A stretch of DNA of 64,000 nt, from contig JAPEUQ010000007.1 in assembly GCA_027946365.1 (NCBI GenBank), positions 186,001-250,000 of the forward strand, read 5' to 3'. Made by a program: the position numbers and the translations under genes. Shown piece after piece: positions 1 to 64,000 of this stretch; the stretch's first letter is position 1; each line of letters begins with the position of its first letter. The notes beneath the pieces were generated by a model. That model was not told where the DNA came from, ran no database searches, and was given only the letters and a program-made list of their open reading frames with translations. This DNA comes from Kalmusia sp. IMI 367209. Lineage: Eukaryota > Ascomycota > Dothideomycetes > Pleosporales > Didymosphaeriaceae.

Positions 1-1644
1 TTTAATTTCGGGGGCGTGGGCGGTCAGGCGTTAAGCGTTTCCTTTGTTATTTTACTGCATGCTAGGTCGCCCTGGGGGTGCTTGTTGGGTATATCCTGGT
101 ATTTGTTATTGGACTTGACATTGGGCACCGGTGTCTGTGGGACTGGATGGATTCTGGCCGGCGACGTGGTGTTCAACAAGGCAGAGCTCGGGCTGTATCT
201 ATTGGGGTTGATGGTCATTGTATTTAGCGTAGTGTGGGCTCGTGTACATAGCGCATTGCATGTCAATAATTGCCTGACAGACCGCCACTGTCCCCCCATA
301 GTCAGATGAGTCGCTGAAAATGGCCCTCGTGGTTTCTGTTCCAACCGTTTGCGTGCTGCACCCCACACGGGGGTACCAACAGCGCGGCCCTGATTCGCTG
401 AGAGCAGCTCAGCGGGTTTTCTGGCTGCAGTTCGCTGCATTTCACTTGCAGTCCAGGCGTCATGTGATGCAGAAGAACCTTCGGGCTTGCATGCGTTGAC
501 GATCGGCAACCACTCGCAGGTGGGCAAACAGATGGTCCCCACGCCGCAGCTGCGCGTAAAGTTGAGTGTTTCGTTTCCAACACCCCAACAGGACGGTTCT
601 TGGCGACGCGGCTTTAGTGCCGCCTGGGCAAGCGGAGCCAGCGGAGAGGTCGACGGTCGACGAGCTCTAAGCGTTGGGCTGGGCCCTTGTTCATGGACGC
701 AGGCTTTCCAAAAGGTGGGAGGGACAGATCTTGAACGCAGATGCGTGACCCGCGGCCGAGCGATTTGCTTCCCTGGCTTGTTCGTGCATGGCGACGAGCA
801 TATCTCTGCGCGGAGGCTCGGCGAATCGGGCGCAATTGGTGCAGGTGGAGCGGCGATGTCAGCCAAGGTTGAAGCCCAGCCGTCCCAAGACTGCAGACGT
901 GCGCTAGTATTAAACATGGCGGCCATCCTGCGCATTCGTCACCCATACTCTGTGCAGAATCTGCGCTGCGAGGCATTTTGCAGCACGCCCTTCAACCTCG
1001 GAAGAGCCGTGCCGCGCGCATTGGAGCGCAATTGACCCTTTCGTCGCTGTGTGCAGAGCGATTGTCGAGGAGTCTCCCGCTTGCTTTGTACCAAGCGAAG
1101 GCGAAGAAAGGGTACAGGAGGCTTTTCAGTCCCAAGCTTTCAGCGTGACACGGTGGTGGGTAACCTACTCTTAGCCTTTGCAAGCTATCTGCTATCCGAT
1201 TTTTGTCAATCGCATCCTTTGTGTGTCTTTTCGTCCAAACATCACTGATACGCCTCAGGTAGCTTCGCGCCGATAGCACCACGGCCCGCACGTTCCGAGC
1301 CTTTCACCACCGCCTTCTAAACCAACCGAAAGAGCCTCCACGGCACGAGAAGGGAGCGGCGACTGGGCGCACCCGACATACATGCATCCAGCTAGGCCTC
1401 CGATTTTCAGCGCGAGCAGCCGACCCTCTGCACCTTCAGATATCGGCGCCGATATCTTACCCACATAACGCCGTTTGCACTCGTTTGCACCCACATCTAC
1501 ATTCTCTAGATCTCAACGCCTCATACACCTACCGCAGGAGTGCGACGCTCCACCAGCTCGCGTACCACCACCCCAACCGGCGCCCTGGGAGTAGGGCAGG
1601 GCTCGAGACATACCCCAGAAACCTAGGAGGCACAGCACGTTACC
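1..1644. other. 5' intergenic region, no recognised gene
   Basis: No protein family is recognisable on either strand. Long open frames occur because the first kilobase is GC-rich, but they look compositional (Arg/Ser/Pro-rich, no domain). The last 350 bases before the NHA1 start are rich in pyrimidine runs on the plus strand, as is usual for filamentous-fungal promoters and 5' leaders. No tRNA or repeat was seen. Confidence 0.5.
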
Positions 1645-4600
1645 ATGGCGTGGGACCACCTCTCCATCACCAAGCCGCACTTGGTGTACATCATTCTAGG
1701 CGGCTTCACGAGTCTGTTCATGCTGTGTTCGTCTGTCATCAAAGAGCGATTGTACATTGGCGAAGCTACCGTTGCGACGATATGCGGCATCATCTTCGGC
1801 CCGCACGCCGCGGATCTCATAGACCCCAAAACCTGGGGTAACGTCGACCTTATCACGCTAGAATTCTCCCGAATCGTTCTCGTTGTACAATGTTTCGCTG
1901 TCGGCGTCGAATTGCCGCGCGCATACATGGAGAAGCATTGGAAGTCTGTCACGCTGCTCCTGGTGCCAGTCATGACGTTTGGCTGGCTCATCACAAGTCT
2001 GTTCATATGGTGGATGTTCGGGAGCCACCTAAACTGGCTTGACAGCCTCTGTGTCGCGGCTTGTGTGACTGCCACCGACCCCGTCTTGGCCTCTTCCGTC
2101 GTCGGAAAGGGCAAATTTGCGAAGCGTGTGCCCAAACATTTGCGAGATCTGCTCTCTGCAGAGTCTGGCTGCAACGACGGCATGGCCTTCCCGTTCGTTT
2201 ATTTGGCTATATACATCATTCGCTACCGACATCACCCCAATGAGGTAGCGTTTCACTGGTTCTGCGTTTCCATCTTATACGAATGCGTCTTTGGCGCTGT
2301 TTTCGGAGTGGCGATAGGCTATGCCGCCCGTCGCGCGATTCGAGCTGCCCACGAGAAAGATCTAATCGACAGAGAGAGTTTCCTTGTGTTCTACTTTGTC
2401 CTTGCGCTGTTCTGTGCCGGATCCGGAAGTTTGCTAGGTATGGATGATCTACTAATAGGATTTGCCTGCGGAGTCGGCTTTTCAAACGACGGCTGGTTCC
2501 TCGAGAAGACAGAAGAATCACACGTATCCAACGTTATTGATTTGCTCATCAACTTGGCCTTCTTTGTATACTTTGGTACCATCGTTCCGTGGGAGCAATT
2601 CAACGCGCCCGTCATTGGCATAGTTCCATGGAAGTTGGTCGTACTAGGTATCCTCGTCCTCTTCTTCCGCCGTATACCAATCATGCTTGCGCTCAAGCCC
2701 ATTATTCCGGATATCAAAACTTGGAGAGAGGCATTGTTCGCCGGGCATTTTGGGCCTATTGGAGTTGGTGGCCTCTTCGTGGCCATCTTGGCGAGAGCAG
2801 AATTGGAGACGGAAGAAACAACACCTTTGGCTGAATTGCCGGAGGAAGGTTTCGAGCATCTCAACATCATCGAAATGATCTGGCCAATTACATGTTTCTT
2901 GGTCATTTGCAGTATACTGGTGCATGGAAGTTCCATCGCTGTCTTCACGCTAGGGAAACACATCAACACGTTGACGATTTCTCTGTCGTACACTACAGCA
3001 AACGAAGACGGCCCCAGCTGGATGGATCGTCTTCCACGGATTCAGTCGCGCTCCAAATCGTCCATGTCTCTTGGACGCCGACCTTCCGAGTCCTCGTATG
3101 ACGAGAAAGATACCACTGGACCTGGCCTACTGCCTCCAACCGGACTTCCTGGACACTTTTTGCGACGCCAGAAGGAGGAAGAGAGCTCAAGCCGTGCAAG
3201 CTCCGTTCGACCTTCTGCTCGTCGTCGACGTTGGGATGTTGGACGCGGTCCCGGTGGGCCCATCTCCCAGTCCGCCATCATGCCAAACAGAGGCAATCGC
3301 GACCCGTACGAAGCTACATCTCCGTTACATGACTCAGACACTCTTGCGGGTCCAAGTGACGAGTCACCTGAAGGATCGACCAAAAAGAAAGACAGGAGCC
3401 GATCCGAGGAAGAGATATACCAGGAGGGTGACAAGACAGTGATTGAGGATGAGGAGGGCAATGTTTTGGGCGTTCGAGACCGCCGCAGTAACGAAGATTC
3501 TGATGAGCGGTTGGAGCGAGATCACCTTGAAGCGGAACGGCTTGCGCGTGAGAAGGATGTTGAGCATGGTGTCGCCCAGACTGAACATGGCGGTGAGCTC
3601 GAGGAAGCGCCCGGCAAGGCAATTCAAGCTATCAAAGAAGGTGTGGAGCATCCTGGCAAATGGCGCAGGCGGATGGAGAGCTTCTCAGGGCGACACCATC
3701 ATGCGGAAGCCGGACCTGCTGAACCGCCCAAGGCCCAGAAACCTCCGCAGAAGCGTGGTCCTGCACTTGCATATCAGTTCGGCAATACCATCATTGTCGA
3801 AGACGAAGATGGGGAGGTGCTCAAGAAGTACGATATCCCTGCCCCGACGAAAGAACGCCCTGGTGTCGATCGCAAATCCTCCATGGCGGAGACAGGCGGC
3901 CGGGCGATCCAAAGTCTTCGCAAGATGGGCACATACATGGGCGTTCCCGCACCCAAGCAGCATGAGACCGAATCTTCATCACCAACACAAGGCCCGGCCG
4001 ATGGTAAGAAAAAGAGACCATTGATCGATGACGACGACGAGCGGATTCGTTTTACAGTCACAGCCGGAGGACGAAGGATGAGTAAAGCTGAGTTCATTCA
4101 GCAGATGAGTAGTATGGATCCCAAGGCACGCGCGAAATTCATCCAAGACAGCGACGTTCCCGAGCCCATCAAACGCGAAGCTCATCAAGATGCAAAGGAT
4201 GCCAGCCGCCGAGGAGCTGCCTCTGCTGCTAAGGTCCCGCCCGTCGTGGGTGAGGAAGGGCAGGCTGAAATCCAGCGCATCGAATCCCCAGAAGCCAAGC
4301 AGGAAGAACGCAAGCGCGGCCCGGAAGGACTCACCCTTGTCGATAGCGACGAAGAAGACATCCCTTTCCACGATGTGCGCAAGGATCTTGCAAGTTTTTC
4401 CATGGACAATAAAGGGGAAACAGCAGCTCAGCGCCGGCGTCGTGAAGCAACGCAACAAGGAAGCTCTCCACCACCAGCACTATCGCAAGAACTAGCCTCG
4501 GACGATGAACAAGAAACACCCGCCGAACGTCGCCGTCGCCTTGCCGCTCTGCAAACCTCTTCGCCCTCCGATTCTGCGCGCCGCGCCATCACTCCTGCCC

Positions 4601-4959
4601 ATCCACCGCCCAAATCTCACATGGATGAAGGCGAAACAGCAGCCGAGCGAAAGCGTCGTCTCGGCGCACTGGGTATGGGCGGTGGTGACGACTCGTCGCC
4701 CGAATCCGATTCAGATGCCGAGGAGGCGGGCGATCCACTCGAGACAGGCCGTGGAACACAGAGCAATGTTAGAAAAACGGAATTCAGCGGCTTGCAGGCG
4801 CAACAAGGTGTCGCTCCACCCAGGACGCCAGGCATTCGGTTTGCGGAGCAGCCACGAATCCCGACAAAAGATGAGAGGGCGAAGGAGGATCAGGACGAAA
4901 AAGAGGCAGCCGAAGGGAGTAAGAAGGGAGGGCTAGGCAGGCTGAGATGGAAGAAGTGA
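1645..4959 (+). CDS. NHA1: Na+(K+)/H+ antiporter, Nha1/Sod2 type
   Basis: Intronless 1104-residue plasma-membrane alkali-cation/proton antiporter, which exports Na+, Li+ or K+ in exchange for H+. Residues about 10-445 form the hydrophobic transport domain (Na_H_Exchanger) with roughly a dozen membrane segments. The signature around residues 130-180 has the TATDPVLASSVVGKGKFAKR stretch and the ESGCNDG motif holding the cation-site acidic residues. The rest is a long hydrophilic cytosolic tail (Nha1_C type) rich in Asp, Glu, Arg and Ser, as in other filamentous-fungal Nha1 proteins. The tail carries two copies of a VIEDEEGNVL-like motif and three copies of an ETAAERRRRLxAL-like motif near its end. 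The start has a good context (ACCATGG) and no upstream in-frame methionine extends the conserved N-terminus. Confidence 0.95.
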   Translation: MAWDHLSITKPHLVYIILGGFTSLFMLCSSVIKERLYIGEATVATICGIIFGPHAADLIDPKTWGNVDLITLEFSRIVLVVQCFAVGVELPRAYMEKHWKSVTLLLVPVMTFGWLITSLFIWWMFGSHLNWLDSLCVAACVTATDPVLASSVVGKGKFAKRVPKHLRDLLSAESGCNDGMAFPFVYLAIYIIRYRHHPNEVAFHWFCVSILYECVFGAVFGVAIGYAARRAIRAAHEKDLIDRESFLVFYFVLALFCAGSGSLLGMDDLLIGFACGVGFSNDGWFLEKTEESHVSNVIDLLINLAFFVYFGTIVPWEQFNAPVIGIVPWKLVVLGILVLFFRRIPIMLALKPIIPDIKTWREALFAGHFGPIGVGGLFVAILARAELETEETTPLAELPEEGFEHLNIIEMIWPITCFLVICSILVHGSSIAVFTLGKHINTLTISLSYTTANEDGPSWMDRLPRIQSRSKSSMSLGRRPSESSYDEKDTTGPGLLPPTGLPGHFLRRQKEEESSSRASSVRPSARRRRWDVGRGPGGPISQSAIMPNRGNRDPYEATSPLHDSDTLAGPSDESPEGSTKKKDRSRSEEEIYQEGDKTVIEDEEGNVLGVRDRRSNEDSDERLERDHLEAERLAREKDVEHGVAQTEHGGELEEAPGKAIQAIKEGVEHPGKWRRRMESFSGRHHHAEAGPAEPPKAQKPPQKRGPALAYQFGNTIIVEDEDGEVLKKYDIPAPTKERPGVDRKSSMAETGGRAIQSLRKMGTYMGVPAPKQHETESSSPTQGPADGKKKRPLIDDDDERIRFTVTAGGRRMSKAEFIQQMSSMDPKARAKFIQDSDVPEPIKREAHQDAKDASRRGAASAAKVPPVVGEEGQAEIQRIESPEAKQEERKRGPEGLTLVDSDEEDIPFHDVRKDLASFSMDNKGETAAQRRRREATQQGSSPPPALSQELASDDEQETPAERRRRLAALQTSSPSDSARRAITPAHPPPKSHMDEGETAAERKRRLGALGMGGGDDSSPESDSDAEEAGDPLETGRGTQSNVRKTEFSGLQAQQGVAPPRTPGIRFAEQPRIPTKDERAKEDQDEKEAAEGSKKGGLGRLRWKK

Positions 4960-5764
4960 AATTTTCTTCGAGTTAGATTGCATGATAATTATTCGTTAAT
5001 GGCGTGGTGATGGACTAGTCGTGGGTTTCTTTCAGATTTGATATTTAGGGCGTGGCGTGGCATGGCATGGACAATTGCGAGCACACATAATGATGACGCA
5101 TGCTAGTAGGGGTCTTGTGATGCGTTGGAGCGATGCATATATCGTAGAAGTAGAGCAAGAGTAAGATTAGATTCTCTCGATCGAGGATGAGTCCGTGTCG
5201 AGGTGTTCTTGGATGATTATATAATTATGATAGGAAATCGTGACCTCCGTGATCTGTTTTTTCAACTGTTCTCCAAGGTGCTCGAGGGTGCATCTCAAAG
5301 AAGTCGTTCAATGGTCAGCTCGTTCAAGTCATTATGGACTATATGTGAGTAACCACTCCGCTGTTGGATCGTGAACGGGGTCCGCAATCAACCCCGCTGA
5401 CAGTAGTGTTATAGGGTTACTGCACTAGGCTCCATATTCCGTCTTCGCATGTTCATATATATCGGAATGCGTTCGAGAAGTCTAACGCTATAGACGGAAT
5501 TAAAAAAAATGGAGATTCGTCGGACGGCTATATTCGTCGTATATTGAAGCAATCTGGATCAACACCTAAACCTGGATATTGTAGCAACATCACACCCGGA
5601 CATGTAACACCTGCATCGCATTGCATGGGTAATACGACGTTGTTGCATGCTAAGACGACGCTACGGCTGCTTGTTAGTCGAAAGAAAAGTAGCTATAACA
5701 ACAGATGGTAAGTCCTCTTTTGAGTACATTGTATTTGATCATACACCAGGGCCAGGAGAGCAGA
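4960..5764. other. Intergenic, NHA1 3' side and GH28-like promoter
   Basis: No open frame with family resemblance was found. The stretch is AT-rich with short direct repeats (GGCGTGGCATGGCATGG near 5050). An upstream in-frame ATG at 5705 would lengthen the next protein by 20 residues, but it lacks signal-peptide character. Confidence 0.5.
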
Positions 5765-6946
5765 ATGCGGACATCCGTGATTAGTGCAACCATTGCGTTG
5801 CTCGCTGCTCGAAGCATTGCGAGACCAATAGCTGAGAATACATGTACTGTGCTCGCCAACGGCTTCGAGGCCATCGACGACTCGCCAGCAATCAACGATG
5901 CCCTCAAAGAGTGCGGCAATGGCGGTACCATCGTCCTACCCGCTGGCGAATACTACAGCGTATGGACTCCAATCGACTTCTCCTATTGTAGAAGCTGCGA
6001 CTTCCAAATCGAAGGGACCCTCCTATTCGCGAGCTCCCAGCTAGCTGCCTTCGCACACTACGACAAATCCGTCTTCACCATCGCAAACGCAACAGGCGTA
6101 CGTATCCGCAGCGTTACCGGTACCGGCGTCATCGACGGAAACGCATACGATTGGTACCAGCGCTCTAACTGGAACCCACATTTGGGCGGCTACCCCTTCG
6201 TGCACATCACCAACAGCTCCTCCAACATCAGCGTCTCAAACCTCCATTTCAAAAACATACAAGACCGCTTCTTCATCCTACAAGGCAACTCACACAACTT
6301 GCGCTTCGACAACCTGCGTCTTACCGCCGAGGGCATCAATGGCATCTGGGCCTCCTTCGACAACTTCGGCTTCGAAATGGGCCAGGTCGCAAACGTCTCC
6401 ATCACAAATGTCGACATGGACTTCCGCGCCAAACCAGGTCCGAACGAGAGGCCCGTGGGTACCTGCATTGCATTTGACCATGGCACCGACAGCGTCGACG
6501 TGCGCAACGTGACATGTCGACGTGCCTGGATGGGCGCCGCCATCGTCTTCAGCACCATATTCCCCTACGTTGCACCTACTGCCAACACCTCTACATCCAC
6601 CGTGTCCAACGTCGTCGTGTCCAACTTCACGTTTGACGGAGCCCACGCCACGGGCGTCAACAGCTGGTTCAACCTCTCCAAGCGGGTGATAAGGAACGTG
6701 CTCTGGGAGTGGGTAAGGGTGGAGAACGGGACTGCCGCCGACTTCGACCCGTGCTATTCGACGCAGAGGAGTACGCAGTATATCCCGCAGTGTCTGAAGA
6801 TGGTCACGTACGATGCGAAGGGGCTCCGTTTTGAGCATTTTAGGGGCAATGTGGCGAGCCCGCCGACGGATCCCAATTGGGGAACGGTGGGGAACGGGTT
6901 GATGGATGTGCAGACCGAGTTTGTGGATTGGGTCGCGGACGTGTGA
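5765..6946 (+). CDS. Secreted GH28-like (pectin-lyase fold) protein, probably not a standard polygalacturonase
   Basis: Intronless, 393 residues. A cleavable signal peptide (residues 1 to about 18, hydrophobic, ending ARSIA) precedes a right-handed parallel beta-helix that looks like fungal GH28 exo-polygalacturonase or xylogalacturonan hydrolase. Clues are the early GGTIVLPAGEYY strand, DFQIEGTLLF, the SVTGTGVIDGNAYDWY segment and many Asn-rich rungs with N-glycosylation sequons. The GH28 catalytic signatures are degenerate: the NTD position reads NVDMDF (about residue 215), the DD position reads GTCIAFDHG (about 231-239) and the GHG position reads RAWMGAA (about 253-259). The ATG at 5765 was preferred over the in-frame ATG at 5705 because the signal peptide starts there. 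It may be a non-catalytic binding protein or an enzyme with altered chemistry; the fold call is fairly sure, the activity is not. Confidence 0.8.
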   Translation: MRTSVISATIALLAARSIARPIAENTCTVLANGFEAIDDSPAINDALKECGNGGTIVLPAGEYYSVWTPIDFSYCRSCDFQIEGTLLFASSQLAAFAHYDKSVFTIANATGVRIRSVTGTGVIDGNAYDWYQRSNWNPHLGGYPFVHITNSSSNISVSNLHFKNIQDRFFILQGNSHNLRFDNLRLTAEGINGIWASFDNFGFEMGQVANVSITNVDMDFRAKPGPNERPVGTCIAFDHGTDSVDVRNVTCRRAWMGAAIVFSTIFPYVAPTANTSTSTVSNVVVSNFTFDGAHATGVNSWFNLSKRVIRNVLWEWVRVENGTAADFDPCYSTQRSTQYIPQCLKMVTYDAKGLRFEHFRGNVASPPTDPNWGTVGNGLMDVQTEFVDWVADV

Positions 6947-9584
6947 GTAGGGGGTTCAGGGGTGTGGCTGCGGGTTGCAAAGATCTTGGGTTCATCGATC
7001 TAGCTGTCAGAGCGGGAAAGATGGATTTTATCGTCATGAATATCTATAGTGAGGAAGTAACATTCTAGGAGGGTTTGACGTAAGGAGTATTCAAGCATGC
7101 ATTACAAAAAGTGAAATAAACAAAAAGTAATCATATTTGATACGGATCACTACCATAGGTCATGCGTTTGATAACATATGCCTAATAGGGTTGTACACAG
7201 CTGACCTATATTCAGGTGCTGAAAATATAGAGTAAACCGTAGTAAGGTGGGATGTTTCTGTCGAAATCCACGATAACTGGGGACAACTGCCAGGTTCAAT
7301 ATGTAGGAGTATTATCACTTATTCACTTAACTTTTGTTTCTACTTGGCGCTTTTGAAGACAGTTGTCATGTGGCATGCTAACCCTCAACGTCTTTTCAGA
7401 TTACCACACACTAGCATCAGACGCAGTTCCGTCGTCATGGTCCTTATCACCATCGCTACGGTACGCCTAGACATCAATGCACCGGCCACCGCACCCACAG
7501 AAGTATGATCTCTGACACGAACACCCAGACCAAGAAGGTGCCGACGACTGTTATCTCAATTCACCCAGAGGCACGGAATTTACACACTAGTCAGTTACAC
7601 ATCTGTATTTCCAGGACCGCGAGGGGGTCTTTGGGGCTCGATCAGCGGCCTGAAACTCTGATGCCATGGCATTGGTGAGCCCACTGTCCAACAGGGCGGT
7701 AGCGACCCGACACGAATCGAGGGCACCTTGGTCGCACAGACCGAATCAGATACGAACGACGACTTCTAGTGGCTACCGAAGGCAAGTTTGGGTCACGTCA
7801 CGCAACGTAGCGTTTCCCATGGAGGTAAAGCCTACAATTGATATGTATAAGTGAGACCCTTGATCCTTGCTTTCAGAAGGGTTCTAGTCTTAGGGTTGCG
7901 CGTACTGCTCTGTTCACTTTGCCACGAAAGTCAGGGTCAAAGAGTCAGCACTCGTTCATCGCATGGAAGGCAGGAAGCGTGCCTGCATTGACAAGATTAA
8001 GGGTTTCGTGATTTGAATAACGCGGGGCCATGGCAGTTTCATGTTTTGGACGATGGCTTTGTTTGATGCATAGATGGAGCAGCCGAGATTCGTTCGTTTC
8101 GTGTGCTGGACTCACCGTTCGAGTGATGTTAACATCTCAGACCACTATCTCCCTTATCAACGCAAGAATAGCTCGGTGACCTACTGCTGCATGACTTGAC
8201 ACGGTTGCGCCGTTCATATTGTTCCCACGGGAGCGAAGAGACGCCAACTACCTGCGCTAAAATGTGACATGTTCACACCATCCCGCAGATATCAGACGGA
8301 CGTCCCCGACCAAATGATCAGCAACCAGGTTGTTACATTACGTGTAAAAGCTCGGACAAACAATAAAGACACGAGCACTTCTTCCAGACCACCAGAAGGC
8401 GTCGTGTTGGCGATGTTCTCGCTACCGACAGCAGGTGGCAATCCAAGGTGGTGGTTCCTCCGTGGGGGATCATAAGCGCTAATCGCGCATCGGCAGTCGT
8501 CCCCGCCTACTCTAGAACCGAGACGAAAGTCGCGCTGCCATCCCCTCACACTGCATGGCAACTTACCCTTTCGCGAACCGCCGGCCCATGCCACCATCTG
8601 CGCCCCGAAACTGTGTATATTTGCACTTGTGGGCTTTCGGCAAGTTGTACGCTCCGAGGCTCCACTTGCAGGGGTAAATGCGGGCAAGTGTTGCGACTGC
8701 CATCGAGCCGACAAATGATGCGGACTGGGTTCCTCGTATCCCAAAGATCCAAAGCGAGACCGCGGCATCGGTTCTTTGATGCGTGTACATGTGATAAGCA
8801 TGGACTAACACGTGGCTCTCGCGTGGCAAGCAGTAAAAGGATTTTCCATCGGTAGGCGAAACTGCTCGTCATTGGCAGCCTCTGAACCCCCCTACGACGA
8901 TCAAGTTGATCGGATGGGGGATCACGCTGATTGATGGGTGAACGAAGAGCCGGGGCCCCCGTTAAAAAGCATGTTGTCGAGCGATTTTCTGCTCGGCCCA
9001 GCACCGAGGCAGCTAGCGTCCAAGTCTCTCTCCACTGGAACTGTCCAGTAGCCTCCGTCCATGCAGGAACACGGCAAAACCTTAGTGCTCAACAAAATGC
9101 CACCGAGAGCACGCCGAACGCGAACTCTGCCGCTAAACTTTGCCTCGATGTGTCAAGCGGGAGCCCCTGCTCATGGGCTCCCTCTGCTAGACTTGTCTTC
9201 TAGAAGAGAGAGCGCAATGAATTTCCTCCGACACTCCCGACCCCCCAAACCGACATATTAATCCGTCGACACTGCATCTCTTGACGATCTGCCGCCGATC
9301 GATATATCGTTATTTCTCCTCGAATTTGGAGCGGCACTGGTCATGCTGTCACGACGCCCGACGCAACCTCATCCCTAAAGCAACTTCGACACGCCAATCG
9401 TTGGAGATTCGGCCCTTCGCACCCCCTCCAATGCACCTGGGTCCAACATCACGAACTCATTTCCACGCGCGCCATATCTAATCGTACCTCTACCATTCTT
9501 TCGGATACCCTCTGTTTTTTTGCCACTTGTCTTATCACTGCACCCCAGTGAATCAGTCTATCTTTTACCTATAATAGTAGAGCC
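6947..9584. other. Intergenic, 2.6 kb without a recognised gene
   Basis: Only short open frames (under 170 codons) without family resemblance occur on both strands. There are no clear repeats, tRNAs or transposon signatures. The last 150 bases before 9585 are pyrimidine-rich and form the likely promoter of the rhodopsin-domain gene. Confidence 0.5.
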
Positions 9585-10997
9585 ATGTCGTCGCTCGAGC
9601 CCGAATCAGGGATCTGGTATGCAGTATGTTGGCTGGTACTCGTAACACGCCTTGTCTCAAGAAGGCTACATCAAGGCTCATGGAAGCATCTTAATATCGA
9701 CGACTATCTGATCTGTGTAGCTATGGTAAGTCTGGCAGGCTTCTCAATTGTTCAATCCAAGGCTGACCAGCTCTACAGGTCACAATGACTACCCTCATGG
9801 GTGCTATGCATATAGTAGTCCACAGCAGTAGCAATCTCATTGCTCCCAACGAAGACGTTTCTAGATTTTCGCAGCATGAAATTGAACAGCGAGTATACGG
9901 GTCCAAGCTTGTTTTGGTGATCGAGCAGATGCAATGCTGCACCATATGGCTAGTAAAGGCCTGTTTGCTCTTGATGTACAAACGTATGACGTGCGTTGAT
10001 ACCTTTGATCCATTAGATGGAGCAGTGCTGACTTCCCCTCTAGAGCGCTTCTACCTCAGCACAAGATCGTATTGTGCGTCTCCGGTTACACTGCCCTTGG
10101 CTTTGTAAGATATCTCCCAAACATCAAATATCGCTGGGTGGCTAATCTAGGAACATAGGTCGTCATGGAGATTCTATACTTCGGTGTTTGGTGTCGTCCT
10201 TTCAACCAATACTGGGCGGTTCCTCCCTCGAACTCCCAGTGTTCCGCCGCAACGAATCATCTCATAACGAACGCCGTCCTCAATATCTCCTCTGATCTTA
10301 TGATCATCGCCATTCCCATGCCGCTCCTCTTCAAGGTCAAGCTTCCTACGAAGAACAAGGCTATCTTGATCGGCATCTTCCTCATTGGAACGTTCAATGT
10401 GAGCAATCCCCTCGGGTGCTCTTCGGCCTATGCACATTACACACGCTGACAATAGAGTAGATCATCGCTGCCGTCCTGAACAAATACTATTCCTTCTCAC
10501 ACCCATTCGGGAACGAGTGGACGCAGTGGTACCTACGCGAATCCTACACAGCCTTTCTCTGCGCGAACCTCCCACTCACGTACCCGCTCATCCAACGCAT
10601 CTTCAGGCTCAAGAGCTGGTCGCATCACTCCTATAGCGGACGCTACTTCTCGGGCTCGCTTCAGCGCCGAACCATGCGCTCGGGTCAGCGCAAGTCCACC
10701 CTCGGACTCAAGAGTGGCCATGGAGGCATCTCCAAAACCGTCAGCGTCAACGTGTCGAAATCACAAAGCATCCCAGACCTGCAGAGAAGCGAGAGCGAAG
10801 AGCGCATATATGGGCCTCCCACGTCGAGGATTTTTGAGCAGAAGACATTCATTGAGGGCGGGGAGTCAGAACGGAATCTCTGGGTGCCTGGCGTTCATAT
10901 GGAGATGGGGCCCATCAGCCCAACGAGCCAGAAAGAGGGCAGTGTAACGACATCGGGGAGTATAAAGAGCTTAGAAGATGCACATATTAGGCGCTAG
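9585..10997 (+). CDS. Seven-TM rhodopsin-domain (PTH11-like) membrane protein
   Basis: Five exons were joined by hand: 9585-9725, 9779-9990, 10044-10104, 10159-10398 and 10461-10997, giving 396 residues. The four introns are 53-62 nt and GT-AG. The protein has the fungal integral-membrane 'Rhodopsin' domain: an early DDYLICVAM segment, multiple hydrophobic helices, the GVWCRPFNQYW motif followed by C, and a SSDLMIIAIPMPLL helix. The roughly 130-residue C-terminal tail is hydrophilic, Ser/Arg-rich and cytosolic in type. Members are generally annotated as orphan receptor-like proteins of the PTH11 superfamily, and no ligand is inferable. No CFEM domain precedes the first helix, which starts almost at the N-terminus. 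The gene converges on the monooxygenase gene at 11673-13662. Confidence 0.85.
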
Positions 10998-11672
10998 ATG
11001 TCTTAACTAGCAAGACAGAATTCTTAATGCACACTGTTATGATCAAAGACCTCGGAGACTTGTGATGAAAACCTTGTTCCCATCAGCTAATAGTAACAAT
11101 ACTCAGGAGACCATGTCCATGCTTCGATGACTTCATCCGAGAGAAAACTTTTTGGGTGTCGAAATAAGCGCAGTGAGAGTTTAGCGCTCCTAATGAGACG
11201 CATAATCTAGTTAGAAATCAAGAGAGTTGCGGGCACCAGCGGAAGTCCAAGGGGCTGATTAGAATAGTAAGGTGGCAGGCCTAGGTTCCACGCTACCGAG
11301 GTTCCAGCGCATGACACGGGAAGGACTGATTCACGTAGATTGACTTGCAGGCAATAGCCGTTCGTATCTACATTTGGCGACATCTTTTGTACTTTTGGCA
11401 GCTTTGTTAGAGAGACTCCGCCGACAAGACCTCCCGTAATTTGAGATGGGACTCCTGGCGATAAAGCTGCTAGACGGGAAGGCAAATTACCCTTTCCTCT
11501 AGGTCCGAATTGAGCGGAGAAACCCCAGAGTCTATGTATCGACACCATCTGCCGAGAGAGTGAACTTATCCCGCGGTACGAAGACTATGTTGAGCTCTTG
11601 CACTCTGATCATCTTACATTTCCCCTTCCCGTGCCACCACGCTCACGAGCTGAGGATTTTGCACAGCTCCTC
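10998..11672. other. Convergent intergenic region
   Basis: This is the 3' side of two convergent genes. A 113-codon open frame on the minus strand (11207-11548) has no recognised family and is not called. Confidence 0.5.
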
Positions 11673-13662
11673 CTACAATATCCTATTTGGCTCTTTTGGT
11701 TGCACCATACAGCCAGCAAAAAACCTTTGGATGCCGTCGATATCATCCAGAGCCGTGACTTTCGACACATCTAGTCGATATCAGCATCACAGCCTCAACA
11801 AATAGGCACTTTGCAGTCTTACATTGATCCGGCCTTACAATGACCACAGCCCCGACCTCGTAATCAACACCATACTTCTCATATGCATGACCGTGTCCGG
11901 AGTTGTAGTGTTCGTCATCGACGTATACTTTGTGTAGATCTTTTTTTTTTCAATTAGTGAAAGATGTTTCTACCAGGAAATGGATCGACTTACCGCGAAT
12001 TCTCCACTTGCCGGTCACGGGCCAAAAGTATTCTGGTATCTGTTCCTGTTGCATCTCTAGAAATTTGCTCCTCAGGACTACAATGGGTTCGATTAGACTG
12101 TCAATATCCAAGCTCGGTGACGTGAAGGTACGAGCAATCGTCTCGAGACCTTGTGCGAGCTGTACGAATTCAGTCAGTTTTCATCTTAAATTCTTTGAAA
12201 TATTTGCCTCACCTTTTCCAGTCTCTGCTTGTGACCTTCATCGTTGATATCACCAGCGAAAATGACAATTCTCCACTTCCCATTACTCTGCAACACGCGC
12301 TGTAATTGCATGGCCTTGCAGTCACAGAATCGTATGACCTGCGCACTAGGAAACCTCATTCCAACGGGGCACGCCTTCGCTAGTTCCTGCCGGCTGCCCT
12401 TTGCATCCGTCAATTCCGAATCCTCGTACTGCGCCGTGAACCCAGCAGTATATCTCCCACTCTTGACAAAATATTCTGCAAACTCTCCGGGCCGCTCCTC
12501 CTTCGAAGAAAATTTCTTCGAGAAAACTCTATCGAATGCGATCAAGTCCGCCGCTGTTTTTGTGCGTTCGAGCACATATGTACGCAGCAGAGCTTGCGGT
12601 GAGAGGCCGCGTAGCACCGATGCCAGCTTCCAGCCGAGATTGTAACCATCTTGCAATGAGACGTTCATACCCTGTCCAGCCTTCGGAGAGTGGGTATGGC
12701 ACGCGTCACCTGTGAGAAAGACACGATAGTCCTTGTGAAAATTGTCGGCTATGCGCTGCCCAATGCTGTATGCAGACCACCAAAATGTGTCGGCGAAGTC
12801 GATTTGATAAGGCGCGAAGATCTTCTTTGCAGTATTTTGCAGGTCCTCGAGCCTGACGTCTTTGGCGCGTGAGCCGGGAGGAAGTTGGATGTAGAAGCGC
12901 ACAAGCGAGCCACCTTCTCGCGGAATGATGAGCAGATTACCAGACGATGTATGCAATGTGCATTTGCGGCGAATGTCAGGAAAGTTCGTTTGAGGGTATA
13001 TGTCCATGACACCCCAAACTGTGTCAGTAGTATCGCCTACCATCTGGTAGCCAAGGCTTCTGCGGACAACGCTGTGGGCACCATCGCACCCCTTTTAGTC
13101 TAGTTAGTTTATCTACTTAAAAAAGGGAAAGACAATAACTTACCAATACATACTTGGCCAGCCATACTTCCTCCTTCCCATCCTTCTCCGCTACAACTTT
13201 ACAACAATGACTCTGTGGATCCCCCACCAGCGCCTGATCAACCTGCAAGCCCTTGATCTCCCAACCATATTGAATCCTCTTCTCACCGCCACAGAGCTCA
13301 TCCATTTTCCCCAACATTAACCCATTCATCCTTGCTTGGTTGAGAATTACGTGTGGCATATGGCTGAGTCCATTCTCCGTGTCCATTGCCCTGCTCTTTC
13401 TCACAATGGAGCCACTCCCATCGTCGCCCCAGAAACACACTTCTAGAATGTGGTAAGCTTCGCGGAGGACCTCTTCGGAAAGACCGAATGACTCGTAGAT
13501 CTCGACGGTTCTGCATTGCACGCCGTCTGCTTGGCCGATCTCCATGGGACCTGGTCGTCGCTCGAGCATAGTGAATGGAATGCCGTGACGTGCGAGCCAT
13601 GTTCCTGCGAAGATACCGGCAGAGCCTGAACCGCAAATTAGGACATCGGTTTTGTTCAACAT
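11673..13662 (-). CDS. FAD-dependent monooxygenase, phenol 2-monooxygenase type
   Basis: Five exons on the minus strand, 13662-13144, 13091-12213, 12159-11994, 11939-11823 and 11770-11673, encode 592 residues. The N-terminus has the Rossmann GSGSAG motif (residues 11-16). Splicing of intron 1 restores the GCDGAHS (DG) motif at about 174-180. The GDACHTHSPKAGQGMN motif near residue 300 is the conserved GD/FAD-ribityl site. The last about 150 residues match the thioredoxin-like C-terminal dimerisation domain of phenol hydroxylases. The family hydroxylates phenolic rings with NADPH and O2; the substrate here is unknown. Length is slightly short of phenol hydroxylase (about 650) but domain order is complete. 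All introns are 48-53 nt apart from that at 11940-11993, which holds an A-rich tract before its acceptor. Confidence 0.9.
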
Positions 13663-14197
13663 TGTGAGAGCTTCGAGGGGATATGGAAGATCTATGAATG
13701 TGGAAGGATGAGAAGAAATAAAAGCCTAAATTTATAGGAGGATGATTATCTTCGGCGATCTGGATGAGAATTCCAGTGAAAGATCAGGTACAGCCCAATA
13801 CAGGAGATTATATTCTTGTTCAGCATTGAGCGTCAGATTCATCAAGGATGCCGATGCGGGGCCCCGCACTGCGAGATATCCGACCCACAATGCAGTCGGA
13901 AGGGTAAGAAAAGAGAGAGAGAGGCAAAGCTATGCAGCCGATAGTTCGGGCATAACTTGGTGCTACGAGCGTTAACTGTGGAGAGGAAGTCAACTGACGT
14001 ACCGCGGCAAGTAGTTCGGCTTGCCGTTAATCATGGAGCTATCACGGAGATAGCAGTCATCTCTCGGATCTAGGATCGGTTACACAGCACCATTCACCTT
14101 CGGCAGCAGATTTGCGATTCTTGATTTCCAATGTATTGAATTTGATCCGTACCTTACAAATTCGAAGTACCAAATATGTGATATTCGCAGTACCGAT
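13663..14197. other. Intergenic between divergent monooxygenase and HET pseudogene
   Basis: The region holds the divergent upstream regions of both genes. No open frame of note, and no clear motif beyond AT-rich stretches, was recognised. Confidence 0.45.
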
Positions 14198-15627
14198 ATG
14201 GCGTTCCAACATAAGGCCCTCGACTTGACCAAGGCTCAAATTCGGTTACACCAACTAGATCCATCATCTAGCACGAGCGCCATCAATGCCGAAGTGACAC
14301 ATTTCGATTTCGATGAGACTTGCCCCGAATACGAGGCCATCTCCTACACCTGGGGTGAGAATATCGACGGCTCCACGATTCAGCTGTCGGGACAGCAGAC
14401 GACGGTTGGCGACAACTTATACCGGCTCTTAGATATCCTACGAACCGGACACCAAGGCTGGCTATGGATAGATCAAATATGCACCGATCAGAAAAATTCA
14501 AATGAGCCGAATCATCAGGTCAGGATGATGCATCAAACATACACACGAGCCTCTAAGGCAATTGCATGGCTGGGCGCTGCAGACTCTACTAGCGATCTTG
14601 GGATGCAAAGTATCGCGAACACCATCAACGAAGACGACTAGAAAAATCGGGACACAGAACCCTCTTGGTCACTTACTCGCAATGAAGAAACAGCAATGAT
14701 TGCTCTTACCCAAAGGCCATATTGGTCAAGACTTTGGATATTGCAAGAGGTCTTGACATTTAAGAAACTCGGCTTGATGTGTGGGCAGAGAACAGTCAAT
14801 TGATCAGCATTTGGAAGATCCTTCCAGATTCACTATCAATTTTATATGAACCACTACCCCGCATTTAAGAAAGTGCACACCATCGTTGAAGAACGGTCAG
14901 TGCCTGCAGCAAGAACTCTACTTTCATTATTGCAGCGATTCACCGACTGGCAATGCAAAGATATGAGAGATAAGATCTATGGACTCCTCGTCTTACGAGA
15001 TTAGTCTTACCATCGACTACAAGAAATCGACCGAAACCGTCCTCTTCAATGTTCTTGTAGCACTATACGAGGACCTGAGCCAACACAATGAGACACACGC
15101 CCCAAAAGGTGGGGTTCTTTGGAATATGGTCAACAGTGCGCTTCAACTACGACGCAATCTAGCTGTGTTTTCTGTTAGTGAAACCGACTACTCAAAAGCA
15201 TGCTGTATGATCATCCTAAGCTATGGCAAGAAGCTCTCGACTATATAAACGCTTCATCAGACACCGACCCAGCTAGTGTTTGTAAAGTTTTGCTCAGGAA
15301 TGACTTTCTTCGTGATAGAGCTGTCAACATAGACAGTCTGACCAGAGACCTCGAAATACGTCGCGCATTTAACGCCGAGAAGCTTCTATCAGCCAAGAAT
15401 GGATTCAGAAGGTCACTACCAATACCACCCGCTACGCGTGGTGGTTATTCACGTTCAGTGAAAGCGGAAGCAGCATTAGACCTAGTCGATTTTGCGCGTC
15501 CAATTAGTAGCGTGGACGGCAGCAATGAGAGGCTGCGAATATATACATGGCCTTACTCAAACATGATCTTCTTCCCTTTCAGCAATGTTCCGCCTAGTAG
15601 CTTGCCCAATGCATATCCAGCATAAGC
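14198..15627 (+). pseudogene. Broken heterokaryon-incompatibility (HET) domain gene
   Basis: The first frame encodes a clear HET domain start: CPEYEAISYTWG near residue 47 and LWIDQICTDQ near residue 90. It is interrupted by TAG at 14639-14641, after which the same frame continues with strong HET similarity (RPYWSRLWILQEV), and is stopped again by TGA at 14801-14803. A further in-frame stop (TAG 15002-15004) follows the DKIYGLL motif, and the continuation (SLTIDYKKSTETVLFNVL) is one frame over, so an indel lies near 14990. The frame returns near 15200. The end overlaps the antisense 3' exon of GPI11, so the final residues are not HET sequence. Intact HET proteins are usually 500-800 residues. 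The CAG-to-TAG possibility at the first stop would fit RIP, but the parental base is unknown. Confidence 0.85.
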
Positions 15628-16428
15628 CCCCGTAACGATCGTAACCGGCCACTTCTGCCACTCGCGATCCCTATAAGACCCATTAGCAAAATATCCCCAG
15701 TCTTGGCATATGAGAACATGTACTCACCAATCTAGCGGAATGGGAATAGCACCCAACCACGCTCCAAACACAGTGCCAATCATCCCTCCATAAACCTCAT
15801 CAATAGGCAGCAATAAGGCCACGATCTCCCTCCACTTCCCCCCATCCACTCCATGTACATATACAAGCGGTAGCGTAGCGAGGAACGATATATGCGCGCC
15901 ACAAAGAAGCGTGTGGGAATGGTGGGTGGTCAACGGCGCACCAAAGAGGACGAGGATCGCGGTGAGGAGCGGCGCTACGGCGAGCGAGCTCACCAACAAG
16001 GACAGAAATGCGGGCTGATATATGTGTTAGCTTCTACTCAGTCTGCGAGGCTCTCAATCGACCCGTGCGGCATATTGCGGTGGACGTACAATTATCTTCC
16101 TATTTACCCCACCCTCGAGCTTCCCTGGCACAGCCTTCTTCTTCTCGCCCGGTTTTCTTCTATCCGCTTGCGCTGCTGGGCTACCACTGCCACCCGTGGG
16201 CGGTAAGCATATTGCTACGTACGCGATTTGTAGTATGGAAAGTGGGATGAGGGTCGTGGTGAGACCCGGAATAGGGTCTGCGACGATGGACCGGAACTGG
16301 TACGCGTAGAGTGATAGGACAAGAATCGGATGGAGGTGGGTGTATAAATGTGCCGCATCGTTGTTGAGGGTATCAATTGGGCTTGCTGGAGGACGAGGCT
16401 TTGTTTGCGAGGATATGACGGTGGTCAT
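15553..16428 (-). CDS. GPI11: GPI-anchor biosynthesis protein Pig-F/Gpi11
   Basis: Three exons, 16428-16063, 16014-15728 and 15670-15553, give 256 residues, close to fungal Gpi11. Family knowledge: Pig-F/Gpi11 is an ER multi-spanning protein that partners the ethanolamine-phosphate transferases (Gpi7, Gpi13) in adding phosphoethanolamine to the GPI precursor. Visible features are two N-terminal hydrophobic helices, a Pro/Lys/Gly-rich loop at about residues 90-115, then further helices with the [10 protein letters not shown] segment and the conserved [38 protein letters not shown] core, split by intron 2 at the tryptophan codon. It ends KGKKIMFE. The 48-nt first intron uses a weak GTCGAT donor but has a good CTAAC branch site and CAG acceptor. 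The 3' end is antisense to the tail of the broken HET gene. Confidence 0.93.
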
Positions 16429-16838
16429 TGTGAAATGAAAACGTTCGGCAGAGGGCGGTTATGAAGGGTGGACAATTGGCGGGAGATCCTCTCTGTGTGA
16501 TAATGTAGGCTGTGCTACCTCGATCGTAAGTGTTGGAATCCTGTGGGTGCTGTCTGCCAGTACCTAAGTAGCTTGTCGCGTCGACGCCGCAAGTTTCGAA
16601 GTTTAGCGTATATCGTCCGTGCTTCACAACTGTGGCTGTGCGCATCACCAATTGTCATTGCGAATGAAGAACGACAGAAAAATTGAATGTAGATTCATTC
16701 TCCGGTACAATATAATTAAGTTTTGAACCTTAGTCGGTTGTGAACGAGACTCCAACAGCTGATGTTAATGTAACGGAGTCTTCAATTGAGTGCGCCACAG
16801 TTCTGCGCCACAGTTCACCCACCCCTTCTGCAGAGGTT
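16429..16838. other. Intergenic between translin and GPI11
   Basis: This about 410-base gap lies between two minus-strand genes and holds the GPI11 promoter and the translin 3' region. A short direct repeat (TTCTGCGCCACAGTTC and its near copy) sits around 16790-16816. Nothing else was seen. Confidence 0.45.
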
Positions 16839-17879
16839 TTACGACTGCTCTCCTTTCTTCGGGACCAGATTACGCAGTGACAGATCGTAGACGACATCTT
16901 CCACATCCTTCACCCTATATTTCAACCCATCGCTCCTCCTCCGCAAGATGTCGTTCTTCAGGTTGAGAATCTGGAAGCCTGCAAAAACGTCTTTGACGAA
17001 CTGGTTAATTAGAATGGGACGCTCGTAGTCACCAAGAGTGACAGCATTGCGCGCGAGACGGGTCTATGTATGCTTTAGTTCCTGTCCCAGCGTTCAGGCG
17101 GGTGTAGAGCGAACCAATTCTTCGACAAGTGAGGTAAGTGCGAGAAGGTATTCCTCAATTGTGAGGTGGAACTCGTCCCTGTCCTTGAGATTCGTAGGTA
17201 CTGTAGCTTGTTAGAGCGTGTGCCATTGGGGAAAAGTAGAGGAACAGACCCTTCAGCACCTCGCCGAGGTCCTCAAGTGTCAACAGGCGTCCGCATTTTG
17301 CTTCACTCCCATCGTAGTCTTTGCCACCAAGCCAGGCCCAGAACAAAATGCTGTACAACTGCAATCATATCAATGAATCTGGCTCCACAATTGTTTGCTA
17401 GAGAACGTACCGCATCCTGCACCTGGCGCGACCACATGTGGTTGAACTTGTAATAAGGCTGCTTCGACGCGGCCTGCGCGAGCTTCGACACAGTCTCAAT
17501 CGCGTTGTTAATAGGCTCTTCAGAGGCCTTGAGGACGCCAGGAACTACATTTTCAGTGAGCGGTGTGTGTCTTGCGTGCAAGCTCCAGAACTAACGGTCT
17601 GCGAAGGGTGTCGAATGCGCTCTCGACAAGACGAACGAGATATTACGGTCTGTGAAAACTCAGATGAAGCACTGGAATGTATGCTGCATATCTCGTACTC
17701 TGCTTCTCCAATGCCTGAATAAGCTCCTTCAATTCCTGTGACGCTGTCAGTACGTTGTCACGTGCTTTCGTTTAGCTAGGAAAATGCGCGCTCACATCGC
17801 GGACTGCCGTATCCTCATCGACCCTTGATTGAAGGTCTTCGAAGATGGCTGGATCAATCATTCCAGAAGGAGCAGACAT
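16839..17879 (-). CDS. TSN: Translin
   Basis: Seven exons, 17879-17796, 17735-17699, 17649-17596, 17544-17411, 17358-17250, 17200-17115 and 17063-16839, join to 242 residues, matching translin (about 230). Translin is an octameric single-stranded DNA/RNA-binding protein that, with Trax, forms the C3PO ribonuclease. Conserved elements appear in order: an IDPAIFEDLQSRVDEDTAVRD start, LSRAHSTP, ASKQPYYKFNHMWSRQVQDA, the EEYLLAL segment, LARNAVTLGDYERP, FVKDVFAGFQILNLKND and the DVEDVVYDLSLRNLVP C-terminus. An in-frame ATG 78 bases upstream (17957) would add an unconserved extension; the 17879 start matches the family. Six introns in 729 coding bases is intron-rich for this window. Confidence 0.93.
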
Positions 17880-18423
17880 GTTGCACGTAGTCTGTGGTTC
17901 AGGTTTTCGTTGGGGAGTTGTGAGGAGGGTGCGCGGCAGAAAGTTCCGTGGTAGCAAACGAGCCCTCGCCTAAAACAGCAATCATGGCAATTCTCGTGTA
18001 ACGCTAAGAATGACTAGATTGCTGAATGAAGACATTCAGGCCCGAAATTTCACTTCCCCGAGAGACATGTCTTTTTTCAAGGCTCTTACGCTTTAGCTGG
18101 TCTTTGTGGAACGGCCTTTTAGGCATCCGATGACGTAATAACTGCGACAAATGGCAATCATTGCACGCAGAGAAGTATTCCTACAGCGGATCCAAATATA
18201 TGGCATGAAAGTATAAATTGTCATATTGTGTCAGGCGAATGATTCAATCTAGCAACCTAAGACTATGTTGTCCCAAACAAACGAATGATACTTGCGAAGC
18301 ATACGCTGTCTCGCAAAACAATTATAGAAAGAACGATTCAATGAACGTATTACTATGGTCACGACAATGACTACTACCGATCTCGCATTAGAAGAATCAG
18401 AGCGTGAAACTTCATCTCATAAG
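17880..18423. other. Intergenic upstream of translin
   Basis: The region contains the translin 5' region and the 3' flank of the single-pass membrane protein gene. No gene was recognised. Confidence 0.45.
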
Positions 18424-19912
18424 CTAATCGTCTCTGGGCGCCCCCTCGTAAACATCATTAGGCACATCAACCTCGCGCGAACGTGGCTCGGAAGTATCCA
18501 ACTCAATCGGAGTAGCGGAAACCATATTCACCGGCCTGGAGTCAAGTTCAAGTCGTTGGTTTTCCGCAGGCATCTCATTTCTCCACCTGCCAAACAGATA
18601 CCACTTCTTACTCGAGAGGACCTCGTCACGGTCCTCCATCTCGGGAATTCCACCCTCAGAACGTTCTGCCATGGCACGTACTTTTCTTTTTCTTCGCAAC
18701 AGGAGCAATGATCCAATGATCGCGAACAAAACGACACCGATAGAGACGCCGACACCTACACCTGCTCTAGCGCCCATGCTCAGCTCGTTTGATGGTTGAT
18801 TGATGAGACTAGGTTGGTTGGTCTGATTGGGTAAATTGGAAGTACTCCCTGGTGTAGGATTGCTTGCATTTGCCCATAACGTATTGTAGCGTGATGCCAA
18901 TGACGAGACATACTCCGTGGGGAACATCGATAAGTCCTTTTGTTGCCAGCCCACTACGATAGGATCGTGCGCTATAAGACCAGATGTCACAGTAGAGATG
19001 TTCGAAAATGTACTAGTGGAGAATCCATCCGTCCCGTAAGTACTATTGATGAACACTCGAGCAGCATACTCGTACGATGTTATGATTTCAGTTGTAGGAG
19101 TCGAAGCGTCAGGCTCGTTCGAAACCACAGTAGTTGTGAATGGCGCGTATATTGGAAATTCTGTGGAGATGTTGCTGATGCATGCACTCTCCCATTCAAG
19201 CCTGAATGTCATACCACTGCAGAAAGCCTTTTTAGCGTGATTCTATCAGTCAATTCCACGGGTACGATATACCTTCTGCAACAGCTAGCTTCGAAGCGTG
19301 TTTCAATACTTCCACTAGCAGTGGGGAAACGGTATTCCGTAATCTCAGCCACAGTATGGCCATGAGGACACACACCGGGACTATAGTGATATCGAGAGCT
19401 GTACGGTTGACACTAAATGTACGATGGATTGGTCGGCACTCCATACTCCGACGTTTGCGGAGGTTGTGTGCTGAAAGCCACGAATATGCTAAACTCTGGA
19501 CTTTCGCGTGCACTTTCCGAAGTCGTGCTGAGAGGAACATACGTTGGGCTATTTGTCATCGCGAGCATACGTCGCGGTGATGCGGGTGTGTATATCTTAG
19601 GTGCTCTTCCTCCACATCCTTCTGCATACTTGACTGTATGCTAAGCCCGGGAGCGGTGAGGGCGGTAGTAACAACAGTTGAGGGATCATCATCGCTCAAG
19701 AGGGCGGGTATTTCCCTGATCGAGGTAATGCCCACTTCAACGATTTCTGCCATCCATCGACTAGAGCAGCCCGCTGGAGGGCTCCAATAGGTCGTTAGTG
19801 CCGGTACATCCTGCGCTTTGTATGTAGATATATCTGTAGTGAAGATAGTACTGTGAGACCACGTGCTGACGTTTCCAGGTGTGTGAGTCGTCGTAATGGG
19901 CACGATAGGCAT
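18424..19912 (-). CDS. Single-pass membrane protein with Ser/Thr-rich, Cys-containing ectodomain
   Basis: Proposed exons are 19912-19571, 19412-19273 and 19216-18424, giving 424 residues. The last splice is well supported: it restores EASCCRSGMTFRLEWESACIS with a consensus donor and acceptor. The ectodomain has TTYWSPPAGCSSRW and a YSPGVCPHGHTVAEITEYRFP stretch, known from a widespread, uncharacterised pezizomycete family. A Ser/Asn/Pro-rich stalk, one transmembrane helix (GVGVGVSIGVVLFAIIGSLLLL) and an Arg/Lys stop-transfer follow, then a cytosolic tail of about 95 residues. No catalytic domain is visible. The first intron (19413-19570) is less certain, because a second frame through it looks coding but carries a TAG. 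The N-terminus is also uncertain: no signal peptide follows the ATG at 19912, and a hydrophobic stretch upstream lies in another frame. Confidence 0.55.
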
Positions 19913-20821
19913 TGTCCAAGTGCGCAAGTGCCTTGGAAGGAGGTATGAGACTAGCGACAGGGAGGCTGAGATGAGGGGTCAAGGCAAACATCATTATTTA
20001 TATATGAAGCGGCAGATGGGCTGCGTTACACAACCTCGTATTTGTCTTGGCTCGCAGCAGTGCTGCCCATTCGAAAATTAGGTACTCCATCCAAGTACTC
20101 AAGACAAAAATTGAAAGTCCTAAGAAGCCGCAATTGGGGATGATATATGTCATCCTAGATCTACTTCGACTGCTAGATAGTGCCGTTACTTTTCAATGCT
20201 AGTACTTGGTGCTATGGAATACTCTAGCGGGGTTGGCGACGGCGGGAGCAAGAGTGAAGATGCTACCGCATCCTCGTGAAATCATCCATAAATCTTGGAA
20301 ACTAGATCGGAGGGTTTGCCAAGAATCTTGTAGGCTGAAAATCATGCTAATATAGTAGAAATCAAGGCCAAATCTATGGCAGAGTAGAGACAAACATAAT
20401 GTACAGTGAACGTGAATTGCGAAGGCAATTGCTGCTAAGGTAGCGAGAGTATCGACCAGGTCGCTTTTCATGCAATTCCCTGAAAATGTGACAACATGAG
20501 CTGGTGAGAGGACGTTATTGAAGGTTATTGCTATGAGAAAGACGTGAACTGACGACAGTACCTTAAGGTCAGCAAGAGTCGCGCTAGTTTTGGAAGGACA
20601 AGTGCGCTGTGTAGGCACCGGATGGACTCTTCATTTCACGTAGATCACTAAGAAAACATTGCATGTATAACTTTTGTTTTTTTTTTCAAAGTTTTTTTTT
20701 TTGGAATCGCAAAAGTGGGATACGTTACTCTATATGGAGCGAGCACCAGGCTCTGGGAGAGCCATGAACATATCCGATGCACAGCCTCGTATAGAATCAC
20801 TCCTAGAAGTCACATAGTACA
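19913..20821. other. Intergenic with paired poly-T tracts
   Basis: Two T-runs (20677-20686 and 20692-20702) lie a few bases apart. A 139-codon minus-strand open frame (20199-20618) has no family resemblance and is not called as a gene. Confidence 0.5.
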
Positions 20822-22093
20822 CTAGACATGCTCCCTTGGAGAATGATCCTGCTGTTGCGACCTTGCATCGCCCTCACGAATGCTCACGTGGGTCGTCTTC
20901 ATAATCCCAGACCCCGAGGGCTTCCTGTCTTCAAGTTCCAACATATACCGCTCGCTCTCGTCATCAGCGCTATTGTCCAGCTTTGTGTGACCCTTTGTGC
21001 TATACATAGACGCAATTGGGTTGTTCTGACTTTGTTGTCTTCGCGATGTGATTCCCATGGAGGTGGCAAAGCTGGCCGGGAGGAATCTCGCAAAGAGGCC
21101 ATTGATGGTTTTGCGGAGAGGCGGAAGGTTCGCGATGATGATGCCTACGGCGACTTCGTTCGTACTACAGATGCTCAGGTCGATCGCATCCCACATGAGC
21201 TCCTTAGAACGGAGGAATTTGTAGGTTATGGGGATCTTCGCAATGGAGAGAGCGGTTCCCCTATAATCAAGGCGTAAGCTTTGCGTCGCTATCAATATGA
21301 CTTCGATCAACACTTACACGAGAGCCAGGAGGAACACAATCCTTACGCCCCACTGTGTCTGTTTGCTGAGCTGCACGTGCCTCAGATACACGATCGGCGC
21401 GGCAGCGTAGATCTACAGAGTCAGTCCCTGTAATGCGATCGGCGACGCTTGGTGTACTCACTAGATCAGTGATGATATTTGACGCGATTTGTGCGTACGC
21501 AGTACCTTCACTGACTGCTTCGGGCCAACACTCCTGCTTAACACTGAAGTCCCATCGCGAATAATACGGCCGGCAGAACGCGAAATGTAGAATCAGCATC
21601 ATGATGAAGTTGCACAGGACAACGATGACGACTGAAATCCAGATCAGGATGCGATACGAAGGTCCAAAATTCAAAGCCATGAGATAGGCACAAATCGAGG
21701 CTTTGACCAAAAACATGGAGTATACGTTGAGGCATTGTCCAATGAAAATCATGTGCAGCTCATACTGAGTGTGACCAGGTACCAGCCACCAGGGGTCAGC
21801 CATCAAGCGGCCTTGACCACCCTTTACTGCGAGTAGGGCGAAGGGAATGCAGGCTGTGAAGTTCAAAATCTGCACACTATGATTTAGCTAGATTTACACT
21901 GAAATTGTCGCAAAAACCTTACCACACCACCTATCATCAGCCAATCGCTCAACCCCAGCCATGGGCTGATTCTGAACCTCACGATGACGCGCCATAGAGC
22001 AACCAGCGTGCTAAGCGTGGCCATAGCAATTGCGGTACCGACGAGCTCATGTCCCCGGTTGGGCCACTCCTTGGGTGTGGTGGTATCGGACAT
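20822..22093 (-). CDS. Seven-TM rhodopsin-domain (PTH11-like) membrane protein
   Basis: Four exons, 22093-21923, 21869-21462, 21412-21318 and 21260-20822, encode 370 residues. The protein is a second fungal 'Rhodopsin' domain protein, not closely similar to the one at 9585. It starts directly with a hydrophobic helix and shows LGLSDWLMIGG, the IGQCLNVYSMFLVKASICAYL helix and the CRPYYSRWD motif followed by a cysteine (KQECW). A SNIITDLIYAAAPIVYLRHVQL helix follows, then a last loop with ALSIAKI and a hydrophilic Ser/Gln-rich C-terminal tail of about 90 residues. All three introns are GT-AG and 50-57 nt. The ligand and signalling partner are unknown. The ATG at 22093 is the first in frame. Confidence 0.85.
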
Positions 22094-25000
22094 CGTGCCC
22101 CTGTGTGCTGGACACAAGTCACTGTGCAATGTTCACAACGTGAAGGTAAAGGGGAAAGATCAACGAAACGCCTGAAAAATAGCAAGGAGGCATCCAGGAG
22201 CCAAGGGCAACTTGGTATATGTACAAGATGCCGGGTCAGAAGAACCCCAGTGACAGGACGGATGAGCCCACCGAACTTGTGGAAACGCCTTGTATATGCG
22301 CACAGTTCAAGGAACCACTGAAGGCGAGACCGATCTGAGGATGTGGGACTTTCAGGCCAATCAGTTCACTGCGGTCGCGCAAGACGCCCGTGGATTGCTC
22401 TTGGGCTCGTATGAATCCTGAGCGATAATTTCTCCCGCCTGGTGAGGACCCTGTCTTCCCGCGAGCCTTCAAACGGGCCGCGCATTTAGTGAAAGCCTTC
22501 GTGTCGCGGGCTACTCCCGTGAAGAGGTCTAGCTTGTAGAAGCTAAAGACGTTGACGGGAAAGTGAAGGATGATCATGCACACCTTGGGGGTCGATTCCG
22601 ATTGGGACAGAAGCCCGAGCCCTGCGTCCAGGAAAACAGGGCAAAAATAATTATAGGGTGTAACACCAGACTCCTACATACTCATGCACGGAAACAAGTT
22701 CATCACGCTCCTCTATCTTCTCGCAGATAGGGACCGAAACTAGACAGCGGCCAGACCACGTCTATTAGGGCAGCTTCTAATTCAGACTTAAATACTGCAA
22801 TATGGCTCCTAATTGCTTTTCGGGCATAAAAATCACTGGTTTGCTTGGAAACTACGTGTCTATCGCCGATTTACGAATCGTAGTGGAAGACTGTCTTGAC
22901 ATACAATCAAAAAACCGTAATCCATATTATGAGCGGCCTTTCGAAGGCTCCCAGGGAACAAGATCGTCCTGTATCTGTTGGCGGAGAGCATCGCTACCCA
23001 ACATAGACGGTGGAATGTCGGTGATATACAAACAGCAAATCCTGGTGACTTACGCGGGCCTCCATTCATTCTACTCGGCCGGGTTACTAAATCAAGCCAA
23101 AACAACACCAGCGACGGTGTTAATTTTCCGCTCCACATGGCTTCGCGTATGCCGAACGCCACCTAGGTCAATATCGGTACTTCGGGGTATCTAGTGCTAT
23201 CTTAATCAATTTGAGAATAACGTTGACAGCGCTGGCCGTATAGTCAATTCATGTTGAGATGGAAGTTCTACATCGCGCTATGTATTTTTCGAGGAAAAGA
23301 AATCAGACGAATACATGGTAGGGCTTGCGACCGATCGTGGATCCTAGATCTGGCTGTGGTCATCGACCGGCAGCCAAGCTGCTGGGCTTATCGATCAACG
23401 CAAAACTTACCGCTAGTTGGACTCGTCTCGGATTATCACGGACAATCCTGAAAAACACATCCCAGAGAGCCGGTAGCGAAACCCTCCATCGTACATTCGC
23501 GCACTAATCGCAAATCGATGCAAAGATATGCTTTTACATTGTCAAGAGATCACTGCAATACCTGGGAGCACACTTCATAGTATCGCACTCCAACAGCTAA
23601 AGCAAACTTCATGAGTATCGTGCGGACTGATGAGACGCATCACCTTGAAGTACGATCACGCAATAGGCATTCCTGACCGTACTTGTAAGACAAGTCTAGT
23701 TGTTCCTCCATCAAAATACATGGGACATCCCTTCGCAGGCCTCCTACCTGCCAAAGGTGAGCCCGCTTCTTACGCGAAGGATGCGGGGGAAAGCGGTTCT
23801 GCGTCCGTCGTTTCATCCTTTCCTAACCCAGTGAAACTCGCCAGCCTATACTATGTACGGCGTAAGATCAATATCCTTACTTTGAGGATCTTGCTGCGGA
23901 AGGAGGGGCACCTCGTATTTCAAGGAACTTACTGATGCTGGAGGACGGACGGTTCGATTGGCACCTTTGGATCGAACTCTCGTTTGAGCTTGGTGTTCCT
24001 TGGATCTGAGCTAAATCCTCGTTAAGCGAGAGAGCCGCCGGAGCAAATGCCGCGGTAACTTGCCTTGACGACGTGGACGGCTTGTTAACGCTTTGACAAA
24101 TTCTCATTTTGTTCGGCGTTTCTATTCACAAATACTTCATTCACTAACCAGTCGGTCAGCCAATCGTTATTACAGAGCGAACTTTGATAAGCATCGAGTC
24201 CTCCGAAGTGGTTTCTACCAGAACATGTCTTTGACAGATCGTCAACACTCATATGTGTACTAGCCAGCACGCCATATTCACGTCCCAGCATGATGCCGGC
24301 AGCCCAGGAGGCCGGGGTGGAGAAGCTTGATTTGATCTGGTATACAAGCGAGCGAATCTGACAGGTTTGACAGATGTCACTCAATCCGCTGTCGGATCCT
24401 CTTTAAAAACGATATGCATGCCGGAAAATTTCAACCGCGAACGCGGGATCCCGCGCGGCAGTGCATCACAACGTTCGCAATCCCATTATTGCCCCGTCTA
24501 CTATGAGTAATATAAAACGCTGTCTCGCTAAACGGCAAGGTGACGTTGAAGATGATAAACTTGGTCGGAACTTTTGTCAGTCCCGCGCGGAGCGCCTCTG
24601 GTTCGCGCGAGGGACGGGCCTCGCAAAGGGTTCGACTTAGACTACACTACTGGCCCACGCTCCGAAACTAGGCCCCTCGTTCGCCCATCCCTTCTCTAAT
24701 CTCTTGCAAGCTCCCGAGGTTCGGGTTTTTGTACGCATAGCACTTGTCTCTCCATGGCAATGATGAGCACTGCCAGGATGCCCAACATCTCGCCAATCAC
24801 ATAGATCTCTACAATACTCATCTCCGTCCCTCGTCCCCTGATAACGCGAGCCCGCCACCTCTCTCGCTTGGAGAGGACTTTTCTAGTGGGATACCTGACT
24901 CGGTACACGGGTTCGAACCAGCCCGATAACCCAGGCCTGTCATGAATCATCATGCTCTTCGCCGCCGTTGAGATGAGCCTCACCACGGCAATTTGCACCC

Positions 25001-25235
25001 ACGAGTTTGGTCTAGACCACGTGCGGGGACATTTCCCCGACCACTCTACTGGAATCATTTAAGATGCACGTTCCAAGACCTCGTGTTGTCCTTTCCTCTC
25101 CCTTACCCTGCCAATCACTTCTTCAACGAGCGTAACTGCTCGTCGTCGGAAATAGGGACTCTACATTTTTGCGTTTGAGGTCTTTGATCGCGCAATAGCC
25201 ACTCTTTTTGTCTCACATCTCTTTCACTAATAATA
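22094..25235. other. Intergenic, 3.1 kb without a convincing gene
   Basis: Only short frames occur. One minus-strand stretch near 22900-23170 reads as two short protein-like segments (DIPPSMLGSDALRQQIQDD and VRHTRSHVERKINTVAG) in frames that could be joined by splicing. No family was recognised and no start could be placed, so it may be a gene relic. The last 300 bases are the promoter of the GMC gene. Confidence 0.4.
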
Positions 25236-27167
25236 ATGCTTTCGTTGGTCCTTCCCATATTATTCGGCACTGCGGCGTGCGCTCAGGTCAGCCCCGACAC
25301 ATATGATTATGTTATCGTGGGCGGAGGTACTACCGGCCTGGTCGTTGCGAACAGGCTGAGTGAGGATCCAAAGAGTATGTCATCGTCAAGTATAATATGC
25401 TCTAGGATCATCTCAACTAACCCGTGGCCAAAATAGAGACTGTCCTTGTGATCGAGAATGGTATCCTCAACAATGGCACCCAGTCCAGCATCCCAGGTAA
25501 CTCGGGAGGCCTCAATCTCGCCGCCATGTACGACATCTACAGCGCACCGGTTCCAAATCTAGGAAACCAAACTTTCCTTGTTACTGTTGGAAATGTCGTT
25601 GGAGGCGGCTCGTACGTCAATGGCATGCAATTTGACCGTGGTGCCGACGCCGATTACGATGCATGGGAAAGCCTAGGCAACAAAGGCTGGGGCTGGAAAG
25701 GCTTGAAGCCCTACTTCTTCAAGAGCAACTTCTTCGGTGCGCCATCTGAGGCGACGACCAAGGAATTCGGCATCACGTACGATGCGAAGGCGTATGGTAA
25801 TGGCCCGTTGAAGGTTTCCATTCCGGACTGGCAGTTCCCTGACATGAAGAATATCTTTGGTTCGTGGCGCAACGTAGATATTCCGCATCCCAAGGAAGGT
25901 TTTGCAGACCCTGTTGGCGTGTATTGGTCCCCCAACTCCATCAACAAGGACACTGCTACGCGCAGTACATCGCGCTCTGCTTACTATGACCCCATCGTGT
26001 CGCGAAAGAACTTGAAGCTCTTGACGAACAGCCACGTTGATGAGATCATCTTTGAGAAGAATAGGGTCGGCGCTTTGACTGCCACCGGTGTGAAGTACAC
26101 TTCCAAGGACACCAAGGTGCAGAAGCAGGCTCTTGCGGCAAAGGAGGTCATCCTCGCTGCTGGCGGTGTTTTCTCGCCACATTTGCTCATGGTCTCTGGA
26201 ATCGGTCCTAAGGACGTTCTCCAGGCTGCCGGTGTCACAGTGAAGAAGGCAAGTCAAACGTAACCTGTGCTTTGATGCTCTTCTGACCTTACGTGCGTAG
26301 GACCTCCCTGCTGTGGGCTCCAACTTCCAAGATCACATCGCCAACTACATGAACTTCGACCTCCAGGGTCTCGCAACCGACAGCATTATCTCCATCAATA
26401 CCAACGCCACCTACAACCAAACCGTCTACGACCAGTACCTCAAGTACCACACTGGCCCCTACTCCGCCGGCCGCGCTAACGGCCTCGTCTTCATTGCCCT
26501 ACAGCACTTCGAGGCTGGCTATAGAGATATCGTCAAGAAGATCCGCGCCCAAGATGTCTCCAAGCTCCTCCCCGAGCGTTACTCCAAGAACGCGCAGCTC
26601 CTCAGCGGTTACAAGAAGCAACACGACATCCTCGCAAAGCAGTTCGCTGCCGCCAAAGCCGCTGTCGGCGAGATCGTTATCCAGCCCTGGGGCTTCTCCG
26701 GCATCGCAAACAACAAGCCACTCTCGCGCGGTACTATCACCCTCAACAACACGCACCCCGAGGCCTATCCCATCGTGCAGTGGAACACTTTCCAGAACCC
26801 CGTCGATGCCGACATCATGGTCTCGCTGACAAAGTACAACCGCAAGCACTGGGCGCGCGAGGAGCTCGCGCAGTACAAGCCTGTTGAGACGTCGCCCGGC
26901 CCGCAGTACCAGACCGACGAGGAGATTATCCAGGGCGGTATCGAGACTGGCTCGCTTGCGCCGACTTTCGCTCACCCAAGCGGTGGCTGCAGCATGATGC
27001 CCGAGAAATTCGGCGGCTGCGTCAACGAGAAGTTGCAGGTGTATGGCGTCAAGCAGTTGAGTGTGATTGACGCCAGTATCATTCCATTGGTCCCGGCAGC
27101 TCATCTCCAGGCTACAATGTACGCCATTGCTGAGAAGGCTGCCGACATCATCAAGGCGAGGGCGTAG
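25236..27167 (+). CDS. Secreted GMC-family FAD oxidoreductase
   Basis: Three exons, 25236-25374, 25437-26248 and 26301-27167, give 605 residues. A signal peptide (about residues 1-16, ending ACA-Q) precedes the Rossmann motif YDYVIVGGGTTGLVVANRL. The GMC signature GNVVGGGSYVNGMQFDRG is near residue 130, the FAD-binding AAKEVILAAGGVFSPHLLMVSGIGP segment follows, and the C-terminal domain has HPSGGCSMMP and VIDASIIPLVPAAHLQATMY, whose histidine lies at the usual catalytic position. The family oxidises glucose, aryl alcohols or other alcohols with O2 or quinones as acceptor, and the substrate is not predictable. Intron 2 starts with GC rather than GT (see the separate entry). The position next to a pectinesterase-like gene suggests extracellular plant-polymer oxidation, by inference only. 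Confidence 0.9.
26249..26300 (+). other. GC-AG intron in the GMC oxidoreductase gene
   Basis: The 52-nt intron runs from AAG|GCAAGT to CGTAG|GAC. Removal joins VTVKK to DLPAVGSNFQDH, the conserved GMC continuation. The only nearby GT (26260) gives the wrong frame. Confidence 0.85.
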
Positions 27168-27682
27168 AGGGGAGTTCTGTAGCAGGAAAATATATATACC
27201 CAGTCGCTTACCACACATGTATACTTGTCTCCGTATCCTGATTGTGATGTATATATATCGTGTGTTTGTGTGTGGTGCAGACAGCGCGCATGTTGCCGTC
27301 GCTGATAGTCTGTGGCTTGTCCGTTGAAAGTTGCCTCTTGATCCAATGCTAATGTTCTACGTAACCTGCCAATGCTGTTATGCGATCTGCCCTGCTGTGA
27401 ATGAATACTCGTTCTAACGAGTTTACGGGGTGAGGCAAGGGCTCGTAGTTAACAATGTTTGATGATCCGCACGGGATCGGGATCAAGCAGGCGGGCTGCG
27501 GCAGCTCCGAGAGTGGCGAGAAGTGAGGCAACAGCGGCGATCTAGAGTGGGAGGAGAGGCACAACACCGATGCGGTCGGGTGAGCAAGGACGTCAAAAAG
27601 ATGTGCTATAGCTATGTGAGCATTTACCTACGTTGGCGCCGAGGTGGGGGTTGTGGTGAGCCTTTGAGAGAGCAACGCAGCG

Positions 27683-27684
<2 letters not shown>

Positions 27685-27719
<35 letters not shown>
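27685..27719. repeat. (GT)n microsatellite
   Basis: About 17 uninterrupted GT units. Confidence 0.97.
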
Positions 27720-27722
<3 letters not shown>

Positions 27723-27900
27723 AGGCCAGCAGGTCAACGTCTACATCGGTACCTTTACTGAGAGCGATGGACATGCCGGCAACGCCTTCAGATCGTAGAT
27801 GGTGGCTTGAGAGAGCTTCAATTGCCCGCCTGGAAGCCACGGTCTCACTCTACTTCACCATCAACTAGTCAAATTTCTTCCTGTGCTCAGCATCGCCGAA

Positions 27901-27958
27901 GCAGCTCAATGAAAAAGGGAGTCGCGTCGGCGATTGGTAGTGCAAAGAAGGCGACACG
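27901..27958 (-). repeat. Diverged duplicate of the U2 snRNA 3' hairpin and 3' flank
   Basis: The plus-strand 19-mer GCAGCTCAATGAAAAAGGG at 27901-27919 is identical to 28114-28132. Beyond it, TCGCG and TAGTGCA recur at the same spacing (11 bases between them) in both copies. On the minus strand both copies fold into a 6-7 bp stem: CGUGUCG with CGACGCG here, GUGACG with UGUCGC in the U2 gene. One U-A pair here is A-U there. No U2 5' domain lies upstream of this copy, so it is not a full second gene. Confidence 0.7.
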
Positions 27959-28133
27959 TATTTCTGTTAAGACGACAAATACACCACCTCGGAATGACAC
28001 GAACAGTGGGTACCTACACCCGCCACATGCTTACTATATACCACGCTATAACTGATCGGGGTGATAGAAGGCGAAAGGTAGACAATTCTTCCTCGAGTAG
28101 ACAGCAACGCTGTGCAGCTCAATGAAAAAGGGT

Positions 28134-28368
28134 CGCGACAGCATCCGATAGTGCAGATAGAAGCGTCACTGTGGCCTCAACTATGAGCAAGCCCAGTGAG
28201 AGGAGGCCCGGCTTCAAAAATAGGAATAATCTTGAATATCCCCGTAGGGATGTTTCAGAGATTAAACTGAAAAGAACAGATACTACACTTGATCTAAGCC
28301 TGTGTTTCTGTTAGCGATGCATGTGATGGTTGACTGTTAGGGGTACATACCAAAAGGCAAAGAGAGCT
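28134..28368 (-). ncRNA. U2 spliceosomal snRNA, interrupted by an mRNA-type intron
   Basis: U2 snRNA base-pairs with the intron branch site and with U6. On the minus strand the 5' exon (about 28368-28351) reads AGCUCUCUUUGCCUUUUG, the usual fungal U2 5' end. After a 51-nt intron, exon 2 begins at 28299 with GCUUAGAUCAAG and GUGUAGUAUCUGUUC, which contain the U6-pairing segment and the GUAGUA branch-point recognition sequence. Stem-loop IIa follows (UUUCAG/CUGAAA), then IIb (AUCCC-UACG-GGGAU), an Sm site (AUUUUUGA at about 28222-28215), a stem with GGCCUC/GAGGCC and a final hairpin. The 3' end near 28134 is inferred from the last hairpin and gives about 184 nt after splicing. A TATA box sits about 30 bases upstream. 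Short protein frames across this locus are ignored. Confidence 0.93.
28300..28350 (-). other. 51-nt spliceosomal intron inside the U2 snRNA gene
   Basis: On the minus strand the donor is UUUUG|GUAUGU and the acceptor is ACACAG|GCUUAG. Two CUAAC branch-site candidates lie at 28340-28336 and 28314-28310; the second puts the branch A about 11 nt from the acceptor, normal for fungi. Its length matches the 48-62 nt introns of the neighbouring protein genes. Removing it rebuilds the near-invariant fungal U2 sequence without a gap. Confidence 0.92.
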
Positions 28369-28395
28369 GGAGTTCAAGGGAGGTGGTGCAATGGG

Positions 28396-28406
28396 TTTTT
28401 ATAGTC
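28396..28406 (-). promoter_or_regulatory. TATA box of the U2 snRNA gene
   Basis: The minus strand reads ACTATAAAAAC, about 30 bases before the inferred U2 5' end at 28368. Confidence 0.6.
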
Positions 28407-29643
28407 TGTGGTGCCAAGCACGCTAGAGGCGCTAGTAAATCACGTGATGTACAAAATGCGATAAAGGAAGGTGAATGGAGGACTTGGCTTTGCGATAGTA
28501 ACACGTGAAATGCATTTGCCTGTCCTCGCAGGATAGACATATATGTGCCTTGTTTGCATTGTAAACCTAGGGAAACTTACATTAGGCAGCGCAGCGCAAT
28601 CTTCCATTCGTATTTCATTGCTTCGCGGCGCCATTCCTAGAGCCCGTCGTGCTTCTATATGTCCAGCATTTACACGACAAATAAGTCTCTGTATCGTTTG
28701 CGTTGAAGTTGTGTACCAGATGTAACTTACGGTACAATATCACAATATCAAATTGGAGACCATACACACCCTGCCACTAAGTGCCCTCGAGAATTATAAA
28801 GTTTTGGACCACCTTAAGCTGACGATAGAGGTCTCTTCATACTCGCTAACCTCCTAAATTTCATGTCACTACTTAAGTACCGACTACAATCTACAGTGAC
28901 CATAGAAGCTATTTCGATGCCTCTGACATCGCATGAGTGACTATTACAAAATAGCGTCCCGAGAAGCATACGTGCGCATTTGTCATAAGTGCCTACCCAG
29001 TACAGCCTCAGGCCAATATCTCGGAGGTTGTATTGTTTATCATGGGGTAACTTGGTCTTCAATGAGTCTCCGGACTCCATGCGCACTCACCTTACAAGCA
29101 TGAGGAATGACACTCTCAAGGAGCGACTCAAAAAGATGCTGTGCTTGGCCTATTTGTATACTGTTGAACACACTGGCTTGCCTCTACAAGATTCATCCCC
29201 GTATTGTGCAGCTTGCCAGCTTACTAAAACCCAGATCTGGGCTGGTTGTGTACAAAATCGTACTACCGTCGCGGGTTGGTAAGTCTTCCTCGGTTTCTAC
29301 CAAATGATCTCAAATAGCTTTTATATTGCCTTTTGAGTCACGCAGCAGAAGAGGAACTACTACTATTCTATCTTTCACAGTTCCTCTTCGGCTACCTACA
29401 CCTTCTGCTTCAAACATAGTACAATGATAGCTTTTGTATCATAAATGAAACCACCCACAATTCTTCATACTTGCTAAAAGCTATATGGTAACGAGGTCCT
29501 TCCAAGATCTGTGCGTGTGATAGTTATAGGTCGATGTTCAGCAAAAGAAGCAACTTGCACGCTAGGTAGATCACTCTAAACTGCCTAAAATTACTGAATT
29601 TTAGCCTTTGTATGGTAGTGCAACCTAGGAACTGCCATACTCA
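28407..29643. other. Intergenic between U2 and the pectinesterase-like gene
   Basis: No coding family or repeat was recognised. The distal 1.2 kb is AT-rich. The 100 bases upstream of the U2 TATA box include a CACGTG on each side of 28440-28505, but no known snRNA element was identified. Confidence 0.45.
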
Positions 29644-31089
29644 TTACTCTATCACCTGCGGCGTCCACCCCCCAAGCACCCAAGCCGGATCCAAGTACTC
29701 CTCCGGCACACTTTCTAATTGCCTACTCACGCCCAACCTCTTGCTCAAATCCACGCTCCTTCCTTCCAAATCTGTTGTCCCATACTCCCAAAACTTCACA
29801 TTGCTACTGTCAAACGGAGGCCCTTGAACCGGTCCCCACCCCTCATCCGCAATCCCTTCCGTCCTCGTATTTATCAGTATCATTTCCGCATACGGCCAAT
29901 TAGCCAGTACGCCGCCCGTGTTGTCAGGGAGGCGGGCGAAAGTACTGTTGCCTTGACGACTAATAATGGTGCAGTTGAGCAGCACATTACCGTGCGTGTT
30001 CTGCGAGGTGCGCGTCCAGGTCACAGCGCCTGCAGTTGTGATGATAGTCGATTTCTTCCAGAAAACGCTGCCGTAGCCGAGGACGGTGTCCCCGTCGCCG
30101 TATAGCGTTGTATCGGTGATGTACGCTGTACCATAGGTCGTGAGTGCGTCGCCAGATCCGTTTAGATACATGCGATCGAGGACAATACGCATGCCGTCGA
30201 TGAGCAGCGCTTCGGCTTGGCCACGGTAATAGTTCGTGATAGCGAAGTTGGAGAGTTGCAGGTCTGCGATGCCGCGGAAGGAGAAGGCGGGGCGGCGGGA
30301 GGGTCCTTGACGGTTTGGCGGGTTAAAGGCACTGTTATTAGGGTAGCCGAGCGTGGTTTTGTTATGGGATTCGCCGCGGATGATAAGGTTGGTTTTGTAT
30401 TGGAAGAAGACGAGTTCTTCATAGTTCCCATCCTTTATAAAAATGGTGGTAGTCTTGGTAGGGTTCGCGGGTGCCCAGTCTAGGGCGCCTTGAACTGTCG
30501 TGAAGTCTGCTGAGCCGTCTGCGGCGACCGTTACCGACGTGGTACCTGGTGATGGACCAGTGGGTTTGGTAGTGAATGTCCAAGATGAATTTGATGAGAA
30601 ACCATTGAATGTCGCGTTGCCATAGCCATTGTCTCTGAGTGTAAGAACCCCAGGGTCGATGTTAATGTTGTATGTTTTGTTGTACTCGAGGCGGTTATTG
30701 TGTAGGTAAATAGTCGCGACGTTGTCTCGCACAATGATGGGGAAGAAGTAGAAGTCCATGCCACCGATGATATTGGTTTGGTATGTCGTCTTATCTGTAT
30801 AGTTCGCTTTCGTTGAGCCATTTCCGTATGGACTCGGTGAGATTGGGATAGACAGGTTCAGTGAGTCGACAAGGCGGTTGTCTGCGACATCATAGATTCG
30901 TACCACGCCGGACTCGCCAATTGTTGGTTGTGAAGAAAATTTCAGACGTATTTGGGTATCTGGGTTGACGTTTTTCTGACCATTTCGTGGGAATAGCTGG
31001 ACATTAGATTCGCGGGTGTCAAAGGTCAGACCTTGCACTACCGTGAAGGCACAGAGCAGAGAGAAAACAAACAACATTATGACCCTCAT
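29644..31089 (-). CDS. Secreted pectinesterase-like (CE8) protein with N-terminal Ig-like domain
   Basis: Intronless, 481 residues. A signal peptide (about 1-20) is followed by an about 130-residue beta-rich module (NVQLFPRNGQKNVNPDTQI onward) of the SbsA/Ig-like kind found on bacterial surface proteins. From about residue 185 comes a pectinesterase beta-helix (ADGSADFTTVQGALDWAP, then strands through residue 480). Two aspartates sit where the PME catalytic pair is expected: D314 in GSGDALTT and D334 in GDGDTVLG, 20 apart, close to the 21 of plant and Erwinia PME. The usual catalytic-arginine motif LGRPW is not obvious. The family demethylates pectin, but changes at the signatures make substrate and activity uncertain. 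Many N-glycosylation sequons fit secretion. Confidence 0.85.
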   Translation of the reverse strand: MRVIMLFVFSLLCAFTVVQGLTFDTRESNVQLFPRNGQKNVNPDTQIRLKFSSQPTIGESGVVRIYDVADNRLVDSLNLSIPISPSPYGNGSTKANYTDKTTYQTNIIGGMDFYFFPIIVRDNVATIYLHNNRLEYNKTYNINIDPGVLTLRDNGYGNATFNGFSSNSSWTFTTKPTGPSPGTTSVTVAADGSADFTTVQGALDWAPANPTKTTTIFIKDGNYEELVFFQYKTNLIIRGESHNKTTLGYPNNSAFNPPNRQGPSRRPAFSFRGIADLQLSNFAITNYYRGQAEALLIDGMRIVLDRMYLNGSGDALTTYGTAYITDTTLYGDGDTVLGYGSVFWKKSTIITTAGAVTWTRTSQNTHGNVLLNCTIISRQGNSTFARLPDNTGGVLANWPYAEMILINTRTEGIADEGWGPVQGPPFDSSNVKFWEYGTTDLEGRSVDLSKRLGVSRQLESVPEEYLDPAWVLGGWTPQVIE

Positions 31090-33271
31090 TCGTAGTCCAC
31101 AACAATTAAAACTCTTTATGTGTCTATATACTTCTTCTCAACGACCGCCCGCTGCTCTTCACGATGCACGCTCTGGTGGGTCGTCGATCCCACGGTAACA
31201 TTTTCGCTCCAATGACAACGAGCCAGGGGCTAGGGAACGTAAGATTACGAGTGGCTGTCGGGATAAATGCACTTGCAGATGCGCATCATTGCAAGATTCA
31301 ACCGTAGTTTGGGGAAATTAGGTGATGGGGGTATGCCCCGCAGAGATCGCTTGCGGTAACTCGGTTATAACGGTGAGACTAATGCTGCCCTTGGTACATC
31401 CAAACGTGTACGAAGCTCAAGTTGTATCGAGGGTCGTAACATTTTAATTAAATGATTCAGAAAAAGGGAAAACCAGTAGAGTGAAGTGTGTAACAAGAAA
31501 GAGAAAGTAAGCATTTCGTGTGGGAAATCGGCAGCTTGTCTAGGTACTATGGTCAGCGCATGCGCTCATATCAATGATTTGTGTCCCAAATGCCTTCTTC
31601 CTTTGATCAAGTTCATTTAAACTCCTGGTCGCGTTCTTCAGCCTTGCTGTTGGTTTGGATTAGTCCAGGTCTAGTAGAGTTGAATTATTTCGATCGTAAT
31701 TCACCACGGATAGCTTCAGTGATCTCTGTACCAAGATCCGAAGCCGATCTGATGGTTGCATGTGGTCGAATATGCACCATTTTAGGGACCTCATTCGATC
31801 CTCCACCCGCAGGTCTACTTGTGTTCCTACCTGCGGCCATCGGAGCTAGCGTATGGTCATGCACTGGGAGGTGTACCGTCAGTCAGATACAGATCACCCA
31901 TTCTTTGTATTGTTGGGCACTTGAAAATATTACTGAAACTGTCGAACTTTGCAGATTGTTACGCTCTGACTTCTTTGAAATATGAAGGTCTAGAATAGAT
32001 CATATTGGGGACCAGCTTCTCGACTTTTCTTTTTCGTAGCGTCCTGCTCCTTGTGAAGGATGCGAATGACCGAGGTGATATTGTCTGTACTGTGCGTCAG
32101 CATGTTTGGTACAGTCAACCATAAGGCTATAGTATAACTCCATGTTTGATTGTGGAGACGGTATTGTGAGTTTTGGGTTCAGGGACCCACAATGAGTCTC
32201 CAAACTTCTGTGATGTATTTTTCGACGAGTCCGTTGATCTCACTATCGTTGAGGGCCAAAGAACTACTAATCCATTTGTCTTTCTCATGTAATAACTAGA
32301 ATTAATCATTGTTGGCCTCTTCCAAGGAGCTCCTCCACATTCGCTCGAAACCGTCCCTTTCCTACTTGCCATCTCCGTGCCTCGAAGTACTACGTGCACG
32401 TGTTGGTTTAATGACATCCTTGAAGCGGACTAGCGGTACAAATCATTGCTTATCATTGCTGATACGGCAACGACACATGGTAAGGGAACAATTATCTGCG
32501 TGTACAGTGAGGCATGTGTGCACAAGGCCAAGGAGTACCGTAACGTTGACTGTCACGCAATGATTAGAGCAATGTATATGAAGAGTGTTCATTTTCGATG
32601 AACGTACATGTTTGCAACTCTTCATCTTTGAGTGACAAGTAAAAACTCTTATGAGTCAGGTCTTGAAGCGTTTGTAGAAGTGGTTGGGCAGAGACGATGC
32701 TCGATACAACTCTTCAGGATTGCACACATATTTACTACAATACATACTATACAGCCTGTTTGCGTTTGATGATACCACGTTCCTCGCAAAGATCTCATTG
32801 AGATTGCCCACCTGTGATTTAGAGCGGTGCGCGTGCAGGGGTGTAGCGCGCCCACGCAAAGCAGGGGGACAATTTCCAGACACGCCTTCCTCGTTTCTAC
32901 GACAGAAGTACATGCTCATGTACCTTGCAAAAAGGCCCTAAAAATATTGTGGTGATAGCTTCTGGTGTTGAGCGGCACATGAGAGGAAAAGCGGATCTAT
33001 GGAGGGGCCGTGCCCGGCTTGGCGGCGGACCTGCCTGTCGCTCCTGAAACAACATCTCCTTGACAACCACCGCCTGGCAGCATCACCGACCCACTCCCCC
33101 GCGGCCACTTCCCAGCCTGCTTGCATACTTATTCAGTCATTCGTTACTCGTGCCCTACCTTCGCTCTCGGCACTTCCACCACCACTCCCACCCAGCCCTT
33201 CGCCGGTTGCGCCCCGTGTTTTCAGCCCATAGCCACCGCACCAACGCCGCCCTCCCCTCGTCCGCGACAAG
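31090..33271. other. Intergenic, 2.2 kb without a recognised gene
   Basis: Short frames only (longest 134 codons at 31581-31985, no family). The final 200 bases are C/T-rich and form the CHS7 leader. Confidence 0.45.
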
Positions 33272-34370
33272 ATGGGCTTCGGCGACTTCACCACGATATG
33301 CACGAAGGTGTCGATACCACTGTGCGCCCTGGTCGGCCACCAGGAAATCAGTGGTAGCCGCGGCATCCAGGCTGCGTGTTATTCCCGCACGATTGAGCTG
33401 GCAAATACACTCATCTTCCAGGCGGCCAACGACTTCATGCACATTCTCGCCCTGGTTATGACGGTAGTGATGATTATTCACGTGCGGTCGAAGTTCACTG
33501 CTGTCGGTAAGCGGATCGTGGAACGAAAGCTCAGAACCGTAGGCGCTAACTATGAATAGGACGCAAAGAGATCACCTCTTTCTTCTACATTTACATGGCG
33601 CTTACCATTGTCTCGCTCATTCTCGATGCTGGTGTCAGCGCACCCGGCTCCGCTTCGTACCCTTACTTCGCCGCTGCTCAAAATGGTCTTGTCTCGGCCC
33701 TCTGCACCTGTCTACTTATTAATGGCTTCGTCGGCTTTCAACTATACGAGGATGGGACTACGCTCTCTGTTTGGCTATTGCGACTCTGTTCGCTCGCTAT
33801 GTTCGTTATTAGCGGTGCCGTATCTCTGCTTACCTTCAAGGACTGGGCTGGCCTGAGCCATGAGAACCCAGTGGGTGTCTTTGTGGTCACCTACATCGTC
33901 AACGCTATCTGTCTCTTCATCTATCTCTGCAGCCAGATCCTTTTGGTGGTAGGAACGCTTGAGGATCGCTGGCCATTGGGCGATATCACCTTTGGCGTCT
34001 TCTTCTTCGTCATTGGCCAGGTGATACTTTATGTCTTCAGCGAATCCATTTGCGACGGCGTGCAACACTATTTGGATGGCCTTTTCTTTGCAACAATCTG
34101 CAACCTGCTGGCTGTTATGATGGTTTACAAGGTAAGACATTTTCGCATGTACCGGCAGTTTCAACCGCTAACCATAGCTAGTACTGGGATTCGATCACTC
34201 GCGAAGATCTCGAATTCTCTGTTGGTGTCAAGGCGCACAACTGGGAGGTCAAGGAACTACTACCGGAAGAAGACAAGCGAGGTACTGTGTACAACGATTC
34301 CGAATACGCTCCATCGGTCTACCAACAACCTTACAACCGTGCATCCCATTATTCGGCCGTTGGACATTGA
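33272..34370 (+). CDS. CHS7: Chitin synthase export chaperone Chs7
   Basis: Three exons, 33272-33506, 33560-34131 and 34182-34370, encode 331 residues, the family's usual length. Chs7 is an ER membrane protein needed for folding and export of class IV chitin synthase (Chs3). Seven hydrophobic helices are visible. Family landmarks include MGFGDFTTICTKVSIPLCAL at the N-terminus, a CYSRTIELANTLIFQ segment, NGLVSALCTCLLINGFVGFQLYEDG, GDITFGVFFFVIGQV, SESICDGVQHYLDGLFF and the C-terminal KYWDSITREDLEFSVG. The second acceptor is taken at 34181 because it rebuilds that motif; the earlier AG at 34177 would not. The tail after about residue 290 is polar and ends SAVGH. Confidence 0.95.
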
Positions 34371-35231
34371 TCTTCGACCCGGCAGCTTTTCTTTCTTTGG
34401 CGATTCGAAAATAACATATGTTTTAACGCGCTTGCATGGCATGGAGTTCAGGCGCAGAGATTGCGCAATTAGCATCGTAATGCACGTGTATGGAAATGGC
34501 ATCCGCTTTTGGGTATGCACTCTTCATGTAGGAAGCCTCGAGGTCGGGGGTTTGAATAGGAGTAGTACCATAGGTATTTGGTCAGGAACCCAACGATATT
34601 GATAGCTTGTATATAGTCATAGTAGTTAACGTCTAATCCCCACCATATCTTCTTTTCAGCACATACTGGTCTTGCAAAGGCTTGACCTCGTAGATTACAA
34701 ACTCTCAGAGCAAAGCTTCTATGATGACTATATTGAATTACCTTGGCCGCAGGTCTAAAACTTTTATATATAGAAGCTAGAATTTAAAAACTATGAAGTC
34801 CTAACAACTAAAGCATAGATATTGGTAGTCTCCATTTCTTTGGTGGTTGTTCACACGGTGAACTCACATTTACTCAGGGCCACAACTGCAGAGGCCAGCA
34901 ATGCGGTAGAGACCCAACAATAATAATTCCCCCTATATTACTAGGCACGAGATTCGTGGCCTCTTTGTGGGCTACGTGTACTCAGGATATGGAATACATT
35001 CTCCAAAAGTCAAAAACTGGGGTTGATGGGGGTTTCTCGCAAAGTTCAAGACCACATTGTGATCAACTTTTATAAAGGATTCAAAGCGTTCATAAAAAGG
35101 GAACTTGCCAAACCGAGTTGGAATGGAACAATTGTGTTTCATTCATCAATATATCATTTATAGGCTTCACTATGTACGTTCATATGCTCTAGCCTTCCAT
35201 GTCAACTTCTATATGCGTTCCGATAATGTCA
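34371..35231. other. AT-rich convergent intergenic region
   Basis: The stretch between convergent CHS7 and asparaginase is clearly AT-richer than its flanks, especially 34600-34830. No gene or repeat family was recognised. Confidence 0.45.
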
Positions 35232-36365
35232 CTAGCTCAGCTGCTCTACAAGACGAACCTCAAAAGCATGTCTAATGGCGCCAGTGATGACTCCTGCAGT
35301 ATTTTTGACACTGAGGTGGTGAAATTTGTCCAACTGCCTACGCATGTCGTCCGTGCCAACGTCAAGCCTTTCCAGAATTTCAATGACCGCAGAATAGAGG
35401 ATGTCGATGTTTCCATCCTCAACCTTGACTGCTATCCCAACGCCACCATATTTGCCATCATCAGCTGGAGACGAAGCTCGCACAGCAACGCCGTAGCACC
35501 CGTCAGCTCCCAGTTTCCCGACAAGCAAGCCCTTGTATGTCTCCATTAATTTAGTGCAAAAGCGCCCCTGGCCACCGATCATGTCTGCATGCGTAGACAT
35601 AGACTCGTGAATCCGAGAGAGATGCCTCTCCCTTTTATTTAGAAACGTTCGCATAGGAGTTTGATCGCCGTCAGACGCCTCATCATATGGACCTCGAGCC
35701 TCAGCAAGCTTGGCATAAATTAATGCGAGGTTGCGGAGAGGCAACGCAGGAGCTGGAAGATTACATCCGTCCACAGCCCACTGAACACCCTCTCCCTTTA
35801 GGCCACTCACTTCCTCTACCGCTTTTCTCACCCGCTGTTGCATGGGATGATAGGGCTGGTAGTAATCCTGGACTGGAACATCTAGTGCAACTGCACCCGC
35901 AACCATTCCAGCGTGTTTCCCAGAACAATTATTACAAATGCCCGTTGGTTGGTAGTCTTGTTTGATCCACGCTCTATTCACAGCCGCGGAAAGGGCTGCG
36001 TGTCCGCCGCAGGCTAACACCGCTTCTGTGGCGCCCACCTTCTCTAGCATTTTTTGCGCCCGGGAGATATGTCGGTGCTCGCTACTATGTGATGCGGACA
36101 TGAGTGCGATGTCAGCATCGTCGAAGCCAAATTGCTCAGCAGCACCTGTTTCCAAGATGGCGAGGGTTTGGATCGGCTTCGCCGCTGAACGTGCAAGCGT
36201 GATCCGGTCTGGATTGCCTACCGCATACTCGAGTTCTCCTTTGGAGTTGACGACTGCAGCGTGGATGCAGTGTTGATTCTCGACAAGGCCACCTCGGTAG
36301 GTTACCACGACGTCGGCGTGTGTTGTTCCACTAAGGTCAGAAGCCGTCAGACTGATTGGCGACAT
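35232..36365 (-). CDS. L-asparaginase II family protein
   Basis: Intronless, 377 residues. It matches the asparaginase II family (Rhizobium etli AnsA-like), distinct from the bacterial type I/II and plant-type enzymes, and is predicted to hydrolyse asparagine to aspartate and ammonia. Visible landmarks are VVTYRGGLVENQH near the start, RSAAKPIQTLAILETGAA at about residue 59, MSASHSSEHRH at about 89, the cysteine-containing GICNNCSGKHAGM at about 142 and HADMIGGQGRFCT at about 262. No signal peptide is present, so it is probably cytosolic. It is divergent from the dihydroxyacetone kinase gene, with about 1.1 kb between starts. Confidence 0.9.
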   Translation of the reverse strand: MSPISLTASDLSGTTHADVVVTYRGGLVENQHCIHAAVVNSKGELEYAVGNPDRITLARSAAKPIQTLAILETGAAEQFGFDDADIALMSASHSSEHRHISRAQKMLEKVGATEAVLACGGHAALSAAVNRAWIKQDYQPTGICNNCSGKHAGMVAGAVALDVPVQDYYQPYHPMQQRVRKAVEEVSGLKGEGVQWAVDGCNLPAPALPLRNLALIYAKLAEARGPYDEASDGDQTPMRTFLNKRERHLSRIHESMSTHADMIGGQGRFCTKLMETYKGLLVGKLGADGCYGVAVRASSPADDGKYGGVGIAVKVEDGNIDILYSAVIEILERLDVGTDDMRRQLDKFHHLSVKNTAGVITGAIRHAFEVRLVEQLS

Positions 36366-37433
36366 TGGCTGTATGCTCTTCTAGTGTTCGTCCCTTGTAC
36401 TACGCGTGGTTCATGTGTACATCTGGTTTCAGATTGCAAAAGGGAAGTTCAACAAGTTTGTCGTAGGTTGAATCACCATCACAAGAGGCTCTTTGGCTAC
36501 GATTTTATGTACTGCACCTGCTAGTCCTATCAGGAAGCGCTTGTTCTCTTTTTGGCTCTGGTACCTGCTGCCCGGTTGACATGTTTTTCATAGGGCGCGA
36601 AAAGAAGCGAATTCCGCTTCAGAAATGTTATCGGATTCAATCTAATCGGACGGACTGATTATCTAAGCAGCAGTGTAGGTGCCTCGAGACGAGTCCACGG
36701 ACAAGTACATGCAAAGGGGTATCTTCTGTGATGTCGCGTGGACGAAAGCAGCTCGACAGGCGACATCGTGCCGTGGACTGCGGCATATATAGCGGATATC
36801 GAGGGTACCTTTGTGCTTCGTGACGAGCCCACATGTTCGGGGCCGGCGCCGATGCGAGCCATCTAGGCCCAACCGTCACTTCTCAGCCCAGCATGAACCC
36901 CACCGGGATATCCTAATTCGGAAAAGCCGGCGCAAACACCACGACTCTCACGATGCTTCCGTTGGCTTTGCTGCTTCTAGTATGTCGGGTGCGTTTCTAG
37001 AACGGCCTTCTCGACGGGCTTGTGGCCGATGTAGAGGGCTTTGCGGCTCACAGGATGAAGGAGCATTGAGGCGGGGTGGGGTGCTAAGGTGTGGTTGATC
37101 AAGGCGGGGCGCCGCGGGGAGCTTTATATACAGCTCTTTGCCGCTGCGATGGCCCGCTGGCCATTTATCCTTCCTCTTATATCTTCTTGGGCTTTGCCAG
37201 AGCTTCTTCAGGTAAAGAACCTTCGTTTGAGTGATTGTTGGCTCTCAGGTACGTGGCGTCTTGCCTGTCAAGACCATGGCTTCCGGACAACCGAGCAACG
37301 CCATTGACGCCTTACAGATATTCCAAGCTTGATATAACCGGTGGCTTCTAAAAAATTTAAAAATTGGAAGCTTATTTTGTGAAAATTCGAGCTTTAGAAG
37401 GAGAAATCAACGTCGATTCTTCAATCGCCCGCA
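36366..37433. other. Divergent promoter region, asparaginase/dihydroxyacetone kinase
   Basis: The 1.07 kb holds no family-like frame. An AT-rich patch with AAAAAATTTAAAAATT lies at about 37348-37366, some 70 bases before the kinase start. Confidence 0.45.
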
Positions 37434-39304
37434 ATGTCTCGGAAACACTTTTTCTCCAGCCCCGAGGGCGTCGTAGTTCACGCCCTCACATCCCTCGTAT
37501 CGCGCAACAAGCATATGGCTCTCGACGTTTCACAACGAGTAGTCTTTAACGCCGCACATAAGCCGAACGAGGTTACTATCATATCTGGTGGTGGTTCAGG
37601 ACACGAGCCAGCATGGTCTGGGTATGTCGGCGATGGCATGCTTTCGGCAGCTATTTGCGGTGACATCTTTGCCTCTCCTAGCACAAAACAAATCATGGCC
37701 GGAATAAGAAATGTACCCAGTGATGAGGGTATCATTCTTTGCATCACCAATTATACCGGAGATATGTTGCATTTTGGATTGGCGAGGGAAAAGGGACAAG
37801 CACTGGGGTATAAAGTGGATGTTGTGTGTATGGCGGAGGATGCGGCGTTGGGAAGGGCAAAAAGCGGAAAAGTTGGTCGGAGAGGATTGGCCGGCAACCT
37901 GCTAGGTGGGTGCTTCTCGTAGTTTTGGTAGAAGGTCGCTCACATTTGTTCACAGTGATCAAGCTCATCGGCGCGGCGTCACAGAAGGGCTGGGCTTTCG
38001 AAAAATGCAGGCAAATTGGTGAATTAGGGAATTCACAGCTTGTCACCATCGGTACAAGTCTGGACCACTGTCATGTGCCTGGTCGCGAGGCATTTGAGCA
38101 GGTACCAGATGATACTTGCGTTATTGGAATGGGCATTCACAACGAGCCTGTAAGACACTCCCGTCAGTCTTCTCCCTGACGCTCTCTAACACCGAAATAG
38201 GGCCTCAAACAAGTAACTCCCATGCCCTCCGCCGAAGACATCATCAAAGAAATGCTCAAATACCTTCTCGACCCCGCTGACTCCGACCGCGCCTTCGTCT
38301 CCTTTACTCCCAAAGATAATGTTGTCATGCTCGTCAACAACTTCGGCGGTCTCTCTGGCCTCGAGCTCGAAGCTCTCACCAACCTTGCCCTTACCGTCCT
38401 CAAATCGGACTGGAATATCGTCCCTGTGCGCATCTACGCTGGCATTATGGAGACATCGCTCAACGGGCAGGGCTTCAGCATCACGCTCGGAAACATGAGC
38501 GGCATGGCGAAGAGCATGGGCGTCAGCGACGATGAAATCTTCAGCTTGCTGGATGCGCCGACGAATGCACCTGCTTGGCCGAAGAACAATTACGTGCCTG
38601 TCGATGTGTCGAAGGAGACAGAAGAGCGTCGGCACAAGGCTAACAAGGCGGCCGAGGAAGCGGGGAATGGAACTCAAGGCCCCGCCACACCACCCGAAAT
38701 CGTCGCCGCACTGAAGAGCGCGTGCAATGCCGGTCTAGAAGCCGAACCAACCATCACACAATACGACCTACAAATGGGCGACGGCGACTGCGGTGAGGCC
38801 GTCGCTGGCGTCTGCAAAGCCATCTTGTCCAACCTGAGCGACAACCCACCGCCTCTGCTCACCCTTCTCGAGCACATGGGCGATAACGTCGAAGATGTAG
38901 GCGGTTCCCTCGGTGCTATTCTCTCAATCCTTCTCACAGCTTTCATCAACGCACTTACCACTGCGACGGTCAAGTCTGGCGCCCAGCTGAACATCGAGAC
39001 CGTCTCCAAGGCCGCGACGCAAGCTCTTGATAACCTCAAGAATTACACATCTGCAAGGGAAGGCGACAGAACGGTCATGGATGTGCTCATTCCGTTCATC
39101 AATACGTTGGCTGAGTCGAAGGATCTGGCAAAGGCGGTGCAGGTAGCGCAAGACAGCGCGAATAAGACGGCGACGATGAAGGCGAAGTTTGGACGCGCGA
39201 CGTATATCAGTGACGAAGGGAGTGATCGGTCGAAAATTCCAGATCCAGGTGCGTATGCCGCCGGAGTGTGGCTCAAGGGGCTGTTGAATGGGTTGAAGAA
39301 GTAA
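37434..39304 (+). CDS. DAK1: ATP-dependent dihydroxyacetone (glycerone) kinase
   Basis: Three exons, 37434-37905, 37956-38149 and 38201-39304, give 589 residues, as in yeast Dak1/Dak2. The enzyme phosphorylates dihydroxyacetone with ATP in the cytosol, for glycerol catabolism and detoxification. The DhaK domain (about 1-335) has the GGGSGHEPAWSGYVGDGMLS motif, CITNYTGDMLHFG and TSLDHCHVPGR, whose histidine lies at the substrate hemiaminal position. The DhaL ATP-binding domain (about 385-588) has the Asp-rich QMGDGDCGEAVAG motif and VEDVGGSLGAILSI. A Lys/Glu/Ala-rich linker joins them. Both introns are 50-51 nt, GT-AG. Confidence 0.95.
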
Positions 39305-39939
39305 AAGCCCGGATTGCATCAACTGAGGATATAGTTCTGTTTTGAGATCATGTTTTGTATAGCGATTTTTGGTAGTTCATAATTATTTCGTGGACGTTCA
39401 CTCTTTGAAGTCGCCCCAGGATACACAATACACTAGTGCAAACGTCTCCAACCTTTTGTTGTCTGAGGAAGTTAGCTATCCAAGAATGTCGAGCTTCTTG
39501 GATGACGTGAAAGTTGCCTTGAGGCCGTGTACGCATATGGGCTTGTTTTAACATATACGGGAACCTTCCCTGTGTATTTTACAGATCGGTTCATTTTTCG
39601 TGCTGTAATTCCACTACACTTACCGAATGCTAACTTTGTTCAACCGTCTCTATATATTAATACGTCTGAAAGGGGATACTGAACGTCTGATCACAAACTA
39701 GTGTTTGCGATTCATAGTGGGCGAAGATGGTTTTTCGTCTGTGTCGTACAGCGTGACGTGGCTGCCGATGGCGCGTCTCGTGCAGACGCATGACGAGTGA
39801 ACTGTGACGTGTCATTTTGAGAACCTCAGCTACCTATAAACCACTACGTGTACGGTCATCGTCTATCATCCACAAAGTCCGAACTATTAACGGGCCTCCC
39901 TAAACCATAAGCAGTAGCCCTCCGAGGTGTACTCAAGCA
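39305..39939. other. Intergenic
   Basis: A short stretch between two plus-strand genes; nothing recognised. Confidence 0.45.
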
Positions 39940-41022
39940 ATGGAGACACAATCTTTTCCGTTCTTGGATCTCCCAAAGGACATTCGCTTAATGGTGTACG
40001 AGCGCATACCCATCATTACCAAAGCCGGCAGCATAAAAGACCTTGGACGTAAACGACCAAGAACCCGTGCCTACGACAAAGGACAGCTGGTACTCCTCCA
40101 CAACAACACTTCTACGGAGATTTTGCGTGTGTGCCGATTGATCAACAGCGAAGCCTCGGCAGTTATGCAGGCCAAACTGAACGAAATACGTGCTCAGGCG
40201 CCCCGTGTCCTCCTATGCGTTGCCAAAAGCGACTTCAAGAGAGGTGAAACAGCAGACACTTTTGCTTTTAAACAACAAGATTATTTTCAGGGACTACGGG
40301 ACATCATAATCTTACTTGCGCATATCCTGAAGCGCGCTCGTGAGTTATCGTATGAATCGAGCATAGACGAGAGACTTCCTGCCAAGGTGGAATCTATTAT
40401 AACGTCCTTTTTATGGAGATGGGACCCATCGAGATCTCACTTTGCCTACGAGACATTGCTACCGTTCGCTCGCAAATGCTGGCAGCATGCTCGCTATCGG
40501 TGGACCTCCGACCACCAGGATACCGAAGGGCTACTATCGATTGTGCTTGAGGTTGCTATTGTCGGTGACAGTAAAGACTCTGGACGCGGCAGGATCCAAT
40601 ACGCGGCCTCGAGAAGATACTTGGAAGAACTACTTAGAAGCGTGGAGACTGATACCGCAGACCTATTGGCGGTTTTGCGTCTCGTTCGGTCCTCCTATTT
40701 CGCAATTAGCGCAGAAGAATCGCAAGAGATCAAAACCGAGCTCAATGAGTCAGGACATGGTTCCAAATGGTCATTTGGTGATGAGAATGCAGATGGCCCA
40801 TATCGCCCAGAGGTTCTCATAGGAAATGCCATGGAGTTAGATGAGTATGCAGAGGAATGGTGTACGGGTAGCTACTTCAGAGAGTACTCGGGGGTGAAGG
40901 CAACGGCAACAACTCAATCTTACATTGAACATTCCCGGGTATATGGGAGGGAAGCGATGGGTAAGTCAGTGCGGTATCTCAGATTGTGCTCGGCTAAAAG
41001 AAGAGTGGTGAAAAATGACTGA
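39940..41022 (+). CDS. F-box-like hypothetical protein
   Basis: Intronless, 360 residues. The N-terminal PFLDLPKDIRLMVYERIP resembles the short F-box-like motif that opens many dothideomycete lineage-specific proteins; a conserved LRVCRLINSEAS follows, as in that group. The rest is mixed helical with no catalytic motif. If the F-box is functional it would bind Skp1 in an SCF ubiquitin ligase, but no substrate-binding repeats are visible. The start ATG is the first in frame, and there is no signal peptide or membrane helix. Confidence 0.7.
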   Translation: METQSFPFLDLPKDIRLMVYERIPIITKAGSIKDLGRKRPRTRAYDKGQLVLLHNNTSTEILRVCRLINSEASAVMQAKLNEIRAQAPRVLLCVAKSDFKRGETADTFAFKQQDYFQGLRDIIILLAHILKRARELSYESSIDERLPAKVESIITSFLWRWDPSRSHFAYETLLPFARKCWQHARYRWTSDHQDTEGLLSIVLEVAIVGDSKDSGRGRIQYAASRRYLEELLRSVETDTADLLAVLRLVRSSYFAISAEESQEIKTELNESGHGSKWSFGDENADGPYRPEVLIGNAMELDEYAEEWCTGSYFREYSGVKATATTQSYIEHSRVYGREAMGKSVRYLRLCSAKRRVVKND

Positions 41023-41650
41023 AAAGTTCCCAAGGCATCGAATTATCGAGTTAGGAGATTACTCCGTATGTATTATGTTCCTTGAAAAAGACTAGGCAGT
41101 AATGAATCTCCATATTTCTACCTCAGTCCTGTGCATGAGTGAACAAGCCTTCAAGGGCCAAGTGTCATGCGGCGGTCGTATAGATGCTGATGGCTCATGG
41201 ATGCAAGTGTTACAAAACTCATGTCACTATCAATTGGTTATTGGAAGTACGCGAAAAACGTTGCGCGCCCTGTCGTCTTCGAAGCAGGCCGTGGAGGCCG
41301 TGGAGGCCGAGAGGGGAGAAGTCGTGCTTAGCGCGGCCGCTAAAGCCTCAAAGGGAAAGAGAGTCGTTCGCAACCTTCAACAAAGGTAGGAAATGTGATA
41401 CGTATCATGTCATGAGGTATCGAAGAGAGACAAATCTTCTATGATTTAGTATTCCTCCTGATGCGAATCTAGATGTATAACGCCATGGAGTGGTCGATGC
41501 GTTCACTAGCGCAGCAAGGCGTCAGCAAAACGGCTCACTTCATTTCTCGTCAGGCGAGCCATCAACATTTGTATAAAGATCGACTTGTATGCGGCAAAGC
41601 AGTTCAAAGGCCACACTCATTTAACATTCAACACGACCGAATCGTCCCCG
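41023..41650. other. Intergenic before the amine oxidase
   Basis: Nothing recognised. A short GGAGGCCGT tandem occurs near 41290-41310. An in-frame ATG at 41585 would add an unconserved N-terminal extension to the amine oxidase. Confidence 0.45.
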
Positions 41651-43039
41651 ATGTCCCAAAAAATCCTTGATGTAGCCATCATTGGTGGTGGTCTAGCCGG
41701 CCTCACAGCAGCAGATAGCCTCATCGCGTCCGGCAAATCCGTCATCCTCCTAGAAGCGCGTAGCGAAGTTGGAGGCAAAGTACAGAACCGCACCTTGAAG
41801 AATGGAGGGATCACGGAGGTGGGCGCGGAATTCGTTGGACCAACTCAAGACAAAGTGCTCGCATTGATGAAAGAGCTTGGGTTGGAGACTTTTCCTGTAC
41901 ACGATGAGGGAAAGTATGTCTTATGGCGTCACGGGAAGAGGACAACGTACGGCAAGAAATTGTGGCTCGATAGCTTACCACCAGTATCTTGGCTCGCAAT
42001 CTTGCAACTCGGCATTGCACAATTTCGACTCGATTCCATGGCAGCACAGATCAATGTTGCAGCGCCGTGGGATCATCCGAAAGCAGCGCAATGGGATGCA
42101 ATTACCTTTGAGGACTGGGTCAATAGGTGGGCGTTCCTCTCCGACGCAAAGTTCATGATGGAAATCGCCGCGCGCTCAGTATGGGGCGCCGAACTAAGAG
42201 AGATGAGTCTGATGTACGTGCTAAGCTATATTGCGGGCGCGGGGAACGAGACTGCGAAGGGAACTTTCCAAAGACTTTTGGCGGTCAAGAGTGGCGCGCA
42301 GGAGTGGAGGGCTATAGGAGGCACGGGCTTGATATGCAAAGGACTGGCTGCGAGGATTGGCTCCGAGAATCTCAAGCTAAACTCACCAGTCAGGAAGGTT
42401 ACAAGTGCAGAAAGTGGATACAATGTCGAATGGGAAGATGGATGCGTCATGGCGAAGTCGGTCGTAATAGCAATGCCTCCTCCTCTCGTTACCAAGATCG
42501 CATTCGAGCCTGCACTTCCAGAAGAACGAAGGAAACTCAACGAAGGCATGCAAATGGGGCAAATGGGCAAGGCTATTGCGGTATACGAAAAGCCTTTTTG
42601 GCGGGACGACGGGCTAAGCGCCCAAGCCTTCCCCGATGAAGGTATCGTAGGCCTCACATTCGACAATTCACCTGAGGATGGCTCTTTTGGTGCTATTTTG
42701 GGCTTCTTCCAAGGCGATGAGATGCGCAAGGTGGACAAGATGTCTGTTGAAGAGATACGGGAGAAGGTGCTCGCGGAGTTGGTGAGGTACTTTGGCCCTA
42801 AAGCGGCAGACGTGACGGATTTTGTGATCCAAAGATGGGGGATCGAGGATCACTTATGGGGAGGTCCTACGGCTGTCGCACCGAAGGATGTGTTTGCGAA
42901 ATATGGAGCAGCTTTGAGGGAACCAGTGGGCGGTATACATTTTGCAGGCACTGAGACGAGTGACTACTGGCCTGGATATATGGATGGCGCGATTCGCAGC
43001 GGGCAACGTGTGGCCCAAGAGATCTTGAAGGATGCTTAG
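41651..43039 (+). CDS. Flavin-containing amine oxidase (MAO-like)
   Basis: Intronless, 462 residues from the ATG at 41651, whose product begins just before the Rossmann motif VAIIGGGLAGLTAADSLIASG; EARSEVGGKV follows. The C-terminal FAD signature GGIHFAGTETSDYWPGYMDG is intact. The protein resembles monoamine/polyamine oxidases, which oxidise amines to imines with O2, producing peroxide. The YSGGC motif that attaches FAD covalently in animal MAO is replaced by LWGGPT about 30 residues before the C-terminal signature, so FAD should be non-covalent, as in fungal MAO-N. No signal peptide or C-terminal membrane anchor is seen, and there is no obvious peroxisomal SKL-type end. Confidence 0.9.
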   Translation: MSQKILDVAIIGGGLAGLTAADSLIASGKSVILLEARSEVGGKVQNRTLKNGGITEVGAEFVGPTQDKVLALMKELGLETFPVHDEGKYVLWRHGKRTTYGKKLWLDSLPPVSWLAILQLGIAQFRLDSMAAQINVAAPWDHPKAAQWDAITFEDWVNRWAFLSDAKFMMEIAARSVWGAELREMSLMYVLSYIAGAGNETAKGTFQRLLAVKSGAQEWRAIGGTGLICKGLAARIGSENLKLNSPVRKVTSAESGYNVEWEDGCVMAKSVVIAMPPPLVTKIAFEPALPEERRKLNEGMQMGQMGKAIAVYEKPFWRDDGLSAQAFPDEGIVGLTFDNSPEDGSFGAILGFFQGDEMRKVDKMSVEEIREKVLAELVRYFGPKAADVTDFVIQRWGIEDHLWGGPTAVAPKDVFAKYGAALREPVGGIHFAGTETSDYWPGYMDGAIRSGQRVAQEILKDA

Positions 43040-43398
43040 TAGAAGGGTACTGTACACTGGATGTAATTTAGCAATTGGTGATGATCACGTTCGGCGTTGG
43101 CTTTGGAAAGTGTCGCTCCTGCTAGTTCCGAAATTCCGATCTCTTTCCGACGTTTGACCGCACTAACTATTCTTCGTTTCTAGAATCCTCGCTACGACTT
43201 CTATACTCACTACACCAGGATGCCTTCGTAACTCTAGATAGAAAACAATTGCAAGTACTCATACAGGTATCAGTGAATCTATCACACTCCTTACGCCCGA
43301 CCTCGCGCGTACACAGACATTGTGCCGCCGAATCAACGTTGACCTCCTAAACCAATGCGACGATAGCAACGTCAACGTACCCAGATCAAGAAATCAAA
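43040..43398. other. Intergenic
   Basis: A short gap between plus-strand genes; nothing recognised. Confidence 0.45.
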
Positions 43399-44216
43399 AT
43401 GAGCGAGAAAAAGAGTAACTGGGGGCGTGAAAAGAGAAAGCAGGTTCAATCGGACGATGGGTGGACTGTCGTTGCTGGTGGAAGGACGAAGGCAAGCAAC
43501 GAGGGAGACAAGCTACAGAATGCGAGGCCCACGAGGATAGTAGGCGGACTCACAGCCGAGAAGCTATTAGGTGAATTAGAAGTCATGGAACGAAAGTGGG
43601 ACAAAAGTTCCTGCGCGCAGAATCTCAATCGCATACTCCATTTGAGGGATTGGACAGTCAAAGAGGCGGTTTGCATAGGCATCGGGAGTTTTAGCTTGGA
43701 TTGGGAGCATCGATATCGGTCGATGTGGCAGCTTGTGCTTTTCAGGGCGGTGGTAAAATGGTGTGAGTTTCCATCGGTACTCCGGGAAGTCTCGAAACTG
43801 ATGTCTAGATAGTACAGCAAAGCGACTCATCCCTTACCTTGTACGCACAAGAACCCGCCTTCACGCCCCTTGACACAGCCTTCCTTTCGCGTCTCGATGT
43901 CACTACACTTCCCTCGTCCATTGAAACCCACATTACGTCGACTTCATTCGTGTTTGCGCCCTTCGTTGATTGGTACCTGCTGCTGCCACAATTCTTAAAG
44001 CAGAAAGAACCAGACTTATATATCGGAAACGAAATACTAAGCAGCTATGGACCTTTTGCAAACACAAACGAAAAGATAGATGTACTTGAAGAGTGCAATG
44101 AGCTAGGCAAAAGCTTTTTGGAAGGTAGGGAAAGGAGGAGGGTGCCAGAATTCGAGGAGCATGGAAGTGCGCTGGAGGGACTGATGATATACTGGAAAGA
44201 GCATGATGACGAATAG
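43399..44216 (+). CDS. SRR1-domain protein
   Basis: Two exons, 43399-43762 and 43813-44216, encode 255 residues. Splicing (TGG T|GTGAGT to TAG|TA CAG) joins RAVVKWL to QQSDSSLTLYAQEPAFTPLD. That rebuilds the SRR1-like domain, with the CIGIGSFS motif at about residue 93 and YAQEPAFTPLDTAFL about 45 residues later. The N-terminus (about 1-50) is basic and polar. SRR1-like proteins are implicated in circadian or light signalling in plants and haem regulation in animals; the biochemical role in fungi is unknown. No membrane segment is present. Confidence 0.8.
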
Positions 44217-45204
44217 GGATGATATTCGTCTATATATCTCCATAGAAGAGGATGCGACCGCGGGGTGTGCCTTGAAGAAGCAAATTTCCTGATCCTCCGG
44301 CTGGTTCAACGACACCGGCTTGTGCTGCGTCACCAGGAGCCGCAGTAGCGCCACATGGTTCTACGATGAAAAGCAGTGCATTACGTTCAATTCAATCGTT
44401 CACTTGCTCCCGATCCGTTTTCGACGAATGTGTGCGTCCTGACCCCGCTGATTGAACAACTTATACCAACGCTGTCATCACGAAGATCTCCACGCGCTTA
44501 TCACAGTACCATTCCTATTGCTACTCTACGTAGTGTAACTCAAAAAGTCATCGCCATGATGATAAATTTTTGTATATCGCACCAGAGCATCATCTTGGTG
44601 GTGTTCTCCCAACAGTGACAAGGTCACGTAGGATTCAGAAAGCTATATGTAATTGGGGCATGGTTCTGTTTATCCAAATCAAGTGTGGATATTTTTGGGA
44701 TCATAAATAGGAGTAAGGAGCACGGTGGGCCGTGGAGATCCCATGGTCGTTAACATGGGGCACTGGAGAACTCATAGGGTTACTCGGATGAAGATTATTG
44801 GTGGGCTCGGGTTGATGAGTGCATATAGCTTTGGATTCTTTTTTACGGAATTGTCATCTTAGCCTTTATTCATAAGGACATGCATCATTCATTCATTCAT
44901 TCCTTCCTCAGCTGATGCTTTTCTACCTCTCACATCCTAGCGCACAGTTGAGTAGCCCGTTGCAATCCTCTTCAGTAGCTCTCTTCCAGTCTGTTAGTAC
45001 CCTCATCTCCTAATTTACCTTCTCCCTCACCGTTGGACTGCGTGCTTCCCCAGTAACGGTGTCATCACACGTCGTGCCTTCCACTTCTGAAGCCGCACGC
45101 CGCAATAACGATCCGCCGTTATGTGGCTTCAACTTATCACCGCTTTACATCACCATCTAAACTCTGCTCTCTACCCTATGACTCGAGTACTTGCGTCCTC
45201 CAAG
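44217..45204. other. Intergenic
   Basis: About 1 kb with a (CATT)n-like run near 44885-44900. No gene recognised. Confidence 0.45.
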
Positions 45205-46801
45205 ATGGCGCCGCAAGTCAGTCGTTCCGAGTTCCTGTGGAGCAGCCTTGTCGTCATCGTCAAGCCTGAAGATACGCTTAGAGAGGAAGTTGCGGGTGAA
45301 AATGCAGCTACTGGTACATTTATATTTGCCACTACTTCTTATGACACTTTCCCCTTTAGTGCATCTCACATGGCAGATTGGAGTGACTAATCAAAACAGG
45401 TACCCAGCAGTCAGCCTCTACCTGGAACCTCGTACGGGAGAACAAAAGTCTCAAGAGGACTTTGGAGGAGTGTCTAAAGCGAGAAGATGCGATTCGAGAT
45501 GTCTTCGTTGTGAATCACGAGAAGGAGCAAGAGCTCTCTGTCAAGACACTGCAGCTGAAGACGGAAGAGATCGAGCTCATGGAGCGAGAATTGCGGCTAG
45601 AGACCGAGAAGCTTGAGTCCAAGGAACAAGAAGCGCGCTTGATACTTGGAAAAAGACGGCTCGATGAAGGAATCTCAGCGCAAAGCGTTGCGAAGTCAGC
45701 AGACCGAATTCGAGTGCGTGAAGACGTGCTAGTCAAGTGTCTTGAACGCAGGGGAGCGATCCTTGAAGCATTCACCAAGAGCCAGGAGAAATAAATGGAA
45801 CTTGCAAAGAAGGAACCGGGGCTGAATACAAAAGAGACGCAACTGAAGGCTGAAGATGAGCGTCTGCGAAGCAAGCAGGAGGTACTAGAGAAACAGCAAT
45901 CAGCCATCGATCAGCATGCTGCAGAGTAGCAAAACCCTGTGGAGACCTTAGAGACACAATTCTCAAGGGCTTTATCAGACAGTCCCGAAAAAGAAACAAC
46001 AATGAAGAAACCACGGGCGCGAACCGGATTCAATCTCACGGATTTTAGTGATCATGACATGTTTCCAATCGGACATGGCCGCATCTTCGACGAATGGGAT
46101 ATGCCGGTGTCCTTGCACTCTTTCGCGGATGAAATGGTAGTATTACTACGCGCTCACGAATACTACAAAGGCTGGCTCGATTGCGCAAAGGCCATGGACG
46201 AGGCGCGCTTCAAACAATACCATCCAAGCTTCTGTTTCGGTATCGTTAAGGATAGCGACAGCCGGTCCAAGCAGGATGCAAAGACTGCAGCCAACAATGT
46301 TGGGAAACTCTTCACTTGGTCCGCTCTCTGCGAAGAGCACGGCAAATCAGATTAGGATGTTCGCTTGATGGGCAACGTTAGGAACTCAAAGACGTTGGAC
46401 CTCCTCCGCCATCAGTGTATTTTGAAATCGCAGTATTCTGGGATGGCGTTCGGGAGGGAGTCAAGGACGTAAAGCAGGCGTTCCACCAAAAGGTGGCCGA
46501 AGACACATCTGCATCCTCACATGCGTACCTAGCACCGGATGCCCATAAAGAGCGGAAGGGCACAGAAACCTCGGTATTGGTCGGACGGGGAGGTGATACA
46601 CGGGAAAGGGAAAATCGTGGCCAGATATACCGAGAACGTGTCACAGGAACGTCCCCTGCTCGGGGAGGTTCGTTTCGAAGAAATGGCTCTAGTGGTCATG
46701 CCGCTAGAAGCAGAGTCGCAAAGGGAGGCCGTGGTCGAGGAGATTTCTCTGCTAGGTTCATTAAGGGAGACGTACGTGAAAGGTACGAGGGAGGATGGTA
46801 G
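45205..46801 (+). pseudogene. Coiled-coil gene with internal stop codons and a later frameshift
   Basis: Exon 1 (45205-45313) and exon 2 from 45400 splice cleanly, joining ENAATG to TQQSASTWNLVRENKSLKRTLEECLKRED. The product is a long Glu/Lys/Arg-rich coiled coil. The reading frame is closed by TAA at 45792-45794 after 167 residues. The same frame then continues as coiled coil (KKEPGLNTKETQLKAEDERL), meets TAG at 45927-45929, and continues through a globular part (FNLTDFSDHDMFPIGHG, HEYYKGWLDCAKAM) to TAG at 46353. Protein-like sequence resumes in another frame from 46415 (VYFEIAVFWDGVREG) and shifts again near 46540. No family function is known. It is either decayed or expressed only as the short N-terminal form. 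Confidence 0.7.
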
Positions 46802-49800
46802 TCGATAAACCGTCCGATTTTGGTGATGGTTGATTATGGGCCGGGCCAGTGCATATGTGGATCGCTCTGATGACTAGGGTGGTGAAAGTGGGGTTGGCTT
46901 TGGTGGTGAAGTGAGTGCCTTTAATCCCTGGGATACCAATACGCGGTGAAAGTAGTGCTTTCAGTGTGCTGCAACCAATGAGGTGTGCAAGTAGATGCTA
47001 TAGTAAGAAGGACTTCGCTGTGAAGACTAAATGTCAGTCGATGAGGTCCTCAGATCAGCTATCGATCTTCTGACTTCTCCCATCTCAAATCAAGCATTGT
47101 CAATCAATCTTTTCATTCTTGATCTGTGAATGCACGAATTTGAAAGGTAAGACTGTACATTGATTACGCGACGATAAAATCCGATCGATCTTTTTACACT
47201 TATTGGGTTCAAATGAAACACACGCTGAATGTCGTCGGTATGTAGGTTGAAGATTGTGTGTGCTGTAACCTCACCTTTCCCCCCACACGCACTCTATTCT
47301 ATTCCCTCTTCATAGAGTTACATATATATTGGAATGAAGCTTTATAAAAGAAAACTCAGAGAGAATCTGAACTAACGTTGTTGGCGCGCTTAATAGTTGC
47401 ACCTATCAGAATACTGGACTTGACTTTAAAGCAACCAGGACCAAGCGTGAATGCGAAAGGTCAAAACAAGCCCTAGCTATTCTGTGGCATAACATTAGCA
47501 GAAGGAGACAAGAGGGACGAATTCACTTGAGAGTGTGGATTAGAACGAGTTGAGAATTACGTTTGCCCAGCTGCATTTTATTATCTACCATTCAAATCCT
47601 CCAAGAGTAAATGATAAACGAACCCATCTCGTATTATCCATGAGCCCACAGTAACCCTCTAATGAACTAATGAGAAGTCTATGCCACTAAGCAATGCGCT
47701 AATCCCAAACATTCCCTCAATCCTTTAGTCTCCATCATCGTCAAATGTCTTCCCACGCCCACCTTTCTACCTATTGAAGCGGAACACAGCCTCAGCCCGT
47801 GCCCCGTCTGGCAAGCTGCCATGGGATGCCGAAGCTTTCAAGCACATACTGATGTCCCTACGCCAACGATCATTGCAAACGGAGCGTATGATCGTAGAGC
47901 GCGAGCAATCGGGCAGTGTAATGAAGACTCTGCTGTCCTTCGACTCGTCCCGTCAAATTTGTACACCGGGAGCGTCTGGTTATGTCAATCATGCGACCTT
48001 TTTAGATCTCTACGTGGTAGGAGCGACGGAATGATCCGCTCAGTCGTCCTAGATAGGTCTAAGGAGCATTACGGAGGGGATCCGGTAACAGATAGACGGC
48101 GATGGAAGTCCACAGATGTCGACTGTAGACATTATACGATTCGACACCGGTACGTCGAGGATCGGGGGCAGGCTGCGTGCTCGTTCGAACGGAAGTATGC
48201 TACACATTGTATCAGTTCTACGCTTCCACAGAGGAGTCAAAATGACGGCAAGAGACGTGATGACCGTTAGGACGAGGATTCCTCCCGCAGACATAGCGCT
48301 CCCCATCCTTGAACGACCCCAGAGCTGCGAACTCCCCGACCCTGGTCCGCAGCGGATGCCTTCTCCCCCCCATGCCTCATCAAACACGGCCTCGCCGGCC
48401 GCACACCAGTACGAAAACAAACGCGATCGTCATCACACAAGAGGCAAACTATTGCTCCACTACGGTTTGTTTCCCCCCCGATCTATCATAGGTACGCATG
48501 CCAAACCCGTTCACCACTGCCGTTGCCACCGCGGAATGAGGCGATCGATCCCCCCAGGACCTCCCTGCAACCACTTGATCGACCCTCGCCAACACACAAC
48601 GCTCCGCGCCCAACGCTCTGTCCAAGACACACCACATCGTACCATTCTTGCTTTATTGACCTGCTGATCTTGGGTAGCATTGCTGCGCTGTTCGATAGTG
48701 AGTCATCCACTTTGCGTAGGTTGGCCGAGAGTAAGATAGTTCGTGCTGTAGAGTTTAGGGTTTACATGAGAGTCCCAGCGGCACGAGTTAAGAAGAGGGG
48801 TAGGTATTAAGAACTTCTAACGTTGGGATGCAGGGCCGAATGATAGTGAAGAGGTAGTTGGTGATGAGATAGATGGAGAAATGCTATGACCTCAGACGGG
48901 GCCATGATTCAGTCGTCGAGCCGTTGAACGATACGGCCCGAAGACCGTGAGGCTCTGATCAACGGCTTTTCTTCGCATTCGCGGAATCCTCGAGCTTCAG
49001 AAACTAAGCACAGCACCGGCGCGATCCGCCTCACCTCTTCCGCGATGCCCTAGAAGTCCTGGAAGCAGCCACACACCCACCGTTCGTCTCACCATCTTCG
49101 GAACCAGATACTTTCTGCTTCGCAATAGAATGCTTCCAAGAGTTCCAGGGCGGTAATTGACGTCTCTGACTGATCAGAGCATCTAGAATAGACCCACAGG
49201 CCTGAGGCTGCCCACGTCACGTCGCACGATCGCCAACGTCAACAAAGCAGCGCCAACCTTGCCGAAGCAGCCGAGTTCGGGTTGGATGGCTGGAGGCTGC
49301 GAGCTTGTGTGAGCTTTGCGCGTCTTTGTTATGCGCTGCGCTGTGCGGACGTCTGAAACAGGAAAGAGGAGCTAGAGCAGTTGACGGGTTTGGTGAAACG
49401 TCGGCGCTATTCTATAGTATATAGTATCCCAAACATGATTGAACATTCCAAAAGTAGGTACTGCTTGGGGGGCTCGTGTACATAGCCGTTTGGTCTATAG
49501 TCGCAGAATTTGTCAGATGGGTTGTGTCTTCGTGGCAGGTCAGATTGCTAACAGCTTTACTGTTTTGAATGGTGGGTCAAGAAGACACCAAATTTCCCTG
49601 TTCAGCTCGGTACCAGAGACCCGCCTCGTGGGACACGGCTCTTCGATGCTGTCGGTGGTACATGCAACACAGGGCACGTGCGGATGGCATGGCTGCTCGA
49701 GTCAATTATCGTGAGATTTGATCACTGGCGCATTGGGCGGTGACTGATCACTCTCCTCGGCGCTGTTCTGGAGATCATCCGTGAGACAACAGGTGCAGCA

Positions 49801-52800
49801 TCATTCGGGAAAGCTCCATTGACCGGCCGGTGTATGTGGGTATGCAGAATGCCACCAGTGCCGACCCAGCAGTTCATGGTCCAAGGCCCGGTCTCGACCG
49901 GCGCGTTGATCTGCATGAAAAACAGCATCGCAAGTGGAAGGTAGACAAGATACTCGTTGCTATTCCCGGAATAAGAACAACAGAGCTGTGAAACGGGTTA
50001 CATAGGTGTGGTACTGAGAATAGAAGCCCTGTATTGTCAGAGGCAGCAATTGGTAGCGAGATGAACAAGGGCATGGGCGAGTAGGGCGCAAGGACTAGTA
50101 GGTAGGGCTGGACCCACGCAACCGACGCGACCAACACTAGTATCGCGAGACGCGTCTTTTGCGTCGAGAGACGACTGTGGACGCGGTTTTAGACGCTCTG
50201 ATGGTGCATGCCACCCAGCTTGCTATCCATGCGTAGAGACGCGGATGCGCAATGTCTCACATGAAGAAAGGAGCCCACCGAATGCTTTCGTGGAAACGTG
50301 GACGCGTACTTCCTGCTCCTAAAATAGATGCATGCTTCGGGCCTGTCGAGTGTTGCATTGGTGTGCCACAGCAGTCTTTTGTTGTTGTTGCGCCTGTTCG
50401 ATAGGCGCTGATTACGGCCTCCTTTTCTGTGCATCAGCTGTGCATCCTACTGACACCAGCTGACTCAATGATAAGGCGACGAGTACCACGGACATGGGGG
50501 AACTTTGTTGATCAGAGTGATTTTGTGGATTGCAGACCAATGGCAGAGTAGAGAGCACTGGAGAGAGGTAGCATCGGTGAGAGCGGCCCGATGCCGATGT
50601 CGTCCTTCGGACCTGTCCAGAAGCGTATAGCCGATTATGCAATTCTATCAGACTGTTGAGGCTTGATTCGGCCATCGTTCAGCTTATCGAGATGTTCTCA
50701 GGAGATTAGCTTCTGGATAGTGTGAGTAAAGGGATCGATGGATGAATTGATGTATATTATCTATCATACACTTTATAAAATGAGTCGGAAAGGTTTAGAT
50801 CTCGAGCCGTTGATGGTGGAATTGTCGTGAATAGCGCACTGTAGATTGAACTGCCCGTCTTACTCTTTTAGGTTCTGTCATGGCGAGTCATGGTAGCTTT
50901 TTAGACTTGTTGGTGGCAGTAATGGTCTGATTTTAGATTTCCTTTTTTTGAATCCTGCAACTCACAAAGGGCACCATCTTGCGGATCTACGGCCTCAACT
51001 TTCGGTTTCCCGAGATGGTATTCTGAACTGAACGTCCTACTGTGACATTGCGTGCTTTCAGAATACGAGGTCACGAGCACGATCCTGATATGCGGGCAAC
51101 CGCTCCAAAGGAACCATCAATCTGCATGGTGGCTCGTAGAAGGTTTGCTCACTCTTTCTCTGATTGATGGCTCCTTGAAGTCGCCACGTCAGCCTGGCAG
51201 GATGTGCTTGGAAAATTGATTAAGTGGTAGCCGTAAATGGGAGTAATCCGATTTCGAGCGCACTCAGCAAATATGCGCCCAGACGCGTGACGATTCTTAC
51301 CTGATACGGGGCCATTTGAGCTGATTGGCAGCAACGGGGATATTTTATGCTACTTCCACAAGCGTTTCGCTGGAGGGTTTCTGATCGAGGTCGAAGTGAT
51401 GCGGCTATGTCATGCACGATGTGCCCTTCTGTCACAGACTGGGCTTCGATCGTCCCAAGATGCTTGAACTGGTCGCGCGTGCCATGTTCGATGGAACGCG
51501 ATACAGGCCCGGTCTAGGTGCCTTACGGCGGAAGACGACACGGCAGAGGACCCGACAGTTTGGCTCGGGCACGAAACATCTCCTGAAAATACCATGTCGG
51601 CCAATCATGGAGATGTTGGGGGCGGGGAAAGGCCAGTGAATCGGCCTGATGCGTGCGCTGCGAGCCGTGTTCGCTTTTGGGTAGTAGGCCGAGGAGGTCG
51701 AATCAGGCCGCTCCTCCTGACATCATGGTGGTGGAATGGGCTGTTGCGGAAGCTGCAGACATCAGCCCATGTCAGAACCCTTTGCCCAAGTGTCCGCGCG
51801 AATCATGAGCATCAGCGGGCCAGTCCATCAACCAGGAAAGCGCGGGAAGCTGGGTTATCCTTGTCGCGACTCTCTGATATTGCCTGGGATGGCACGGTTC
51901 ATTGCCGCGATAAAAGCCGGCAGAGAGAAAGGTTGCGACCACGCCCAATGAGCGATACAGTCCCAGGTGCCAGATTGACGCTTATGCAGAGGCGTTGACT
52001 TGAGAGCTCGGTTAGAGAGCAGCACGATTTCAAAGCAGAAGTGGTGGCCGCTCATCTCGAGAGGGCAAAGTGCTGCAGTCACAAGCGGAGATGGGATATT
52101 GAGCTGATTGTTCTCTTTCGCATTTGGGGTTAAGCTGAGTCGCTGCTTTTGCGGACCCAGAGCTGGCCCCGGTTTGAGCACCAGACCCCCCTCGCATGCC
52201 CAGGTCGCCTTGTGGGAACTCTCGTGTGAGGATGCTGGCGCTTGCGCTCGCTCCCAGGTCGCGACGGCAGCAACCCTCAAGGGCAAGCGGGAAGCAAGGT
52301 CGAGGGGCCCTGAGGGCGATCTCGAAGCCTGTCAGCGAGATGGAGCGCGAACAGCTTGTTCCAACGTCCTGTGTGTCTACCGTCCGGGCATGCTCGATCG
52401 CGACTGCCGGTGTAGCCATGGCCAGTAGATTCTTGTCCATTGCTAGCGTGGTCATTTTGGTCAGAGCGGGAGAGGAGAAGCCGACAGTCGCCCTTTTACA
52501 GAAAACGGTCGCGCACCTCGAACTGGCATGTCGATCGATACCCAGGCACTTCAGCCGGGGCCCTAGTCCGTTTCGACCAAGGTGCAAAAACTCCGGCAAT
52601 ACTCTGGCGCATGCGCGTTTGATTGACAGTGCTGCAGCAGAGCCACCGGGGAGGAAAAAGCGCGAAAAGCCAGAATGAGGCCCAATCAGGGAAATTCAGG
52701 TTTGTGTTTTGGCTGTTTTGTAGGCGAGCAGGAGCAGATGACGAGGGGCTATCCGGGTCTAAGGGCTCGTCAGTAAGCTTTGGCGGGGGTTGAGGGGTGA

Positions 52801-53428
52801 GAGAGACGGGACGAGTCGGGAGCACGGCAGCCACCAGACATGGCCCTGCGATCGCTGGCCGTTGCTGGCGTTAAACGGCATCCCTGCTTGCCGCCATACG
52901 AGGTGCGTGGTCGCGACCTTTCAACGTCGCCTCGATATCGAAAGCGAGCAGAAAGGAAGGTAGCCGGTCGGGAAGTACACGACGGCCAGAAGTGCGTGCA
53001 GCGGTGGAATGGGCGAAGCGCAGAGAGAGCAAAGAGCGAAGCAATTCTTCCCCGCGCAGCCGGACGGAAAGCGCGTCCCACGCGGCATGCCAGTCTCTGC
53101 GTGCAGTTAGGTACCCCGATCGCAGGTGACCTCTGGCTGCTGTGAATGCACGCTGCCGGCAGCCTGGACTTCGAAGTGACAGCTAGGATGCGAAGAAGAA
53201 AGCCGTGCTGGTAGCGGCGGCGACTTCCATGTGCCGCTCCCATCGTGTGCCACCCAGGATGGGGATGTGTGTGGTCGCGCGCGGGCTCTGAGTGGGCGCG
53301 ACCGGAAAGCTTTGCACCACGTTCGGGATGTCCATTATCGTTGCCTCTGGCCGAAGGTCGGCCGTGTACTCGACTCGACAGCAGCAGAAAACCACGGGAG
53401 CGCACAGCAGCGCGATGCATCCTGCCTT

Positions 53429-53449
53429 GTGTGTGTGTGTGTGTGTGTG
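53429..53449. repeat. (GT)n microsatellite
   Basis: About ten GT units in the GC-rich upstream region. Confidence 0.95.
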
Positions 53450-54757
53450 CACGCCGACGCCGCGGCCAGGAACAATGGCATTGTTCGCGCGGCGACGGCT
53501 GATGCGCAGGCGTTGGTTTAGAGTTGATGGTCGCTCGGTACCTGGCTTGTCTCCCTTGTCGCTGAACAGGCCAACGCGATGGTTCCAGGGGCTCTCCGCA
53601 CTCGAGCGCACTCGGAGCATTACTTAATCATGTACCATGTCTCGATCGGCCAGGGCGGCTAACCAACGACATCTCGAGCGCAGAGCGTTTCCGTCGCAAG
53701 AATTTCTGGAAAGCTGTCAACCGAACGCATCAACGGCCGCCGAACGCGCGGCCTGTTTCAAAGAAGACGGACGCCCAAGACGCGAGCAACGCCCGTCGAG
53801 AGCGTGCGCTTGAGACGCCTGCACAGACGGGCAATGCGGCGATCAGTCCAGCGCGCGCGCGTGCGGAGAGAAGGATCCGTCTCGTGGTTCCTGGAGCCGC
53901 GACACGTCCAGCTCCGCGCCGTCGTGCTCGCTCGCCCGCGGTCCGTTTGCTGTTGTTGTTGCTCATCGACGCGTCAGGTCGCGTCGCATAAGGGCAATTT
54001 AACTGATTATAGCTGCCGTACAGGGTTGCATGAAAAACATGGACATCTGCCGACTCCGCGAAAACTAGTCACCCAGCGGGCGCACGGCCACAGTGACCTC
54101 ATGGCATGAAAAGGCTGGCTATTGCTGGAGCTGGGCGCGCGGACATGGCCCCCTGAAGGATCCTCTCCAGGCATAAACGTCCTGTTTTGGGGACACGCGC
54201 CGCCTCACGATCTTGACAACGCCAGCCGATCAGCACGCGAGCGTCCATCCCAAGGTACATTTCCGCGCTCCTCGTGGCGGACGGGCTAGTGTGCGATGAG
54301 ATGCAGCCCGTTGCGGCCTAGCGGTGCCACAGCAAGACACAGTTCGGCGCGGAGCTAGCGCGCCACGCAATACAAAAAAAAGATGGGCAGACCGGTGGGC
54401 CGCCGGTGCGACAGCACAACGGTCGACTAGCGGCTGCGGAGGAGGACTCGAGAAGCGAGCGACACGGCGGCGACACAGTTGCCAATGAAAGGCTCATCAA
54501 TCTGTGGCGCTCTGGCGAGCGACTGGCGGCCATGCGCGCGAGAGACGTCGCGGACGGGGCGCATCGAGGCCCGCCGGCAGGGGAGCATAATCGACGGGGC
54601 GCGTTGCAGGGGCGATGGAAGGAGAAGGTGCGGACCTGGACAGAGAGACAGAGTGATAGAGAGAGACGGGACCAGAGAGCATTTGCACGCGGGTATAAGA
54701 GAGCTTCAGCAGGCAAGGTCATGTCCGGATGTGTGTATTTACCCGAGCAGGATGGTC

Positions 54758-54758
<1 letters not shown>

Positions 54759-54797
<39 letters not shown>
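54759..54797. repeat. (CAG)13 trinucleotide repeat
   Basis: Thirteen perfect CAG units, followed by interrupted CAG/CCG units. It is the left arm of an inverted pair with the CTG run at 54989-55015. Confidence 0.97.
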
Positions 54798-54801
<4 letters not shown>

Positions 54802-54985
54802 CGCAGCAGGATGGGGGATTACGGCGGCCTGCCGGTCTGGTGCCTGGATGGCGATGGGGAAGAGGGAAAGCTGGAAGGTGGTGGTGGTGGCTACCTGCCA
54901 GCCCAGCCCTGCCTGCTGCCGCGGCGGCGAGTGAAGGCAACAGACGGACGGTGGGATTATTTATAAGCAGCCGGGCTTTTCTCTC

Positions 54986-54988
<3 letters not shown>

Positions 54989-55015
<27 letters not shown>
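54989..55015. repeat. (CTG)9 trinucleotide repeat
   Basis: Nine perfect CTG units, complementary to the CAG run about 190 bases upstream, so the two can pair within one strand. Confidence 0.97.
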
Positions 55016-55017
<2 letters not shown>

Positions 55018-55096
55018 CTTTTGTATCCTGTAACCGTCCCCCAATACATGTCCAAACGTCCTGCCGTGCTACGCGCGCCCGCTCACCTCCTTCACC

Positions 55097-55128
55097 ACAC
55101 ACGCACACACGCACACGCACACACACGC
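55097..55128. repeat. CA-rich microsatellite
   Basis: Imperfect (CA)n with CG interruptions, about 390 bases before the regulator start. Confidence 0.85.
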
Positions 55129-55518
55129 TCGCCCTCGACCGCGAGCGCTCTCGCTCTTCCGGTACATCGCGCAGCTTCGTCGTCGTGCTGCCCCGGCGAT
55201 CCCTGATCCCGGCGCCGCGCAGCCGCGGGCTCGGCGGTCGAAAAGGGCTCGTTGTCCGGACGTGCAGCGCGAGCAGGGAGGTGGCTGGACCCGGGAGGCG
55301 TTAGCTGTTTGACGTTTATTTCACGCCTGCTCCACCTCGGCGCCCACAGCGCAGCGCAGCGCTCGCCCATTTGCACGCCTCCTCTCGCCCTCTAGCGGCG
55401 CTGCCCCGTGTGCGCGTGAAATTGCGCAGGCTACGCTACTGCATCCCGACGGCACCCTCGTCAACGCGCCCGGGCCTTGCCAGCCGGTTCCTCGACACCA
55501 CACGCAGCAATTATAACA

Positions 55519-58500
55519 ATGTCGCAGTCGCATGCGCCAGATAGGGCCCGGAAGTATAAGGAAGAGCCGGCTCCAGGCGCCGCGCAGAGAATGGTGAGTT
55601 GCTTCTCCTGCTCCCTGTCGTCTCGTCCACCATCCCAACCGCGCCCCCCTCTCTGCGCCGCACACGTCCCCGCGCATCCCTCACCAGCACCACCACCACC
55701 CTCGACGACCGTTGGAGCTTGGGTTTGAGCGCCCTCGCCCGCCGCGCGCGCCCCCGTTGTCACTCGCGACCAGACCGGCGTCTCCTCGCGCGAGCGCTGT
55801 TGCATGCTGCAGCCTCTGCAAGCCGCACCCTCGCTCGTCTGTCCCCCCAGCCGCAGCGCGAAAGGCTACATGGTAGGCCCTCCGCCAAGCCCTGCTTCTC
55901 CTCCCACCCTCCCAAACCGCCGCCCCTGCAACACGGTCGCACCCACAGAGCCCGGCGCTGCGAGATGCTGGCCGCCTCTTGTCACCACCCGCGCAGGCGC
56001 ATCCTTGCCACGCCATGAGCTCCGCAAGCCCACCGCTGCCCGCCCGCGCGCTGTGTTGTCAAGTCGCCCACGCCTCCCAAGCTCTCAAGCTCCCAAGCTC
56101 CCAAGCTCCCCGAGCTGGCCCTCTCCTCCTGTCCTGCCCTGTCAAACCGCTGTTTATTTCAATACCGTCCCGTCCCCTTCCAGACCCTGCCCCTCGCATA
56201 TCGCCCGTCGCTGCACACCCGTCTCGCCAGCCATACCGAGGCCACGCTACCTGACCGCAACTTGCACCCCGCATCCCCGCCCACCACACGCCCCTGCAAC
56301 CCTTCTCGTCTGCTTGTTCCTTCGCGTCCACTCCTTTTGTACATTACCTATCTGCTGGCCACAGCACCGTGCTGACTGCCGCCCATCCAGCATCACCCCC
56401 ACCCTCAGCAAGGCTTGCCACCGCCAACCCATCATCCGCATCCTCAACACCATCCGAGGCCCGGCGTGGTCCAGCATCAGCATCACCAGCAACAGCATCC
56501 CGACTCACCGCACCAGTCGCAGCCAGCCCAGTCCCCAGCCACTGCCCACTATCCGTCCCCTCATCCTTCAAGCCAACAAGTCCCGCCACCCCATCCGTCG
56601 CCCTACGTGCAGCAAATCCAAGGACCGCCAGGACCGCAGCAGCAGGAAGTTCCCTATTACCCTGCCCATCCTAGCCCCTACAGCACCAACAGTGCACCCA
56701 GCAATTACTCTTCTTCAGGTACGTACCCGGTGTTGACGGAGATGAGCGACGCGCGTGTTGAACACGACGCGAACGCGCGCCATACCAAAGCTTCGGACGC
56801 AGCTCTGAACATGTCCCAACATCCAAAGACGTCCGAACAAAAGCTGACCTGATACCAGAAACACCAGAACTCATGGCCGCAGCGACCATGAATCGGCCGG
56901 GATTCCCGCCAATTTCTTACCACACCCCGCAGTCCAACTCGCCAGCATCTGTGCAATCACCACAGCATGACCAGCATGGACGGCCCATCTACGGACAGCC
57001 GCCTAGCCAGATGCCGCAGTCCATGTACTACACGCCCTATGCATCGACGGGAGTTCCACAGCAGTCGCCGTATCCCCAGCACCCATCAACACAGCAGCAG
57101 CAACAGCCAATGCCCACAAACTCGCTCCTCATGTCCCACCAACAAGGTCAGCAGATGCACCATCCCCATCAACCCCACCCTCAGACGCCTGGCATGACGG
57201 GAAGTCCAAAATCACGCATGTCGCAAACCCCTCTGCAGCGGCCACCCTCAGGACTCGGCCCGCCACAGGCTCCTCCCCAAGCGCCTCCAGTTGGTACGCC
57301 TGGCATGCACAACGGGCCCCCTTCAGCCGCAAACGTGAATCCCAACGCAGCACCTGGCCCGATTCCTGCGACGACACCGTTGGTAGTCCGGCAGGACCAG
57401 AATGGCGTGCAGTGGATAGCTTTCGAGTACTCCCGCGACAGGGTCAAGATGGAGTACACCATTCGCTGTGATGTCGAGTCGATCAACGTGGACGAACTGC
57501 CTCCAGATTTCAAGACGGAGAATTGCGTTTATCCGCGCGCGTGCTGCAACAAGGAGCAGTACAAGGGAAACCGTTTGCATTACGAGACGGAGTGCAACAC
57601 GGTCGGCTGGGCGCTTGCACAGTTGAACCCGTGTCTGCGAGGCAAGCGTGGGTTGATCCAGCGCGCAGTCGACAGCTGGCGGAACAGCAACCAAGACCCG
57701 CGTCTCAGGAGCCGACGAGTAAGGAGGATGGCCAAGATGAACAACCGAAAGGCGGTTCAAGCACCGCATGGGAACCACATGGCAGGACCAGGTGGACCAG
57801 CTGCACCTGGCGTCCCTAATTCGGCTGGTATGCCTGCACCACCTCAACAGCCCAGCATGGGCATGGGTGGTCCTCAGATGCATCACCACCACGAGCACCC
57901 AGGAGGACCACAAGGAGGAAATAATGATGTTAGCGGTATGTTTCACCAGATGTGATGCTGCGACTTTGCGCAACTTTGTTTATTCGTTGGACGTTGAATG
58001 ATACCATCTGTCGTTTCTGCACTGCGCATGTACATTACACTCCTTGCATGTAATTCCCCCTTTGATACCACACCCCATGCACATACACAAAGCACAAAAC
58101 AGATTGCTATACACAAGTCTGCTTTTCTGTCGGCGCTGGAGGAGTCACATGCATCACTTGAATGTGCGAGCCAATTTTCCTTTTGTTCACAGCTAATCAT
58201 GGCCCAGAAGCGAACACACACCATCATCAGGCGCCAAACGGTCAGCCGTCACCCACCGACGTGCGGCAAACTCACAGCTTCTACCCTACCTACCCGCCGA
58301 GCGAGTCGGTCGCTGGTTCAAGCGGCTTACCGCCGATGCACGACCCGATGGGCCATCATCCACCTTCACACGGTGCTTCTGTTCCCGTGTCGAAAGTAGA
58401 GCAAGACGAGGAAGAGCGTAAAGTAGCCATGTTTGGTGACCTACCGGAAGCCAAGCGTCGCAAATTCATCCTCGTTGACGATGCGCAACGGGGAACCCGC

Positions 58501-59085
58501 GTGCGCGTGCGAGTCACTCTTGACAGCGTCAAGATGGAGGAGATGCCTGACTCTTATCGCAAGATCAACTCGGTATTCCCACGTAGCTACTTTGCCATGC
58601 AAATGACTTCGCCTCCGGCCAGCCCTCGTGGTAGCAAGGTCTTCAGCGACGAGCCCGACAACGAGAGCGACCCCAGCTTTCCATTGGGAGGACGAACTAC
58701 TGTACCAGTTCCGACACTCGATGGCGAGGCGACTGTTCCAAAGCCGCGTTTGACGCGAGCGAAGCGGTCGAAGGAGATTACGCTCAACGACCTCGGTTAT
58801 CGTATGAGCTGGAGCCAGAGCCGTGTGTTCGCGGGACGTACTCTATTCCTGCAAAAGTCTCGTAAGTATCTGCCATGTAAAGATAAAAGAGCGAGAGCGA
58901 GAGAGAGCAAAGTATACTAACCTCTCTCAGTTGATGCGTATCGCAACAAAATGAGAAGCAGCATGATGGGCCACGGGCAAGACGTCGCTTCCGTGGCGCC
59001 ACACTTTGAAACACGCGTAGGAAAGCGCAGGTGGAACGAGAGGATCGAAAAGAACAAGAAGAGAGGGCGCGAATCCTCGCCTTAA
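55519..59085 (+). CDS. DUF8032-type Gln/Pro/His-rich putative transcriptional regulator
   Basis: Five exons, 55519-55593, 56391-56718, 56859-57935, 58193-58861 and 58931-59085, give 767 residues. The N-terminal half (about 25-250) is low-complexity His, Pro, Gln and Ser, typical of fungal activation regions. A conserved globular domain at about 285-420 (VQWIAFEYSRDRVKMEYTIR, CVYPRACCNKEQYKG, CNTVGWALAQLNPCLRGKRG, then a basic RSRRVRRMAKMNNRK) matches the pezizomycete DUF8032 family. A second conserved part near 560-730 has VRVRVTLDSVKMEEMPDSYRK, SVFPRSYF, LNDLGYRMSWSQSRVFAGR and a basic end GKRRWNERIEKNKKRGR. Function is inferred as nuclear regulation; no classical zinc finger is seen. Intron 1 is long (797 nt), and intron 3 (257 nt) can be read through to an early stop. 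The exon 1 ATG follows ATTATAACA. Confidence 0.8.
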
Positions 59086-60448
59086 GAGCGCGAGCGGTCA
59101 AGATGCCCTGGTCTGCATCTGCAACTGTTACCCGCTTTTTCCGGGGAGCTTGCAAGGACCCCTAACTACGACCGGGGTCATTAACTCTTTTGGTCACGGC
59201 AAAAGATTACTTGCAGCGGGCACCCTTATCGTTCCTCGTCGATGACCTCTTCGGTCTTGTTTCAGATTTTGGTATGTGTCAGGGCCCATAATACTGTCGC
59301 TAGCGATACTCGTCTACCCGACATGTCGTCGACCACCTACCTCAACCACTACCACCCACGGGTACGGAACCCGTGTACCGGCATTTGATACCCTGTCCTG
59401 CAAGTAATGTACCTTTGCAGAAGACACACTACCAGCGTTGTTCTACCCCAAAAATACATACCTACTTTACATACTTCTATCATTCTGTTCTATATCCCTG
59501 TATCAAGTCAGTTATTAGTCGGTGGTTTAGAAGCAGTTTTGTACTGTTTGGACGAGGGCTTGCATTGATACGAGGAAAAACTGGTTGGTGTTGGAACAAG
59601 CGTATTCTTTTTTCCATGGCGATGACAGACATGACTGTGCTTTTTCGGGTCTTTGTGGGCAACTGGTGTTTACTATCTGGTAGACGGGTCAGGGAGCCGA
59701 CATGCAACTCAACACATTACACTAGTATTTTGGTATCAACTGACTGATCGTCCTTTTAATCTGGTGCTGCTCTTGTCTCGATATCCACAAGCTCGATCCC
59801 ATGCATGCATGTCCAATAGGAGGACACCATCATGGCAGTACGATGGTAAATCACACACAAACACGGCACGCGGTGCGAATAGGATTCAACACTTACAGCG
59901 CCGCTTAGACTAGACGGCAAGGAGTACCTGACATACGCCGCCCCGGTACCTGACGCCTTCGCCGCCTCAGGAAGGCGGCGGGCGGCTGTCCGTCAGACGG
60001 GAACGGCTCGACGTGATCGGTGCAAAGAAAGGATGATGCTGGCTCGCAAACGCAAGCGGGAACAGCCCCTCACCTGAACACACATTTACACACACATATA
60101 CACATTGATACACAGCTGCGCCAGCCACCAACGCAGCAATGGGTATTCCTCAAGCAGACATCGCCCATGCACAAAGCAGGCTAGCCGCCCAGCTAACTAG
60201 CTGGGCCTGGTGCGCATCTCCGCGCCCAGGGGGCCGCGCGAATGGAGTAGAATCGGCGAGCGTCTATCAAACGTAATGTAACTTGGGTCCGGCAGCACAT
60301 CACCATTCACCATTGGTCCGCACGAAATCAAAAAAGGCGTTTGCGTCCGAGAACGGGGGTCTGTATGTAATGTGTATGTGTGTTGCTGGGCCATCCGATT
60401 TGGCCTCGCTTTTGCCGCCCCAGTACAGTCCAGCCCCAGTCCGGACGA

Positions 60449-60477
60449 CGTGCGTGCGTGCGTGCGTGCGCGCACGC
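60449..60477. repeat. Palindromic GTGC/GCAC repeat
   Basis: A run of CGTG units is followed by CGCACGC, so the two halves are complementary and could form a small hairpin. Confidence 0.7.
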
Positions 60478-60567
60478 AAGACAGCAAAGCCAGCGCTGCA
60501 CAAGCACAGCACAGCCAGGGGGGGAGCGCAGGTGTCGGATTCGACTCGGGTGTCCTTTGCCCCTGGA

Positions 60568-60583
60568 TTTTTTTTTTTTTTTT
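60568..60583. repeat. Poly-T tract (16 T)
   Basis: A homopolymer of 16 T on the plus strand. Confidence 0.95.
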
Positions 60584-61623
60584 CCAATTGAACCCTCGCT
60601 AACGCACGTTTTTCCACGTTTCTACCGTGGTTCGGCGCGGGTGTGCGTTTTTGCCAAGAGCTGTCAGGGAAATAAACGTGGGTGGGGCAAAGGGTCCTTT
60701 CTTCTGACGTCTGCGCCCGCTCGACCCACAGTTTGACTAGCCATAACACGCGTTCACTCTGGATATTCCTGCAACTACGGAAAAATCTCTGTGAAGAAGC
60801 GTTTTTCTTTCTTTTCCTTTTCGGGTCAGCGAGTTCCTGCGTGTAAAGGAGGCTTGTGGAAAAACGCATAGAGAGGCGATGTCTTCGCGATTTGAATTTG
60901 TATACGTTCGGCATGTGTGATGGGTTAAGGGGGCGGCACGGTACGCGTCAGGGTTCGTGCTGGATGCGAACTGGAGGAGGGCATGGTAGGGCTGGCGGGA
61001 GGTGCGGCGGGCTACGGGTTTGACACGCTACTGTCACGAAGGCATTGGTTCACGCAGTCGTATGGCATGGCATTATAGATTGGGTATTCGCATTGAGACT
61101 GGGATGTTTGATATGGGTATAGCTACTGAACCTCGTCCAGGTTGAACATGGCGAGTTCCTTCGGTCCTGGGTGCGATGGAGATTCGAGTGTCCACGCGAG
61201 AATTGCATCAGGAGATGGACGGTGTTCGGTGATAGGTCGCTACTCGGTATGTAACGTACAATGTGACTGTACCAGGACCAGGCAATTGCAGTGACCGGCA
61301 TGTCTGATGTAGGTGTAGTACAGTCCGAGGACATATTGTGAGCTGAGGTATCCCAGAATTCATGATACGAAAGTGGAGAAGTATTCAAACTTCTGTCCTC
61401 TAACTGTATGTGATAATGTAGCGTCAATCACACGCTGCCTTGGAATACCACGCTGTGAAACGCAGCCTGAGGCAAGAGGGTATGATGAATTGGAATCGTA
61501 ACATTGACGTGCAGTGGGGCCCTTGTTTCTAAGGTGTTTCTGACAACTTCGCGTACTATCTAGAACGTGAAACGCGGAAACATGAAGCCAATCCGATGAC
61601 GGATGTATGCCGACGTCACATGC

Positions 61624-62805
61624 TCATGGCCTGACTCGTCCGCTTCGTGTACTCTTCGCTGGAGCGGCCTTGGCTTGACTTGCTGTAGTCGGTGCATCGT
61701 AAGATTTCGTGGCGCGTTTCTTGGACGAAACTGCGGTATCCGTAGACTCGTCTGCCTTCCGCTTGCGAGACGTCTGCTTCACTTCCAAGGTGTGGTTGCG
61801 TTTGGATGCAATAACGTTCATTGCCGTTGGGTTATCGTCGGTCATGATATCATCCGTATCACGCACACTCCTATTGGCCTGGGAAGACGGCGGTGTAGGT
61901 GGGCGTCGTCCGTCGCGGGCCACCTCTGGTGAAGGTGGAGCAGCTGATTCTCCCTTGGCCGTTTCGGTTTTGCTACCATCACGCTGCTGTGAGACCCATG
62001 ACAAGAGATTGGCCTCAGCTTCCTCGTCGTCTTCTTCCTCGCCCTGACCAAGCATCTCTTCTGCCATTTCACCGGCAATATCGTCTCCCGCATCTTGATC
62101 GTTCGCCATGCGGAGCGCAAATTGTAGCAATTGCTGAGGGTCCATCCCGCTGAGTGGGCCTCCTGCAGCAGCGAGGCGGGACTGTAGAGCTGCCATCAAA
62201 GCTGCGGGATCGATGTGGGCACCACCTTCCTCTTCTTCTTCGCCTTCCTCGTCCTGCTCGTCCTGTTCCTCGTCCTCCTCCTCATCGATGATGTGCTCAG
62301 AGGCCGGCGATATTGGCTTCAATGCCGATGGAGACTCCTGAACCCAGCTCGGCACCTCCGCCAATTTCTCCCGCCAATCTTTCAACAGCGCATATGACTC
62401 GGTGTCCTCGGGCAGCGACTTTGTCTTGAAAGTCCTGTCAGCCTGTGCGCGCCATATAACAGGTGAGTCCGCAACGCCCATGCCGGGCTCACCGTGGTCC
62501 TCGGTAAGCCTTTGTTTCTTCTTGCTGCGATCTGCTGTGGTTCTGCGCTTCCTCTTCTGACCAATCTGCGGCTGGCTCTTCTCTGTATTTTGTGGTTCGA
62601 GGTCGTCGAAGTAGCCGTCGGAGTCGTACTCGAGATCATTGAAGTAGTCATACCGATCCCATTCCTCGACAGCGCTTTCGTCGTAGGCGGTGGGAGGCGG
62701 CGATGGAACTGCGTGTTCAGCTAGGTCGTCGGCCTGCAGGTACTCGTCCTCGACATAATCCCACTCATCCTCGTACTCGACATAGTCGTCGCCGTAGTCG
62801 CTCAT
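61624..62805 (-). CDS. Acidic, low-complexity nuclear-type protein, unknown function
   Basis: Intronless, 393 residues from the ATG at 62805. The N-terminus is Asp/Glu/Tyr-rich (SDYGDDYVEYEDEWDYVEDE). A Lys/Arg cluster that could be a nuclear localisation signal lies at about residues 85-100 (KRKRRT...KKKQR). A central Glu/Asp tract is at about 175-195, followed by a helical segment (PAALMAALQSRLAAAGG...LLQFALRMAND) and a second acidic tract. The C-terminus is basic (SRKRKADE, SSKKRATK) and ends RSGRVRP. No enzymatic domain is visible. The alternation of acidic and basic regions fits a chromatin or ribosome-biogenesis factor, but this is only a guess. Confidence 0.75.
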   Translation of the reverse strand: MSDYGDDYVEYEDEWDYVEDEYLQADDLAEHAVPSPPPTAYDESAVEEWDRYDYFNDLEYDSDGYFDDLEPQNTEKSQPQIGQKRKRRTTADRSKKKQRLTEDHGEPGMGVADSPVIWRAQADRTFKTKSLPEDTESYALLKDWREKLAEVPSWVQESPSALKPISPASEHIIDEEEDEEQDEQDEEGEEEEEGGAHIDPAALMAALQSRLAAAGGPLSGMDPQQLLQFALRMANDQDAGDDIAGEMAEEMLGQGEEEDDEEAEANLLSWVSQQRDGSKTETAKGESAAPPSPEVARDGRRPPTPPSSQANRSVRDTDDIMTDDNPTAMNVIASKRNHTLEVKQTSRKRKADESTDTAVSSKKRATKSYDAPTTASQAKAAPAKSTRSGRVRP

Positions 62806-63329
62806 TGTGACTCCGGTTCGAGTCAACCTAGTTGAACAAAGGGGCCTTTGTTTGCGACGTCAGTGGCGAGTAAGTATGAATGTAGCTTGAGGCAGTCGCG
62901 TCGAGGTCAGTGCGCACAATGTTCGCTGCGAGGTTTGCGGAAGCTGGACGCAGGCGAGGGCGCGTAGGAATGGTTTTCCAGCTGCGAAGGGATTGACGTG
63001 GGCCGTAAGCACTGGCCGTGCTCCTCGTACAAAGCCAAAGGGCTGGGCGTCGAGGTCAAGTCACGCAAGGAGACACAGACATTGACCTGGAAAGCGGACA
63101 ACTTGCGATGGGCTACAAGCGATGCGGCACCGACGACGCGTACCCCCGCGTTTGCTTAATCCCCAGTCCGCAACGGCAGCGCGATGAGGTACGCCAAGAC
63201 CACGGCTGGACGCGGCTCTACTACCTAAGCCGAGGCACCTTCCCTTTGTACTCCGCTTCCTCTTGGAAAGTAAACCTTCATGTAGTCTGAATTTTGCTCT
63301 CTGTCTCTTGCCTGCACTTGTATGTGACC
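62806..63329. other. Divergent promoter between acidic protein and MCC alpha
   Basis: The 524-base region between divergent starts shows no open frame of note and probably serves both genes. Confidence 0.5.
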
Positions 63330-64000
63330 ATGCGCGCTGTTCGAAAGTCCACACATCTCTCTCGCCAGCTTCTTGCTGCCAGTGCCGTCCGCCACAGCTC
63401 TACTGCAGCACCGTCAATCAAGCCGCTTACATCAGTGCTCATAGCGAATCGTGGGGAAATTGCTTTGTGAGAATGTCCGCTACATGTGAAAGATGAACAT
63501 AAACTAAGCATGGTCAAGGCGAGTCGGCCGGACAGCTTCCGAGTATGGTATTCGAACCACGACCCTGTACACCGACCCCGACGCCCGATCGCAGCATGCC
63601 TTGAGCTCGCCATATGCCGTGAACCTTGGAGACGCATCAGCCTATCTCGATGGTGACCGCATCATTCAGATTGCAAAGGAACAAGGCTGCCAGGGTATAC
63701 ATCCAGGCTACGGTTTTGTATGACACTAGACGCTGGATCAAGCATATTGAGGCTAATCGGCTGCAGCTGAGCGAGAACCCAACGTTTGCACGGAAATGCA
63801 CAGAAGCAGGTATAACCTTCATTGGCCCGCCATGGCAGGCGATTGAAGCCATGGGAAGCAAGAGGTATGTGCCCTTGGTCCAACGACGGGACTTATTTTT
63901 GACACGAATTGCATAGCGAGTCAAAAGATATCATGATAGCAGCTGGAGTACCTTGCATACCTGGATACCATGGCTCGAACCAAGACCCCGAGCATCTCAA
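63330..64000 (+). CDS. MCCA: Methylcrotonoyl-CoA carboxylase subunit alpha, mitochondrial (5' part)
   Basis: Exons seen are 63330-63466, 63519-63717, 63767-63864 and 63917 to the window end, all GT-AG and in frame. The first about 30 residues (Arg, Ser and Ala, no acidic residue) form a mitochondrial presequence. Then comes the biotin-carboxylase N-terminal domain: [63 protein letters not shown] and [15 protein letters not shown]. The ATP-grasp region starts with [18 protein letters not shown]. The enzyme carboxylates 3-methylcrotonyl-CoA in leucine breakdown. Acetyl- or pyruvate carboxylase are less likely given the mitochondrial leader and the [15 protein letters not shown] segment. The gene is cut by the window edge; about 150 of some 700 residues are present. 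Confidence 0.88.

Follow-up and report, generated by a model that had tools for sequence, protein, structure and literature searches.

The minus strand of the window, the whole 64,000-nucleotide stretch of Kalmusia sp. IMI 367209 DNA analysed here, carries from 28368 to 28130 a complete U2 snRNA gene that is split by a 51-nt GT-AG intron (Table 1). Very probably this is a live U2 gene whose introns, here and in its paralogues, are removed by the spliceosome, and since all three canonical U2 genes found in the genome are interrupted, the supply of canonical U2 would depend on the splicing of pre-U2. Transcription, splicing and dependence are deduced from the sequence; the anatomy of the gene, the intron signals, the exact junctions in paralogues and the census of copies are direct observations.

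Table 1. Features of the interrupted U2 snRNA gene (window coordinates)
Feature	Position	Strand	Remarks
Upstream CACGTG and TAGCG motifs	28430..28446	-	common to other snRNA loci, not all; no random control
TATA box region ACTATAAAAACCC	28393..28405	-	lies about 35 nt before exon 1; U1, U2 and U4 loci are spaced similarly; no random control
U2 exon 1, AGCTCTCTTTGCCTTTTG	28351..28368	-	5' end, U2/U6 helix II segment, 5' half of stem-loop I; the paralogue L001 continues uninterrupted
Intron A, 51 nt, GTATGT...ACACAG, two CTAAC sites	28300..28350	-	
Likely branch site CTAAC, 12 nt before the 3' splice site	28310..28314	-	coordinates from the match of CGCTAACAG at 28316-28308
U2 exon 2: helix Ib GCU, branch-recognition sequence, stem-loops IIa/IIb, Sm site, stem-loops III and IV	28130..28299	-	3' end approximate
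Branch-point recognition sequence GTGTAGTATCTGTTC	28274..28288	-	
Sm site ATTTTTGA	28214..28221	-	
snRNA 3' box CATTGA - hairpin - GAGGAAGA, likely 3'-end signal	28087..28124	-	

The Rfam covariance model of U2 (RF00004) matches positions 28370-28127 with 128.9 bits (gathering score 46, E 7e-26). The match covers the full length of the model (positions 1-192), and the extra bases are taken as a 52-position insert. Across the window no Rfam family other than U2 exceeds its gathering score, and an ARAGORN search for tRNAs there was negative. The branch-point recognition sequence GUAGUAUCUGUUC is present at 28288-28274, as are the Sm site and stem-loops IIa, IIb, III and IV, with a TACG loop in IIb and one non-standard pair in IV; the U2 body that the earlier note had read on this strand, with its UACG loop and Sm site, is borne out by the full-length match. 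Helix II, between the 5' end of canonical U2 and the 3' region of U6, is calculated at -12.0 to -15.1 kcal/mol with the intron-free U6 forms of the genome. Exon 2 opens at 28299 with GCTTAG, and intron A falls exactly at the start of the U2/U6 helix Ib segment. The GCU of exon 2 can pair with AGC in the genome's own U6 (ACAGAGAAGATTAGC), which we take to be the helix Ib partners of the pairing scheme, and the intron does adjoin GCU beside the catalytic core as had been proposed. Just downstream of the gene, a degenerate copy of stem-loop IV and the 3' box was read by eye on the minus strand at 27957-27876. A perfect direct repeat of 19 nt ties this copy to 28132-28114; cmscan gave no Rfam match at E <= 1 over 27850-28110, and the link to U2 consists of the repeat and the reading by eye.

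The exact 3' box pattern lies downstream of all five U1 loci, three of four U2 loci and two of three U4 loci, and also after U3. It is probably a small-RNA 3'-end signal, although the pattern itself is unspecific (at least 260 places, against 118 in the control). Rfam detected three U1 loci, all below the gathering score; two more (L064 and L065), absent from the Rfam search, came to light through the shared 3' box and inspection. No interruption was seen by eye in the U1 loci. U3 has one locus (L077), uninterrupted by eye.

Seven inserts of 49-58 nt are present in five snRNA genes: five in U2, one in U4 (L018) and one in U6 (L011). Every insert has the donor GTATGT, GTAAGC, GTGAGT or GTAAGT, the acceptor YAG, and CTAAC or CTGAC 10-13 nt before its end. 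An intron signature written post hoc, after the inserts had been seen (GT-R-N-G-Y, CTRAC 8-18 nt from the end, YAG), is found in 7/7 inserts and in 6 of 1,278,930 window stretches of 49-58 nt on both strands, these six being uninspected and possibly including real introns. A chance match was rejected on the Rfam U2 score and on this signature rate. Coding genes of the window yielded 14 strong-donor intron candidates at 11 distinct donors, some of the 14 being alternative acceptors, against none in a reversed-sequence control; before the donor filter the figures were 105 and 35. Intron A follows the donor, branch and acceptor consensus of the genome at the usual length, and its likeness to the introns of neighbouring genes, noted earlier, holds against this control. 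At site A the paralogue L001 reads TTTGCCTTTTGGCTTAGATC without interruption. Because L001 is continuous there, the ends of insert A are fixed to within one base, and its removal restores the sequence of the uninterrupted homologue. These ends fit the mRNA-type intron of 51 nt, from GUAUGU to ACACAG with two CUAAC sites, that the earlier note had described.

RF00004, searched against the 42.78 Mb of this genome in 30 contigs, gave four U2 loci above the gathering score, namely L001, L002 (the window copy), L003 and L004. The exact 13-nt core of the branch-recognition sequence occurs at four places genome-wide, the same four loci (control 0). An 18-nt pattern of that sequence with up to 2 mismatches occurs at nine places (control 3), of which the five extra ones have no Rfam match at E <= 0.1. 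The Rfam-based search gives a lower bound, as it overlooked U1 loci L064 and L065, and the U2 census is blind to an intron inside the branch-recognition sequence and to more changes in that sequence. Self-dependence had first been made conditional on this being the only U2 gene, a premise that fails with three further loci in the genome. The genome-wide Rfam check for an intron-free copy had two outcomes: an intron-free canonical U2 was not found, but the divergent locus L004 is intron-free.

All three canonical U2 loci are interrupted, by five introns at three positions. L001 has one intron, C, in stem-loop IV; the window copy has intron A only; L003 has three, A, B and C, with B between stem-loops IIa and IIb. 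Because the three interrupted loci are on different contigs, an isolated odd locus and an assembly fault were both rejected. A pattern scan for the same interrupted U2 in prokaryote and viral contigs returned 0 matches, which is uninformative given such contigs. Two further U2-related sequences were observed. L027 (G000:C6:136458-136547, minus) is an internal U2 fragment, 93% identical and 8.5 kb from the U2 gene L001; it spans site B without an intron and, as L001 also lacks intron B, decides nothing. L029 (G000:C25:3543847-3543989, minus) is an snRNA-like gene with a TATA box, TAGCG motifs and a 3' box. It carries the Sm site and stem-loops III and IV of U2, but where the branch-recognition domain would be, its 5' half is unrelated to U2, which makes it a chimeric U2-tailed RNA (Rfam U2 score 32.1 bits, below the gathering score).

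When spliced in silico, the RNAs of L001 and L003 are identical at 189/190 positions, even with the two extra introns of L003. The C introns of the pair are identical in 43/58 alignment columns, above the shuffle null (n=300: mean 0.61, max 0.72). With exons so nearly identical and intron C diverged, the mature RNA is therefore constrained while the introns drift. Among the seven introns compared with each other, only the C pair is alike. Once spliced, the window RNA shares 86.9% identity with L001 and likewise with L003, and the first 68 nt are the same in all three canonical spliced RNAs. Differences between the window RNA and the other two include paired changes in stem-loops IIb, III and outer IV, with one non-standard pair in inner IV. 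Base pairs of stem-loops II-IV are compensated between U2 genes after intron removal, in a comparison for which the paired strands were picked by hand and without a null.

Interruptions also occur in U6 and U4. U6 loci L009 and L010 are uninterrupted, L011 is interrupted near the U6 3' end (1/3 of full-length loci), and L012 is truncated at its 5' end. Over 70/70 nt (L012:1504-1573), across the junction, L012 equals the intron-free form of L011, from which it lies 4.4 kb away; the other U6 loci differ from it across the L011 junction region. L012 may be a copy of spliced RNA or the trace of an intron that L011 gained very recently, and in the former case is a genomic hint of splicing. It could, however, predate such a gain, which counts against the splicing reading. 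No U2 counterpart of L012 across site A was found. An inverted 20-nt fragment of the U6 3' part lies near L012 (1807-1788, G000:C28) and shares its 3' flank; the two together may reflect either RNA-mediated copying or rearrangement. U4 has three loci, of which L017 and L019 are uninterrupted. L018 (G000:C26:1683897-1684030, minus) has a 50-nt intron after U4 nt 13, near the U4 5' end, with ends inferred by length matching with L019. The intron sits in the 5' part of U4 that pairs with U6 in stem II. L018 is without a clear TATA box and without the exact 3' box. The single U5 locus, L013 (G000:C4:491806-491921), is uninterrupted. It has no 3' box, and a B-box-like GGTTCGAATC and T runs lie just downstream; U6 loci L009 and L010 carry GTTCGA, comparable to this element. 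Judging by these elements, Pol III may transcribe U5 in this fungus.

An origin of the introns by reverse splicing, put forward in the earlier note, is no more than compatible with the data and fits intron A best. Intron A lies close to an active-site snRNA segment, that of helix Ib; introns B, C and those of U4 and U6 are elsewhere and not clearly near such a segment. A competing account, which in our estimate falls somewhat short of an even chance, holds that the introns were already in the ancestor of the U2 family and disappeared from one copy after another, for instance when the cDNA of a spliced RNA recombined with the gene. Intron A occupies one and the same site in the window copy and in L003, only 86.9% identical to each other, whereas L001, nearly a twin of L003, lacks it. 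As judged from these sequences such a distribution speaks for one loss or more, or else for two gains at a single site, and ancestry would explain it in one step because a loss in L001 would suffice. L012 also hints at RNA-mediated copying. The two A introns are, however, no more similar (60%) than unrelated intron pairs (49-66%). For introns B and C a gain is suggested, since B is in one gene only and the window copy, L004 and L029 all lack C.

L004 (G000:C8:821072-821268, minus) bears on the question of which genes supply the cell. It scores 80.9 with the Rfam model (gathering score 46), below the canonical copies, and is 63.7-67.3% identical to the spliced canonical U2 RNAs. The branch-recognition core and the GCU are retained, as are stems, picked by hand, that show compensatory changes in stem-loops IIa, IIb and IV. 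A TATA box is located at -37 together with two CACGTG motifs; TAGCG and the exact 3' box are absent. The 5' end of L004 pairs at -12.8 kcal/mol with the U6 of L010 and L011 (10 bp) and at -8.1 with that of L009. Canonical U2 pairs best with the L009 U6 (-15.1; -13.3 and -12.0 with L010/L011), so that the preference of L004 is the reverse, hinting at matched U2/U6 pairs. L004 has the look of an old U2 paralogue preserved for its structure, one that may be working or may be decaying. Its score, promoter motifs, core, paired stems and 10-bp U6 pairing would agree with a cell in which L004 supplies the U2 and the interrupted canonical loci are silent or minor. That arrangement is nevertheless very improbable: silent genes would not retain near-identical exons beside drifting introns, the three canonical RNAs share an identical first 68 nt, and L004 itself is the divergent gene, with the lower score, the missing 3' box and TAGCG, and poor pairing with the L009 U6. 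Mainly because of L004, the self-dependence of the spliceosome is put as likely only. The argument for it is strengthened by the interruption of L001 and L003 and could be weakened by L004.

Stem-loop IV of U2 can vary in length between species, and the inserts might be tolerated expansions kept in mature U2, without splicing. This is hardly credible: donor, branch and acceptor signals are present in all seven, A is inside the stem of stem-loop I and B between IIa and IIb, two inserts separate L001 from L003 with all but one exon position matching, and the U6 copy L012 is without the insert, exactly. Least credible of all is a spread by introner-like elements of a mobile intron family, of a kind described in Dothideomycetes (PMC4457414), for the seven introns are unlike each other except for the C pair, and an introner family was rejected for the window intron, the one intron searched against the genome, which matched a single place, itself.

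In the preferred reading, with splicing of the canonical pre-U2 RNAs, Pol II would make a capped pre-U2 from the TATA promoter; the signals are seen, and the polymerase, cap and processing are suggested by them. The conserved 3' box (CATTGA, hairpin, GAGGAAGA) would be where the transcript is cleaved. The 51-nt intron, of the standard U2-type (GT-AG), would be spliced as in mRNA by the very spliceosome that U2 serves, joining a first exon of 18-20 nt to the U2 body. L001, with one intron, and L003, with three, would be spliced likewise, closing a loop in which the U2 snRNP makes U2. L004, if functional, may add U2 that bypasses this loop. A tentative extension, which we consider possible and on balance doubtful, is a self-hosting spliceosome. 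Canonical U2 from L001-L003 would arise only via its own splicing, with the U4 and U6 copies partly in the loop; positive feedback would set the U2 level and could sense splicing capacity. L004, its 5' end matched to the L010/L011 U6 and not to that of L009, would be a starter or back-up against collapse of the loop.

Introns in snRNA genes are of a known kind; new, apparently, are their number, their positions and the interruption of every canonical U2 copy. The intron of the Schizosaccharomyces pombe U6 snRNA is described as an mRNA-type intron near the catalytic nucleotides that is removed by the spliceosome and explained by reverse splicing (PMC10484740). The present case is similar in having mRNA-type introns in spliceosomal snRNA and differs in the snRNA concerned, with five introns at three positions in three U2 genes, plus those in U4 and U6. 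Introns in U3 are common in Pezizomycotina, some species mixing intron-bearing and intron-free copies, and U3 and U6 are given as the sole small structured RNAs then known to be often interrupted (PMC5832005). These U3 introns are likewise spliceosomal introns in a small structured RNA; U3 acts outside the spliceosome, so there is no self-dependence, and L077 looks uninterrupted here. Takahashi et al. in 1993 reportedly described an mRNA-type intron in the U2 snRNA gene of Rhodotorula hasegawae, said to be just downstream of the branch-recognition domain. This is an mRNA-type intron in the same gene as here; the organism is, however, a basidiomycete yeast, and that position is not A, B or C. 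Spliceosomal (mRNA-type) introns also occur in ascomycete rDNA, where they have been explained by reverse splicing. Those interrupt a conserved structural RNA as well, although a ribosomal and not a spliceosomal one. No report of snRNA introns in filamentous ascomycetes was found in a search of the open-licence literature.

Where some yeasts have a single intron in U6 or U2, it is a curiosity, since their other copies or other snRNAs remain intact. In the present genome every canonical U2 copy found is interrupted, at three points, and copies of U4 and U6 are hit as well. The presence of the intron-free, divergent L004 raises the question of a bootstrap copy. Two questions become testable in one organism: how introns enter snRNAs (sites, parallel gain, loss), and whether a cell can rely on its spliceosome to build that very spliceosome. 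Paralogues with unlike intron content and nearly the same mature RNA provide built-in controls.
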